DNA of 51,353 bases from Anaerolineales bacterium. GTDB taxonomy: Bacteria > Chloroflexota > Anaerolineae > Anaerolineales > E44-bin32. Every line of letters starts with the position of its first letter. Position 1 is the first letter of the stretch. The stretch is taken from assembly GCA_004376895.1 (NCBI GenBank), contig SOIH01000022.1:1-51353 (forward strand), read 5' to 3'. Made by a program: the position numbers and the translations under genes. The notes beneath the pieces were generated by a model. That model had not been told where the DNA came from and did no database searches. It saw nothing but the letters and a program-made list of their open reading frames with translations. This document shows, piece after piece, positions 1 through 51,353 of this stretch.

Positions 1-45
1 GAACTTCTAATCCGACGGTTCCGCGTTCGAATCGCGGCGGGGGCG
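1..45 (+). tRNA. 3' part of tRNA-Arg (anticodon UCU), cut by the window edge
   Basis: Bases 4-10 form a seven-base anticodon loop with U33 and anticodon TCT. The T-arm is complete: stem 21-25 pairs with 33-37 around the loop TTCGAAT at 26-32. Bases 38-44 are the 3' acceptor strand and base 45 is a G discriminator. CCA is not encoded. The 5' half lies outside the window. The visible anticodon stem contains an A-C mismatch (bases 2 and 12), so a slightly degenerate copy is possible. tRNA genes are frequent integration sites, which fits the plasmid-like genes that follow. Confidence 0.75.
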
Positions 46-819
46 CCTTCTTCTTGTAAAAATTACACATAAAACCGCCCATTTCCGGACTTGTCTATTA
101 GGCAGGTTTGCATTTTCTGGTGCAGATTGGTGCAGTTTATCATCGAGAATTTCATTGCTAGGCAGTTCTACTTTGAGCGGAGTAACCAGCTCGTCCATGA
201 TTTTGGGCGTACCTGTTTCGTCAATGGGAACGCTTTGCAGGGGTGGACAGTCGAAGGGTGGGTAGCGTGTAATCGGCTCCTCTTCAGTGAGCCAACGCCT
301 ATCGTTAATCCCGATGAATAGATCAATTGTTTCCTTGCTCAGTTATATCCCCGAGTAAGGATTTCCAATAAACTAGGATGTCTTTAAATATATTCTGTCC
401 AATGTCGAGGAAGTAGAAGATCAGGCAGTATGGTATCCCATTCGGATGAAGTCAACAGGCTCGCAAACGTACCGAAAGATTGGATGGATGAGTTAAGTAG
501 CCAGCACAACCGGGAAAAACCTGTGTACGAGGGATCATGAGCTCAATGGAAAGAGCGCCTAACTTCGAATCCAATATGATCCGAGCATTCCCCACTAAGG
601 TTCCAAACCCCTATCACTCTCGCAGCTCATGAAATGACACTATCAAACCCCGAAATATGGGGATTGAAGATATATCTTTGACAATTCCTGTAAATAAATA
701 ACAACCTCATGGTCGCCGAGGGACGCCCACGTCCCGTACAAACCCCCTGTAATTTCATACAATCAAACTAAGAAATGCGTTCCGATACGCGGGTTGCCCC
801 GCTGATCTCAGGAGGATCC
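46..819. other. 774-base stretch without a supportable gene
   Basis: I see no convincing intact gene here. The stretch is AT-rich. It holds a tRNA-like relic (532-583) and a GC-rich hairpin at 720-735 with 6-bp arms GGGACG/CGTCCC. The minus strand from about 354 to 53 is open and has protein-like composition, but it lacks an upstream start and is interrupted by frameshifts, so it may be decayed coding sequence. A strong AGGAGG at 810-815 belongs to the next entry. Confidence 0.5.
532..583 (+). pseudogene. tRNA-like relic with an internal deletion
   Basis: Bases 532-538 (GGATCAT) pair perfectly with 576-582 (ATGATCC), giving a 7-bp acceptor-like stem. Inside it lies a normal D-arm: GCTC at 541-544 and GAGC at 553-556 around AATGGAAA. 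The next part contains CTTCGAATCC, which reads as half anticodon loop and half T-loop. Only one further arm fits instead of two, and it does not pair well. The simplest reading is a tRNA that lost about 20-25 bases by recombination between the similar TTCnAATC sequences of the anticodon loop and T-loop. A functional mini-tRNA is much less likely. Confidence 0.45.
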
Positions 820-1108
820 ATGCTTCCAGAACCCACGGTTACATGCCCCAACGGCCATATCAGCTGCACCCTGGAGCAGGGCGCTGCTCAAGGGATGCGG
901 CCGATGCCGCATGTGTGGAGAAACGCTCGAGAGAGCTGATCTCAGATATATCGAGTACGGGTTCTTTTTCATGATGCCACACACAAAAAGTGATTTAGCT
1001 GCTGTTCATTACCCGATTTGCTATTGGCCCATTTTCTGGGGTCGAATCCAGGCCAAACACATAATTCCCCTGGTCTTAGTTCTCGATCAAAAAGGCACAT
1101 TTTCTTGA
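820..1108 (+). pseudogene. frameshifted small zinc-ribbon-like ORF
   Basis: AGGAGG at 810-815 sits four bases before ATG 820, an excellent ribosome binding site. The first frame gives a short peptide with CPNGH followed by another Cys and stops at 937-939. Near base 890 the coding sense moves to another frame, which reads CGRCRMCGETLE and continues to 1108. Joined by a frameshift, the two frames give a Cys/His-rich module of the CxxGH...CxxCxxC kind, typical of small zinc ribbons. The region after about residue 45 looks less protein-like. A sequencing error is possible. I do not recognise the family. Confidence 0.35.
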
Positions 1109-1233
1109 AAAAGAAGGTTCTGGGATTGATACACAGCACGAAAATAAAACAAATGGATAACTAACGTTTCTCCAGAAGATTTAATGAAAGAATAGTGGCA
1201 TACAAGCTTGGCTTTCAAACACAGGAGGTTCAC

Positions 1234-2178
1234 ATGGAAAAGATCATTGGAAACGAGAAAGCAGCTCAGGAGGGAAACAATAGCAGTTATCATGGTGTTC
1301 AACTGGCAAATTCCTCATCGCTCTTTCGCAACCTTCCAAATTCTGAATCTCCTATTGATATAGTGGGAACCTCACATGGCCGCACCCACAGCGTTCTCCG
1401 GATCTTGTTTTGGCTGGCAAATCTGGAGTATCTCACCGCTGATAATTTCTGTGCGCTAGAGAGGGAGGACCGGCTGTCGATCATTGATGATCTAGAACAT
1501 CTGGAAAGTGAAAAACATATACAAAAACTGGCACTTCTCAGTGGGGATGAGAAGGATCAGGTCTGTGTTTATTATCTTGGTACGAAAGGTGCTCAGGAGG
1601 CTTCCAAGCTCATCAGTCAAAAAGTGCAGAAACCTCCGAAAAATGAGCGTAATTCTATCAACCTGTACCACGATATTGACGTAAGTGAGGCAATGGTTGG
1701 TTTGATTGTAGACCTGGGAATAGGTCGATTAGACACCCTCTTAGTTGGTAGAAGACTCAGGAAGAGAATAGGGTTCGTTTCTCGTCGGGATGGCTACTAT
1801 CCAGACGCGTATATTGGATTTTACATCGATGAGGAAAATCGGATTATTCGTCATCTTTTTCTTGAGGTTGATCGCGGCAGCGAGTTTCCTAATCAACTGA
1901 GATCTAAATTTCGTAGACTTGATAAGTACTATCGCGAGCGCCATCGGTTAGTGTTCAACTCAAACCGCTTGTTGGTCTGTGTAACTGTCCCAGATAGGAA
2001 GCGGCTTGAGAAGATGTGTGAGGTGGTCCGCGAGGTCAATTGCTGCGTGAGGATTTTTGTAGGTCTTCACCAAGAGATTGGCGATAGCCGATCATCGAAT
2101 GGGGGGTGGATAGATGCTTTAACTGAAGAAAGTAAAAATTTGTTGGAGAAGGTAGCAGATCAGGAAAGGAGTCAATGA
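1234..2178 (+). CDS. replication-relaxation family protein
   Basis: A protein of about 314 residues resembling the Replic_Relax family found on conjugative plasmids and integrated elements. Members pair an N-terminal winged-helix region with a nuclease-like fold and are thought to act in plasmid replication or mobilisation; their biochemistry is poorly known. The N-terminal helices (about residues 35-85) look wHTH-like. The family pattern is visible as YYPDAYIGF, then HLFLEVDRGSE and a KFRRLDKYY segment. ATG 1234 was chosen over 1195 because AGGAGG at 1223-1228 is five bases upstream. The next gene overlaps its stop codon (ATGA), so the two are translationally coupled. AT content is higher than in the chromosomal genes downstream. 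Confidence 0.72.
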   Translation: MEKIIGNEKAAQEGNNSSYHGVQLANSSSLFRNLPNSESPIDIVGTSHGRTHSVLRILFWLANLEYLTADNFCALEREDRLSIIDDLEHLESEKHIQKLALLSGDEKDQVCVYYLGTKGAQEASKLISQKVQKPPKNERNSINLYHDIDVSEAMVGLIVDLGIGRLDTLLVGRRLRKRIGFVSRRDGYYPDAYIGFYIDEENRIIRHLFLEVDRGSEFPNQLRSKFRRLDKYYRERHRLVFNSNRLLVCVTVPDRKRLEKMCEVVREVNCCVRIFVGLHQEIGDSRSSNGGWIDALTEESKNLLEKVADQERSQ

Positions 2179-3827
2179 TGAATAATTCGAACGGGAGTCA
2201 TAGAAACCCATTTGACAATGGAATAAGGATGATTGTGATCTTAGTCATTGGATTTGAGGTGATCTTTATAATCGCGAAAATGCTCGGGTTTGAGATGGCA
2301 ATTTTCCCGATTATGGGCTTGCTGATTATCGCAGTACCTGGTGGAGTATATTTGCTTGGTCAGTTGGCGACTAAGTTTGTCATAGCTGGCATCGTAAACT
2401 TTCGTAACCGTGACTCAACTGGAATTGTGCTCGGTGAAACCAGTGGTTGGCCATCGGTGTCAATCTTCCTTGAGGAGGACGAAAGGGAAGGACATATGGC
2501 TATTCTTGGTCGAACGGGAAGCGGGAAATCTACTCATATGAAGGCTATGATAGATCAGGATATCGTGAACTCCAAACCTCTTGTCCTTATCGATCCCCAC
2601 ACATCGGTCGCGCATCATACTGTAGATAGATGTGTTCTCCTTAACCGCATCCCTGTATTGCTTGAGCCTGATACAGAGTTCATGAACACCTTGAATCTCC
2701 TAGAAACGGGTCCAAGCTACGGTCCAAGTGATGCGGCGAAGACGGTTATGGAGGGTATTGTTCAGGCATATCTGGCGTATGAGCATGAGATACCCACAAA
2801 GATCAAGCATCTACTTGAGACAGCAGTTTACCTGCTATCCGCGGTTGATGATGGATATACACTTCTTGAGCTTCGGCGGTGGATGATTCAACCTCAATTC
2901 AGAAATGATGTAGCGGTAAAGGTAGCAGAGAAATCGGAGTCAAGTCGCTGGCTCGAAGCGAGCCATGCTCTTGGAAATTTAGAGTGGTACAACAGTCTTA
3001 CCGCCTTCCAAAAGCATGATCAAATGCAATCTTCATGGACAAGGGTTGCTGCCTTCCTGGATCATCCAGATATTCGCAAGATGCTAGGCTGCTCCAAGAG
3101 TACTTTCGATTTTGAACAGGTAAGAAATGGGAGACCGCTTGTTGTGAGCATCAGTGATCGAACAGTTCACCGCGATTCAAAAGTAGTTAATGCCGTAATC
3201 TTAACCTGGATAACACAGAAATTGCTAGAAGGTTCGATGGATATCTGGAGTGCTCGTCCAATTAGTCTTTTTGTGGATGAACTTGCTGAGATCTCACCTG
3301 AATCATTTGAGCGCGTGCTGCTGCATGGAAGAAAATGTGGGGTACACCTTACGTGCATCGTGCAGGCACAGACGATGCTCGATCACAGGTTATTTCGAAC
3401 GGTGATGGCAAATATGTCCAACTTAGTCATTTTTGCCTCGAGTGGTCCAGGTGTTGAAGCCCTTAGTCGAGAGATTATCCGACCACTTGATGCCGAGAGT
3501 AAGGAGGGTGCTGTGAATAGTTACATGGAGTTGAATAGACAAATCCATGCAATGGCGTCAAGAATCCGTGATTTAAGGAAGCATGAATTCCTCAATTGGA
3601 ACGCACATCGTCCAGGCCCTCCATTACACTGCAAGACTCCTGAAGTCCGCTGGAATCCTTTCGAGGTAGTTAAAATGAGTCGCGCACATGCACTGCGTCA
3701 AGTTGGGAGACCCGTTCGAGATATTGAAGAAGAGATACGGGAAAGAACAGAGGACCTGGACGCGCGATATGGCAGGTTACATTCTTTTGGTGGGCCTGAA
3801 CGATCAGACTTCCTTGCGCCCTGGTAG
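2175..3827 (+). CDS. VirD4/TraG-like (HerA-FtsK superfamily) conjugation ATPase
   Basis: A 550-residue membrane-anchored ATPase resembling type IV coupling proteins, which bring DNA substrates to a conjugation channel. Two hydrophobic segments lie at about residues 17-70. Then come Walker A (GRTGSGKST, near residue 113), a first acidic strand (PLVLIDPH) and Walker B (ISLFVDELAEISP) followed by a conserved Gln-containing strand (LTCIVQAQTML). The C-terminus is charged. It overlaps the replication-relaxation gene, and such pairs are common on Gram-positive-type elements. No relaxase, integrase or other T4SS gene is present in the window, so the element is either truncated here or continues upstream. 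ATG 2178 is an equally good start (AAGGAG at 2166-2171). Confidence 0.72.
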   Translation: MMNNSNGSHRNPFDNGIRMIVILVIGFEVIFIIAKMLGFEMAIFPIMGLLIIAVPGGVYLLGQLATKFVIAGIVNFRNRDSTGIVLGETSGWPSVSIFLEEDEREGHMAILGRTGSGKSTHMKAMIDQDIVNSKPLVLIDPHTSVAHHTVDRCVLLNRIPVLLEPDTEFMNTLNLLETGPSYGPSDAAKTVMEGIVQAYLAYEHEIPTKIKHLLETAVYLLSAVDDGYTLLELRRWMIQPQFRNDVAVKVAEKSESSRWLEASHALGNLEWYNSLTAFQKHDQMQSSWTRVAAFLDHPDIRKMLGCSKSTFDFEQVRNGRPLVVSISDRTVHRDSKVVNAVILTWITQKLLEGSMDIWSARPISLFVDELAEISPESFERVLLHGRKCGVHLTCIVQAQTMLDHRLFRTVMANMSNLVIFASSGPGVEALSREIIRPLDAESKEGAVNSYMELNRQIHAMASRIRDLRKHEFLNWNAHRPGPPLHCKTPEVRWNPFEVVKMSRAHALRQVGRPVRDIEEEIRERTEDLDARYGRLHSFGGPERSDFLAPW

Positions 3828-4170
3828 GATAAAGGGCAGGTAGGACCTTCGGGTTACGCCGGGGTGCGCGGCATTAAATTCCACACAAAATGATATAAAA
3901 AAATAGTACCTTACATACACCTTTCAATCATCCCACAAAGGTTGGCTAACATGGTTTAATACAAGCGTACCTTAACACGGGCGACCTCCGCCCGTAATCC
4001 CTCCGCCCTGGTCGCCGAAAGGCGACCTTGTGCGTTATTTGTTTAGCAATCCTCAAAATCTTCATACATTCCTGGTCCTCTCTTCATCACTTCTTCATTT
4101 CTACCCGATATCCTTCGTCTATGAAAGTGCAGACTATCCGTCTGCACAATAAACTGCGGAGGTAAAGCAA
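3828..4170. other. 343-base spacer with two tandem GC-rich hairpins
   Basis: No gene seen. Hairpin one is ACGGGCG (3977-3983) with CGCCCGT (3989-3995). Hairpin two is GGTCGCC (4010-4016), a GAAA tetraloop and GGCGACC (4021-4027), followed by TTGTGCGTTATTTGTTT. The second could end transcription from the element genes. GGAGG at 4158-4162 is the ribosome binding site of the next gene. The spacer is probably close to the right edge of the integrated element, but no clear attachment-site repeat of the tRNA end was found. Confidence 0.5.
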
Positions 4171-4698
4171 ATGAGTTACAAGAAAGTACTTCTAGTTCTC
4201 GGCTTGGCAGCGGTCATCGCTGGTGCAGCGGTCACGGTAAACGTAGGTTTCGCACAGGCCGAGGATCCACCGACGTATCCGGCAAATCAAACTTTCATGT
4301 CTCAACGCTCCATGCGCTGGATGTCGGAAGGGGCAGAAGGCTGGATGGCAGATGAGCTTGGAGAGGTCATGCATGACGCAATGATCGCGGCATTCGCTGA
4401 TGCTCTCGGGCTTAGCACAGCAGATCTTGAGGCGATGCTTGAATCCGGCGAGCATATGATAGATATCGCCCTCGCTCAAGAGTTCACATCGGAAGATGTG
4501 TGGAAGATCATGGAAACGGTGCGAGAAGACGCTCGTGCGGCAGTTCTGGACAGCGGAATCGAACTTCCCGAGTGGCGCGAAACAATGCCGAACAACGTGC
4601 CGTTCGGCGGCAATGAAGAATGTGAGCTGGATGCAGGTTCCGCTCGTATGGGCGGTCGGGGCGGCAGTTTAACAGAAGGTCGCTTCGCCGATAGATAG
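4171..4698 (+). CDS. secreted alpha-helical protein of unknown function
   Basis: A 175-residue protein with a clear Sec signal peptide: lysines at 4-5, a hydrophobic core to about residue 24, and a likely cut after AQA near residue 30. The middle contains LGLSTADLEAMLESGE, a helix pattern like the short repeats in DUF2680-type exported proteins. The C-terminus is Gly/Arg-rich. It precedes a two-component system, so it may be a periphery-sensing accessory protein (CpxP-like in role, not in sequence) or simply a neighbour; that is inference. A strong terminator follows, so it is transcribed separately from the regulators. Confidence 0.6.
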   Translation: MSYKKVLLVLGLAAVIAGAAVTVNVGFAQAEDPPTYPANQTFMSQRSMRWMSEGAEGWMADELGEVMHDAMIAAFADALGLSTADLEAMLESGEHMIDIALAQEFTSEDVWKIMETVREDARAAVLDSGIELPEWRETMPNNVPFGGNEECELDAGSARMGGRGGSLTEGRFADR

Positions 4699-4712
4699 GT
4701 AATTCTGTATCA

Positions 4713-4756
4713 GGGAAGCCTCCCGTGATACAAATCGGGAGGCTTCTCGCGTTTTC
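4713..4756 (+). terminator. intrinsic terminator
   Basis: A perfect 10-bp stem, AAGCCTCCCG at 4716-4725 with CGGGAGGCTT at 4736-4745, is followed by a T-rich run at 4751-4755. It ends the transcript of the secreted protein before the response-regulator promoter. Confidence 0.8.
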
Positions 4757-4799
4757 TCCTCTGCCTCAGGCCGGTGGGTGAACGTACTGTGAAAGGCAC

Positions 4800-4805
4800 T
4801 ATAAT
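4800..4805 (+). promoter_or_regulatory. TATAAT -10 box, probably giving a leaderless mRNA
   Basis: A perfect TATAAT ends six bases before ATG 4812, so transcription would start at or next to the start codon. A weak -35 candidate (GTGAAC) is at 4778-4783. There is no Shine-Dalgarno sequence, which fits leaderless translation. Confidence 0.6.
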
Positions 4806-4811
4806 CTAGGT

Positions 4812-5495
4812 ATGTCTCAAAGAATATTGATCGTCGAAGATGAAATTGAACTTGTAAAAGTTATCCGCGATTATCTGGAGAAGGCTGGATTCCGTGTTGA
4901 TTCCGTGGTTAACGGATCAGCTGCAGTTTCTGCATTCCAGCATAATCCGCCAGACCTGGTCTTGTTGGATCTCAACCTCCCGGGCATGGATGGTCTGGAT
5001 GTGGCGCGTGAGATACGACGCATAAACGATGTTCCCATCATCATGGTCACAGCCCGGGTTGAGGAGACGGATAGATTGATCGGCCTGGAGCTGGGCGCCG
5101 ATGACTACATCACCAAGCCCTTCAGTCCGAGGGAGGTTGTGGCAAGGGTGCGTGCTGTTCTACGCAGAACACAAAAGCCGGTCACAATGCCGGAGATCAT
5201 CGAAAGCGGAGATATTGTGATCGACCTTCTACGCCACACTCTGAACGTCGCCGGTCAATCGATCGATCTCACCCCCACAGAGTTCGATCTCCTTGTCGTA
5301 ATGGCTTCGCAACCCGGTCGAGCCTTCAGTCGTATGCAACTCCTCGAGTCAACGCAGGGTGAAACCTATGAGGGCTACGAGCGAACGGTTGATGCGCACA
5401 TCAAGAATTTGAGAGCGAAGATCGAAGTTGATCCGAAGAAGCCCCAATTCATTGAAACTGTATTCGGTGTAGGTTATCGCTTCCGTGATGAGTGA
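4812..5495 (+). CDS. OmpR-family response regulator
   Basis: A 227-residue DNA-binding response regulator. The receiver domain (about 1-120) has the acidic pocket ED near residue 10, phosphoacceptor Asp53, Thr80 and Lys102. The winged-helix effector domain (about 130-227) includes the LTPTEFDLLVVMA and GYRF motifs of the OmpR/PhoB family. It overlaps the histidine kinase downstream by eight or eleven bases, so the two form one operon and a cognate pair. The signal is unknown. The likely target genes include its own operon or the secreted-protein gene upstream, but no repeat operator was recognised. Confidence 0.92.
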   Translation: MSQRILIVEDEIELVKVIRDYLEKAGFRVDSVVNGSAAVSAFQHNPPDLVLLDLNLPGMDGLDVAREIRRINDVPIIMVTARVEETDRLIGLELGADDYITKPFSPREVVARVRAVLRRTQKPVTMPEIIESGDIVIDLLRHTLNVAGQSIDLTPTEFDLLVVMASQPGRAFSRMQLLESTQGETYEGYERTVDAHIKNLRAKIEVDPKKPQFIETVFGVGYRFRDE

Positions 5496-6870
5496 TCCAA
5501 AGCGACAGAGGGGTCTAAGTCTCGCCTGGAAACTGCTCTTTTCTTTCCTGACGGTCGCGTTTGTTAGTATTGGAACAGTTGCCATCATCTCAAGCCAAAC
5601 AACAGCACGGGAAGTGCGCGGGTTTGTTCTCCATGGCGAACAGTCAACGTACGCCGTCCTGTTGAAAGAACTCGAAGCCTATTATCAGGATCATGGGGGC
5701 TGGGAAGGCGTGCAAGCCATCTTGCCGGGGTCAGGGCAGAGAGGCCAATCCGGTCAGGGCCAGGGGGCTGAGGGGGGGCGCAATACCCTGCTCGCGGATG
5801 AGTCTGGAGAGATCATCATCGGTGCACCCGACAGGCAGGGTAGTAAGTTGTCACTTGTGGAGCGGTCAAGTGCATTCCCTATTGAAGTGGGCAACGAGGT
5901 TGTTGGTTATCTGGCGCCGGTCGGATTAGGGTTTTCCAACCCGGAAACCCAGTTATTCCAAGATCTTCAACGCGCCTTCTGGGTCGCATCTCTAATCGCC
6001 AGCGCCGTTGCATTGCTCCTCGGCGTGTTGTTTGTTAAAGGCTTGCTTCGTCCTGTGAATGAACTAACCGACGCCGCGCGGGCTCTGGCGGGTGGTGAAC
6101 TAAGTCGGCGGGTTGAAATCCGCACCAATGATGAAGTGGGCGAACTCTCGATGGCTTTCAACCAGATGGCCGAGAACCTGGAACTCTCTGAGGATCGCCG
6201 GAGAGAAATGACTGCAGACATCGCCCACGAACTGCGCAATCCTCTCGCGGTTATTAAGGCACGCTTAGAAGCGATCATTGATGGTGTTCACCCTCTAGAG
6301 GTTGAGAGCATCGAGCCCATTTTGGAGCAAAGCGAGCTACTAAATCGCCTCGTCGAAGACCTTCGCACGCTAGCCCTAGCAGACGCTGGACAGCTTTCAC
6401 TAGAGCGTTCGCGAACGGATCTAGGGCTCCTTGTCCAGAAAGTAGTAGAAACGTATCGCCCTGAAGCACAAACAATCGGGATTTCACTGATCGCCGATAT
6501 CCCATCGGAACCATCGATTTATGGAATGGTAGATACCGCCCGGGTCGAACAGATCCTGGGGAATCTGATCATGAACGCCCTCCGCTACACGCCCGAAGGG
6601 GGTGATGTGACCCTCCGGCTGAGGTACGACTCCCAAAGGTCGAAGGTCGTCTTGGAAGTGATCGATAGCGGGGAGGGGATTCCGGCGCCGGATCTCGAGC
6701 GAGTCTTTGAACGCCTATACCGCGTCGATCCCTCGCGCTCACGTCAGGCTGGAGGGTCTGGTCTCGGACTGGCTATCACCCGCAAGCTGGTGGAAGCGCA
6801 TGATGGCTTGATACACGCTGAAAACCGATCTGATGGCGGCGCTATCTTCAGAATTGAGCTACCGGGATGA
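5488..6870 (+). CDS. HAMP-containing sensor histidine kinase (BaeS-like)
   Basis: A 460-residue membrane kinase. TM1 lies at about residues 12-34, followed by an extracytoplasmic domain to about 160 and TM2 at about 164-185. HAMP follows to about 235. HisKA has phospho-acceptor His247 in the motif DIAHELRNPL. HATPase_c carries the N box (NLIMNALRYTPEGG), DSGEGIP and GGSGLGLAI. The external domain has a Gly/Gln-rich low-complexity loop near residues 81-98, probably a linker. ATG 5488 is used; GTG 5485 is also possible. It autophosphorylates and passes phosphate to the regulator it overlaps. The architecture matches BaeS/CpxA-type envelope sensors. Confidence 0.9.
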   Translation: MSDPKRQRGLSLAWKLLFSFLTVAFVSIGTVAIISSQTTAREVRGFVLHGEQSTYAVLLKELEAYYQDHGGWEGVQAILPGSGQRGQSGQGQGAEGGRNTLLADESGEIIIGAPDRQGSKLSLVERSSAFPIEVGNEVVGYLAPVGLGFSNPETQLFQDLQRAFWVASLIASAVALLLGVLFVKGLLRPVNELTDAARALAGGELSRRVEIRTNDEVGELSMAFNQMAENLELSEDRRREMTADIAHELRNPLAVIKARLEAIIDGVHPLEVESIEPILEQSELLNRLVEDLRTLALADAGQLSLERSRTDLGLLVQKVVETYRPEAQTIGISLIADIPSEPSIYGMVDTARVEQILGNLIMNALRYTPEGGDVTLRLRYDSQRSKVVLEVIDSGEGIPAPDLERVFERLYRVDPSRSRQAGGSGLGLAITRKLVEAHDGLIHAENRSDGGAIFRIELPG

Positions 6871-6910
6871 TTTATAGTGGGTTGTTTATTAACTTCCGGA
6901 CGCTGTGTTC

Positions 6911-6939
6911 TTGCCGCGTCTCTAGGTTAAGTCTATAAT
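6911..6939 (+). promoter_or_regulatory. sigma-70-type promoter for the dihydroorotate-dehydrogenase-like gene
   Basis: TTGCCG (6911-6916) and TATAAT (6934-6939) are separated by 17 bases. The predicted start near 6946 leaves about 89 bases of leader before ATG 7035. Confidence 0.6.
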
Positions 6940-7034
6940 TCATCGAGAAAGATCCTGAGCACCCAGGATACAGATAAGTTACAACTTTCGCATTGAGCCG
7001 TTACAGGCTCTCACTATTTCTTGGAGAGGACATC

Positions 7035-8036
7035 ATGGCTGACCTAACAACCACCTACATGGGATTGAAGCTTAAGAACCCGATTGTTCCTTCGGCTTCG
7101 CCGTTATCCCGCGAGATCGACGATATTAAAGCCCTGGAGGACGCTGGCGCTTCCGCCGTCGTCTTGTACTCACTCTTCGAGGAGCAGATTGCGATCGAGA
7201 CGGGCGAACTTTCTCATCTGCTCTCAGATGGCTCGTTGAGCCTTGCTGATGCAAGCACCTATTTCCCGCTTAAGCAGGATTACCCGCGCGATCCAGACAG
7301 CTATGTTGAGCATGTGCGGAAAGCTAAAGAGGCGGTTGATATCCCCATCATCGCCAGTATGAACGGCACGAGTAAGGGTGGATGGCTGGATTACACGCAG
7401 AAAATTGAGCAGGCGGGGGCGGATGGATTGGTGCTAAATATCTACTTCATCCCCACAACCGATACGCTTTTCGGGCTCGACATTGAGACGCTCTATCTGG
7501 ATATTCTCCGCGCGGTGAAAGAGCAGGTCAGCATCCCGGTTGCAGTCAAGTTGAGCCCGTTCTTCAGTGCCTTACCGAATTTTACCTCCCGGCTAGCCGA
7601 TGAAGGGGCAGACGCGCTGGTGCTATTCAACCGTTTTTATCAGCCGGATATCGATGTCGATAAGAAAGATATCAAACCGCATCTTAGCCTTAGTCGGCCG
7701 GAGGACATCCTTCTCCCGCTGCGTTGGATCGCAATTCTCTATAATCAGGTTGATTGCTCGCTGGCGTTGACAAGCGGTGTGCACAGCGGCAAGGGTGTGA
7801 TGAAGGCAATCCTGGCCGGAGCAGATATTGCCAATGTCTGTTCGGTTCTCTTGAAAGAGGGAGGTATCGAGCCTCTAAAGAGGATCATCGCTGATTTTGA
7901 AGCGCTGGTGGAGGTGTTTGGGGAAGACTCGCTAGAGAATTTGCGGGGGTCGCTCAGTCTTGAGAACCACGTTGAGCCGGCAGCTTTCGAGCGCTCAAGT
8001 TACATCAAGCTTCTGCAGGGATTCGGGCGTATCTAA
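7035..8036 (+). CDS. dihydroorotate dehydrogenase-like FMN protein
   Basis: A 333-residue TIM-barrel protein of the dihydroorotate/dihydropyrimidine dehydrogenase superfamily. It opens with TTYMGLKLKNPIVPSAS and has barrel strands such as IPIIASMNG and IPVAVKLSPFF, plus a flavin phosphate-binding end (SGVHSGKGVMKAILAGA). It is the paralogue annotated as dihydroorotate-dehydrogenase-like, sometimes found beside pyruvate:ferredoxin oxidoreductase. No other pyr gene is nearby, so a role in pyrimidine synthesis is not supported. ATG 7035 is preceded by GGAGAGG at 7023-7029; the in-frame start at 6993 has no such site. It is monocistronic between its own promoter and a terminator. Confidence 0.85.
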   Translation: MADLTTTYMGLKLKNPIVPSASPLSREIDDIKALEDAGASAVVLYSLFEEQIAIETGELSHLLSDGSLSLADASTYFPLKQDYPRDPDSYVEHVRKAKEAVDIPIIASMNGTSKGGWLDYTQKIEQAGADGLVLNIYFIPTTDTLFGLDIETLYLDILRAVKEQVSIPVAVKLSPFFSALPNFTSRLADEGADALVLFNRFYQPDIDVDKKDIKPHLSLSRPEDILLPLRWIAILYNQVDCSLALTSGVHSGKGVMKAILAGADIANVCSVLLKEGGIEPLKRIIADFEALVEVFGEDSLENLRGSLSLENHVEPAAFERSSYIKLLQGFGRI

Positions 8037-8124
8037 CGCCGAAATTGCAAGCTGCAAAAATAACCAGTTTCTTTGTTTGGAATTACCTCTTTCAGGAGTG
8101 AAATGGAGTAGTTCCAGTTTTAGA

Positions 8125-8172
8125 GACGAGAGGAACAGCTCCGAATCATAGATGTTCGGAGTCGTCCTTTTT
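8125..8172 (+). terminator. terminator between convergent genes
   Basis: CTCCGAA (8139-8145) pairs with TTCGGAG (8155-8161), with flanking GACGA/TCGTC as a possible outer stem, followed by CCTTTTTATT. It lies between the plus-strand dehydrogenase-like gene and minus-strand uvrB. Confidence 0.65.
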
Positions 8173-8174
8173 AT

Positions 8175-10226
8175 TCAGGATGTATCGCCGGCCAGGATGC
8201 GCGCTCTCTGCCAGGGTGGCAGGTCTTCTTTTTCGACGAGCACCTCTCGCAGTTCGAAGATTTGATCCCGAAGGGCTGCCGCTTTTTCAAACTCAAGTGC
8301 TTCCGCAGCATAATGCATCTGCTTTTCGAATTCATTAATGAGCCGCACGAGTTCATCTTTTGGAAGTGTCTCAGGAGTCACCGACCTGTATTCTCCGGCT
8401 TGTTCGGCGACCGCTCTTGATGTGATTTGATCGGTCAGATCGCGTATTTCTTTGATGATGCTCATGGGCTCTATGCCGTGTTCTTCGTTATAGGCAGTCT
8501 GTTTCTTTCGCCGTCGTTCGGTCTCGTCGATCGCAAAGCGCATCGAATTGGTAATCTTGTCGGCATACATGATGACGCGACCGTTGATATGTCGGGCGGC
8601 ACGGCCGATCGTTTGTATGAGGGAAGTGCCAGATCGCAAGAAGCCTTCCTTATCGGCGTCGAGGATGGCGACCAGCGAAACCTCTGGAAGATCCAAGCCC
8701 TCCCGTAGAAGATTGATCCCCACGACAACATCAAAAACCCCCAGGCGTAAGTCACGCAAGATCGCCACGCGCTCGATGGTGTCGACCTCTGAATGAAGAT
8801 AGTGGACCTTGATGTCAAGTTCGAGGATGTAATCGGAGAGGTCCTCCGCCATTCGTTTTGTCAATGTTGTAACCAGTACTCGCTCGCCAATTTCAACCCG
8901 GCGGCGTATCTCGCCCACAAGGTTGTCAACCTGACCCTCTACGGGGCGTATTTCGACTTCGGGATCGACCAACCCCGTTGGGCGGATGATCTGCTCTACA
9001 ACTTGTGTAGCCTTCTCGAGTTCATAGGGACCGGGTGTGGCGGATGTGTAAATAACCTGACCAATTCGGGTCTCGAATTCGTCGAAGGAGAGCGGTCTAT
9101 TATCCAGGGCTGACGGCAGTCGAAAACCGAAATCTACCAGGGTCCCCTTGCGGGAGAGATCTCCGGCGTACATCCCCCGCACCTGAGGGATGGTCATATG
9201 TCCTTCGTCGATAATTAGGAGAAAATCCGGGGGGAAGTAATCGATAAGCGTCCACGGCGCCGATCCCGCCGAGCGTTGGTCGAGATGGCGGGAGTAGTTT
9301 TCGATGCCGGAGCAATATCCCACCTCTCTTAACATCTCGAGATCGTAGAAAGTGCGCTGTTCGAGACGCTGGGCTTCGAGAAGTTTCTCCTGCGATTTTA
9401 AATCAGCCAATCGATCTTGTAGCTCAATCTCGATGTCTTTAATTGCAGCCTCTAACTTCTCGCTTTCTGTGATGAAATGCTTTGCGGGAAAGACGCTGGC
9501 TATGGTGAGATCGCGCAGGAGTTCGCCAGTGAGCGGGTTAAAGCGGGTGATGCGCTCTAGTTCGTCTCCAAAAAAGCTCAGCCGCAAGCCCAGCTCCTCA
9601 TAAGCTGGGAGGATCTCAAGGGTATCGCCGCGCACCCGGAACACTCCGGGCTTCAATTCCATATCGTTGCGTTCGTAATGGCTTTCAACAAGCTGGCGCA
9701 AGAGCGCTTCGCGACGATATAGAGATCCCACCTCAAAATTAATGACAATCTGACCGTATGCTTCCGGGTTCCCAATCCCGTAGATACAGGAAACGGAAGC
9801 TACGACGATGACGTCTCGGCGCGAGATAACAGAGGCAGTTGTGCTGAGCCTGAGGCGGTCGATCTCCTCGTTGATATGCGTCTCTTTTTCGATATAAAGG
9901 TCATGCTTGGGTACATACGCCTCGGGTTGGTAGTAGTCGTAATAGGAGACGAAGTATTCGACGGCATTCTCCGGAAAGAACGATCTAAACTCCGCGTACA
10001 GCTGGGCGGCTAAGGTTTTATTATGGGCTAAGACGAGAGTGGGACGCTGTGTTCTGGCGATGACGTTGGCAATCGCGAAGGTTTTCCCCGTGCCTGTCGC
10101 GCCGAGAAGCACCTGATGCTTGTCGGCGCGCTCCAAACCTTGCAGGAGTTGTTCGATCGCCTCCGGCTGATCCCCGGTCGGCTGATAGGGTGCATGCAAT
10201 CGAAATTCATTCATCGGCGGGCTCAT
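8175..10226 (-). CDS. uvrB: excinuclease ABC subunit B
   Basis: A 683-residue UvrB, the full family length. It receives damaged DNA from UvrA, verifies the lesion through its beta-hairpin and recruits UvrC. Visible features are Walker A (GATGTGKT), the beta-hairpin region [12 protein letters not shown], helicase motif II as DEGH (most UvrBs have DESH), the TSATPGPYE segment, motif VI (QTIGRAARH) and the C-terminal UVR motif that contacts UvrC ([12 protein letters not shown]). The annotated start may be four codons early, since MNEFRL is also a typical beginning. It is transcribed alone, with a TATAAT upstream on the minus strand and convergent transcription at its end. Confidence 0.97.
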
Positions 10227-10250
10227 CGGAAGCGAACAAATGTGCGGGTT

Positions 10251-10256
10251 ATTATA
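10251..10256 (-). promoter_or_regulatory. TATAAT -10 box of uvrB
   Basis: The minus strand reads TATAAT at 10256-10251, 24 bases before the uvrB start codon. No clear -35 element or LexA-type operator was recognised. Confidence 0.4.
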
Positions 10257-10312
10257 TCATGCGAGCGAGGCTTGTTCTCTGGGTATAGAGGCTCAATAAG
10301 CCTGGTAGGAGG

Positions 10313-11383
10313 TTATTTGGAGGTGATGTAAATTGGGTTGCTGAAGATCCAACTACGTAGCTTCCCCTTGTATCGTAAGTAAGCTTCAGCGCGGTACACC
10401 CCCGGCTGGTTGACAGTGTGCACTGCGGTTTCCTGGTAGTCCCATCGGTGGATTTCCTCACCATCACGCAATAGGCGGATCTCCGCCCGCTTAGGGACGC
10501 TGATCTTCAGGGTGACACCAAAACGGATCCCGGTTGTGTCGCCCATTTCAACCTCGCCTTTTTCGCCTTGGGCAGTAAAACGAAAACCACGCGTTGAGGA
10601 GGGGAGGTCGTATCCTATGAAGCAATTACCTTCTCGAATGGCGTGAAACAACCGTCTACGGTCGATCTCGAAATCCCCTGTTAGGGGCTCCCGCAGGAGA
10701 ACGTGCGTGTTGACTGTTCTGAAGAGGAATTCATAGGGGAAGATTGTACGCTTGAGCGGGCCTAACCTCACGGGAGTGGAGTGGGCATCTGTTCCCCCAA
10801 TGGCGACGATCTTCTTGCCAGAAGCGAGCAGGCGATCCCAGCGTTCGAGAACACTGGGGAAAGGTCCGGAGGCGATCAACGTAGGATTGTACGCATACCA
10901 GATCGAGCGAGGCAGCGAAGTCAAGAGCGATTTGAATTCGCTCATAACGTTCCATAATTCCAATCCAGTGAAGCCTTCCACTTCCCAATCAACCCAAGAG
11001 AGATCATCTTCATTAAATGCAGGCGCGGCGGGGTCCGTTGGGTGGGCGATAAAAGATAGACCGCCCTCCTGTGTGACAGCGTCTACCAATCCCTGTGGAT
11101 CATAGGCGTGCGGACTGAGTTCGCAGAGTGTTTCGTAGACCAATAAGTGGTTCTTTTGAGGTTCTCGTGCTTGGTCGTGGATCTCCTCTCCCGTCAAGAG
11201 GAGAACCCGCTGGCGGTCAAGGTAGCGGTATCCATCCATCCCATCAACCCAGACATTGTGGTCCGTGACGATAACGAAATCGAGTCCAGCCTTGATAGCC
11301 GCTAGGGCGATGTCCTCATGGCTGCCATGTCCGTCAGAATAGTTCGTATGTGTATGCAAGTTGCCAACGTATTCGTATGCCAC
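10313..11383 (-). CDS. CehA/McbA-type PHP metallohydrolase
   Basis: A 356-residue protein with a PHP metallo-phosphoesterase domain (about 1-240) and a C-terminal beta-rich domain. Metal-binding motifs are NLHTHTNYSDG at the N-terminus, VTDHNVW, TGEEI, FIAHPTDP and GGTDAHSTP, the standard PHP set of His and Asp ligands. The C-terminal part (LKISVPKRAEIRLLRDGEEI) resembles the Ig-like extension of CehA/McbA-like hydrolases. No signal peptide is present, so it is cytoplasmic. The substrate is unknown: family members include carbamate hydrolases, but most are uncharacterised. It is the downstream member of a two-gene minus-strand unit, 40 bases from its neighbour. Confidence 0.82.
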   Translation of the reverse strand: MAYEYVGNLHTHTNYSDGHGSHEDIALAAIKAGLDFVIVTDHNVWVDGMDGYRYLDRQRVLLLTGEEIHDQAREPQKNHLLVYETLCELSPHAYDPQGLVDAVTQEGGLSFIAHPTDPAAPAFNEDDLSWVDWEVEGFTGLELWNVMSEFKSLLTSLPRSIWYAYNPTLIASGPFPSVLERWDRLLASGKKIVAIGGTDAHSTPVRLGPLKRTIFPYEFLFRTVNTHVLLREPLTGDFEIDRRRLFHAIREGNCFIGYDLPSSTRGFRFTAQGEKGEVEMGDTTGIRFGVTLKISVPKRAEIRLLRDGEEIHRWDYQETAVHTVNQPGVYRAEAYLRYKGKLRSWIFSNPIYITSK

Positions 11384-11423
11384 AACTGTCCCTAGATTCG
11401 ACTTATCTTTTGGAGAACGATAT

Positions 11424-11789
11424 TTACTTTTCTCTGCCGTTTTCCCGGTTGCGTCCTGCGTCGCTGGGAGTGATCAACTGCGCGCCGACTTGGGCACAAA
11501 CTCCGATGAGCTGTTGGCGTTGTGCAGGAGAGAGCGGAGCGAGGTGCGTTACAACAAGCTCGACCTGTTCACGAAGCAGGTGATCAAGGAGCGTGCGCCA
11601 TCTGCTTCCCGCAGGTTTTTCATCGATTAAAACACTGAGTTTATCTGGATCGTAAGGACCGATGAGGTCCTCCAATTCTCGTTTAAAATCATTATCGAAG
11701 TGAAGCCATCGAAAAAACGGTCCCGTTTCAGAGACTTCAAGGGGGTGACGGTCGATGATATAGACAATGATCGGTTTTAGATTAGACAA
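11424..11789 (-). CDS. hypothetical protein
   Basis: A 121-residue protein I do not recognise. It has alternating beta-like and alpha-like stretches (IIVYIIDRHPL, then KLSVLIDEKP, then VELVVTHLAPLSP), compatible with a small alpha/beta fold, and a charged tail. There are no Cys pairs, TM segments or signal. The start is TTG at 11789; no strong ribosome binding site is visible. It lies 40 bases upstream of the PHP hydrolase on the same strand and is likely co-transcribed with it. Coding quality is good, since the frame is open and continuous and the competing plus-strand frames look poor. Confidence 0.55.
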   Translation of the reverse strand: MSNLKPIIVYIIDRHPLEVSETGPFFRWLHFDNDFKRELEDLIGPYDPDKLSVLIDEKPAGSRWRTLLDHLLREQVELVVTHLAPLSPAQRQQLIGVCAQVGAQLITPSDAGRNRENGREK

Positions 11790-11964
11790 TGTTCGTTCCG
11801 AATATCATAATTATTTCTGATTTGGATCAAAGCTTAGCACAAGGACGCTGTTGAAGCAACGATTCATCAAAGCCCCCGGGAAATAGCACCCCCCGCATAT
11901 TTGTTCTTGACCTACATCGACATGGAAGCCGATTAGATCGAATACAGCGATCTGCGGTGGAGAG

Positions 11965-11970
11965 TATAAT
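11965..11970 (+). promoter_or_regulatory. TATAAT -10 box of the CAP-domain lipoprotein gene
   Basis: A perfect TATAAT lies 21 bases before ATG 11992, giving a leader of about 15 bases with GAGG at 11981-11984. No convincing -35 element is seen. Confidence 0.5.
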
Positions 11971-11991
11971 CAGCAAATTCGAGGCGACGCA

Positions 11992-12648
11992 ATGAAATCC
12001 AGAGCCTTATCAATATCTCTTATGCTGCTGCTCTTTTTACTGAGCAGCGCGTGTCAATTCACGGACCAAACTTTAGATGATGAGCGGTTTGCATCCCAAC
12101 AAACCCCTGACCGTCCCTTCAGACCGCTTCAAGTTACCCTGAGTGCCCCTCAAGATAGCAAATCATCAGGCTCCGTAGAGCGTACGGGCGAAGAGGCGCC
12201 GTTTATCGAGAAACCTACGCTAACGGAGGATCTTGATACCGCAATTTCTTCAACCACGGATGCCCTGCTCTCGGCGATCAATGTCCGCAGAGCGCTGGAG
12301 GGCTGGCCGCCTCTTGTCCGTCAGGCTGCACTTACTGAAATTGCGAACAATAGAGCCATCGACATGTCGGTACATGCATATCTTAGCCATGAAGATCCTA
12401 AAACGGCGGAGATTCTCGTTGAGAATATGCTCATCGAGATGGGGTATCAAGGTCAGGTGGCGGAACTGGTCTATGCTGCAAACGAACCGCTTGATCGTCT
12501 GGGTGAGATCGCGATCGATGAGTGGTTTGATGATCCCGACACACGCTCTGTGCTTCTCAGTCCCGGTTTCCGTTACATTGGGATTGGGATGATGGGCGAC
12601 GGAACGACGTGGAAGATCGTGCAAGTCCTGGCGGAATACGGACCTTAA
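11992..12648 (+). CDS. CAP-domain (SCP/YkwD-like) lipoprotein
   Basis: A 218-residue exported lipoprotein. The signal peptide ends in a lipobox, LSSAC, near residue 21, so it should be lipidated by Lgt (encoded at 28412) and held on the outer face of the membrane. After a Ser/Pro-rich linker, a CAP-like domain runs from about residue 80: INVRRALEGWPPL, then a helix with DMSVHAYLSHEDP and the closing strand WKIVQVLAEYGP. The usual second CAP histidine region is not obvious, so catalytic or metal-binding function is uncertain. Bacterial CAP proteins are mostly of unknown function. It precedes polX by 13 bases and may share its transcript. Confidence 0.72.
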   Translation: MKSRALSISLMLLLFLLSSACQFTDQTLDDERFASQQTPDRPFRPLQVTLSAPQDSKSSGSVERTGEEAPFIEKPTLTEDLDTAISSTTDALLSAINVRRALEGWPPLVRQAALTEIANNRAIDMSVHAYLSHEDPKTAEILVENMLIEMGYQGQVAELVYAANEPLDRLGEIAIDEWFDDPDTRSVLLSPGFRYIGIGMMGDGTTWKIVQVLAEYGP

Positions 12649-12661
12649 TGGAGAATTCAGG

Positions 12662-14386
12662 GTGAAGAATCGCGAGATAGCGGAAATCTTCGAAACGATC
12701 GCCGACCTGCTCGAGATCAAAGGAGAGACTATCTACCGTGTTGTCGCTTATCGGCGGGCAGGGGAAGTCCTGCGTTCGCTTGGCCGTGACGTCAATAATG
12801 TCTGGGAGGAGGGCAGTCTGGAGTCCATCCCCGGCGTGGGGAAGGCAATTGCAGCGAAGATCGACGAACTCCTCCGCACCGATCACCTCGAATTCTACGA
12901 GAAACTAACCGCGGAAGTCCCACCGGGATTGGCGGATGTGCTCAAGGTAGGGGGTGTGGGCCCGAAGACAGCCGCTCGTTTCTGGAGGGAGCTGGGTATC
13001 ACCGCAATTGACGAGTTAGAGCAAGCTGCCAAAAAAGGGAAGCTTCGCCAACTCAGCGGCATCGGTGAACGCTCTGAAGCACGCATCCTGGAGAATATCA
13101 TTGCCCTGAAACGGCAGCATACGGGGCGAGTCTTGCTTGGTGAGGCGTGGACTACTGCTCAAGAGCTCCTATCCCGATTACGAGAAATAGAAGGCGTTCA
13201 GCGCGCAGAGGCGGCGGGGAGCCTTCGCCGAATGCGGGAGACCGTCGGTGATCTGGATCTGTTGGTCGGCGCGGAGGATATCCCGCTTGTCATCCAGGCT
13301 TTTATCGCTTTCCCTGAAGTTGACCGTGTGTTGGGGCAAGGGGGGACTAAAGCCAGCGTGGAATTGATCGATGGCTTCCGAGTTCAACTTTGGGCTCATC
13401 AACCAGAGCGCTTTGGGAGCGCGCTGCAGTATGCGACCGGTTCCCAGGGGCACAATGTGCGCTTACGTGAGGCTGCCCAAAAAGCGGGGTTATCGCTCTC
13501 TGAACACGGCTACCAAGATCAAGAAGGCGGCAAGATCTTCTGCCCGGATGAGGAGGAAGTTTATACTGTTCTGGGGTTGCCATGGATTCCGCCCACGCTA
13601 CGTGAGGATCGCGGTGAGATAAAAGCAGCGAAGGAGGGTGAACTGCCACAGCTGGTAGAGCTAGAAGACTTAAAGGGAGAGCTCCATACTCATTCCGTTT
13701 GGAGCGATGGGAAGTCGAGCATTGTGGAGATGGCAGAAGCCGCTATCGAGCTGGGGATGGAGTATCTTGTGATCTCGGATCATTCCCGCAGTCTCGGAAT
13801 CGCTGGCGGACTCTCGATCGAGGATTTGCGTGCGCAGCGGGCAGAAATCAAGCGTGTGCAGAAAAAAATTGGGAAGAATCTTACTTTAATCCAAGGTAGT
13901 GAGGTGGAAATACTTGCGAACGGGGAACTGGATTATCCAGATGAGATCCTGCAGGAATTAGATATCGTGATTGCCTCGTTGCATACATCTTTGCGCCAAC
14001 CGCGCGAGCAAGTAACGGAGCGCTTGCTGAGATCTATCAAGAATCCACACGTCGACATCATTGCCCATCTTACCGGTCGCCTTATTGGGAAGCGCGACCC
14101 TGCTGATTTGGATATTGAGGCCATTCTTCGAGCAGCAGCCAAGCACGATGTAGTGCTGGAGATCAACTCCAATCCCGAACGGTTGGATCTGAAAGATACA
14201 CACGCCCGGCAGGCGCTTGAATCAGGCTGCCGGCTGGCGATCAACACCGATGCACACCATCCTGATCATCTCGCCTTCCGCAGATTTGGCGTGGGAACGG
14301 CACAACGTGCCTGGGCGGAAGCGCCCTCTATCGTGAACACATGGCCGCTGGAGCGGCTCCAGGCATGGTTAAAATCCCGAGTATAG
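12662..14386 (+). CDS. polX: DNA polymerase X with PHP domain (PolX)
   Basis: A 574-residue bacterial family X polymerase, the full usual length. It fills gaps in base-excision repair; the PHP domain gives 3'-5' exonuclease and AP-endonuclease activity in characterised members. Order of domains: an N-terminal 8-kDa region with helix-hairpin-helix motifs (IPGVGKAIAAKI, VGGVGPKTAARF, LSGIGERSEARI), then the nucleotidyltransferase core with AAGSLRR followed by GDLDLLVG (catalytic Asp pair), then PHP from about residue 335 with ELHTHSVWSDG, ISDHSRSLG, SEVEI, ASLHTS and INTDAHHPDHL. The start is GTG 12662 with GGAG just upstream. Confidence 0.95.
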   Translation: MKNREIAEIFETIADLLEIKGETIYRVVAYRRAGEVLRSLGRDVNNVWEEGSLESIPGVGKAIAAKIDELLRTDHLEFYEKLTAEVPPGLADVLKVGGVGPKTAARFWRELGITAIDELEQAAKKGKLRQLSGIGERSEARILENIIALKRQHTGRVLLGEAWTTAQELLSRLREIEGVQRAEAAGSLRRMRETVGDLDLLVGAEDIPLVIQAFIAFPEVDRVLGQGGTKASVELIDGFRVQLWAHQPERFGSALQYATGSQGHNVRLREAAQKAGLSLSEHGYQDQEGGKIFCPDEEEVYTVLGLPWIPPTLREDRGEIKAAKEGELPQLVELEDLKGELHTHSVWSDGKSSIVEMAEAAIELGMEYLVISDHSRSLGIAGGLSIEDLRAQRAEIKRVQKKIGKNLTLIQGSEVEILANGELDYPDEILQELDIVIASLHTSLRQPREQVTERLLRSIKNPHVDIIAHLTGRLIGKRDPADLDIEAILRAAAKHDVVLEINSNPERLDLKDTHARQALESGCRLAINTDAHHPDHLAFRRFGVGTAQRAWAEAPSIVNTWPLERLQAWLKSRV

Positions 14387-14401
14387 ATCACACCTAACCG
14401 C

Positions 14402-14430
14402 AACCTCTTAGACCTTAAGGGGTTAATCTC
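14402..14430 (+). terminator. probable terminator after polX
   Basis: AACCTCTTA (14402-14410) pairs with TAAGGGGTT (14416-14424), with one G-T wobble, over a five-base loop; AATCTCTTTA follows. The U-run is imperfect. Confidence 0.45.
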
Positions 14431-14475
14431 TTTAGAGCAATAATCGTTGGATATATAGACCAAGGAGAGGAACTG

Positions 14476-15330
14476 ATGTCGAAGATTGCCATAGTTACAG
14501 ATAGCACAGCTTATATTCCCCAAAAACTCGTCGATCAATATGACATAAAAGTCGCCGCATCCTATTCAATATGGGATGGCGGCAAGGAAATGTATCGCGA
14601 CGGAACGGAGATGTCCCCTTCTGAGTTCTATGCTCGTTTGAAGGAGAGCGCGGATATTCCATCAACATCTCAAGCTACTGCTGCCGATTTCGAAGAGATT
14701 TTTAAGCCGCTGGTTGCTGAGGGTAGACCCATCCTCGCCATTCACGTATCTCCGAAGCTCTCAGGGACTTTGCAGTCCGCAACTTTAGCGAAGGAGAACT
14801 TCCCGGGCGCGAAAATTGATCTTGTCGACTCCATGTCAACATCGATGGAATTGGGATTACATGTTTTAGCGGCAGCTCGTGCTGTTGAGGCAGGGAAATC
14901 CTTCGAAGAAGTTGTCGAACTCGCTCATAAAGCGAAAAATCACACCGGGATATTCTTTGTTGTAGACACGCTCGAATATCTCCACCGCAACGGCCGCATT
15001 GGGGGGGCAAAGAAGTTGCTCGGCACTGCGCTGAGCCTGAAACCGCTTCTCCATGTTGAAGACGGACAAGTGGAGGCTTTTGAGAATGTAAGGACGAAAA
15101 CGAAAGCAAAAGCCAGGCTGTTAGATATCGTGGGGGAAAAGCTCGAGGGTAAGCAAAACGTGCGCATAGCGAGTCTGCACGCAGCGACCGAAGAAGAAGC
15201 GCTTGAATTACTCCGGGAAGCAGAGGAAAGATTTAAACCTGTCGAGTCCATCCTCGCCGAAGTCAGCCCGGCTGTTGGTGCGAACGTCGGCCCCGGGACT
15301 GTGGGTTTAGCTTTCAGTACTGACCTTTAA
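14476..15330 (+). CDS. DegV family protein (fatty-acid-binding)
   Basis: A 284-residue DegV/FakB-type protein. FakB proteins present fatty acids to the kinase FakA, which activates them for phospholipid synthesis; many DegV proteins bind lipid without a known partner. Seen here are the N-terminal VTDSTAYIP motif, SQATAADFEEIF, HVSPKLSGTLQSA and VDTLEYLHRNGRIG, all characteristic. GGAGAGG at 14463-14469 gives a good ribosome binding site. No fakA/DAK gene is in the window, so a FakB role rests on family resemblance only. It stands alone between terminator-like structures. Confidence 0.9.
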   Translation: MSKIAIVTDSTAYIPQKLVDQYDIKVAASYSIWDGGKEMYRDGTEMSPSEFYARLKESADIPSTSQATAADFEEIFKPLVAEGRPILAIHVSPKLSGTLQSATLAKENFPGAKIDLVDSMSTSMELGLHVLAAARAVEAGKSFEEVVELAHKAKNHTGIFFVVDTLEYLHRNGRIGGAKKLLGTALSLKPLLHVEDGQVEAFENVRTKTKAKARLLDIVGEKLEGKQNVRIASLHAATEEEALELLREAEERFKPVESILAEVSPAVGANVGPGTVGLAFSTDL

Positions 15331-15399
15331 GCTTGGGGGTTTCAAGTCGGCAGTCATAAACACCGATAGCAACCAAGAAATTCCTGAACTGTAATAGAA

Positions 15400-15435
15400 G
15401 GACCTCCCAGAAGGCGAGATCATACTGGGAGGTCC
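15400..15435. repeat. perfect inverted repeat after the DegV gene
   Basis: GGACCTCCCAG (15400-15410) and CTGGGAGGTCC (15425-15435) form an 11-bp perfect stem over a 14-base loop. No T-tract follows, so it is either a weak terminator for the DegV gene or a dispersed palindrome. Its CCTCCC/GGGAGG core recurs in the hairpins at 4716 and 29328. Confidence 0.65.
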
Positions 15436-15651
15436 ATATGGTTAATCCTTCCAGTTATTGACTCCAGGCAGCCTGCGTTAGGACGAGGGGCTTTTTAGGT
15501 CCCGCTGAAGAAGTGGGAGAAATTACCCGATAAGTGTAGAATACCGGGCATGGCACTTCTGGTGCCTGTACGCGCCTGAAGGTTCTCCATGGGGTATGAT
15601 GCGGCGACCATTAAGATTCAGTATTTCTTCGTATTTATATCTACGTACTCA

Positions 15652-15751
15652 TGTCATTTTGAGCGACCGTAGGGTGCGGAGAATCTCGGCTATGCCTAAT
15701 ATCACTATAGTCGGGCGAGATTCTTCGTCGCGCTGCTCCTCAGAATGACAA
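15652..15751. repeat. 100-base palindromic REP/MITE-like element
   Basis: The left arm 15652-15688 and right arm 15715-15751 are imperfect inverted copies (about 37 bases each) that begin TGTCATTTTGAG and end in CTCAGAATGACA when read outward. The element carries no ORF. A related sequence ending in the same CCTCAGAATGACA lies at 50281-50336, so it is a dispersed family in this genome. Palindromes of this sort, with ends like GTCATTCTGAG, are familiar from many draft genomes. The rest of 15436-15651 holds nothing I can name. Confidence 0.7.
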
Positions 15752-15822
15752 TGGTGCGAGGGGCTTGAGCAGTTATATTTCTTCATAGTGAATGTAGTGG
15801 CGAAAACGGTTGAGGAGATCAC

Positions 15823-15828
15823 TATAAT
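15823..15828 (+). promoter_or_regulatory. TATAAT -10 box of the octahaem cytochrome operon
   Basis: A perfect TATAAT is followed six bases later by an in-frame TTG (15835), then GAGGAG (15841-15846) and ATG 15853. Transcription should start near 15835 and give an 18-base leader for the ATG start. No consensus -35 element is visible. Confidence 0.5.
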
Positions 15829-15852
15829 TGACCATTGCAAGAGGAGATTGTC

Positions 15853-17136
15853 ATGGGTGAGGAGAAAGCTGTTGCAAAAGATGGGTTAAGCGCTCCACGC
15901 GTTCTGGTCTTAGGGCTGGTGGTTGTGATTATCGTCCTCGGTCTTGCGTTTGTCATCCAAACGTATGCATCCGCGCTTACTCTACCTGTAATTGAAAAGG
16001 TAGATGCTCTAGCAACGAGCAAGGATGATTGTGTAGTCTGTCACCGCGAGACGTCGCCGGGCATCGTCCAGCAGTTTGGGACTAGTTCGATGGCAGCTGG
16101 CGAAGTGGAGTGCAGAGATTGCCATGAGGTCGAGGCAGATTATCCAGGAGCGGTTGAACATGAGGGTGGTTTTGTATTGAAGGAACCATCGCCGGCGATG
16201 TGTGAGCGCTGTCACGAGGATGAAGTCGCTCAATTCAACCAGAGCCGGCATGCTTTACCGGCATATGTCGCTTATCAGGGGACACAAAATCTAAGCGATG
16301 ACCTGCTTGCCCTGTATGAGGGGGTCCCTGAAGGTGGATACCAACCGGATAAAATGCGGAATGCGCTTCATGCTTTGGAAGGCGAAGCCATCACATATTT
16401 TGCTTGTGAACAGTGCCATAACATCGGCAAGCCAAAAGCGGATGGATCTGTCGGAGATTGTACGAAGTGCCATTTACGGCACGAATTCAGCATCGAGCAG
16501 GCTCGCAAACCTGAGACCTGCGGCGCATGCCACATCGGTCCTGATCACCCGCAATGGGAGATTTATCAGGAGTCGCCCCACGGCATCGCCTATATGACCG
16601 GCGGTGACCGGTGGCATTGGGAAGCGGAATCGGGCACGCTCACCGTCGTAGATTTCCCAGCGCCGACCTGCGCGACCTGTCACTTCAGCGGATTCGGGAC
16701 AAGCTCGACAACCCACGATGTCGGGGACCGGCTTACGTGGTATCTATTCGCCCCAATAAGCCCGCGAAGACCCGCTTGGCAGGAAAATCTGGAGCGCATG
16801 CAGGGCGTCTGCCAGGCATGCCACAATACAACATTCATCGACGAATTCTTCAATGCGGCCGATGCGGCAACGGAAGCAGTGAATGCACGGGTTGTAGAGA
16901 GCAATGAGATCGTCCAGCCCTTGAAAGACCAAGACTTACTGACAAAAGAGCCTTTCGACGAACCGTTTGATTTTGTGTATTTCGAGCTCTGGCACCACTG
17001 GGGCCGCACTGCGAAATTCGGCGTCTGGATGCAGGGTCCTGATTACGTTCAGTGGCATGGGGCGTATGAGGTTCTTAGCGATCTGGCTGAATTGAACGAG
17101 ATGGTGGAGGAGAAGCTGGCGACCGAGGGGCAATAA
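15853..17136 (+). CDS. membrane-anchored octahaem cytochrome c, HAO-like
   Basis: A 427-residue multihaem cytochrome with an N-terminal TM anchor (about residues 16-40) and the rest exported. There are eight CxxCH haem sites, from CVVCH (Cys60) through CRDCH, CERCH, CEQCH, CTKCH, CGACH and CATCH to CQACH near residue 320. The stretch CGACHIGPDHPQWEIYQ followed by SPHGIAY is characteristic of the hydroxylamine-oxidoreductase-like octahaem family, as is the C-terminal GPDYVQWHGAYE. Family members oxidise hydroxylamine or hydrazine, or reduce nitrite or hydroxylamine; which applies here cannot be told from sequence. It was shortened to ATG 15853 because of GAGGAG six bases upstream. Two bases separate it from the membrane protein below, so they form an operon. 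Confidence 0.88.
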   Translation: MGEEKAVAKDGLSAPRVLVLGLVVVIIVLGLAFVIQTYASALTLPVIEKVDALATSKDDCVVCHRETSPGIVQQFGTSSMAAGEVECRDCHEVEADYPGAVEHEGGFVLKEPSPAMCERCHEDEVAQFNQSRHALPAYVAYQGTQNLSDDLLALYEGVPEGGYQPDKMRNALHALEGEAITYFACEQCHNIGKPKADGSVGDCTKCHLRHEFSIEQARKPETCGACHIGPDHPQWEIYQESPHGIAYMTGGDRWHWEAESGTLTVVDFPAPTCATCHFSGFGTSSTTHDVGDRLTWYLFAPISPRRPAWQENLERMQGVCQACHNTTFIDEFFNAADAATEAVNARVVESNEIVQPLKDQDLLTKEPFDEPFDFVYFELWHHWGRTAKFGVWMQGPDYVQWHGAYEVLSDLAELNEMVEEKLATEGQ

Positions 17137-17138
17137 AT

Positions 17139-18053
17139 ATGTATTACCTGGCGCGTGTTTTCCCAATTCTAAACCGGGTTAAGCTGCCGTTAACAAGAGA
17201 CCAATTGATGCTGTTGATGGCCGCGGTTAACCTGTTCTTCCTCGGCCTCGACATCTACCTGGCGCATAGCATCAGCGGAACGATCGTGCTTTATGAGTGG
17301 ATACCCATCATCTTCGGGCCATTCGCCGGGGCGCTTTTGCTCGTTGCAGGGATTGTGGCACTAAGAAAACGTGATTTGGCGACGGTGATAGCGAATGTGA
17401 TCTTTCTCACCAGTGTTGCTGTCGGTTTGCTTGGCGCCTATTTTCATGTGGTCCGGGCGGTTCTCCCGACGGGGCCTATTGGGGCGCGCGTTAATATAGA
17501 TTTGCTCGTGTGGGCACCACCAATCCTTGGTCCGCTCACATTTTCCCTGGTGGGGTTGATCGGAATCAGCGCCGTTTGGTTGGAGGATCCAGCGGATAGC
17601 GGCCGGCTGGCCCTGCTTTCCAAGCGCAGGATCCAACTGCCTTACAGCAAGACGCAGGCGTATCTTTTTATAGTTGGACTGGGTACGCTGGCAACGCTAA
17701 TTAGCAGCGTGCTGGACCATGCGCGCACGAATTTCCATAATCCCTGGCTCTGGGTCCCTATTACTGCCGGCGTCTTTGGAACTGTTGTCGCTGCTGCTCT
17801 GGGTAGCATGGATCGACCGAGCCGGGGGGATATCATCGTGTATATTTCGGCGATGGTTCTGCTCCTGATCACCGGCGTTGTCGGTTCGGTGCTGCATATT
17901 CAAGAGGACCTCACCGCACAGGGTACGTTCGTCTTGGAACGATTCATCCGCGGCGCTCCCTTCTTGGCGCCGCTTCTTTTTGCAAATATGGGGACCTTAG
18001 GCTTGATCGTACTGCTGGACCCACGCGAATCTCCGACGGAAACCAATATATAA
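17139..18053 (+). CDS. 8-TM membrane protein with internal duplication, candidate redox partner of the octahaem cytochrome
   Basis: A 304-residue integral membrane protein with about eight TM helices; I do not recognise a named family. It is internally duplicated. His43 and His103 in the first half correspond to His194 and His253 in the second (spacings 60 and 59). Each lies at the end of an odd-numbered helix and is followed by a Pro-rich helix start (WIPIIFGP, WAPPILGP, WVPITAG, GAPFLAP). The halves end in LEDP (148-151) and LLDP (292-295). The arrangement recalls NrfD-like quinol dehydrogenases in topology, and paired histidines could bind haem b, but both ideas are inference. It is tightly coupled to the cytochrome gene, with GAGGGG in its 3' end as ribosome binding site. 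Confidence 0.7.
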   Translation: MYYLARVFPILNRVKLPLTRDQLMLLMAAVNLFFLGLDIYLAHSISGTIVLYEWIPIIFGPFAGALLLVAGIVALRKRDLATVIANVIFLTSVAVGLLGAYFHVVRAVLPTGPIGARVNIDLLVWAPPILGPLTFSLVGLIGISAVWLEDPADSGRLALLSKRRIQLPYSKTQAYLFIVGLGTLATLISSVLDHARTNFHNPWLWVPITAGVFGTVVAAALGSMDRPSRGDIIVYISAMVLLLITGVVGSVLHIQEDLTAQGTFVLERFIRGAPFLAPLLFANMGTLGLIVLLDPRESPTETNI

Positions 18054-18276
18054 AGCAGTCGTAGCTTATGCTTATTTCAGCCCCTTTTCCTTGGGCGATA
18101 ATACCTGGATAGATATAACCCTGGAAGGACCAGCTCGTCAGCGAACGGAAGGTTGACCGAAACCCAGGCACTAACTGGTAATGCTTTAGGTGGTAAGGCA
18201 CATTAGGCTCGGATCCCGCGAGCACTTAGATTATTGGCTTAACATCGTTTAGTACTTCATCAGGAGAATTGTAAAA

Positions 18277-19248
18277 ATGGAGCATCGATCTCTGGGAGGA
18301 TCAGGGGTAAAAGTCTCACTGTTAAGTTTGGGCACGATGCAGTTTGGATGGACGGCAGATGAAAAAACTTCCTTCGCGGTGCTGGATGCAGCCTATGATG
18401 CAGGGATCAATGTCATCGATACGGCTGATATCTATTCACGGTGGATCGAGGGGAATCCAGGAGGGGTCGCTGAGAGCATAATCGGAAAATGGTTTCGCAA
18501 GAACCCGGAGAAACGAGCGCAAATCATCCTTGCTACGAAGGTCCGAGGACGGATGGGTGAGGGACCGAATGATGAAGGGCTTTCCCGTAAGCATATCTTC
18601 TCGGCAGTAGATCACTCCCTTAAGCGATTGGGAACAGACTACATAGATCTGTACCAGGTCCACTGGCCGGATGAAGGTACACCGATCGAGGAGACACTGC
18701 GCGCGTTGGATGATCTTGTCCGGGAAGGACGTGTTCTTTACATTGGCTGCTCAAATTACTCAGCGTGGCGTTTAATGGAATCATTGTGGACCTCCGAGCG
18801 CTGCAGGCTGACAAGTTTCGTCAGTCTGCAACCACACTACAATTTGGTCCATCGGGCTGAGTTTGAGCGGGAACTCGAAGATGTTTGCTTGAATTTCGGC
18901 ATCGGCGCAATCCCGTACAGTCCGTTAGCGGGGGGTTTCCTCACAGGCAAGTACGCTAGCAATCAAGCACCTCCGGAAGGCAGTCGCGGGGCGATGAGCG
19001 ATCGAATTCAAGCCTATTTAAAGGACCCAACCAGCTTATCCACATTGGAGATTGTCAAGCAAATCGCTCTGGAAAGAGAGAAATCACCTTCGCAAATCGC
19101 TTTGCGCTGGCTGATTTCACGACCGGCTGTTGTGAGTGCTATTATCGGCCCTCGAGATTTAGAGCAGCTTGAGGATAACCTCGGGTGTCTATCCGTGGAA
19201 TTAACGGATGAAGATATGGAGCGGTTGGATGAGGGAAGTGCACGGTGA
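18277..19248 (+). CDS. aldo/keto reductase
   Basis: A 323-residue NAD(P)H-dependent oxidoreductase with an (alpha/beta)8 barrel. The catalytic tetrad is visible: Asp and Tyr in VIDTADIYSRW, Lys in ILATKVRG and His in LYQVHWPD. The cofactor-binding C-terminal region contains ALRWLISRPAVVSAIIG, as in YajO/YghZ-like members. The physiological substrate is unknown, and members reduce varied aldehydes and ketones. The start follows AGGAGA with an eight-base gap. The 223 bases before it contain no further gene; it appears to be monocistronic. Confidence 0.92.
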   Translation: MEHRSLGGSGVKVSLLSLGTMQFGWTADEKTSFAVLDAAYDAGINVIDTADIYSRWIEGNPGGVAESIIGKWFRKNPEKRAQIILATKVRGRMGEGPNDEGLSRKHIFSAVDHSLKRLGTDYIDLYQVHWPDEGTPIEETLRALDDLVREGRVLYIGCSNYSAWRLMESLWTSERCRLTSFVSLQPHYNLVHRAEFERELEDVCLNFGIGAIPYSPLAGGFLTGKYASNQAPPEGSRGAMSDRIQAYLKDPTSLSTLEIVKQIALEREKSPSQIALRWLISRPAVVSAIIGPRDLEQLEDNLGCLSVELTDEDMERLDEGSAR

Positions 19249-19348
19249 TTGTAAATATTGATGGGGCCAAATAATCTGAAGACCACGAGGTTATATTTTC
19301 AAAGTGGTCAGGATGGGGGTGCAGTTATGGTAAGTTTATACAGCCCGA

Positions 19349-19357
19349 TGGTATAAT
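19349..19357 (+). promoter_or_regulatory. extended -10 promoter of the recombinase-punA operon
   Basis: TGGTATAAT is an extended -10 (TGn plus a perfect TATAAT). It is five bases before GTG 19363 and 35 bases before ATG 19393. It would drive the recombinase-like gene and probably punA and genes downstream. Confidence 0.55.
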
Positions 19358-19392
19358 GTAAAGTGAGCTTAAAGGAGCAGCTGGGAGACCCA

Positions 19393-20256
19393 ATGAAGCG
19401 CTCCATCCGACAATATCTTGACGAACTCCAAAATGAACACAACGCCTCGGTACATACAATTACGGCGTATGGCACCGATCTCGATCAGTTCTATAGCGTT
19501 CTCGCCAGCTATCTGGGCATACCGCTAGCTCCTGAAGCGCTTACTCCTTCGGCGATTATCCATTATGTTGATTGGCTTCGGGCACAGGGCTACCGACCGG
19601 CGACGGTCTCTCGCAAGCTTGCTGCTGCCAGGTCTTACCTTGAGTTCCTTTCTGGTCAGGGCCTAATGGATGTTAGTCGTTTCCGTGAACTGCTAAAAGG
19701 GCCGGCACTAGGAAGAACCCAGCCGCGGACGCTCAGCAAGCAAGAACTGGATCGGTTGCTATTGGCGCCACGAAAGCATATTTCTCCGGGTGCAATCCGA
19801 GATGCTGCGATCCTTTCGCTGCTGTACGAAACTGGGCTGCGAGCCACGGATGTGGTTCGCCTTCGAGTTATCGATGTCGATCTTGATAAGGCACGCATTC
19901 GAAGACCCCCAGATCGTACCCAATGGTTGGTGATTCCTGAGTCGATCGCACTCCTGCAAAAATACTTAAGTGATGGGCGACCCCACTTCGCCCGCAACGT
20001 CGTCGAGAATGTACTTTTTCTAAACCAACGTGGTCAGGGATTAAGTCGGCAAGGATTATGGCTGGTTGTTAAACGTTGGGCGGCTGCAAGCGAGTTGGAA
20101 GGATCTCTCTCACCTCACACTTTGCGACACTCACGAGCCAGTCATATGTTAGAAGAAGGTAATTCTCGACGTGAAGTACAAACACTCTTGGGGCTTTCGA
20201 GCCCGAACGCTGTTCGTATTCATCGCCGTCGATTTAAAAACGATGACGAGAGGTAG
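19393..20256 (+). CDS. Xer-type tyrosine recombinase homologue lacking catalytic residues
   Basis: A protein of about 287 residues with the two domains of XerC/XerD: an N-terminal SAM-like core-binding domain (TITAYGTDLDQFYSVL) and a catalytic domain. Arg I is present (ETGLRATDVVRL), as is HxxR (PHTLRH). However, the beta-hairpin Lys segment is replaced by RRPPDRTQW. The second His (normally LGH) is Leu (codon 20194-20196), and the Tyr nucleophile position is His (CAT at 20221-20223, in VRIHRRR). It is therefore probably unable to cut DNA. ATG 19393 has GGGAG five bases upstream; GTG 19363 could serve a leaderless transcript. The stop is three bases from punA. It may be a repurposed DNA-binding protein or a decaying gene. 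Confidence 0.8.
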   Translation: MKRSIRQYLDELQNEHNASVHTITAYGTDLDQFYSVLASYLGIPLAPEALTPSAIIHYVDWLRAQGYRPATVSRKLAAARSYLEFLSGQGLMDVSRFRELLKGPALGRTQPRTLSKQELDRLLLAPRKHISPGAIRDAAILSLLYETGLRATDVVRLRVIDVDLDKARIRRPPDRTQWLVIPESIALLQKYLSDGRPHFARNVVENVLFLNQRGQGLSRQGLWLVVKRWAAASELEGSLSPHTLRHSRASHMLEEGNSRREVQTLLGLSSPNAVRIHRRRFKNDDER

Positions 20257-20259
20257 ACT

Positions 20260-21093
20260 ATGGAATTTATTAGTGAACGAGATATTGATGATTCTGTGGG
20301 CGCAATTCGAAAGGCGACATCATTGGAACCGAAAATTGCCATGATTTTAGGCTCCGGATTGGGCCCACTAGCGGATGCAATAGATGGTGCGGAGGACCTT
20401 GAAGTCAACGCAGTCCCTGGCTGGCCTGTTTCAACGGTCGAAGGGCACTCAGGCAAACTCATCTTTGGTCAATTAGAGGGGGTACCTGTTTTCGTTTTGC
20501 AGGGTCGTGCTCATTACTATGAAGGTCACTCAATTGAACGTATAGGTTTACCGGTGCGAGTCATGCAGAAACTGGGGGCAGAAATCCTAATCGTTACGAA
20601 TGCTGCGGGAGCCGTTCACCCTGAGTTCTCACCCGGTGAACTCATGCTCATCTCAGACCATATCAATCTAATTGGCATGGCCGGTCAATCGCCACTGAGA
20701 GGTCCGAACTTAGACGCATATGGCCCGCGCTTTCCGGATATGAGCAAGGCTTATGATCCGGAGCTGAAGTCGATCGCCAGATCCGTTGCCGATAAAGGTG
20801 ACATCCCACTGCAAGAAGGTGTTTACGTCTGCCTTGCTGGACCATCGTTTGAAACCCCGGCGGATTTACGGTTTCTGCGCGGGATCGGAGTTGACGCCGT
20901 CGGGATGTCCACCGTTCCCGAAGTTATAATTGCCCGCCATGGAGGGATGCGCGTCCTGGGTATATCTGGTATCAGTAACAAGGCGAACCTCGACGGTTCG
21001 ACAGTGACGACTCACGAAGAAGTCTTAGCTGCAGGTGAGGTGATCGTCCCGAGATTAACAGCTCTAGTTAGGGGGGTTCTAAAACAGTTATGA
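20260..21093 (+). CDS. punA: purine nucleoside phosphorylase (class I, trimeric type)
   Basis: A 277-residue PNP that cleaves inosine and guanosine with phosphate to free base and ribose-1-phosphate for purine salvage. Motifs: MILGSGLGPL at the N-terminus (phosphate loop), GHSGKL, GRAHYYEG, TNAAGAVHP, GPSFETPADLRF with the purine-site Glu, and GISGISNKA carrying the conserved base-binding Asn. Length and motifs fit the PNP/MTAP trimeric class. An MTAP-like specificity is less likely, given the Asn. Its start lies three bases after the recombinase-like gene, so they share an operon. Confidence 0.93.
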   Translation: MEFISERDIDDSVGAIRKATSLEPKIAMILGSGLGPLADAIDGAEDLEVNAVPGWPVSTVEGHSGKLIFGQLEGVPVFVLQGRAHYYEGHSIERIGLPVRVMQKLGAEILIVTNAAGAVHPEFSPGELMLISDHINLIGMAGQSPLRGPNLDAYGPRFPDMSKAYDPELKSIARSVADKGDIPLQEGVYVCLAGPSFETPADLRFLRGIGVDAVGMSTVPEVIIARHGGMRVLGISGISNKANLDGSTVTTHEEVLAAGEVIVPRLTALVRGVLKQL

Positions 21094-21105
21094 GATTGGA
21101 AATGC

Positions 21106-21804
21106 ATGGAAGAGGTCTTACTTTTCATCGAGGCTAACCAGAGATGGATTTTCCTTCTTCTGGGTTTACTCGGGTTGGTGTATTTTGGGTCGGTTCTGCG
21201 AGCTTATAACACTTTTCGAGCGGCGATCTATGGTTTGGAGCGAGAACGGTCCCTCTCCAAACTACGGCGCTCAGGTGGAATGCTTGCTCTCGCCGTCACG
21301 GGTATCATCGTGGTGTTCATCTTGACGACCTTCGCAAGCCCTGCTCTTCCTGCCTCGCTGCGCCCTACGGCAATACCGACGGTTTCTCTGCTTGCAACCC
21401 CCATTTTGGGGCAGGGAGAAGAAGGAACCGCATTTTCCACAGCGACGCCAATCGACCCAGAAAGCATTGATGGCACAGGTTGTGCGAATCTTAATGCTCA
21501 GATCATCTCTCCGGCAAGCGGCGAAAGAGTCCAGGGCGAGGTGCATTTTTTAGGGACCGCAAATATCCCGGGTTTTGCATTCTACAAGCTTGAATACCAC
21601 GATTTGAAGCCGTCGAGCACCTGGCTGGCAATATCAGCCAACAATAAACCCGTATGCGAGCAGGGATGCGACGAGACTGTAAAGTTGGGAACCTGGGATA
21701 CAAGCCTAGTCCGGCCTGGTCAGTATGCAGTTCAGTTGGTCGTTACTGATACGCTCGGGAACGCTCCATTCCCTTGCCAGATCCGGCTGCAAATCGTCCC
21801 ATAA
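21106..21804 (+). CDS. membrane protein with C-terminal Ig-like domain
   Basis: A 232-residue protein of unknown function. Two hydrophobic helices lie at about residues 12-32 and 63-82, separated by a basic stretch. A Pro/Thr-rich linker leads to a C-terminal beta domain (about 125-232) of the kind seen in extracellular Chloroflexota proteins: ISPASGERVQGEV, then FYKLEYHD, VKLGTWDTSLV and GQYAVQLVVTD. This module usually behaves as an Ig-like fold with a role in surface binding. It is 12 bases from punA and probably in the same transcript. No enzyme motif is seen. Confidence 0.65.
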   Translation: MEEVLLFIEANQRWIFLLLGLLGLVYFGSVLRAYNTFRAAIYGLERERSLSKLRRSGGMLALAVTGIIVVFILTTFASPALPASLRPTAIPTVSLLATPILGQGEEGTAFSTATPIDPESIDGTGCANLNAQIISPASGERVQGEVHFLGTANIPGFAFYKLEYHDLKPSSTWLAISANNKPVCEQGCDETVKLGTWDTSLVRPGQYAVQLVVTDTLGNAPFPCQIRLQIVP

Positions 21805-21830
21805 TTACGCAATGAGGGTCAAAGGTTACG

Positions 21831-22373
21831 ATGATTGAGCAAATTAATGTGCGCCAGGCAATTTCAATTGACATCCCCAAGCTAATTTCCATGGACCATG
21901 GATATAGCACAGATCATGTCTGGCAGCTCTCATTCCGCAAGCAGCCAAGCGAGATCGGGGCGACCTTCCGGGAAGTACGATTGCCGCGCCCGATGCAGGT
22001 CGTCTATCCAAGAAATCCGAAACGTCTGGCGGATGAGTGGACCCATCTGGATGCACTACTCCTGGCGGAGGTAGAAGAGCAGCCTGCTGGATACTTGGCG
22101 TTGAGCGATGGCCCTGCCGAAGAGTCTGGGTGGATAACGGATGTAGTCGTAGATTTGCGCTTCAGGAGGCAGGGGATTGCTTCAAGGTTGCTTGCTGCTG
22201 CAAAGGAGTGGTGTCGAGCCAACGACAGAAGACTGCTTTTCATGGAAATGCAGACTAAGAACTACCCTGCGGTCTGCCTTGCTCAGAGAACAGGATTTCT
22301 TTACGCGGGATATAGTGATCTGTACTACCCGGATCAGGATATTGCGCTTTTTTTCGCTGTGGAAATCGGTTGA
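21831..22373 (+). CDS. GNAT family N-acetyltransferase
   Basis: A 180-residue acyl-CoA-dependent acetyltransferase. The acetyl-CoA loop is RFRRQGIASRLL at about residues 110-121, preceded by the strand WITDVVVD and followed by LFMEMQTKNYPAVCLAQRTGF, the usual C-terminal GNAT strand-helix. The N-terminal part is not closely similar to a characterised subfamily (RimI-like length, but no ribosomal-protein context). The substrate is unknown. It sits between the Ig-like membrane protein and the 7TM-GAF gene, about 20-30 bases from each, and is likely co-transcribed. Confidence 0.85.
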   Translation: MIEQINVRQAISIDIPKLISMDHGYSTDHVWQLSFRKQPSEIGATFREVRLPRPMQVVYPRNPKRLADEWTHLDALLLAEVEEQPAGYLALSDGPAEESGWITDVVVDLRFRRQGIASRLLAAAKEWCRANDRRLLFMEMQTKNYPAVCLAQRTGFLYAGYSDLYYPDQDIALFFAVEIG

Positions 22374-22391
22374 GATCCAGCCGTAATCTCT

Positions 22392-24314
22392 ATGTCTGAT
22401 ATGGTTGCACCGTTGCTCATTCTGAACCAAATCCTCACCGCCGGTAACACGATTACAGCATTCTCGCTGCTGCTCTACGCGCTGACCTTCAATATGCGTG
22501 AAAAAGTGGCGCGGTCCCTGGCGATATTGTTGGCTTGTGTAACAATCGTTTATTTTGGTGATGTGCTCGTTGCCACAACCAATTTCCCTGCAGAAATTGA
22601 GGTGTGGCTTCGTTTACAATGGCTGGGCATTAGTTTTATACCTGCTGCCTATCTGCAACTTTCCGATGCTCTTCTAGCGGCGACGGGAAGACCCTCAAGA
22701 GGCCGTCGATCGCGCCTCGTCGGATTGAGCTATCTGCTCAGCGGGCTGACATTGGCAGGGGTCGCGTTCGGCCGGTTGATTGCCGCTGAGGTTGTGATTA
22801 GTGAGTCGGTCGTCTATTTGCGCCCCGGACCACTCTTCCCGTTATTCAGTCTTTTCTTGCTCATCAACTTAATTCTGGCGGGTTATAACTTCTGGCGAGC
22901 TTACAAACGCTGCCTGACACGCTCCAGCAAACGACGGATGCGCTACCTGTTAGCAGGCTCAATCGGTCCACTGATTGCGGCATACCCCTGGGTGATGCTG
23001 GGGGGATCCACATTAATTTCACAAGGCGTTCTTTTCTGGGGCATTTTAATCGTCATCAACACCTTTGTTGCGGTTCAGATGGTGTTAATGTCCTATGCCG
23101 TAGCATACTTCGGAGTAGAGATTCCGGATCGCGTCGTAAAGGCGCGGTTGTTTCAATGGATACTTCGCGGACCTTTTGTGGCATCCACAGTGTTGGCTCT
23201 CACCGTCATTGTCAATCGGCTGGCAGCGATGTTTGGATATGAAAACAGCCGCGTAGTTCCCTTCACCCTGGTTGCAGCAATCCTCATCCTCCAATATCTG
23301 ATCACACTTGTCCGCCGTCCGGTCGAACTCTGGTTCTTTTATGGCGAGGATCGAGGTGACGTCGCCCGGCTTCAGTTATTGGAAGAACGTTTACTCACGA
23401 GCGGGGATCTTAGACAATTTCTCGAATCCATCCTCAATGCGACCTGCGACCTACTTGGGATCGATTCAGCCTTCGTTGCGATCGTGGGGGTAGATGGGCT
23501 GGAAATGGAGGTCGCGGTTGGTTCTGAGGACCCGCTGCGGGGTTCGAAGGATCTTCCCCCGTTGATAGTCACCGATAACCGCCAGGAGTTTGATATTTTA
23601 GGGGATGTATTCTCTTGGGATATTTTCTGGTTAATCCCGCTGCGACTCACCAATCCCGCGGAAGTCATCGGTTTCTTAGGTTTACACGCGCGCGGCCCGG
23701 TGCCCGATTTCACGCATGAGGAAGAGGAAAATCTGAGCACACTTCTTGAGCGAGCCACGATTGCGTTGACGGAGAGGAAACTGCAGAGAGAGATTTTCGC
23801 GATCGTCGACCGGCTGGTGCCGCAAGTCCAGACGATCCAAAGAATACGTGCTGAAGCGCGTTATGCCGGTTCGGACGCGCTCACAGCCCCGGTAGAAGGG
23901 ATTGGTTCCGAAGAGGATTTAATGGAGTTTGTGCGTGAAGCGCTTGGGCATTATTGGGGCGGGCCTCGGCTTACAAGCAGCCCACTGCTTGGACTACGTG
24001 TAGTCAAGCGGGCAATGGATGAGCATGAGGGGAACCCGGTGAACGCATTACGAGCGATCCTTCGCCATGCGATCGACCAAGTACGGCCAGAAGGAGAGCG
24101 CCGATTCACGGCTGAGTGGATGCTGTACAATATCCTTGAGATGAAGTTTCTGCAGGGTAGAAAAGTAAGAGATGTCGCCATGAAATTGGCGATGTCTGAG
24201 GCGGATCTATACCGTAAACAACGAGTAGCCATCGAGGCGGTAGCTGAAACGATAGCGAACATGGAACGAGGGGTAGTTGCCTCAGAGGAGGTGATTGCCC
24301 AGAAGATGGAATAG
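22392..24314 (+). CDS. 7TM-GAF protein with C-terminal HTH-like domain, no kinase domain
   Basis: A 640-residue protein. The first about 300 residues hold eight or nine TM helices like the N-terminal 7TM module of some histidine kinases. A GAF-type sensory domain follows (about 315-470; SAFVAIVGVDGLEME, then LIPLRLTNPAEVIGFLGL). Instead of HisKA/HATPase, the C-terminus (about 480-640) is helical and ends in FTAEWMLYNILEMKFLQG, then KVRDVAMKLAMSEADLYRK, which looks like a helix-turn-helix of the sigma-region-4 kind. The obvious reading is a membrane-tethered one-component regulator, and that is inference. The 18-base gap to the GNAT gene suggests one operon. Confidence 0.65.
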   Translation: MSDMVAPLLILNQILTAGNTITAFSLLLYALTFNMREKVARSLAILLACVTIVYFGDVLVATTNFPAEIEVWLRLQWLGISFIPAAYLQLSDALLAATGRPSRGRRSRLVGLSYLLSGLTLAGVAFGRLIAAEVVISESVVYLRPGPLFPLFSLFLLINLILAGYNFWRAYKRCLTRSSKRRMRYLLAGSIGPLIAAYPWVMLGGSTLISQGVLFWGILIVINTFVAVQMVLMSYAVAYFGVEIPDRVVKARLFQWILRGPFVASTVLALTVIVNRLAAMFGYENSRVVPFTLVAAILILQYLITLVRRPVELWFFYGEDRGDVARLQLLEERLLTSGDLRQFLESILNATCDLLGIDSAFVAIVGVDGLEMEVAVGSEDPLRGSKDLPPLIVTDNRQEFDILGDVFSWDIFWLIPLRLTNPAEVIGFLGLHARGPVPDFTHEEEENLSTLLERATIALTERKLQREIFAIVDRLVPQVQTIQRIRAEARYAGSDALTAPVEGIGSEEDLMEFVREALGHYWGGPRLTSSPLLGLRVVKRAMDEHEGNPVNALRAILRHAIDQVRPEGERRFTAEWMLYNILEMKFLQGRKVRDVAMKLAMSEADLYRKQRVAIEAVAETIANMERGVVASEEVIAQKME

Positions 24315-24392
24315 TTCTTGTTGGATGGTTTATCTTACATTCGGAATTTCGCAGGTCCTATCTGATAAAGCGAATGGATAAAGGTTTTTAGC

Positions 24393-25412
24393 ATGACATT
24401 GGAAGATGTTTCAAACGAGGGGAGGGGGCGTGATGGGCCGCCAGTTCTGGATGAGTCGTGGTGGGCGGCGGTCATGGAGGAAGAAGAACATCAGGTCGTA
24501 CACCCCGAACCAGAAATTGAGGGCGGCTCAGACAGACGAATAATCAATCAAGGTGACCCAGAAGATTGGATCTGGGCCCGCGAACTTTATCAGAAAGATG
24601 AAGTCGTTGATCTTCCTGTCGTTGGCTTCAATCGCGGTGGATTACTCGTCGAAGCTCGTAGCTTGCGAGGTTTTGTTCCGGTTTCGCACCTTATGAACGT
24701 TCAACCTGATCTTGAAGATGAACTTCGAATAAAGATGCTTGAAGATCAACTTGGCAAACAGATGGGCTTGAAGGTTATCGAGTTTGATCCCGAACGTGGA
24801 CGACTTGTTCTCTCTCAGCGAGCAGCGCTCGCAGGACCAGGAAGGCGAGTCGAGCTCTTGACATCTTTGAACCCGGGTGATCGAGTGCAGGGAGAAGTCA
24901 CCAACATAACGCGTTTCGGTGTTTTTGTCGACTTAGGAGGCGTGGAAGGATTGATTCACGTCTCAGAGCTCTCATGGGGGAGGGTAGGGCATCCATCTGA
25001 TGTCGTTGAGTGCGGCCAGGAAATACAGGTCCAAATCCTCTCCGTTGATCGGGATCAGGATCGAGTGGCGCTAAGCCTGAAAGAGCTTCTGCCGGACCCC
25101 TGGGAAAGAGTGGATGAACAGTATTCAATCGGGCAGATTGTGGAAGGTGCTGTGACGAATGTGGTTAAATTCGGTGCCTTCATTGGCATTGAGGAGGGTT
25201 TGGAAGGGTTGATTCATGTTTCTGAGTTGGGCGATGGAAGCTTTCTCCACCCTCGCAATGTTGTTCATGAGGGGGAGCAAGTGAGGGTGCGAATTATCCA
25301 TATCGATGCATCAGGCCGTCGCTTGGGGTTAAGTCTGCGCGGTGTCCCACAGACAACAGCAGAGGAATCTGAACCTGAGATTGAATCATCCGAATCCCTT
25401 CCGGCGTTGTAG
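24393..25412 (+). CDS. S1-domain RNA-binding protein (ribosomal protein S1-like)
   Basis: A 339-residue protein with three S1 (OB-fold) RNA-binding units. The first is divergent (LPVVGFNRGGLLVEARSL); the second and third are canonical (VQGEVTNITRFGVFVDLGG and VEGAVTNVVKFGAFIGI, each with EGLIHVSEL). The N-terminus (about 1-55) and the C-terminal tail are acidic. Three domains is short compared with six in proteobacterial S1 but common in Gram-positive-type bacteria, where such proteins help start translation or bind RNA generally. Context with ftsK and pgsA is housekeeping. Confidence 0.85.
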   Translation: MTLEDVSNEGRGRDGPPVLDESWWAAVMEEEEHQVVHPEPEIEGGSDRRIINQGDPEDWIWARELYQKDEVVDLPVVGFNRGGLLVEARSLRGFVPVSHLMNVQPDLEDELRIKMLEDQLGKQMGLKVIEFDPERGRLVLSQRAALAGPGRRVELLTSLNPGDRVQGEVTNITRFGVFVDLGGVEGLIHVSELSWGRVGHPSDVVECGQEIQVQILSVDRDQDRVALSLKELLPDPWERVDEQYSIGQIVEGAVTNVVKFGAFIGIEEGLEGLIHVSELGDGSFLHPRNVVHEGEQVRVRIIHIDASGRRLGLSLRGVPQTTAEESEPEIESSESLPAL

Positions 25413-25488
25413 CCACGGATCATCCTGCGCGTACCGGGTGTGCAGCAGAGCGCGCCCGGTCGTTATTTGACAACCCGTATTGACTGAC

Positions 25489-27732
25489 ATGAAAGAAAAA
25501 GAACCCAAGAAAAGCTCAAGCAAGAAGGAAGTTCCAGAGAACCGAGCAGCGCCGGAAACACGTCTTTTGCTCGATACACTCATGGATTCGATGGGCGATC
25601 TAGTCGCGGTTGCTCTTATAGCAGTTGCGATAATTGTGCTGCTGGGTCTCTTCGGTCTCACTCGTGGCGGTTTGATTGACCCACTTGTTGGGCTTTTACG
25701 AAAGGGATTGGGATATGGGGCTTTTCTAGCTCCAATCCTTCTTGGTATTCCCGTCTACTTCTCAATCCGGAAACGTCGTGGTGATTGGGTCCAGGTTCCC
25801 TGGCTTCGTGTAGTTTCATTGGAAATCACCCTATTCGCCACACTGGCTTTAATGTCGACTTTCAGTGGGATGGGGCTAGCCGAAGCGGAGGCAGGCTCTG
25901 GCGGTGGAATCGTGGGCTGGGGGCTTGCCCGGCTTATGGGCGACATTTTTGGCGGGTTCGGTCGGGTTCTTGTGCTCAGTTTGATCTTTCTCACATCGCT
26001 GTTTCTTGGGGTAGGGGCTTTCCTCAAGCGGACGATCGATAATTTTGTTCCTTCTGCGACTGGTAGTCCGCCATTTCTGAAGGAGAGGGGAAACCTCGCT
26101 GAAACAGAAGCTCCAAAGGCGCAGCAAGATCCGAAAAAACCAGGGAAAGCCCAGCCTGTTCGAAGGCTCCCGCGGGAATTCCGGAAGAACTTCCAGGTTG
26201 GGCAAACCCCGGACGAAAAACCAAGACAACCCTCAAGGCGTGATCCCAGGCTGCCTACGCTGGATATTCTCGTTCATGAGAAAAAAGGCGCTGTTACATC
26301 AAGGGAAATTAACCTTGCTGCAGGTCTGATCGAAAAGACCCTGGCAGATTTCGGCTTACCAGCGCGAGTTGTTAATTTTCGTACCGGACCATCGGTGACG
26401 CAGTTTGCAGTTGAGCCTGGATATGTCGAACATATGGGCGCGGATGGTGAGGTTCACCGGCAGAAAGTGCGCGTTTCTCAGATATCCACTCTCGCGAATG
26501 ACCTGGCTCTGGCACTCACCTCACCACGCCTGCGTATCGAGGCCCCGGTTCCTGGGCAGGCGTACGTTGGTATCGAGGTCCCGAATCGCAAGCCATCGAT
26601 GGTTCGCTTGCGACCGATTTTGGAAACGGAGGCCTTTCAGTCGATCTCGTCACCGTTAACTTTAGGGTTGGGCAGGGACGTAGCTGGAGCAGCTGTCGCG
26701 ACCGACTTGACGGCGATGCCGCATCTTCTCATCGCCGGGACAACTGGTTCTGGTAAGTCGGTATCTATTGCCTCCATCGCTGTGTGTCTGGCGATGAACA
26801 ATACGCCGGAGGACATGCGCCTGGTGATGATTGATCCGAAAATGGTTGAATTGATACGTTTTAATGGGCTTCCTCACCTGCTCGGTAAGGTTGAGGCAGA
26901 GTTGGAGCGCATTGTGGGAGTGTTACGCTGGTGTACGGTTGAGATGGATCGGCGCTACCGTCTCTTGGAGTCCACCAAAGCGCGCGATATCGAAATGTAC
27001 AACCGGAAAACTAGACGTCAAAAGGGTGTTGAGCGTCTACCGCGCATCGTTGTCCTGATCGATGAACTGGCGGATTTGATGATGATGGCGCCGGATCAGA
27101 CGGAGCACACGCTCGTACGACTGGCACAGATGGCGCGGGCGACGGGGATCCATCTCGTCGTTGCAACACAGCGCCCAAGCACAGACATTCTCACCGGTTT
27201 GATCAAGGCAAATTTTCCCGCCAGGATTTCCTTCGCCGTTGCCTCCGGAATTGATTCGCGTGTCATCCTCGATACCCACGGCGCTGAGACGCTGCTGGGG
27301 AAGGGGGACATGCTCTTCCTCTCCCCGGAAGCGAGCGCTCCAGTTCGACTGCAAGGGGTATTTGTGACCGATGGGGAAATCGAGCGGTTGATGGCTTATT
27401 GGCGGGAGGAACTTGGTGATGAATCTCCTGAGGCTGAAGAAGCACCATGGGAAGAGCTGCTTCATCGCCAGGCAGCCCTTGGGGATCATGATGAGATTCT
27501 CGAACAAGCTATCGCACTTGTCAAAGAGCGTGACCAAGCCAGCGCGTCACTACTCCAGCGCGGCTTGCGGATTGGTTACCCTCGGGCGGCAAGGTTGATG
27601 GACCAATTGGAGGAATTAGGCGTTGTTGGCCGCCCACAAGCGGGTGGGAGAACGCGTGAGGTCTTGATCGGAGCAGATGAAGACCCGTTGACTCCAACTG
27701 ACCCTGACGAGGAGAAAGAAGACTCGTCTTGA
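25489..27732 (+). CDS. ftsK: FtsK/SpoIIIE DNA translocase
   Basis: A protein of about 747 residues that pumps chromosomal DNA through the closing septum. Four TM helices occupy about residues 35-195, followed by a short charged linker. The alpha/beta motor begins near residue 255 with Walker A (AGTTGSGKSVSIASI), MVELIRFNGLPHL and Walker B (RIVVLIDELADLMMM). The C-terminal winged-helix gamma domain that reads KOPS-like sites is present (LLQRGLRIGYPRAARLMDQLEELG). The linker is much shorter than in E. coli FtsK, as usual outside proteobacteria. ATG 25489 was chosen; TTG 25480 in the same frame is possible. Confidence 0.93.
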   Translation: MKEKEPKKSSSKKEVPENRAAPETRLLLDTLMDSMGDLVAVALIAVAIIVLLGLFGLTRGGLIDPLVGLLRKGLGYGAFLAPILLGIPVYFSIRKRRGDWVQVPWLRVVSLEITLFATLALMSTFSGMGLAEAEAGSGGGIVGWGLARLMGDIFGGFGRVLVLSLIFLTSLFLGVGAFLKRTIDNFVPSATGSPPFLKERGNLAETEAPKAQQDPKKPGKAQPVRRLPREFRKNFQVGQTPDEKPRQPSRRDPRLPTLDILVHEKKGAVTSREINLAAGLIEKTLADFGLPARVVNFRTGPSVTQFAVEPGYVEHMGADGEVHRQKVRVSQISTLANDLALALTSPRLRIEAPVPGQAYVGIEVPNRKPSMVRLRPILETEAFQSISSPLTLGLGRDVAGAAVATDLTAMPHLLIAGTTGSGKSVSIASIAVCLAMNNTPEDMRLVMIDPKMVELIRFNGLPHLLGKVEAELERIVGVLRWCTVEMDRRYRLLESTKARDIEMYNRKTRRQKGVERLPRIVVLIDELADLMMMAPDQTEHTLVRLAQMARATGIHLVVATQRPSTDILTGLIKANFPARISFAVASGIDSRVILDTHGAETLLGKGDMLFLSPEASAPVRLQGVFVTDGEIERLMAYWREELGDESPEAEEAPWEELLHRQAALGDHDEILEQAIALVKERDQASASLLQRGLRIGYPRAARLMDQLEELGVVGRPQAGGRTREVLIGADEDPLTPTDPDEEKEDSS

Positions 27733-27795
27733 CCATAACAATGTCAACGGTTAGCATAAACTACGAGAATTCTGAAGAATGGGAGAGTATAGCGC

Positions 27796-28407
27796 GTGGA
27801 TGAATCGGTACAACAAGCAGAGATAACTTTAACTGACGCACTTCGGATCCGCTATCAATATCTTATCGACCCAGTCGGCGCCTTCCTCAATCGATTAGGG
27901 ATCGCACCGAATACATTAACGATATCAGGTTTAGTAGGAAACTCGATCGGCGCGTATTTCTTGGCGCGTGGTTCCTTCCTGGTTGGCGGATTAATTCTGC
28001 TCTCAATGGGAGCAATAGATGCACTCGATGGGACCATGGCGCGCTTGCGGGGTGAGCCGAGTGACTTTGGAGCGTTTGTTGATTCGGTCACCGATCGATA
28101 TTCAGAATTAGTCATATACGCTGGGTTGCTCTTCTACGCTATGAAGGAATTGAATTTAACCTTAGCGATGCTCGTGTTCGCAGCAACAGCAGGGTCTATC
28201 CTGGTTTCTTACGTTCGAGCACGTGCGCAGAGCCTGGGGTATGAGGCGAAGGGGGGCGTGTTAACCCGCTTCGAGAGGTTCGTCGTCCTTGTCCCAAGTT
28301 TGATTTTTGGTTACCCATGGATTGGTGTAGCTTTAATCGGAATTCTCGCGAATATCACCGCTCTTCAGCGGATTATCAGCGTCCGCCAGCAAGCGCATAA
28401 AGGATAA
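27796..28407 (+). CDS. CDP-alcohol phosphatidyltransferase (PgsA-like)
   Basis: A 203-residue integral membrane enzyme that joins a CDP-activated lipid to an alcohol acceptor. The complete family signature DG(x2)AR(x8)G(x3)D(x3)D is visible around residues 75-97, in DALDGTMARLRG followed by FGAFVDSVTDR. About five to six TM helices follow the pattern of phosphatidylglycerophosphate or phosphatidylinositol-phosphate synthases; the acceptor cannot be fixed from sequence. The start is GTG 27796 with GGGAG at 27781-27785. lgt follows four bases later, so the two membrane-lipid enzymes share a transcript, and PgsA product may feed Lgt, which uses phosphatidylglycerol. Confidence 0.87.
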   Translation: MDESVQQAEITLTDALRIRYQYLIDPVGAFLNRLGIAPNTLTISGLVGNSIGAYFLARGSFLVGGLILLSMGAIDALDGTMARLRGEPSDFGAFVDSVTDRYSELVIYAGLLFYAMKELNLTLAMLVFAATAGSILVSYVRARAQSLGYEAKGGVLTRFERFVVLVPSLIFGYPWIGVALIGILANITALQRIISVRQQAHKG

Positions 28408-28411
28408 GACA

Positions 28412-29212
28412 ATGTCATTCGATCAATACGGAATCCATCTTGGATTCCTTTATCTTCGTTACTACGGCATGATTATTATGTTCGGGGTAATTATGGCCAC
28501 GTACGTCGCACGTTGGATGCTGCGCAAGATGGGAAAAGATCCGGAGATCGTCTGGGACGCACTGACATGGGTGCTGATCTTTGGCATCATCGGCGCGCGT
28601 CTTTACCATGTCTTCACACCCTCACGTTATTCCGGAATCACAACTGCAGATTATCTGCAGAACCCGTTAATGATCCTCACGACGTGGGAAGGGGGATTAG
28701 CCATGCCCGGAGCGATCATCGGCGGGGTTCTGGGTATCTACATCTTTGCCCGGCGCAATAAGATAGAAATAGGGACGCTTCTCGACGCCGCCGCCCCTGG
28801 AATTGCTTTAGCCCAGGCAATTGGCCGCTGGGGAAATTTCATCAATCAGGAGCTTTATGGTCCCCCAACCGATCTTCCCTGGGGAATTTTTATAGACACC
28901 CTGAATCGCATTCCAGAATATGCGGCTTTTGAACGGTTCCATCCGCTCTTCCTGTATGAGTCCATATGGAATCTGCTCAGTATGTTCTTTCTTCTGTGGA
29001 TATGGCGTAGATTCGGCGATCGGCTTAAATCCGGAGATCTCTTCCTGGTGTATTTGATCACATATCCGGTTGGTCGGTTCCTGCTGGAATTTATTCGATT
29101 AGATTATGTTCCTCTCTTTGGGATCAATTTCAATCAAGGGTTTATGTTTCTTATTGCGATCGCCAGCGCTTTGGTGATCTTTCTGCGCCATCGCAAGAAG
29201 AGTGCGGTGTAG
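28412..29212 (+). CDS. lgt: prolipoprotein diacylglyceryl transferase
   Basis: A 266-residue, seven-TM Lgt, which moves diacylglycerol from phosphatidylglycerol to the lipobox Cys of prolipoproteins such as the CAP-domain protein in this window. The signature GRWGNFINQELYG is present with its essential Arg, as are the N-terminal YYGMIIMFG and a C-terminal GRFLLEFIR segment with the second conserved Arg. The usual GG(L/M)xxHG motif reads GGLAMPGA, with Pro99 (codon 28706-28708) in place of the His that is important in E. coli Lgt. Whether that reduces activity or is tolerated in this lineage is open. Confidence 0.92.
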   Translation: MSFDQYGIHLGFLYLRYYGMIIMFGVIMATYVARWMLRKMGKDPEIVWDALTWVLIFGIIGARLYHVFTPSRYSGITTADYLQNPLMILTTWEGGLAMPGAIIGGVLGIYIFARRNKIEIGTLLDAAAPGIALAQAIGRWGNFINQELYGPPTDLPWGIFIDTLNRIPEYAAFERFHPLFLYESIWNLLSMFFLLWIWRRFGDRLKSGDLFLVYLITYPVGRFLLEFIRLDYVPLFGINFNQGFMFLIAIASALVIFLRHRKKSAV

Positions 29213-29327
29213 TATTTGAGTTGCGGGAAGGGATTATCGACCGCGACATTCCCAAGAATTTATTAGGGGGCGGTCTAACAATCTTCCTTTCTGGCGATAT
29301 CGGAGGAAGTGGCTATCGAACATATCT

Positions 29328-29360
29328 AACCTCCCGCAGGTTCAAAACCTGCGGGAGGTT
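29328..29360. terminator. perfect 15-bp hairpin, probable terminator after lgt
   Basis: AACCTCCCGCAGGTT (29328-29342) and AACCTGCGGGAGGTT (29346-29360) are exact inverted copies separated by CAA. No long T-run follows, so it may be a dispersed palindrome or transcript-end stabiliser. The 377-base interval 29213-29589 holds this hairpin and the promoter at 29548; no gene is supported, and a 67-codon ORF across the hairpin looks spurious. Confidence 0.7.
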
Positions 29361-29547
29361 TAGGCTCAGCCATCAATGCGCAGGCTGCGTCTGCGTTTGG
29401 AAGCAGAGCTTCCTACCTCGCTAAAGAGTTGTTGGCCGTTGTTCAGCTGCGCTGATGACCAACGCCGGAGTATTGCGATGTGCGTATCGACATCAAATGA
29501 GCTGCCTTTTTTGGACAGCCCCAGTTCTGTTTGGGACGGAAGGATGA

Positions 29548-29577
29548 TTGAAGGTTCATGGAAGATCTTGCTATAAT
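29548..29577 (+). promoter_or_regulatory. promoter of the ABC transporter operon
   Basis: TTGAAG (29548-29553), an 18-base spacer and TATAAT (29572-29577) preceded by TGC, an extended -10. The predicted start near 29584 leaves under ten bases of leader before GTG 29590 / ATG 29593. Confidence 0.65.
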
Positions 29578-29592
29578 GCGCCGAGTTAAGTG

Positions 29593-30543
29593 ATGAGTAG
29601 TATCGAAGCCAATTCCCTTTGTAAAAAATTTGGGACCTTCACGGCAGTGGATGATGTATCGCTCCATGTAAAGCCGGGAGAGATCCTCGCGCTGCTTGGA
29701 CCGAACGGAGCAGGAAAAACAACGACGATTCGGATGTTGGCCTCGATCCTGAAGCCGACACGCGGCAGCGCTAAAATCGCCGGATACGATATTGAGCATG
29801 ATCAAGAGGCTGTGCGCAGCGTTGTAGGCTTGCTGACCGAACAACATGGTCTTTATACACGAATGCGCGCGGGCGAATACCTCGATTTCTTTGGCAGTGT
29901 CTACGGATTAGATTCTTCCACGATCCAACAAAGGACTCGCACTCTCTTGGGTGAGTATAAGCTGCAAGAATCTGCCGGGCTCCGCCTTGGTCAGTACTCA
30001 AAGGGGATGCGACAGAAATTGGCACTCGTACGAGCTTTGCTGCATGAACCGCAGGTCTTGCTTTTAGATGAACCCACTTCAGCGATGGACCCAGAAAGCG
30101 CGCACCATGTCCGCAGCAGCATTGTCGAATTGAGGTCAGCCGATCGGGCGATCATCGTATGCACACATAACCTGTTTGAGGCGGAGGATCTCGCAGATCG
30201 AATCGCGATCATCCGTAGAGGAAAGATTATAGCCAATGATCCCCCGGTTGAACTCAAGCGGAAAATGGTTGGCGATCCGGTGATGGAACTGCGATTGGCG
30301 TGTTCTCTGGACGGAGCGCTCGAGCATCTTCCAGAGGGGATCGTTACAATCACGTCAGGGGATAACTGGGTTCGATACAGCACTTCGCAGGCAGAGGTAG
30401 TCAACCCGAAGATCCTGAATTCGTTAGCGAAAGCCGGAATTCCAGTGGTTACGCTCTCCAGGGTTGAGCGGAGCCTGGAGGAAGTTTACCTGCAGGTGGT
30501 GGGTGAGGATGATTCACAAGATGGGACGAATGATGACCGCTAA
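29593..30543 (+). CDS. ABC transporter ATP-binding protein (ABC-2 type, NatA-like)
   Basis: A 316-residue ATPase subunit. Walker A is LGPNGAGKTTTIR (near residue 40), the signature YSKGMRQKLALVRAL, Walker B LLLDEPTSAMDP and the switch His in IIVCTHNLFEAEDLADR. The C-terminal extension of about 85 residues fits exporters of the drug/sodium (NatA, DrrA) branch. The next gene starts inside its last 35 bases, so the ATPase and permease are translationally coupled. Cargo is unknown. The promoter just upstream predicts a very short leader. Confidence 0.9.
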   Translation: MSSIEANSLCKKFGTFTAVDDVSLHVKPGEILALLGPNGAGKTTTIRMLASILKPTRGSAKIAGYDIEHDQEAVRSVVGLLTEQHGLYTRMRAGEYLDFFGSVYGLDSSTIQQRTRTLLGEYKLQESAGLRLGQYSKGMRQKLALVRALLHEPQVLLLDEPTSAMDPESAHHVRSSIVELRSADRAIIVCTHNLFEAEDLADRIAIIRRGKIIANDPPVELKRKMVGDPVMELRLACSLDGALEHLPEGIVTITSGDNWVRYSTSQAEVVNPKILNSLAKAGIPVVTLSRVERSLEEVYLQVVGEDDSQDGTNDDR

Positions 30544-31978
30544 GGCTTCGACCCCTACTACTCTGTTCAATGGTGCATGGATCGTCGCGCGCCGGGAAAT
30601 CAGAGATCAGTTTCGGGATTGGCGTATTCTGGCGCCGATCCTTCTGCTGACTTTGTTCTTCCCACTATTGATGAACTTCACGGCCAGTCAGGCGGTTGAC
30701 TTCGTAGGCCGCTACGGTGCGCCGATCATTGGCGAACGCCTGATCCCTTTCCTGTTAATGGTTGTCGGGTTTTTTCCAATTTCGATTTCACTCGTTATTG
30801 CTCTTGAGAGCTTCGCGGGGGAGCGCGAAAGACAAACATTAGAACCGCTTCTGGCGACTCCCTTATCCGATGGGCAGCTATACCTGGGGAAGATGGCAGC
30901 CTCGCTTGTCCCTCCGCTCGCGGCGGCATACATGGGCATCGCCGTTTATCTGATAGGTTTATTGATTAAAGTGCAGTGGGTCCCTTCAGCTCAGTTGTTG
31001 ATTCAGATCCTATCACTCACAACAATCCAAGCGATCGTGATGGTCAGCGGCGCGGTCGTGATCTCGTCATTGACCACCTCGGTGCGTGCCGCGAACCTAT
31101 TGGCTTCCTTTATCATTATTCCAGTCGCTCAGCTGATCATTGGCGAAAGCATGATCATGTTCTGGGGACGCTATCATATTCTGTGGTGGATCGTGCTTGT
31201 CTTGGGGCTCATCGCGATTGTCCTGGTGCGAATGGGGCTGCGACTCTTCAATCGCGAGGAGCTTCTTGCCCGCGAGCTTGATGTACTGGATCTGCGAGGG
31301 ATAGTTAGGCGCTTCCGGTCTTCGTTTCTCTCCGATGCCCGGAACCCCATGGAATGGTATGGCGGGTTGTTCTCGAAGTCATTAAAGCGCATCAGGCTTC
31401 CGATACTTATAACTTCTGCCATCCTCTTTATCGGCTTTATTGTGGGTTATAGACAGGCAGAAGCGTTTAGATTGCCAGCTGAGATATTTCAAGTTAGTGC
31501 GTTTGATAAAGATTGGCTAGAGATCTTACGCGGATTTGGGATGCTTACACCTAGTGGAGTGGTAAAGATTCTCTGGGCGAACATTCGAGCGCTCATCTTG
31601 ACGACGATTTTAGGTGTTTTTACTTTCGGCGTCCTGGCGGAAATTCTCCTGATGGCACCCTTGGCGATCATAGGTTACTTTGCGGGATCCTTGACGCAAG
31701 CCGGGCAGGGTGCCTTGCAGTACATAACAGCGCTTGTGTTGCCGCATGCGATCCTCGAGGTTCCAGCTGCTATCCTCGCCGGTGCGGCTATCTTGCAACT
31801 GGGAATGGCTGCGATCAGCCTTCCTCAGGGGAGTTCGTTAGGAGAGGGCTGGACAACTTCACTTGCCGAATGGGCAAGAATTATGATCGGAATTGTCCTT
31901 CCACTCCTTATTGCCGCAGCGTTTCTCGAAGTATTTTTAACCCCGCGAATCGCTGTTTGGCTACTTTCGGGATCATGA
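30509..31978 (+). CDS. ABC-2 permease fused to a SpoIIM-type membrane domain
   Basis: A protein of about 489 residues. The first half is an ABC-2/NatB-like permease: ARREIRDQFRDWRILAP, a TM helix, then GERERQTLEPLLATPLSD, the classic ABC-2 coupling motif, followed by five TM helices to about residue 255. The second half (about 295-489) resembles the SpoIIM/DUF95 family: NIRALILTTILGVFTFG, then LPHAILEVPAAILAGAA and a TP near the end. SpoIIM proteins act in sporulation engulfment in Bacillus but occur widely in non-sporulators, often near ABC-2 genes; here they are one polypeptide. The exact start is uncertain (30509, 30521 or 30533 are in frame). Confidence 0.82.
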   Translation: MIHKMGRMMTAKASTPTTLFNGAWIVARREIRDQFRDWRILAPILLLTLFFPLLMNFTASQAVDFVGRYGAPIIGERLIPFLLMVVGFFPISISLVIALESFAGERERQTLEPLLATPLSDGQLYLGKMAASLVPPLAAAYMGIAVYLIGLLIKVQWVPSAQLLIQILSLTTIQAIVMVSGAVVISSLTTSVRAANLLASFIIIPVAQLIIGESMIMFWGRYHILWWIVLVLGLIAIVLVRMGLRLFNREELLARELDVLDLRGIVRRFRSSFLSDARNPMEWYGGLFSKSLKRIRLPILITSAILFIGFIVGYRQAEAFRLPAEIFQVSAFDKDWLEILRGFGMLTPSGVVKILWANIRALILTTILGVFTFGVLAEILLMAPLAIIGYFAGSLTQAGQGALQYITALVLPHAILEVPAAILAGAAILQLGMAAISLPQGSSLGEGWTTSLAEWARIMIGIVLPLLIAAAFLEVFLTPRIAVWLLSGS

Positions 31979-31981
31979 ACT

Positions 31982-32737
31982 ATGCCTGAATTAATCATCC
32001 TGGGTTCCGCGGCAGCGATTCCTAATCTCGAGCACGATAATTCACACATGATGATCCAAACAGGTGATGGTGTCGTGTTGATCGATTGCGGCACCGCTCC
32101 TATGCTGCGGCTCGAGCGTTTAGGAATCCCAACGGGGGATATCACGGATCTTATCCTGACACATTTCCATCCAGATCATATTAGCGGCTTGCCTCTACTT
32201 CTCATGAGCATGTGGCTTGAGGGACGGCGCAAGGCTTTACGTATATACGGGCTGCATCATTGTTTGAAGAGGGTCGAGGATTTAATGGGCTTTTACCAAT
32301 GGGGTGATTGGCCGGATTTCTTCCCGGTCGCATTTCATCGCCTTCCGGAGAATGAGCGGGTGGTGGTCCTCGAGCAAGGTGATGTGACGATCTACTCCTC
32401 GCCTGTGTGTCATGTAATTCCGACAATTGGCTTACGAGTTGAAGCTAAGTCAACCGGGAAGGTGATCGCATATTCATGCGATACAGAGCCTTGTCAGGCG
32501 GTTATTAACCTCGCCCAAGGGGCAGGTTTGCTTATTCATGAGGCTACTGGCGAAAGCGTCGGGCACTCATCAGCTGCTCAGGCAGGGGAAACCGCCCGAG
32601 ATGCGGGAGTGGATAGCTTATATCTAATTCACTACCCTGTTGGTGACTCTGACATGGCTAAGTTGGTAGAAGAGGCGAGGGTTGCTTTCTCTGGGGATGT
32701 TCACTTGGCCGAGGATTTCATGAAGATTGAATTCTGA
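31982..32737 (+). CDS. MBL-fold metallohydrolase (RNase Z-like)
   Basis: A 251-residue metallo-beta-lactamase fold hydrolase. It opens with LIILGSAAAIPN, like RNase Z and related enzymes, and has VLIDCGTAP, the zinc motif LTHFHPDHISG, a later His in PVCHVIP, Asp in YSCDTEP, the HEATGE segment and a closing LIHYPVGD. It lacks the exosite arm of true tRNA-processing RNase Z, so a small-molecule or nucleic-acid hydrolase of the wider class is likelier. It follows the permease by three bases and belongs to the same operon, but no functional link is evident. Confidence 0.85.
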   Translation: MPELIILGSAAAIPNLEHDNSHMMIQTGDGVVLIDCGTAPMLRLERLGIPTGDITDLILTHFHPDHISGLPLLLMSMWLEGRRKALRIYGLHHCLKRVEDLMGFYQWGDWPDFFPVAFHRLPENERVVVLEQGDVTIYSSPVCHVIPTIGLRVEAKSTGKVIAYSCDTEPCQAVINLAQGAGLLIHEATGESVGHSSAAQAGETARDAGVDSLYLIHYPVGDSDMAKLVEEARVAFSGDVHLAEDFMKIEF

Positions 32738-32756
32738 CCAAAATCCTGAGGGGGGT

Positions 32757-32966
32757 TCAGGCTTTCTCAGATGCCCGCACGAGTGTCGCGTGAAGATAAT
32801 GGAAATCTCCGCGGGGCGGAACGAGATCGATTACTTCAATTACCTCAAAATCGCTTGAACCAAGTGAGATCACATCTCCTTGGTGTGGTGGTGTTTCGCT
32901 GTTTAGAATCGCTCCCGGATGATCTTCTCCCGAAACGACGTAACTCACTTTGTAGATTGCGGGCAT
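32757..32966 (-). CDS. small hypothetical protein
   Basis: A 69-residue protein that I do not recognise. It has a beta-rich pattern (YKVSYVVSGED, then DVISLGSSDFEVIEVIDL, then DFHYLHATLVRA) and looks like one small barrel or a partial domain. No TM segment or Cys is present. It lies nine bases downstream of the cyclic-nucleotide-binding gene on the same strand, so it is probably its operon partner. It converges on the MBL gene with a 19-base gap; a weak hairpin CCTGA/TCAGG at 32745-32761 may end both. Confidence 0.55.
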   Translation of the reverse strand: MPAIYKVSYVVSGEDHPGAILNSETPPHQGDVISLGSSDFEVIEVIDLVPPRGDFHYLHATLVRASEKA

Positions 32967-32975
32967 TTCTACACC

Positions 32976-33422
32976 TCAGCGGTCAGCAAAGTGGCGATGA
33001 CGGAGCTTGAAGGATAGGTCAGCCGCGATGTTGCGCATGACAACGTATCCCAGATGGTGGTTTTCCTCGCATTCCTGCTCGAAGTCATCACAATGGATCA
33101 TGAGCAACTTCGTCGGATCGGAAGCCGCGCGCACCGTTGCTGAGCGAGGACCATGGTCCACCAGTGCCATCTCGCCGAAGATCTGACCTTTGCCGAGGTG
33201 GACGATGGTGCGGGGTAATTGCTCCGGAGCTGTTCCGCTGTGGAGAACTTCAACGAATCCCTCCAGGACAATGTAGAGATCCTCTCCGGTTTCACCCTGT
33301 TGTGTGATGACATCACCGCTTGTAAATGTGATTTCTTTACAGATTAGTGAGATAGCTTGCAGCTCGGCAGGAGTGATGCCTTCAAATAATTCGACGGACC
33401 CTAGAATCTCTGTATGGTCCAT
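32976..33422 (-). CDS. stand-alone cyclic-nucleotide-binding domain protein
   Basis: A 148-residue protein consisting of one CRP-like cNMP-binding domain (beta-roll plus C-helix), without the DNA-binding HTH of CRP/FNR factors. The phosphate-binding cassette is well preserved: GEMALVDHGPRSATVRA, with the Glu and Arg that hold cyclic phosphate. Such proteins may sense cAMP or c-di-GMP and act by protein contact, or may have lost ligand binding. It is first in a two-gene minus-strand unit. A role is not indicated by the neighbours (MBL hydrolase, Hsp20). Confidence 0.85.
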   Translation of the reverse strand: MDHTEILGSVELFEGITPAELQAISLICKEITFTSGDVITQQGETGEDLYIVLEGFVEVLHSGTAPEQLPRTIVHLGKGQIFGEMALVDHGPRSATVRAASDPTKLLMIHCDDFEQECEENHHLGYVVMRNIAADLSFKLRHRHFADR

Positions 33423-33700
33423 TGTACCCTCCGACGCCGCACCAACGTGCAGCTAATCGATTTTCTTCTTCCTGAAATTGTACTTTAGGTTGCTTAGGAT
33501 ACCAACCCAGTAGTTAAAACAATCGGACATCGTTTAGGCCTAGAGAACTGCTTTTCAGAACACTGGAAGGGTAATGAGCATGATGTCAATGATCCATCTC
33601 AGACCAGTGGCAGTTGCAATATCGTGATTTCTTTTGCGGTGTACCGCTGTGGTAGAATGATTTATGTTCGGTTGCGTACGCTCCGAGAGGTGTGCAAATC

Positions 33701-34123
33701 ATGGGTAAAGAGAACGATTTAAAACATCGGGTGGTGATGATGTCGGGTGAGAATGACGCCTGGGATCAACAAGCCTTGGAAGGTTTGGGTTGGCGTGTTG
33801 TACGGCGATCCCATGCTTGGCGACCCCCTACCGATGTCTTGGAAACAGATGATGCGCTTGTCGTGGTGGTTGAGATTGCTGGGATGCGTGGTTTGAATAT
33901 ATCTGTAATCTTTGAGCGTCAAAGCTTATCTATACGAGGGGTCCGCCCCGATACAAACATCTGTAAAACCTACCACCAAATGGAAATCGATTACGGTGAA
34001 TTTGCTTCCGAGGTTCAAGTTCCATTTCGGGTTGATTCAAACAAGATCGAAGCAACATACAGCGATGGTTTTCTGAAGGTCGTTCTCCCCAAAGCAACCC
34101 CCCGTGAGATAGATATCAAGTGA
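33701..34123 (+). CDS. Hsp20/alpha-crystallin small heat-shock protein
   Basis: A 140-residue small chaperone. The alpha-crystallin domain begins near residue 45 (PPTDVLETDDALVVVVEIAG), continues with LSIRGVRP and ends with a variant of the usual AxxxxGxLxIxxP motif (YSDGFLKVVLPK), followed by a short IDIK C-terminal tail. It holds unfolded proteins until refolding or degradation. Lon protease is next on the same strand, a sensible partner. ATG 33701 is used rather than GTG 33692, which would leave only one base after GAGAGG. A TGG-TAGAAT extended -10 candidate lies at 33650-33658; no CIRCE element was seen. Confidence 0.88.
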   Translation: MGKENDLKHRVVMMSGENDAWDQQALEGLGWRVVRRSHAWRPPTDVLETDDALVVVVEIAGMRGLNISVIFERQSLSIRGVRPDTNICKTYHQMEIDYGEFASEVQVPFRVDSNKIEATYSDGFLKVVLPKATPREIDIK

Positions 34124-34234
34124 TGTCGGTTAATTTGACATCACGGACATCAGAGAAGAGAGACAGTAGGGGGTATCATCATCAACTTAAAAGAGCTTAT
34201 TTATTTAGTAGAACGCGTTGACGCTGAGGAAAGC

Positions 34235-36781
34235 ATGGACGATTTCTCGTCACAGATCCCAGTTCACGACGGAGTAACTGAAGGAGAGCCGCAGGAAGTC
34301 AAGAGTCAGGGACCTGAGGAATTGCAGATCCCTGAAGAGCTCCCGATTTTGCCCCTTAAGGGGGTTGTTGTTTATCCACACACTGCCATGCCGTTAACGA
34401 TTGGGCAGGCGCGCTCGATCAAGTTAGTCGATGATGTCTCCGCCAACCATCGGTTGATCGGGCTTGTCGCTTCTCGGAATCCTGAGTTGGAAGTTCCCGG
34501 ACCAGAAGATTTGTATTCATTCGGCACAGTCGCGGCGATACAGCGGCTGTTTAGAGCACCGGATGGCACTATTCGCCTGATAGCGAGGGGAATAGCTCGT
34601 TTCGAATTGGGAGATTTCACCAGCCATGAGCCTTACCTCGTTGCGCGGATTCGCCTCCGACCCGAAAAGGTGGAAGAGAGTGTTGAAATCGAGGCGCAGG
34701 TCCGGGCAGCGAAAGACCTGTTCCAAAAGATTTCAGAGCTTGGTCCCTCACTCCCGCGTGAAATCGTCGGGGGTGTCCAGCTTCTTGAAGATCCGCTCCA
34801 AGTCGCGTACACGATTGCGAATTACCAGCGAATGGACCTGGATGATGGGCAGCGCATCCTCGAGGTGGAATCGACGATAGAGAAGCTGCAAATCCTCACC
34901 AACCTGCTCAGCCGTGAGGTCGAGGTGCTTTCTCTTGGACAGCAAATTCAGCAGGAAGCACGAACCGAGATCGAAAAAGTACAGCGTGAATATTTCCTGC
35001 GTGAGCAGCTAAAAGCTATCCAACGTGAACTGGGCGAAGGCGATGAGCAAACGGTAGAGATCGAGGAATTCCGCAAGCGGATAGCGGCAGCAAATATGCC
35101 GGAGGAAGCTGAGAAGCAAGCCCGGCGAGAGCTCGAACGGCTTGCGAAGTTGCCAACAGCCGCGGCTGAATATGGTGTGATCAGGACTTACCTCGATTGG
35201 TTAACCACCGTTCCATGGGATAAAGTCACTCAAGATAATCTCGATCTGAAGCATGCACGTGAGGTTCTCGATGAGGATCATTTTGGGCTCATCGATATTA
35301 AAGAACGCATCGTTGAATACCTTGCAGTTCGAAAATTGAAGCTAGAACGCGGTGATACGATCGGAGGCGAGGCGATCGATGAAATCCGCCGGGAGAGAGA
35401 AGGTGTAATCCTTTGTTTTGTTGGTCCTCCGGGTGTGGGGAAAACATCTCTTGGACGATCGATCGCTAGAGCGACAGGGCGAAAATTCATCCGCATCTCA
35501 CTTGGGGGTATTCACGATGAAGCCGAGATACGCGGGCATCGGCGAACGTACATCGGCGCGATGCCCGGGCGCATTCTTCAAGGACTCCGCCGTGCGGAAT
35601 CCCACAATCCTGTTTTCATGCTCGACGAGATCGATAAAATGGGGCGTGATTTCCGCGGAGATCCTGCCTCAGCCTTGCTTGAGGTCCTCGATCCGGAGCA
35701 AAATCGAGAATTTCGTGACCATTATCTGGAAGTCGCATATGATCTCTCGCAAGTGATGTTCATCACGACAGCGAACTGGCTTGAGACGATCCCCGCACCT
35801 TTACTTGATCGAATGGAAGTCATCCGCCTCTCTGGCTACACAGAGAGCGAGAAGATCGCAATTGCCAAAGGCTATCTCATTCCCCGGCAGATTCGAGAGA
35901 ATGGTCTTAAGAAGAGTGAGATAAGCTTCACAGATGCAGCTCTGCGTACGATCATCCGATCACACACACGTGAAGCAGGCGTGCGGAATCTCGAGCGTGA
36001 AATCGGCCGCATTTGCCGAGGAGTGGCGACCAGGGTAGCTGAGGGGACGACAAAGAGGCTGAAGATCACCGGACCGCGAGTGCGTGAATTCTTGAAGAAA
36101 CCACGCTTCTTCGGGGCCGAGGAACTGGTCGAAAGAACATCGATCCCTGGAGTGGCGACTGGATTAGCCTACACAATGGCTGGTGGCGATGTGCTGTTCA
36201 TCGAGGCGACGGCAATGGCTGGCGGCAGGAAGTTCCAGTTAACGGGGTCGCTTGGCCAAATCATGCAGGAGTCAGCCCAGGCCGCACTCTCTTATGTTCG
36301 CTCGGTATCCGATAGATACTCCATTGAAGATGAATACTGGAGTGAGCACGACATCCACTTGCATGTCCCTGCTGGAGCGCAACCCAAGGATGGTCCATCT
36401 GCAGGTGTGACGATGGCTGTGGCGCTGACATCTCTGGCTACCGGACGTCCGGTTCGAGCGGAAGTTGGGATGACCGGGGAGGTCACACTGCGCGGAAAGA
36501 TCCTTCCGATTGGAGGTGTTAAGGAGAAAGTTCTGGCAGCCCATCGAGCTGGGTTAAAGACGGTAATGCTGCCAAAGAGGAACGAAATAGATTTAGAAGA
36601 TGTGCCCGACGAGGTCAGGAAAGATATTGAATTTGTTTACATTGATACGATCGATGAAGCTATAGAGACTGCTCTTAAACCGAAGAAGAAACGCAAGAGT
36701 CGCAGCGCTTCTCGAAAAAAAGGAACCCGGTCCACAAAATCAAAAACCAACGAGAAATCATCAAAAGGAAAAAGCTCATAA
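34235..36781 (+). CDS. lon: ATP-dependent Lon protease with a lysine-rich tail
   Basis: An 848-residue LonA. The N-terminal substrate domain begins LPILPLKGVVVYPHTAMP. The AAA+ module has Walker A (GPPGVGKTSLGRS), Walker B (VFMLDEIDK) and sensor residues. The protease domain carries the Ser-Lys dyad: Ser in PKDGPSAGVTMAVAL (about residue 722) and Lys in GGVKEKVLAAHRAG (about 765). It degrades misfolded and regulatory proteins. After the normal end of the domain come about 35 residues rich in Lys, Ser and Arg, which is unusual for Lon and could bind nucleic acid. ATG 34235 follows GAGGAAAG. Confidence 0.96.
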   Translation: MDDFSSQIPVHDGVTEGEPQEVKSQGPEELQIPEELPILPLKGVVVYPHTAMPLTIGQARSIKLVDDVSANHRLIGLVASRNPELEVPGPEDLYSFGTVAAIQRLFRAPDGTIRLIARGIARFELGDFTSHEPYLVARIRLRPEKVEESVEIEAQVRAAKDLFQKISELGPSLPREIVGGVQLLEDPLQVAYTIANYQRMDLDDGQRILEVESTIEKLQILTNLLSREVEVLSLGQQIQQEARTEIEKVQREYFLREQLKAIQRELGEGDEQTVEIEEFRKRIAAANMPEEAEKQARRELERLAKLPTAAAEYGVIRTYLDWLTTVPWDKVTQDNLDLKHAREVLDEDHFGLIDIKERIVEYLAVRKLKLERGDTIGGEAIDEIRREREGVILCFVGPPGVGKTSLGRSIARATGRKFIRISLGGIHDEAEIRGHRRTYIGAMPGRILQGLRRAESHNPVFMLDEIDKMGRDFRGDPASALLEVLDPEQNREFRDHYLEVAYDLSQVMFITTANWLETIPAPLLDRMEVIRLSGYTESEKIAIAKGYLIPRQIRENGLKKSEISFTDAALRTIIRSHTREAGVRNLEREIGRICRGVATRVAEGTTKRLKITGPRVREFLKKPRFFGAEELVERTSIPGVATGLAYTMAGGDVLFIEATAMAGGRKFQLTGSLGQIMQESAQAALSYVRSVSDRYSIEDEYWSEHDIHLHVPAGAQPKDGPSAGVTMAVALTSLATGRPVRAEVGMTGEVTLRGKILPIGGVKEKVLAAHRAGLKTVMLPKRNEIDLEDVPDEVRKDIEFVYIDTIDEAIETALKPKKKRKSRSASRKKGTRSTKSKTNEKSSKGKSS

Positions 36782-36831
36782 GGGGGAAGCCATCAGACAG
36801 GCGAGAATGACCCCCCGGATAAAGCGCACCG

Positions 36832-37197
36832 ATGCCGAAAGTATTGATTATTGACGACGACGAATCGATAACCTCGCTCCTGATAACTCTCTTGAAGCTC
36901 GAAGGGTATCAGGCATTCGAGAGCAGGGACTGGGCAGGGATACCGGGTATCTTGATCGATGAAAATCCAGATCTGGTGTTGATGGACTGCATTCTCTCCG
37001 ACAGGAACGGGTTAGAGATACTGGCTGAAATTCGATCGAATCATGTACTAGCCGATCTACCCATCATTATGACCTCTGGGATAGATTTGAGTGATGAGAG
37101 CAAGCTGAATGGAGCGGATGGCTTCCTTTTGAAGCCTTATTCGCCTGACCTGCTTTTGGAGACAATTAAGAATCATATTTCTGGTGGTGGAAAGTAG
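36832..37197 (+). CDS. single-domain response regulator receiver
   Basis: A 121-residue CheY-like receiver without an output domain. The acidic pair lies in IIDDDESI, the phosphoacceptor Asp in LVLMDCILSD (about residue 46), the Ser/Thr in IIMTSG and the Lys in LLKPYSPD. It lies 50 bases after lon and 40 before the PHP-AlbA_2 gene. No kinase is adjacent, so its partner is elsewhere. It may modulate the following protein by contact, which is inference. Confidence 0.88.
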   Translation: MPKVLIIDDDESITSLLITLLKLEGYQAFESRDWAGIPGILIDENPDLVLMDCILSDRNGLEILAEIRSNHVLADLPIIMTSGIDLSDESKLNGADGFLLKPYSPDLLLETIKNHISGGGK

Positions 37198-37237
37198 GAC
37201 GATTTTTTTCATCACCTCGACAGGAGAATATTATTTC

Positions 37238-38956
37238 GTGGCAAGAAGAAAAAGTAAAAATACAGCGAAACAATGGCGATTGATGGATTTACATTTACAC
37301 ACACCGGCATCGAGTGATTATCAAGGTCCGGATGTGACATATTTAGATATTTTACGCCGGAGCGAAGCGCGGGGTCTCGACATCATCGCTTTCACCGATC
37401 ACAACACTGTGGCGGGGTATAGGCAGATGATGGAAGAGATCCAGCAATTAGAGATGCTGGAATCCCTCAACAGGCTCACCGAAGATGAGCGAAGTCGTCT
37501 TGAGGAGTATCGCCGGCTATTACAAAAAGTTACGGTTTTTCCTGGTTTTGAATTCACGGCTACGCTGGGCTTTCATATTCTAGGGATTTTTACCCCTGAG
37601 AAATCTGTGAGAGAAATTGAGCATCTTTTGCTCAGTCTGAATATCCCATCTGAGCAGCTCGACGACGGCTCGGTGACAGTAGGAGCAACCGCGGACGTTC
37701 TGACGGCATACCGGCTGATCGATGAAGCGGGCGGATTGGCGATCGCAGCGCACGCGAACTCAACCCATGGGGTAGCGATGCGCGGCTTTGGCTTTGGCGG
37801 TCAAACTAAGATCGCCTATACGCAGGACTCTCACCTTCATGCGTTGGAGGTTACAGATTTGGGTTTGAAGGGTCGGAGAACCACGGCTGCGTTTTTTAAC
37901 GGAACAAAGCCGGAGTACCCGCGTCGAATGCACTGCATTCAAGGTTCAGATGCCCACAGAATTCGCACAGATCCGCAGAATAAGAAGAACCTTGGTGTTG
38001 GGGATCGAGCGACCCAAGTGATGCTGCCAGAGGTTTCTTTCCAAGCGTTGAAAGAACTGTTTATCAGCAATGACTTCGCGCTCACGCGCCCACATTGGCC
38101 TGCAGCCGAAGAGGACTTCGATTTTATTCAGCGTGCACGCGAAGACGGACCGAGCATCAACCAAGATTTTCACGAAAGCATGACCGTGCGTGGAGGTCGG
38201 CTTTATAAAATCATCGCTGACGTCTGCGCCTTCGCAAACTCAAACGGCGGAACGCTTTATATCGGTTTGCCGGCTGAAGCGAAGAAAGACCCGGTAGGGG
38301 TCTCAAAGGCTAAGGCAAGTGTTGATCAACTCCACCGGGAGTTAAGCAAACGCATAAGTCCCGCGCTTGACGTTCAAGTGGATACGATGGAGACACGTGG
38401 GAAAACGGTTATTCGGGTGATAATCCCCCTGGGTGGTGACCCGCCCTATGCAGTCGACGATAACAAAGTCTACGTCCGGGATGAAGCGGAGACAGGACTC
38501 GCAGTCCGAGATGAAATCGTGAATCTGGTGCATCGAGGCAGGCGTGTAAAAACGGAAGTTCGTGAGAAGCCGGAAGTCATAGAGGAACCTCTAGTTGGCA
38601 TTCAACACCCACGAACCGGAGTAGAAATCGTGGGTTCGGAAGAACGGAATGGGATCCAGTACTACACGATGCGCGATTTACGTAATGGGAATGTAGTCAA
38701 GAATGTCACCCAAAGCTCGGCCCGGAGGCTCTGGCATTACGCTATCTCGGAATTTCGTAAGTTACCAGATGACCTGAAGAGTGCCAAGGTTACATGGAGA
38801 GGCGATCTGGGGGTGTTGAAGGAGCAGAAGCGCGGTACCCGAATGCGATATGACTTGATCCAAAAGGTAGCCCAGGGACACCGTGTTTACTTTGGGGTGA
38901 CAGAAGACGGCATTCATGGTGATTGGAAAGCGCTGGTCGAATCTGAAGGGGGTTAA
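37238..38956 (+). CDS. PHP phosphoesterase fused to AlbA_2 (Schlafen-type) domain
   Basis: A protein of about 572 residues. The PHP domain (about 10-290) has DLHLHTPASSD, FTDHNTVAGY, GFEFTA, AAHANSTHG and QGSDAHRIR metal-ligand motifs, with a helical insert after TDHN. The AlbA_2/divergent AAA-4 domain (about 305-450) begins FHESMTVRGGRLYKII, then CAFANSNGGTLYIGL and ends with DNKVYVRDEAETG. A C-terminal domain of about 100 residues (GIQYYTMRDLRNGNVV onward) is unrecognised. AlbA_2 domains bind nucleic acid and occur in regulators and defence proteins; the PHP half could be a nuclease or phosphatase. The start is GTG 37238, preceded by AGGAG 11 bases upstream. Confidence 0.78.
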   Translation: MARRKSKNTAKQWRLMDLHLHTPASSDYQGPDVTYLDILRRSEARGLDIIAFTDHNTVAGYRQMMEEIQQLEMLESLNRLTEDERSRLEEYRRLLQKVTVFPGFEFTATLGFHILGIFTPEKSVREIEHLLLSLNIPSEQLDDGSVTVGATADVLTAYRLIDEAGGLAIAAHANSTHGVAMRGFGFGGQTKIAYTQDSHLHALEVTDLGLKGRRTTAAFFNGTKPEYPRRMHCIQGSDAHRIRTDPQNKKNLGVGDRATQVMLPEVSFQALKELFISNDFALTRPHWPAAEEDFDFIQRAREDGPSINQDFHESMTVRGGRLYKIIADVCAFANSNGGTLYIGLPAEAKKDPVGVSKAKASVDQLHRELSKRISPALDVQVDTMETRGKTVIRVIIPLGGDPPYAVDDNKVYVRDEAETGLAVRDEIVNLVHRGRRVKTEVREKPEVIEEPLVGIQHPRTGVEIVGSEERNGIQYYTMRDLRNGNVVKNVTQSSARRLWHYAISEFRKLPDDLKSAKVTWRGDLGVLKEQKRGTRMRYDLIQKVAQGHRVYFGVTEDGIHGDWKALVESEGG

Positions 38957-39014
38957 AACTGGCGTCATCCACAGGTAACTCTTATTGCTGCTTTGAAGAA
39001 CTCGGTTAACTTTC

Positions 39015-39050
39015 TGTGCGAGCCAGACATCTCTGGTTCGCACAAGTCTT
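39015..39050 (+). terminator. intrinsic terminator
   Basis: TGTGCGAGCCAGA (39015-39027) and TCTGGTTCGCACA (39032-39044) form a 13-bp stem with one G-T wobble over a four-base loop, followed by AGTCTTATTATTT. It ends the lon to PHP-AlbA_2 transcript. Confidence 0.75.
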
Positions 39051-39069
39051 ATTATTTGGGGTTGGAAGG

Positions 39070-39489
39070 ATGAAAATCCGCAAGTTTCTCTTTGAACAAG
39101 ATTACGAAGAAGTACGTATACTCTGGGAATCATCAGGCCCAGGTATTCAGTTATCTCCGTCGGATACACCGGAAGAGATCCAGAAGAAGCTCCAACGCGA
39201 CCCCGATCTCTTTCTTGTTGCCGAGCGCGATGGGCGGATTATCGGCACGGTTTTCGGCGGTTTCGACGGCCGCCGTGGAATCGTCTATCACCTGGCTGTA
39301 CTGCAAGGTGAGCGACGCAGTGGAATAGGACGCTTGCTGATGGTTGAAATTGAGAATCGCTTGCGTTCGAAAGGTTGCCGGAAGTATTATCTGCTGGTTA
39401 CGAAAGATAATGAGGGGGCATTGGCGTTCTATGATTCGTTTGGGGCTGAAGTGATGGATCTATATGTTCTGGGGAAGGTCATCCAGTGA
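39070..39489 (+). CDS. GNAT family N-acetyltransferase
   Basis: A 139-residue acetyltransferase of the small RimI/YpeA-like type. The acetyl-CoA loop GERRSGIGRLLM (about residues 80-91) is preceded by GIVYHLAVL and followed by YYLLVTKDNEGALAFYDSFG, the typical GNAT C-terminal segment. ATG 39070 follows GGAAGG; the longer in-frame start at 39016 overlaps the terminator and is unlikely. Its stop overlaps the start of the Mog/MoaB gene by four bases, so the two are co-translated. Substrate unknown. Confidence 0.87.
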   Translation: MKIRKFLFEQDYEEVRILWESSGPGIQLSPSDTPEEIQKKLQRDPDLFLVAERDGRIIGTVFGGFDGRRGIVYHLAVLQGERRSGIGRLLMVEIENRLRSKGCRKYYLLVTKDNEGALAFYDSFGAEVMDLYVLGKVIQ

Positions 39490-40001
39490 GGCTTGCTATT
39501 CTCACGATCTCGGATCGGTCTGCACGGGGAGAGCGCGAGGATCGGTCTGGCCCACTCATCCAAGAGATTGCACTTCAGCGAGGGTGGGAAGTTATCGCAT
39601 CCGATATTATCGCTGATGAGCAGGTTGAAATCGAGGAGCGGCTTGCGTCCTGGTGCGATAGCGGTGAGATCGACCTCGTTCTGACCACCGGCGGCACAGG
39701 TTTCTCCCCGCGTGATCGAACTCCTGAGGCGACTCGCAAGGTTGTGGAGCGGCTGGCGCCGGGGCTGGCGGAGGCGATGCGGGCGCGTAGTATGAGCAAG
39801 ACTCCCCACGCAATGCTGTCGCGAGCCGTTGCCGGAATCCGCAAACGCACGTTAATTGTGAACTTACCCGGCTCACCGAAAGCAGTCGAGGAGAATTTGG
39901 CCGCAATCATCCCCGCGCTGCCCCATGCAATTCAACTTCTGCGAGAAGACCCGGAGGCAGAGCAAGGCCATCAACTGCTCCCTCCACGTCGAGCGACCTA
40001 A
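39486..40001 (+). CDS. molybdopterin adenylyltransferase-like protein (Mog/MoaB)
   Basis: A 171-residue MoCF_biosynth domain protein. The family motif TTGGTGFSPRDRTPEAT is intact, with an N-terminal LAILTISDRSARG and SPKAVEEN near the end. Mog adenylates molybdopterin before metal insertion; MoaB is the close paralogue that may do the same job. A molybdoenzyme is not encoded here. The GTG start at 39486 overlaps the preceding stop. The MFS transporter starts 16 bases downstream. Confidence 0.9.
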   Translation: MRLAILTISDRSARGEREDRSGPLIQEIALQRGWEVIASDIIADEQVEIEERLASWCDSGEIDLVLTTGGTGFSPRDRTPEATRKVVERLAPGLAEAMRARSMSKTPHAMLSRAVAGIRKRTLIVNLPGSPKAVEENLAAIIPALPHAIQLLREDPEAEQGHQLLPPRRAT

Positions 40002-40017
40002 GCCTATGGAGGAGCGA

Positions 40018-41295
40018 ATGTCATCAAACAAGAAGTACCGCTGGTACGTTTTGGTAGTGTTTTTTGCCTTCATGCTCTTGCATCAATCAGACCGTCTCCT
40101 TATCGCGCCGCTCACGACGCCAATCATGGAGACATTCGGGATAAACGAAGCACAGATGGGCGCAGTTGTGACTGGCGCCTTATTGGTTGGCGCAATTCTT
40201 TATCCAATATGGGGTTACCTTTATGACCGTTTCTCGAGACCCAAATTACTGGCGCTCGCCTCAGCCATATGGGGCTCGACGACATGGTTGAGCGCCATAG
40301 CGCCGACATATAAAACTTTCTTGGCGACACGTGCCTCCACAGGCATCGATGACTCAAGCTACCCGGGTTTATTCAGTTTGCTGTCGGATTACTTCAGTCC
40401 AAGTGTGCGCGGCAAGGTCTATGGGTTTGTGCAATTATCCCAACCCTTAGGTTACATGCTCGGTCTCGTTGTAGCGACTTTTTTGGTTTCGAGTGTGGGT
40501 TGGAGGAATATCTTCTATGTGACGGGTTCTCTGGGTCTCGTTCTGGCGCTGATTATCTTTTTCACGGTGCGTGAAGCGCCGCGCGGCAGCAGCGAGCCTG
40601 AGTTCGAGGGTGTTGAGGATATTGGTGTTTATAAATTCGAGCGAAAGCATGCCCTGGGATTGTTCCGAAAACGTTCACTATTGCTGCTATACGCTCAGGG
40701 GTTTGTCGGCGTTTTTCCCTGGAATGTTATTACTTTCTGGTTTTTCCGGTATTTGGAAGTCGAGCGAGGATTTGATGAAAGTGCAATTCTGCTCACGCTC
40801 GGCCCAGCTATCCTTATGCTCGCATTCGGTTACTTCCTCGGCGGGGTGGTAGGCGACTTCGCCTTCAAGCGAACACCTAGAGGGAGGTTGCTTGTCGCGA
40901 TGAGTGCAGTCTTGTTGGGTGCGGTGCTGCTTACAATCACGATGAATGTTCCCATAGCAGAGCGCACCCTATTCACGGGCATGATGGTCTTGACGGCGTT
41001 GTTCATTCCATTTTCATCGGCGAATGTCATCTCAACAGTGCACGATATCACGCTGCCTGAAATCCGTAGCACTGCTTTAGCCGTCCAGCTATTCATCGAG
41101 AACGGTGGCGCGGCGATAGCTCCCTTTATCGCCGGTTTGATTGCGGTGCGCTATTCTCTGCACGATGCAATCTTGTGGATCTGCCTGATAGCCTGGGTGC
41201 TGGGAGCGATAATCCTGGCTTTTGCAGCGTACAAGGTGCCGGATGATGTCTCCAGCTTGCGTGAAGAAATGCGGGCGCGAGCCCTGAGTGAGTAA
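40018..41295 (+). CDS. MFS transporter
   Basis: A 425-residue major facilitator with about twelve TM helices in two six-helix halves and a central loop near residues 195-225. The first-half signature GYLYDRFSRPKLLALA is the MFS GxxxDRxGRR-type motif between helices 2 and 3, and the second half repeats it as GDFAFKRTPRGR. The sequence resembles spinster-like or sugar-phosphate members, but the substrate cannot be assigned. ATG 40018 follows GGAGG by five bases; an in-frame ATG at 40006 has no ribosome binding site. Confidence 0.88.
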   Translation: MSSNKKYRWYVLVVFFAFMLLHQSDRLLIAPLTTPIMETFGINEAQMGAVVTGALLVGAILYPIWGYLYDRFSRPKLLALASAIWGSTTWLSAIAPTYKTFLATRASTGIDDSSYPGLFSLLSDYFSPSVRGKVYGFVQLSQPLGYMLGLVVATFLVSSVGWRNIFYVTGSLGLVLALIIFFTVREAPRGSSEPEFEGVEDIGVYKFERKHALGLFRKRSLLLLYAQGFVGVFPWNVITFWFFRYLEVERGFDESAILLTLGPAILMLAFGYFLGGVVGDFAFKRTPRGRLLVAMSAVLLGAVLLTITMNVPIAERTLFTGMMVLTALFIPFSSANVISTVHDITLPEIRSTALAVQLFIENGGAAIAPFIAGLIAVRYSLHDAILWICLIAWVLGAIILAFAAYKVPDDVSSLREEMRARALSE

Positions 41296-41386
41296 AAGGC
41301 TTAAACACTCGGGAAGATTTAAGCGTGATGCCCGTTCGAGCGATGGTTGTGAGCGCCACTCAAGCGTGATGATCTGAGCAGGATTT

Positions 41387-42772
41387 ATGGTTGATCGAAA
41401 CAAGGCGATGAACCGGAAGACCTTCGAGAGCGCGGAGAGCGCATCCCCGATGCTAACACGACTCATTGCCGGGGTTCTGTCGGGTCATCCCGAGACCGTC
41501 TTCAACTATAACGAGTTTGAAAAGATTGGGCTTGCCCTGCTTAATCGATTGCCGGTTTCGGTCGCCCGCGCGGTTGTCCGCCTGCAGTTTCGGCGGACAG
41601 CACTCTCTCCCCTTGAAGCGGAAAAACTCCAGGTAGAACAACTCATCGCTGCGCGTCTCGCTGACTATAATGGGGTCGATGGAACATTTGATACGATTCT
41701 CGTAGGCTGTGCGATGGGCGGCGCCACGGCTCATCTCGCGGCGGTCCTCGGTGCCCCATTTCTTCCCCAGCCTTTCATCCTTGGCTTGCGAGGCGGGAGC
41801 CCCGAAGACGAAGTGCCCCCTCACCTTGCGCTCACTTCGCGCGTTGCGGAGCGGATTCTGGACAGGAATCCGGAGGTCATGGCCATCGGGCACTTCGATC
41901 CAATCCATGATGGATGGCTCACGCGCGTCGTCAGTCATCTGCGATTGAAGCTGATTGATTTGCCGCGAGGTTACCGGGTATTCCTTCAGAATAAGCTCAA
42001 ACTAGGCGGCACGATCGTCTATCTGGATTGCGGTGCGCGCTGGCTGCACTACGAGCTAGGCTCTCGACATGTCTACCAAATCGGCGGCTGGGGTGGTATT
42101 TCTCCCAAGGAGTTCATTGAAGGCAGCGAGCGTATCGACCATGCGCTGGTGGAGTCTGGCTCAAAACACCGCGGGGGTTGGGGGATCCTGGGTCAAGAGC
42201 CAGTTGAGGGACCCGAATCGGAGTGGGGAAGTGAGCCGGGTCTCGACCAGGCATTGGAAGTCTTCGCGCGCGAGCAGGGGTACGGTTTTGAGCGTATCAG
42301 CTTCGACGACCCGCAGGGGTTTTCGCGCCTAGCATTCCTCGCTCATGAGGAACTTTACCGCCGGCAGGACCGCGAGGCAGAGGGCGTCGTGGTGGAGACC
42401 TTCACACAGCATGACCCTCAACTCGTACTCTCCGCGGGTCTATTGCCTCTATGGTTGATCTTCAACACGACAGATAGCCGCGAATTTCTTGAGACGCAGA
42501 GCCAATTCTTCCCCCGCGGGAAGCCTGTCTATTTCAGCGGCCTGGTCACGCTCTCGCGCACTCCGGACATGGTGCCGTGGGAGGGGTGGGCGCAGGCTTT
42601 GGAAGGTTTCTCCTGGACAAGCATCGGCGCCCGTCCGTCGCGATACCCCGAGGATCTAATCTCTCTGTGGCGATGGTCGGAACGCCTCCGTGATCTTGCG
42701 CCACCCATAGAAGCTGTCAAACCCTCCACATTGCCGCTCTCCGCGCTGCTCGATCTCATCCCCCAGGTTTAA
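41387..42772 (+). CDS. conserved-looking protein of unknown function, 461 residues
   Basis: I do not recognise this protein. It is soluble, with no signal or TM helix. One region (about residues 100-150) reads TILVGCAMGGATAHLAA then LPQPFILGLRGG, resembling a glycine-rich nucleotide- or substrate-binding turn after a beta strand. It continues with GHFDPIHDGWLTRV, a pattern reminiscent of nucleotidyl-transferase HxGH or hydrolase motifs but not matching them. Trp is common throughout. Coding quality is strong and the frame is long. It is separated by 91 bases from the MFS gene and by 121 from csoR. Confidence 0.75.
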   Translation: MVDRNKAMNRKTFESAESASPMLTRLIAGVLSGHPETVFNYNEFEKIGLALLNRLPVSVARAVVRLQFRRTALSPLEAEKLQVEQLIAARLADYNGVDGTFDTILVGCAMGGATAHLAAVLGAPFLPQPFILGLRGGSPEDEVPPHLALTSRVAERILDRNPEVMAIGHFDPIHDGWLTRVVSHLRLKLIDLPRGYRVFLQNKLKLGGTIVYLDCGARWLHYELGSRHVYQIGGWGGISPKEFIEGSERIDHALVESGSKHRGGWGILGQEPVEGPESEWGSEPGLDQALEVFAREQGYGFERISFDDPQGFSRLAFLAHEELYRRQDREAEGVVVETFTQHDPQLVLSAGLLPLWLIFNTTDSREFLETQSQFFPRGKPVYFSGLVTLSRTPDMVPWEGWAQALEGFSWTSIGARPSRYPEDLISLWRWSERLRDLAPPIEAVKPSTLPLSALLDLIPQV

Positions 42773-42817
42773 ACGAAGCATACGAAACCGGGGGCAACCC
42801 TGTGGATTAAATCATAC

Positions 42818-42846
42818 TTGACAAACTTCATCCAATAAGATATTAT
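42818..42846 (+). promoter_or_regulatory. consensus promoter of the csoR-copZ operon
   Basis: TTGACA (42818-42823), exactly 17 bases, then TATTAT (42841-42846). This is the best-matched promoter in the window; predicted start near 42853, just before the GC-rich operator. Confidence 0.85.
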
Positions 42847-42855
42847 TTGTCGTAA

Positions 42856-42880
42856 GCCCCACCCCCACAGGGGGGGGTAT
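42856..42880 (+). promoter_or_regulatory. CsoR-like copper operator
   Basis: A C-rich run (GCCCCACCCCC, 42856-42866), ACA and eight G residues (42870-42877) then TAT form a pseudo-palindrome of the type bound by CsoR-family repressors. It overlaps the predicted transcription start and lies 14-38 bases before csoR, so the repressor probably regulates itself and copZ; Cu(I) would relieve repression. Confidence 0.6.
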
Positions 42881-42893
42881 AAGATGGGAGTGC

Positions 42894-43166
42894 ATGATGG
42901 AACGAGAAGACACACTTCACCGCTTGAAAAACATTGCCGGCCATATTCGAGGGATTGAACGCATGGTCGAAAACGATGCCTACTGCATTGATTTGCTCAG
43001 ACAAATCCAGGCGGTACAGGCGGCGTTAAGTAAGGTGAGCTCAAATATATTGAACGACCATCTACATTCATGTTTGATCACCGCGGTGCGAGGTGATGAC
43101 CCGGAAGAACGCGAACGAGTACTAAAAGAAATCATCGAAGTCTATGAGACAGCAACGAAAGTATAG
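42894..43166 (+). CDS. csoR: CsoR-family copper-sensing repressor
   Basis: A 90-residue all-helical DUF156 repressor. The Cu(I) ligands are Cys31, His56 and Cys60, with the same spacing (25 and 4) as the characterised CsoR set Cys36/His61/Cys65. The N-terminal HRLKNIAGHIRGIERM is the DNA-contacting helix region of the family. It binds GC-rich pseudo-palindromes without copper and releases them with Cu(I). The operator and consensus promoter lie directly upstream, and copZ and copA directly downstream. Nickel (RcnR) or formaldehyde (FrmR) sensing is less likely, given the ligands and neighbours. Confidence 0.93.
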   Translation: MMEREDTLHRLKNIAGHIRGIERMVENDAYCIDLLRQIQAVQAALSKVSSNILNDHLHSCLITAVRGDDPEERERVLKEIIEVYETATKV

Positions 43167-43204
43167 AATCACGGAATCCGAGAAAGTATTCAAGGAGGTA
43201 TAGG

Positions 43205-43411
43205 ATGAGCACAGTTTCGTTTGAAGTACCTGGGATCTCATGTGGTCACTGCATCCACACGATCCGAACTGAAGTGGGTGAACTCGAGGGAGTGAAGGGC
43301 GTTGAAGCCTCACAAAGTGACAAGCGAGTGACGGTGGAGTTTGAGCCCCCGGCGACAGAAGAAATAATCATCGGTCTGCTGACGGAAATCAATTACCCGC
43401 CAGTAATGTAG
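43205..43411 (+). CDS. copZ: copper chaperone (HMA domain), CopZ-like
   Basis: A 68-residue single HMA domain with the metal-binding CxxC as GISCGHCIHTI and the typical pattern VEASQSDKRVTVEF. It would carry Cu(I) to CopA. The His between the cysteines (CGHC) is known in several CopZ/CopA domains. AAGGAGG lies seven bases upstream of ATG 43205. It is 38 bases after csoR, in the same operon. Confidence 0.92.
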   Translation: MSTVSFEVPGISCGHCIHTIRTEVGELEGVKGVEASQSDKRVTVEFEPPATEEIIIGLLTEINYPPVM

Positions 43412-43440
43412 TGGTCAATTCATTGCGGTTGGATGGATAA

Positions 43441-43495
43441 GAGGCATTAAGCCTCGAAACGCAGTGGAGTGACGTATATGACGTCACTCCGCTGC
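43441..43495. terminator. two tandem hairpins between copZ and copA
   Basis: The first is GAGGC/GCCTC (43441-43445 and 43451-43455). The second is a 15-bp stem, GCAGTGGAGTGACGT (43461-43475) with ACGTCACTCCGCTGC (43481-43495), one G-T wobble. No strong T-tract follows, so they may attenuate rather than end transcription into copA, lowering ATPase level relative to the chaperone. Confidence 0.55.
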
Positions 43496-43607
43496 ACTAC
43501 TTGCCTGACAACAGCCTATCTGTTTTGCCTACACGAGAAACGTCGCGATTTGTCAATTTCTTGCTGACCGACAAACGATCGGAAGAAAGTAAAACCAAGA
43601 AGAGGTA

Positions 43608-46067
43608 ATGAGTATCATGGAAGAAACGAAGAAGGCTCTCACACTTCCAATTATTGGAATGACATGCGCGAACTGCGTGGCCGCGGTCGAACGTAACCTG
43701 AACAAGCTCGACGGAGTCCAGTCTGCGAACGTCAATCTGGCTTCTGAACGGGCGAGTGTGGAGTTCGATCCCACTAAGGTGGATCAAAATGAAATCATCG
43801 CCCGAATCAGGCGAACCGGATATGACATCGCCCTTGGTGAAGCAGACTTCGTTCTGAAGCGCTTGAGTGACGGTAACGACGCACGCCGGCTGGAGGAAGC
43901 CCTGCTTGCAACCGACGGTGTTGTCGGCGCTTCGGCGAATCTGGCTTCCGAGCATGTACGCGTCCAATATATTCCAACTGTCGTGAGTCAGTCCGATCTA
44001 CGTAAAGTGATCCGCAACACCGGTTTTGAAGCGCTCAAGACTTCCGATCGAGTTGAGGACGTCGAACGTGCGGCAAGGGAGAAGGAGACCAATCACCAAC
44101 GGCGATTGCTCGTGACGGGGTTGCTTTTCACTATCCCCTTGTTCCTGCTCTCAATGTTCAGAGATTTTGGATTATTGCCCGCGGGTCTCGCTAATGCGCC
44201 CTGGATCCCGTGGCTGATGTTCGCCCTGGCCACACCAGTTCAATTCTACGTGGGCTGGCAATACTACGATGGAGCCTATAAAGCGCTGCGCAACAAGTCA
44301 GCCAACATGGATGTGCTGATAGCAATGGGCTCTTCGGCAGCATACTTTTACTCTATTCCGGTGATGCTCGGTTTAATCGATGGGCACGTATACTTTGAAA
44401 CTTCGGCGGTTATTATCACATTGATTGTCCTGGGAAAATTCCTGGAGGCGCGTGCGAAGGGTAGAACGAGCGAGGCGATCAAAAAGCTACTTGGTCTTCA
44501 GGCGAGGACTGCGCGCATTGTCCGCGATGGACAGGAGATCGACATACCCATTGAAGAGGTCGAGGTGGGTGATGTCATTGTCGTTAGACCCGGAGAGAAG
44601 TTCCCCGTTGATGGCGTTGTGATCGAGGGAAAAACATCTGTCGATGAGTCAATGCTCACCGGCGAATCTCTTCCGGTAGGGAAAGGACCTGGAGATCCGG
44701 TCATCGGCGCTACGGTGAACAAGCTGGGTCGGATTAAGTTCGAAGCGTTAAAAATCGGAAAGGATACAGCCCTGGCTCAGATCATCCGTCTGGTCGAGGA
44801 AGCTCAGGGAAGCAAAGCGCCGATACAACGTTTGGCAGACCAGGTCTCGTCGATCTTCGTTCCGGTTGTGATCGGGATTGCCCTAGCTACGTTTTTAGCG
44901 TGGTATTACCTTGCCTCCCCTCCGATAGGTGAGATCTCTATATTCACCCGCGCCCTGATTAATACGGTGGCAGTCTTGGTCATTGCTTGCCCTTGTGCGA
45001 TGGGCCTGGCTACTCCTACGGCAGTGATGGTTGGGACCGGTAAAGGCGCCAACATGGGGATTTTATTCAAATCCAGCGGGGCGCTTGAGCGGGCGGGCAG
45101 TTTAACGACGGTCATCCTGGATAAGACGGGCACAATCACTCGTGGCCAACCTACGGTCACCGACATCATCGTGAATGGATGGGATGGGAGTGAGAGAGAT
45201 TTACTCAAGCTCGTTGCAAGCGCTGAGCGTGGTTCCGAACACCCACTTGGAGAGGCGGTCGTTGAAGCGGCTTCAGATCAGGGGATTCCCTTAGATGAGC
45301 CGGACGGATTCAAAGCTATTGCCGGTCATGGAATAGTCGCCAGCGTTGGAGAGCGAGAGGTTATCGTCGGTTCACCGAAGCTGCTCGCTGACCGTGGCAT
45401 GGGAATCGATGGTCTCCAGGGGGAGATAGAGCGCTTGCGGTCGCAGGCGAAAACAGTCGTCGCCGTGGCAATTGATGGTGAAGCAGCCGGTATTTTGGGC
45501 ATCGCCGATACGGTGAAAGATGGTTCGGTCGAAGCAATCGAAGACATCCAAAACATGGGGCTGGAGGTCGTTATGATAACGGGCGATAACTTCCAAACTG
45601 CCCAAGCGATCGGTTCTTTGGTCGGAATCCCATCACAAGATTTCCAGGGGAACAGCCTCATCCGCGCCGAGGTGCTTCCGGCGGAGAAGGCAGAAGTGGT
45701 TAGAGATCTTCAGAGCCAGGGAAAGGTCGTTGCCATGGTCGGTGATGGGATCAATGACGCTCCAGCGTTAGCGCAAGCGGATGTTGGGATCGCCATTGGA
45801 ACTGGTACGGATGTGGCCATTGCAGCAGCTCCAATTACGCTTCTAAGCGGGGATCTGCGTGGTGTTCCGCGGGCAATCACCTTATCTCGCAAAACCCTGC
45901 GGACCATCAAGCAAAACCTATTTTGGGCGCTGATTTATAATGTACTCCTCATTCCGAGCGCAGCATTGGGCTTCCTAAATCCCATGTTTGCCGCTGGGGC
46001 TATGGCTTTTAGCTCGATCTTCGTTGTGACAAACAGCCTGAGGTTGAGAGGTTTGAAGCTCACCTGA
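43608..46067 (+). CDS. copA: Cu(I)-exporting P1B-type ATPase
   Basis: An 819-residue copper-translocating ATPase. HMA domain 1 has GMTCANC (Cys20, Cys23). A second HMA-shaped domain (about 85-145) has no CxxC, reading LSDGNDARR where the motif should be. Eight TM helices follow the P1B pattern, with the metal-site CPC in [13 protein letters not shown], the TGES actuator loop, phosphorylation Asp in DKTGT, the SEHPLGEAV nucleotide motif and [10 protein letters not shown]. It pumps Cu(I) out using ATP, supplied by CopZ. ATG 43617 is an alternative start. It is 196 bases downstream of copZ, past two hairpins. Confidence 0.95.
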
Positions 46068-46201
46068 TCATCTGCTTCACCTGAGTGAGAGCGATGTAGG
46101 TTTGCCACCTTGATCGTTAGGGGCGAAGGCAGTATGCTTCACACGTTCAGGATGTGAAATAACCACCAAAAGTGGATCACGACGGAGGGTAGACTGATTC
46201 G

Positions 46202-46939
46202 ATGGATTTTAGCGGCCTTACTTTAAGCCCATACTGGGTTGGCATCTCGGCTCTTGCAGGATTGTTATCGTTTTTATCGCCCTGCGTTCTCGCTCTCGTA
46301 CCAGCCTATATCGGCTATCTCAGCGGGCGATCTGTATCTTCATCGGGTGATGTTATCGCCAACCGCTGGACCACCTTCTCGCACGGGGTGGCTTTTGTCG
46401 TTGGGTTCAGCGTCGTATTCGTGCTACTTGGCGCGGCGGCGTCTGCGATCGGCGTCATCTTATATGATCTACGAAACTGGATGGCACGCATCGGTGGAGT
46501 GGTTGTGATTGTCTTTGGATTGCACACGATGGGTGTGATCAACATCCCCTTTCTGAACTACGACACGCGGCGGCAGGTGCAGCCCAACCCGGGATTGGGC
46601 TTCATCTCCTCAGCGCTGATGGGTGTGTTCTTCTCCGCCGGCTGGGCGCCGTGCGTCGGACCGGTCCTCGGTTCCGTGCTTACTCTGGCGTTGAGCAGCG
46701 CTAGAATTGTGGAGGGTGTCATTCTCCTCAGCGCCTATTCGGTCGGCCTGGCGATCCCTTTTCTTCTGACGGCTTTGGGGATAGGACGAGCAGCGGAACT
46801 GATGCGTAAATACAGTAACGTCGTCCGTTACATCTCCACCATCACAGGAATTATCCTGGTTATTGTTGGCATGTTACTGCTCACCGGCAAGCTTGCGCAG
46901 CTTGCACGATTCGGTTTCTTCGTCGACTTCGGTCTTTAG
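46202..46939 (+). CDS. ccdA: CcdA-type thiol-disulfide transmembrane transporter
   Basis: A 245-residue, six-TM protein of the CcdA/DsbD-beta family that carries electrons from cytoplasmic thioredoxin across the membrane. The two redox cysteines are in helix 1 (FLSPCVLALVPAYIG) and helix 4 (GWAPCVGPVLG), each followed by the typical Pro. It serves cytochrome c haem attachment or other exported thiols, so it could maintain the octahaem cytochrome and copper-exposed cysteines. The thioredoxin-like gene starts seven bases later. Confidence 0.92.
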   Translation: MDFSGLTLSPYWVGISALAGLLSFLSPCVLALVPAYIGYLSGRSVSSSGDVIANRWTTFSHGVAFVVGFSVVFVLLGAAASAIGVILYDLRNWMARIGGVVVIVFGLHTMGVINIPFLNYDTRRQVQPNPGLGFISSALMGVFFSAGWAPCVGPVLGSVLTLALSSARIVEGVILLSAYSVGLAIPFLLTALGIGRAAELMRKYSNVVRYISTITGIILVIVGMLLLTGKLAQLARFGFFVDFGL

Positions 46940-46946
46940 GTACAGT

Positions 46947-47564
46947 ATGCGTTCGGGATCTTCCAATCGCATTGCGCTATACCTCCTGGTTGGCTTTCTC
47001 ATTGGGGTGGCTTTTGCATTGGTCTTATTTCTCGGCTTCCCAAGTGCAGAATCAGAAACTAGTATGAGCGTTCTATCGACCGCATCGTCGGAGACGACCG
47101 AATCACCGGTAATAGGAACGGTGGTGAGCAAGATTGCACCAGAGATTGGTGCGCAGGCTCCAGACTTCGCATTGCGCGATCTGGGGGGAAATGAAATCCG
47201 TTTGAGCGACTACCGCGGAAGAACGGTGCTCCTGACCTTCTGGGCGACGTGGTGCGGTCCGTGCCGTTTGGAGATGCCAGCATTTGAAAGTCGCTATCAA
47301 GAATTAAAGGACGATGGTTTCATCGTTCTGGGGTTAAATTTCGACGAACCCGTTGAGGATGTACGTGCTTTCCGTGATGAACTCGGTTTATCCTTTCCTC
47401 TCCTTCTCGATCCTGGTGGCAGCGTTCAGCGGCTTTACCGAATCCGCGGCTATCCCTCAAGCATCTTCGTTGATCCCCAGGGTGTGGTTCGTGTAGTCCA
47501 TATAGGACTTATAACCGAGGGTCAACTGAGGGACTATCTAGTAGAACTTGGGTATAACCTATGA
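46947..47564 (+). CDS. membrane-anchored TlpA/ResA-like thiol-disulfide oxidoreductase
   Basis: A 205-residue exported thioredoxin-like protein. TM anchor at about residues 9-30, then a Thr/Ser-rich linker and a TlpA/ResA domain from about 65 with APDFALRDLGG, the active site WATWCGPCRLE and cis-Pro region RGYPSSIFVD. It would receive electrons from CcdA and reduce disulfides on apocytochromes or other exported proteins. ATG 46947 was chosen; the longer in-frame start at 46863 lies inside ccdA and lacks support. It overlaps the next gene by four bases. Confidence 0.9.
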   Translation: MRSGSSNRIALYLLVGFLIGVAFALVLFLGFPSAESETSMSVLSTASSETTESPVIGTVVSKIAPEIGAQAPDFALRDLGGNEIRLSDYRGRTVLLTFWATWCGPCRLEMPAFESRYQELKDDGFIVLGLNFDEPVEDVRAFRDELGLSFPLLLDPGGSVQRLYRIRGYPSSIFVDPQGVVRVVHIGLITEGQLRDYLVELGYNL

Positions 47565-48517
47565 TACGTGTGACGCTTTATACCAAAGAGGATTGCAGCC
47601 TCTGTGATGAGGTGAGATCCTACCTGATCTCACTCGAGAAGGAAGTGCCGCACACACTTCAAGAGGTGGATATCAATGCGGATCCAGCGCTTCGCAAGCG
47701 CTACCTCGAGCGTGTTCCTGTTGTCCAGATCGGTCCATACAGCCTCGAGGCGCCCATCTCTGAGATCGATTTGAAAGTCGCGCTAAATGCGGCGGCGGAC
47801 GGGCATACAAGCGAAGAGAGTTCTTCGTCGGTTTCGCGAGGGCAGGCAGTAAGACTGAATAAAGCACTCCATTTCTTCACCCGTCATTGGCTTGCCATCT
47901 TCAATCTGATCGTTCTTCTCTATGTGGGTCTACCCTTCAGCTCTCCATTTCTAATAAAGGCTGGCATGACGACTCCTGCTCGTGTGATATACAAGATCTA
48001 TGGCCCACTTTGCCACCAGCTTCCTTTCCGTTCTTGGTTCCTCTTCGGGGAGCAGCCCGTTTATCCGTTGGAGAGAGCTGGTTTGGACATGACGAGCTAT
48101 GAGGAAATCGCGGGCGTCAGCTCTATTGATTTGTTGCGAGACCGAGCCTTCATCGGCAATGAGAGTGTGGGTTATAAGGTCGGACTTTGCCAGCGTGATG
48201 TCGCCATCTATGGGAGCATCTTCCTGGCGGGTGTGGCTTTCACCTTCCTCCGGCACCGGCTAAAGCCGCTGCCGATCTGGGCTTGGTTCATCATCGGCAT
48301 CCTCCCGCTTGCACTGGATGGGGGTTCCCAGTTGATTACCTCTCTACCTTTTGTGCCATTCCCTTGGCGTGAGAGTACGCCCTTCTTCCGTTCACTCACG
48401 GGGATGCTTTTCGGCGTGGCGAATGTATGGATGGCATATCCGTATGTAGAGGAAATTATGGTCGATACCGAAACCCTTGTGGCGGCAAAGCTTGTTGTCG
48501 CAGGTGAGATCAACTGA
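47561..48517 (+). CDS. glutaredoxin-like domain fused to a DUF2085 membrane domain
   Basis: A 318-residue fusion. Residues 1-85 form a glutaredoxin/DUF836-like fold with CSLC (in YTKEDCSLCDEV) and a cis-Pro strand (RVPVVQIGPY). After a short linker, about residues 105-318 form a DUF2085 membrane domain with about five TM helices. Its pairs of conserved cysteines and histidines are in YGPLCHQLPFRSW and GLCQRDVAIYG. DUF2085 has no assigned function; Cys-His pairs suggest a metal or redox role. The overlap with the TlpA-like gene and position after copA-ccdA point to a thiol-redox function across the membrane. Confidence 0.83.
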   Translation: MIRVTLYTKEDCSLCDEVRSYLISLEKEVPHTLQEVDINADPALRKRYLERVPVVQIGPYSLEAPISEIDLKVALNAAADGHTSEESSSSVSRGQAVRLNKALHFFTRHWLAIFNLIVLLYVGLPFSSPFLIKAGMTTPARVIYKIYGPLCHQLPFRSWFLFGEQPVYPLERAGLDMTSYEEIAGVSSIDLLRDRAFIGNESVGYKVGLCQRDVAIYGSIFLAGVAFTFLRHRLKPLPIWAWFIIGILPLALDGGSQLITSLPFVPFPWRESTPFFRSLTGMLFGVANVWMAYPYVEEIMVDTETLVAAKLVVAGEIN

Positions 48518-48605
48518 CCGACGAACCCTTTAAAGAATCCCTGGAGAACTGCAGATAGGATTCTTGAAAACAAACAGCCTGCCCATGACTTTCTGCTTGC
48601 CATGG

Positions 48606-48611
48606 TAGACT
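48606..48611 (+). promoter_or_regulatory. TAGACT -10 box just before pgeF
   Basis: TGG-TAGACT is an extended -10 whose last base is six bases before ATG 48618. A leaderless mRNA is predicted, and no Shine-Dalgarno is present. Confidence 0.45.
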
Positions 48612-48617
48612 CTCACA

Positions 48618-49400
48618 ATGGTTCGCACACAGACGGGATCCCTAGTTTTTTACCAATTTAAGTCGCTGTTGCAGCTGAACTTGGTCCATGGTGTATTCAC
48701 GCGTCATGGCGGTTTGAGTCCTGATCCCTGGCGTTCGCTCAACCTCGGCGGTACTGTAGGTGATGACCCTGACAGAGTGGCAGAGAATCGCCAGCGGCTA
48801 TTTTCTACCTTGGACCGTCCAGTCAGTTCGGTTTTCGATGTCTTGCAGGCGCATTCTGCCAATGTAGTGATCGCCGATGGCCCACGTAACGACCGCCCTC
48901 ATACCAAGGGAGATATCATTCTTACAGACGACCCTGGCGTGACGCTCCTGATGCGCTTCGCCGACTGTGTGCCCATTCTTCTTTACGATCCTAACCGGAG
49001 AGCGATTGGGATTGCCCATGCAGGTTGGCTGGGAACAGTACGCCGGGCAGTGGAATTTGCCGTACAGGCGATGGTGCAGACTTTCCAATCTGATCCCGCC
49101 GATATTTTGGCTGGTTTGGGTCCTTCGATTGGACCGGATCATTACACGGTGGGAGAAGAAGTCATCGAACAGATCGAGGCGAGTTTCGGGCGGGAGGCCT
49201 CCCGCCATCTCGTTCGTAGGGATGGGAAGACATATCTAGATCTATGGAGTGCAAATCAGGCATTGCTACAGGGGCAGGGGGTGGCTCATATCGAAGTAGC
49301 CCAGATCTGCACAGCCTGTCATAGAAATGATTGGTACTCGCATCGCAGTGAGGGAGGGAAGACGGGTCGGTTTGGGGCTGCGATCGCCTTGAGCGAATAA
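48618..49400 (+). CDS. pgeF: peptidoglycan editing factor PgeF (YfiH/DUF152, formerly polyphenol oxidase)
   Basis: A 260-residue YfiH-family protein. Family members were first called multicopper polyphenol oxidases and later shown in E. coli to remove wrongly added L-Ser from muropeptides or to act on purine nucleosides. Metal-site motifs: FTRHGGLSPD at the N-terminus, LQAHSANV, ADCVPILLYD, HAGWLGTVRRA and CTACHRNDWYSHR. It is the first gene of a commonly conserved block with yggS. Confidence 0.9.
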   Translation: MVRTQTGSLVFYQFKSLLQLNLVHGVFTRHGGLSPDPWRSLNLGGTVGDDPDRVAENRQRLFSTLDRPVSSVFDVLQAHSANVVIADGPRNDRPHTKGDIILTDDPGVTLLMRFADCVPILLYDPNRRAIGIAHAGWLGTVRRAVEFAVQAMVQTFQSDPADILAGLGPSIGPDHYTVGEEVIEQIEASFGREASRHLVRRDGKTYLDLWSANQALLQGQGVAHIEVAQICTACHRNDWYSHRSEGGKTGRFGAAIALSE

Positions 49401-49427
49401 TCCCGAATCGCAGGTTAGAGGATAATA

Positions 49428-50150
49428 GTGGAACAGCAAATTGATGCGAACCTGCGGCTTGTGAAAGAGCGAATTCACGAAGCTGCTACCAGGAGCGGAA
49501 GAGGGGCTGACGCAGTCGTGCTGGTTGCCATCACCAAAGGACAGCCGGCTTTAACCGTGCGCGCTGCCTACCAGGCTGGACAAAGAGATTTTGGTGAGAA
49601 CCGCGTTGCAGAAGCACGTGAGAAGCAGGTTGAACTCACCGAGTTAAGCGAGATCCGCTGGCATATGGTGGGGAACATCCAGAGCCGGAAGGCGAAAGAT
49701 GTAGCGCCGCATTTCTTCATGGTGCATTCCATAGACCGTGTGAAGATCGCGCAAAGGCTCGATCGATTCGCCGCGGATTCTGGACGGATCTTACCCGTTT
49801 TACTCGAGTGCAACACGTCGGGGGAGGCATCGAAGACCGGCTGGCCGGCATGGCAGAAGTATGATTGGCTGGTCACGGTCGAGGATATCCAGATGATCCG
49901 TGATTATAAGAATCTGGATGTACGTGGTTTGATGACGATGGCGCCCTGGACAGCGGACCCCGCGGTTCTTCGCTCCACATTCCAGGGTTTGCGGACCTTC
50001 CGGGATTTCCTGGAGGAGAAGCTCTTGACAGACCTGCCAGAGCTCTCGATGGGCATGACCGACGATTACGAGATCGCGATTGAAGAGGGGGCGACGATCG
50101 TGCGTGTAGGGAGAGCGATCTTCGGACCACGCCATACTGACGCTCGATAG
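49428..50150 (+). CDS. yggS: YggS-family pyridoxal-phosphate homeostasis protein
   Basis: A 240-residue PLPBP with a TIM-barrel alanine-racemase fold. The PLP lysine is in VAITKGQPA (near residue 36); other family motifs are HMVGNIQSRKAKDV, ECNTSGEASKTGW and RGLMTMAPW, then LSMGMTDDYEIAI and VRVGRAIFG. It buffers PLP and affects amino-acid pools; no catalytic activity is known. GTG 49428 has AGAGG with a six-base gap. It is 27 bases after pgeF. Confidence 0.93.
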   Translation: MEQQIDANLRLVKERIHEAATRSGRGADAVVLVAITKGQPALTVRAAYQAGQRDFGENRVAEAREKQVELTELSEIRWHMVGNIQSRKAKDVAPHFFMVHSIDRVKIAQRLDRFAADSGRILPVLLECNTSGEASKTGWPAWQKYDWLVTVEDIQMIRDYKNLDVRGLMTMAPWTADPAVLRSTFQGLRTFRDFLEEKLLTDLPELSMGMTDDYEIAIEEGATIVRVGRAIFGPRHTDAR

Positions 50151-50242
50151 AGTTGCGGTAAAATAGTCCCTGAGGGAGAATCACTCATTGGTATTGAGAT
50201 TGCCGACAAGTGATATTGTGTATAGGTAACTGTTAAGGCATA

Positions 50243-50430
50243 TCGTTCTTTAGACGGGAGAGTTGTTCTTCCAGGAATGAGATTCTTCATCGCGGAGTTT
50301 ATCCTGAGCGAAGCCGAAGGGATCCTCAGAATGACATTAAGTGGGGACCGGTCATACTGAACGAAGTGAAGCATCTCGTTCTTTGAACGGAAGGCTGTTC
50401 TTTCCGGGAGCAAGTTTCTTCGTCGTAGTT
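50243..50430. repeat. two degenerate direct repeats flanking a REP-like unit
   Basis: Copies of about 56 bases lie at 50243-50299 and 50375-50430. Both start TCGTTCTTT and run through TGTTCTTtCC to TTCTTCrTCG, about 75 percent identical by eye. Between them, 50300-50336 ends in CCTCAGAATGACA, the same end as the element at 15652-15751. No gene is supported in the 323-base interval 50151-50473. AAAGGAG at 50462-50468 belongs to yggT. Confidence 0.6.
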
Positions 50431-50473
50431 ACGTGTATGGTCTATATAAATAAATTAATCTAAAGGAGTACTC

Positions 50474-50725
50474 TTGACGAGTCTAGCGAGTGCAATAAGT
50501 ATCATCATGAAAGCGTTCACATATATCATCCTGGCGGATGTGCTGGTTGGATACTTTTTGGATGCGTTTCACCCAATACGCCAATTCTTGGATTCGATTG
50601 TCCAACCATTTCTCGCGCCAATACGCAAGTTGTTACCTCCTATGGGGGGTCTTGATTTGAGCCCATTGGTGTTGTTTTTTCTGGTTCAACTGGTCGGTGG
50701 AGTGTTAGTGGGGATACTCGTTTGA
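50474..50725 (+). CDS. yggT: YggT-family membrane protein
   Basis: An 83-residue protein with two TM helices and the family motif around PIRKLLPPMGGLDLSP. YggT proteins occur beside yggS and cell-division or sepF genes in many bacteria; a role in osmotic or division physiology has been suggested. The start is TTG 50474, supported by AAAGGAG five bases upstream. It overlaps yggU by four bases. Confidence 0.85.
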   Translation: MTSLASAISIIMKAFTYIILADVLVGYFLDAFHPIRQFLDSIVQPFLAPIRKLLPPMGGLDLSPLVLFFLVQLVGGVLVGILV

Positions 50726-51060
50726 ATCAACAGATAAAAAACAGGAAATTTAAACTTCATAATGGAAAACGAGGGGCTGCGCTTACCGTTCGTGTGACTC
50801 CACGAGCCCGAAAGACTGAATTTGGAGGCATCCTGGAGGATGGTACGGTGCGGATCCGTGTAGCAGCACCGCCGGTGGAAGGCAAGGCGAATCGCGCCGT
50901 AATCGCCTTCCTGGCAAAAGCGCTGGGTATTCGGAAAAACAAGATCGAGATCGTTGCCGGTGAGCGGGGTCTGGATAAGATCATTTCGATCGACGGGATG
51001 CCTGCCGAAGAGGTTGAGAAGCAAATCAAAGCGAATCTCGATCGAACGAGTAAGAAATAA
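50722..51060 (+). CDS. yggU: DUF167/YggU-family protein
   Basis: A 112-residue small alpha/beta protein. The family core is visible: LTVRVTPRARKTEFGG, then VRIRVAAPPVEGKANRAVI and FLAKALGIRKNKIEIVAGE. The function is unknown. The TTG start overlaps the yggT stop (TTGA). The order yggS-yggT-yggU is widely conserved, which supports the assignment. Confidence 0.88.
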   Translation: MNQQIKNRKFKLHNGKRGAALTVRVTPRARKTEFGGILEDGTVRIRVAAPPVEGKANRAVIAFLAKALGIRKNKIEIVAGERGLDKIISIDGMPAEEVEKQIKANLDRTSKK

Positions 51061-51353
51061 CCCAGAGAACAAGCGCATAAATCGCTGTGATATTTGGGGA
51101 TATCCAATCGTTGTCAGGGGGTGTGCTCCAAGCTGCGCTCTGAGTGCTTTGCGAGGGCAGACTACTGCTGCTGCGTCCCCCCGGGGAACAACAGGGGGGA
51201 AGAATATACAAATTGTTCACAACGCCAGCGATGATGTTGGTGCCGAGTAGTTGCTACAATTTTTCTTTCCCCCCCGTTCGCCCCCCAAGGGGGCTGCAGG
51301 GGACCATTTCATCGTCCCCCGCACCCCCTTCCGAATGGCTAGTAATGCAATCC
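51061..51353. other. terminal spacer, no gene seen
   Basis: The last 293 bases hold no supportable gene. They contain C/G homopolymer runs at 51177-51197 and 51271-51295, including CCCCCC-AA-GGGGG at 51282-51294, which forms a short GC hairpin and could end the yggU transcript. Short G-runs of this kind are also prone to assembly error. Confidence 0.4.

Follow-up and report, generated by a model that had tools for sequence, protein, structure and literature searches.

A conserved gene pair of an epsilon-Hao-like octahaem cytochrome and a duplicated eight-helix membrane protein in Chloroflexota

Octahaem cytochromes of the HAO type carry electrons between nitrogen compounds and a quinone-linked partner, which differs between lineages. 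The window analysed here is a contig of 51,353 nucleotides from an Anaerolineales bacterium. A preliminary description made from the letters alone had marked 15823-18053 as a self-contained respiratory module, composed of a membrane-anchored HAO-like octahaem cytochrome and a duplicated membrane protein, with the latter as its quinone-side partner. What kind of octahaem does the first gene encode, and is the second protein its electron-transfer partner?

The octahaem gene and its classification

The marked span is exact save for its start, which precedes the probable start codon of the first gene by some 30 nt. The features of the pair are as follows.

15840..15847, + strand: Shine-Dalgarno-like AGAGGAGA, 5 nt before ATG 15853 (sequence)
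15853..17136, + strand: octahaem cytochrome c, 427 aa, HAO superfamily (PF13447), reductive epsilon-Hao type (profile match, alignment, tree)
15901..15957, + strand: N-terminal transmembrane anchor, aa 17-35 (hydropathy; AlphaFold2 helix 13-41 in an otherwise poor model)
16030..16044, + strand: haem 1 motif CVVCH, aa 60-64
16111..16125, + strand: haem 2 motif CRDCH, aa 87-91
16201..16215, + strand: haem 3 motif CERCH, aa 117-121
16405..16419, + strand: haem 4 motif CEQCH, aa 185-189, aligned to the catalytic P460 haem site C229-H233 of HAO
16459..16473, + strand: haem 5 motif CTKCH, aa 203-207
16519..16533, + strand: haem 6 motif CGACH, aa 223-227
16543..16548, + strand: D231-H232, aligned to the active-site D267-H268 of HAO (alignment)
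16669..16683, + strand: haem 7 motif CATCH, aa 273-277
16810..16824, + strand: haem 8 motif CQACH, aa 320-324
17029..17055, + strand: M393-x7-W401, epsilon-Hao signature, W401 aligned to the cross-linking Tyr467 of HAO (alignment, PMC8940962)
17139..18053, + strand: eight-helix duplicated membrane protein (TM8), 304 aa, unnamed family, proposed membrane electron-transfer partner
17184..17588, + strand: repeat 1 of TM8, aa 16-150, covering TM1-4; H43 (17265-17267) and the motif GxxGxxxH103 (its H at 17445-17447) are invariant
17631..18032, + strand: repeat 2 of TM8, aa 165-298, covering TM5-8; H194 (17718-17720) and the motif GxxGxxxH253 (its H at 17895-17897) are invariant

The octahaem reading frame (15835/15853-17136, +) contains the eight CxxCH motifs and the HAO-family segment CGACHIGPDHPQ that had been reported for it. 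Such a number of motifs is far from chance: when the protein was shuffled 20,000 times, it had 0.02 motifs on average and never more than 2. Because AGAGGAGA sits 5 nt upstream, ATG 15853 is the likelier start codon, preferred over TTG 15835. The N-terminal anchor claimed for the cytochrome corresponds to the single strong hydrophobic segment of the protein, found by hydropathy at aa 17-35. The AlphaFold2 model of the octahaem protein was poor (pLDDT 53, pTM 0.40) and was left out of the reasoning.

The octahaem matches PF13447 with 102 bits against a curated cut-off of 21.9, which adds a new member to an already known enzyme group, the HAO superfamily. Its best solved relative is IhOCC of Ignicoccus hospitalis (PDB 4qo5), which scores 162 bits with the family profile, while HAO (1fgj) and hydrazine dehydrogenase (HDH, 6hif) score lower, at 123 and 92 bits, respectively. 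The window octahaem shares with the latter two enzymes eight haems in the same order, the catalytic haem 4 and the Asp267-His268 pair. All eight CxxCH motifs are collinear with the haems of HAO, with a one-to-one match for motifs 4 to 8, and the alignment places the catalytic haem 4 at C185-H189. The Asp-His pair is invariant across the octahaem groups compared, with the exception of IhOCC, which has Val where HAO and the window clade have the active-site His268. Like the window octahaem, IhOCC is membrane-associated and has no Tyr at the cross-link position; to our knowledge, no eight-helix partner has been reported for it.

The feature that sets the window octahaem apart from HAO and HDH is the cross-link position itself. 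In a MAFFT alignment of 76 octahaem sequences, the cross-linking Tyr of the oxidative HAO/HDH enzymes is absent and W401 occupies the position of Tyr467, with M393 eight residues earlier. This M-x7-W arrangement is present in 75 of the 76 sequences, the exception being truncated at a contig end. When the position is placed through the IhOCC profile alignment, it holds Gln instead, and HHalign of the octahaem profile to the C-terminus of HAO, whose reference segment is identical, letter for letter, to the PDB sequence, has a confidence near 1 and gives no usable alignment in that stretch. The equation of W401 with the Tyr467 position therefore relies on the MAFFT alignment and on the published signature, with Tyr398 lying three residues upstream of W401. 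According to the literature, a Trp at the Tyr position and a Met eight residues earlier constitute the epsilon-Hao signature (PMC8940962), and a missing cross-link Tyr is a mark of reductive enzymes (PMC8940962, PMC12758564). Because Trp replaces the cross-linking Tyr and Met stands eight residues before it, the octahaem is, by its sequence, of the reductive epsilon-Hao type and not of the oxidative HAO/HDH type. The original label of HAO-like thus holds for the superfamily and not for the oxidative type. An epsilon-Hao would also be accompanied by a NapC/NrfH-type partner; no four-haem gene lies beside the pair, and the gene for the eight-helix protein is found there.

Linkage and exchange of membrane partners

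The co-occurrence of the two genes was surveyed in 396 genomes of the window genome's class (Chloroflexota), where scores against the octahaem profile fall into clearly distinct bands. In the band of the window protein (at least 677 bits), the TM8 gene lies directly downstream on the same strand in 40/40 loci with readable flanks; 41 loci had flanks, and the contig of the 41st ends inside the gap. The same pair is present in Chloroflexota loci found by a search with the membrane protein, as well as in three loci of Desulfosporosinus, a member of another phylum, at about 30% identity. One nested octahaem relative, in the 97% complete genome G105, has 53% identity and no TM8 gene. The neighbour survey revealed no further gene conserved beside the pair, and no pathway can be read from the neighbours.

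Several observations were made at individual loci. The pair of Desulfosporosinus metallidurans (L056:2500-3640) is broken into short frames, reflecting either decay or a draft-assembly error. Crp/FNR-type regulators are encoded near the octahaem in Desulfosporosinus (L054:5501-6166) and at a NapC-linked Chloroflexota locus (L083:8384-9247), which suggests control by oxygen or nitrogen oxides. At L047:7978-8985, a cytochrome P460 gene (PF16694, E 1e-40, two stretches) lies directly behind the pair and is followed by ccmE and then by a cytochrome c assembly gene.

The membrane partner changes with the octahaem clade. In the sister band (299-340 bits), no locus carries a TM8 gene, and a four-haem gene stands directly upstream in 17 loci (16 loci with flanks and G222); all nine of the four-haem genes scanned belong to NapC/NirT (PF03264). 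In epsilon-Hao-type modules, NapC/NrfH is known to form the quinol side (PMC3701875), and since it holds that place in the sister clade, TM8 stands where a quinol dehydrogenase is expected. A third octahaem type comprises three loci encoding proteins of 745-776 aa with nine CxxCH motifs: L136:3053-5287 (G572), L143:2754-4997 (G522) and L147:3047-5374 (G475). The only one of these scanned, that of L136, has CopD and cytochrome b5 domains N-terminal to the octahaem, and this fusion represents a third way in which an HAO-like octahaem is provided with a membrane partner. A further band (L129-L134), with proteins of about 550 aa (1073 aa in L131), also has M-x7-W, with neither NapC nor TM8 adjoining. 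In a tree from a quick maximum-likelihood run, the octahaems of the NapC group and those of the CopD group each occupy one side of a branch, and so do those of the TM8 group save for the nested G105. Each partner type consequently marks its own group; the placement of HAO and IhOCC on the tree is not usable and was disregarded, as the reference branches are very long.

The eight-helix protein and its family

The TM8 reading frame (17139-18053) starts two bases past the octahaem stop, in agreement with the gap first described. The prediction of eight membrane helices is supported by an AlphaFold2 model computed with 26 homologues as input (pLDDT 83, pTM 0.83), and the duplication by HHalign, which aligns the two halves as a repeat with a probability of 98.7% and an E-value of 4e-16. 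The statement that the protein belongs to no nameable family also stands. Searches of Pfam, PHROGs and PDB sequences with the window protein gave no match, its match in NCBIfam is at chance level (E 0.46), and no clear match to a known unrelated family arose. It has no CxxCH and no PF03264 match that would place it with NapC/NrfH. A Foldseek search with the model identified no solved relative of this fold, as none of its matches had an E-value below 0.2. Weak Pfam matches of single members (holin, DUFs, cytochrome b561 at E 0.011) are inconsistent between members and were rejected, as was a VIA match of the model to 3d19 (Z 14.7, rmsd 3.8 over 238 residues), which falls in the chance range for helical bundles.

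Conservation was assessed in 46 proteins, consisting of 26 octahaem-linked members and 20 distant members of the kind described below. His 43, 103, 194 and 253, together with the glycines of both GxxGxxxH motifs, are invariant in all 46, and the four His with GxxGxxxH are the sole polar helix residues conserved throughout. In the AlphaFold2 model, these His lie in helices 1, 3, 5 and 7, each 23-25 residues past the helix start. The charge distribution suggests that the N-terminus is inside, in which case the model would put all four His near the outer face, at one depth. The outer side of the membrane is also where c-type haems are attached. Membrane cytochromes b hold their haem by one His on each of two helices that are not neighbours in a four-helix bundle, and glycines lie close by. 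Because the arrangement of His and glycines in TM8 matches this pattern, two haem b sites are the simplest reading, and the protein probably binds two haems b, one predicted per bundle. Four further residues, E53, D193, R196 and R268, do not vary within the octahaem branch and differ in the GMC branch; owing to their outer-face position, they are candidates for a docking or quinone site.

Distant members of the family occur in other Chloroflexota classes with no haem proteins nearby (profile E-values down to 1e-31), and their homology spans both repeats and all four His. In 14/14 of the non-octahaem loci examined that had enough flank, the gene order is TM8, gluconate-2-dehydrogenase subunit 3 (PF13618) and GMC flavoenzyme; one of these loci is on a plasmid of Granulicella (Acidobacteriota), where the GMC-linked protein is WP_013573000.1. 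The catalytic subunits of these operons are unrelated to the octahaem. The classical third subunit of gluconate 2-dehydrogenase is a c-type cytochrome, and in the GMC operons found here TM8 is present instead. A longer cluster, composed of a TPP enzyme, an enolase-like protein, TM8, gluconate dehydrogenase subunit 3 and GMC, recurs in Chloroflexota (L069-L081) and in L155, the conjugative plasmid pACIX903 of Granulicella tundricola. In the one annotated record examined, the family member is labelled 'hypothetical protein'.

The preliminary description had proposed that its module would fall if homologues of the second gene occurred mostly without the cytochrome. Many such homologues do exist; yet they accompany a different redox enzyme, which strengthens the redox-partner role of TM8. 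The idea of a self-contained module with the cytochrome proved too narrow, as TM8 also occurs in GMC operons. The assignment of the second gene as the membrane (quinone-side) partner gains from the 40/40 linkage, from NapC/NrfH in the same place in the sister clade and from homologues with another membrane-coupled dehydrogenase, and these comparisons support it well. There is about an even chance that TM8 is the founder of a widespread, undescribed dihaem-b quinone-reactive family, plugged into both octahaem N-oxide reductases and GMC/gluconate-dehydrogenase-like flavoenzymes.

Proposed function, alternatives and meaning

The two proteins very probably form an enzyme at the outer face of the cell. 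The preferred reading, with a probability of roughly 0.6, is that the pair forms a membrane-bound, quinol-dependent reductase for nitrite and/or hydroxylamine, with TM8 as its dedicated partner. In the mechanism that we infer, of which haem b, quinol oxidation, direction and substrate are the predicted parts, the octahaem protein would be the catalytic subunit, anchored at the outer face. Its active site would comprise a five-coordinate haem 4 in an HAO-like Asp-His pocket with no tyrosine cross-link, as in epsilon-Hao. TM8 would consist of two four-helix bundles, with His in the first and third helix of each at the outer end, probably holding one haem b each. Quinol would be oxidised by TM8 near the outer face, electrons would pass from its haems b to the haem chain of the octahaem, and nitrite or hydroxylamine would be reduced at haem 4. 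TM8 would thus do the job that a NapC/NrfH-type cytochrome does for epsilon-Hao.

The closest known system is epsilon-Hao with the NapC/NrfH-type cM552 (CycB), the reverse-HURM of Nautilia and Campylobacter. Both octahaems lack the cross-link Tyr and have Met-x7-Trp, both have a membrane partner that should supply quinol electrons, and this very pairing occurs in the sister clade of Chloroflexota. In contrast, the partner in the window is an eight-helix, four-His protein lacking CxxCH, and the window octahaem has an N-terminal anchor of its own. What is new is the pairing, in which the membrane partner of a reductive octahaem comes from a family for which Pfam has no model. Neither the pair nor the TM8 family was described in the literature searched (open-licence papers).

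Genome content does not settle the substrate of the octahaem. Among the pair-bearing genomes, narG is above the cut-off in 2/36, so most of them, including the window genome as assembled, are without a Nar-type nitrite source; strong NrfA matches occur in two and a fragment in a third. The distribution of nitrate reductase and NrfA, considered as an explanation of the occurrence of the pair, does not account for it. The window genome itself (87.5% complete) has no narG above the cut-off and no NrfA, which would suit another substrate, such as sulfite, tetrathionate, NO or a metal, reached through the same membrane partner. Desulfosporosinus, a carrier of the pair, reduces sulfate, and octahaem relatives such as OTR act on sulfur compounds. 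Nevertheless, this alternative is considered unlikely, as the octahaem falls in the HAO/epsilon-Hao branch and has the HAO Asp-His pocket. A comparably low probability is given to an oxidative run, a forward hydroxylamine:quinone module in which the octahaem oxidises hydroxylamine (or hydrazine) and TM8 reduces quinone. The Trp at the cross-link position and the Met eight residues before it are of the reductive type, and the nearest solved relative is IhOCC rather than HAO or HDH. Such a module would, however, fit the HAO-like pocket and the gene behind the pair in L047, cytochrome P460 being a hydroxylamine-oxidising family, and by analogy the GMC-linked homologues would carry electrons to quinone.

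Two other alternatives concern TM8 itself. The protein could be redox-inactive and serve as an anchor, a substrate channel or an assembly factor, given that its haem and quinone sites are predictions, that the octahaem has its own anchor and that Foldseek yields no known redox fold. This is improbable in view of the unrelated flavoenzyme that the family also serves in 14/14 loci, a fact that rules out a channel specific for nitrite or hydroxylamine and leaves a role in c-type maturation unlikely. TM8 also takes the place of NapC/NrfH, and its conserved polar helix residues are confined to the four His and GxxGxxxH. Very improbable is a highly divergent, haem-free quinol oxidase of the NrfD/PsrC type. 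NrfD, too, has eight predicted transmembrane helices and serves nitrite reductases, on the quinol side of the reductase as proposed for TM8. However, TM8 has no sequence match to it, and NrfD models are absent from the weak Pfam matches of 26 members even at E 10. The iron-sulfur partner that NrfD requires is not linked at the pair loci, and the four invariant His stand in paired positions. The NrfD/PsrC fold is also not among the Foldseek and VIA matches of the model, which does not exclude a common fold.

If the quinol-dependent reductase is the correct reading, Chloroflexota and Desulfosporosinus have an N-oxide reductase that involves neither nrfA nor NapC/NrfH and in which annotation pipelines would recognise no more than a multihaem cytochrome and a hypothetical protein. 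This would bear on which organisms make ammonium (or remove hydroxylamine) in wastewater, sediments and acid mine sites. The recurrence of TM8 with a different enzyme would explain the route of many GMC dehydrogenases of Chloroflexota and Acidobacteriota to the quinone pool. The clade-wise swaps of partners around one octahaem core constitute a natural experiment on the rewiring of respiratory modules.
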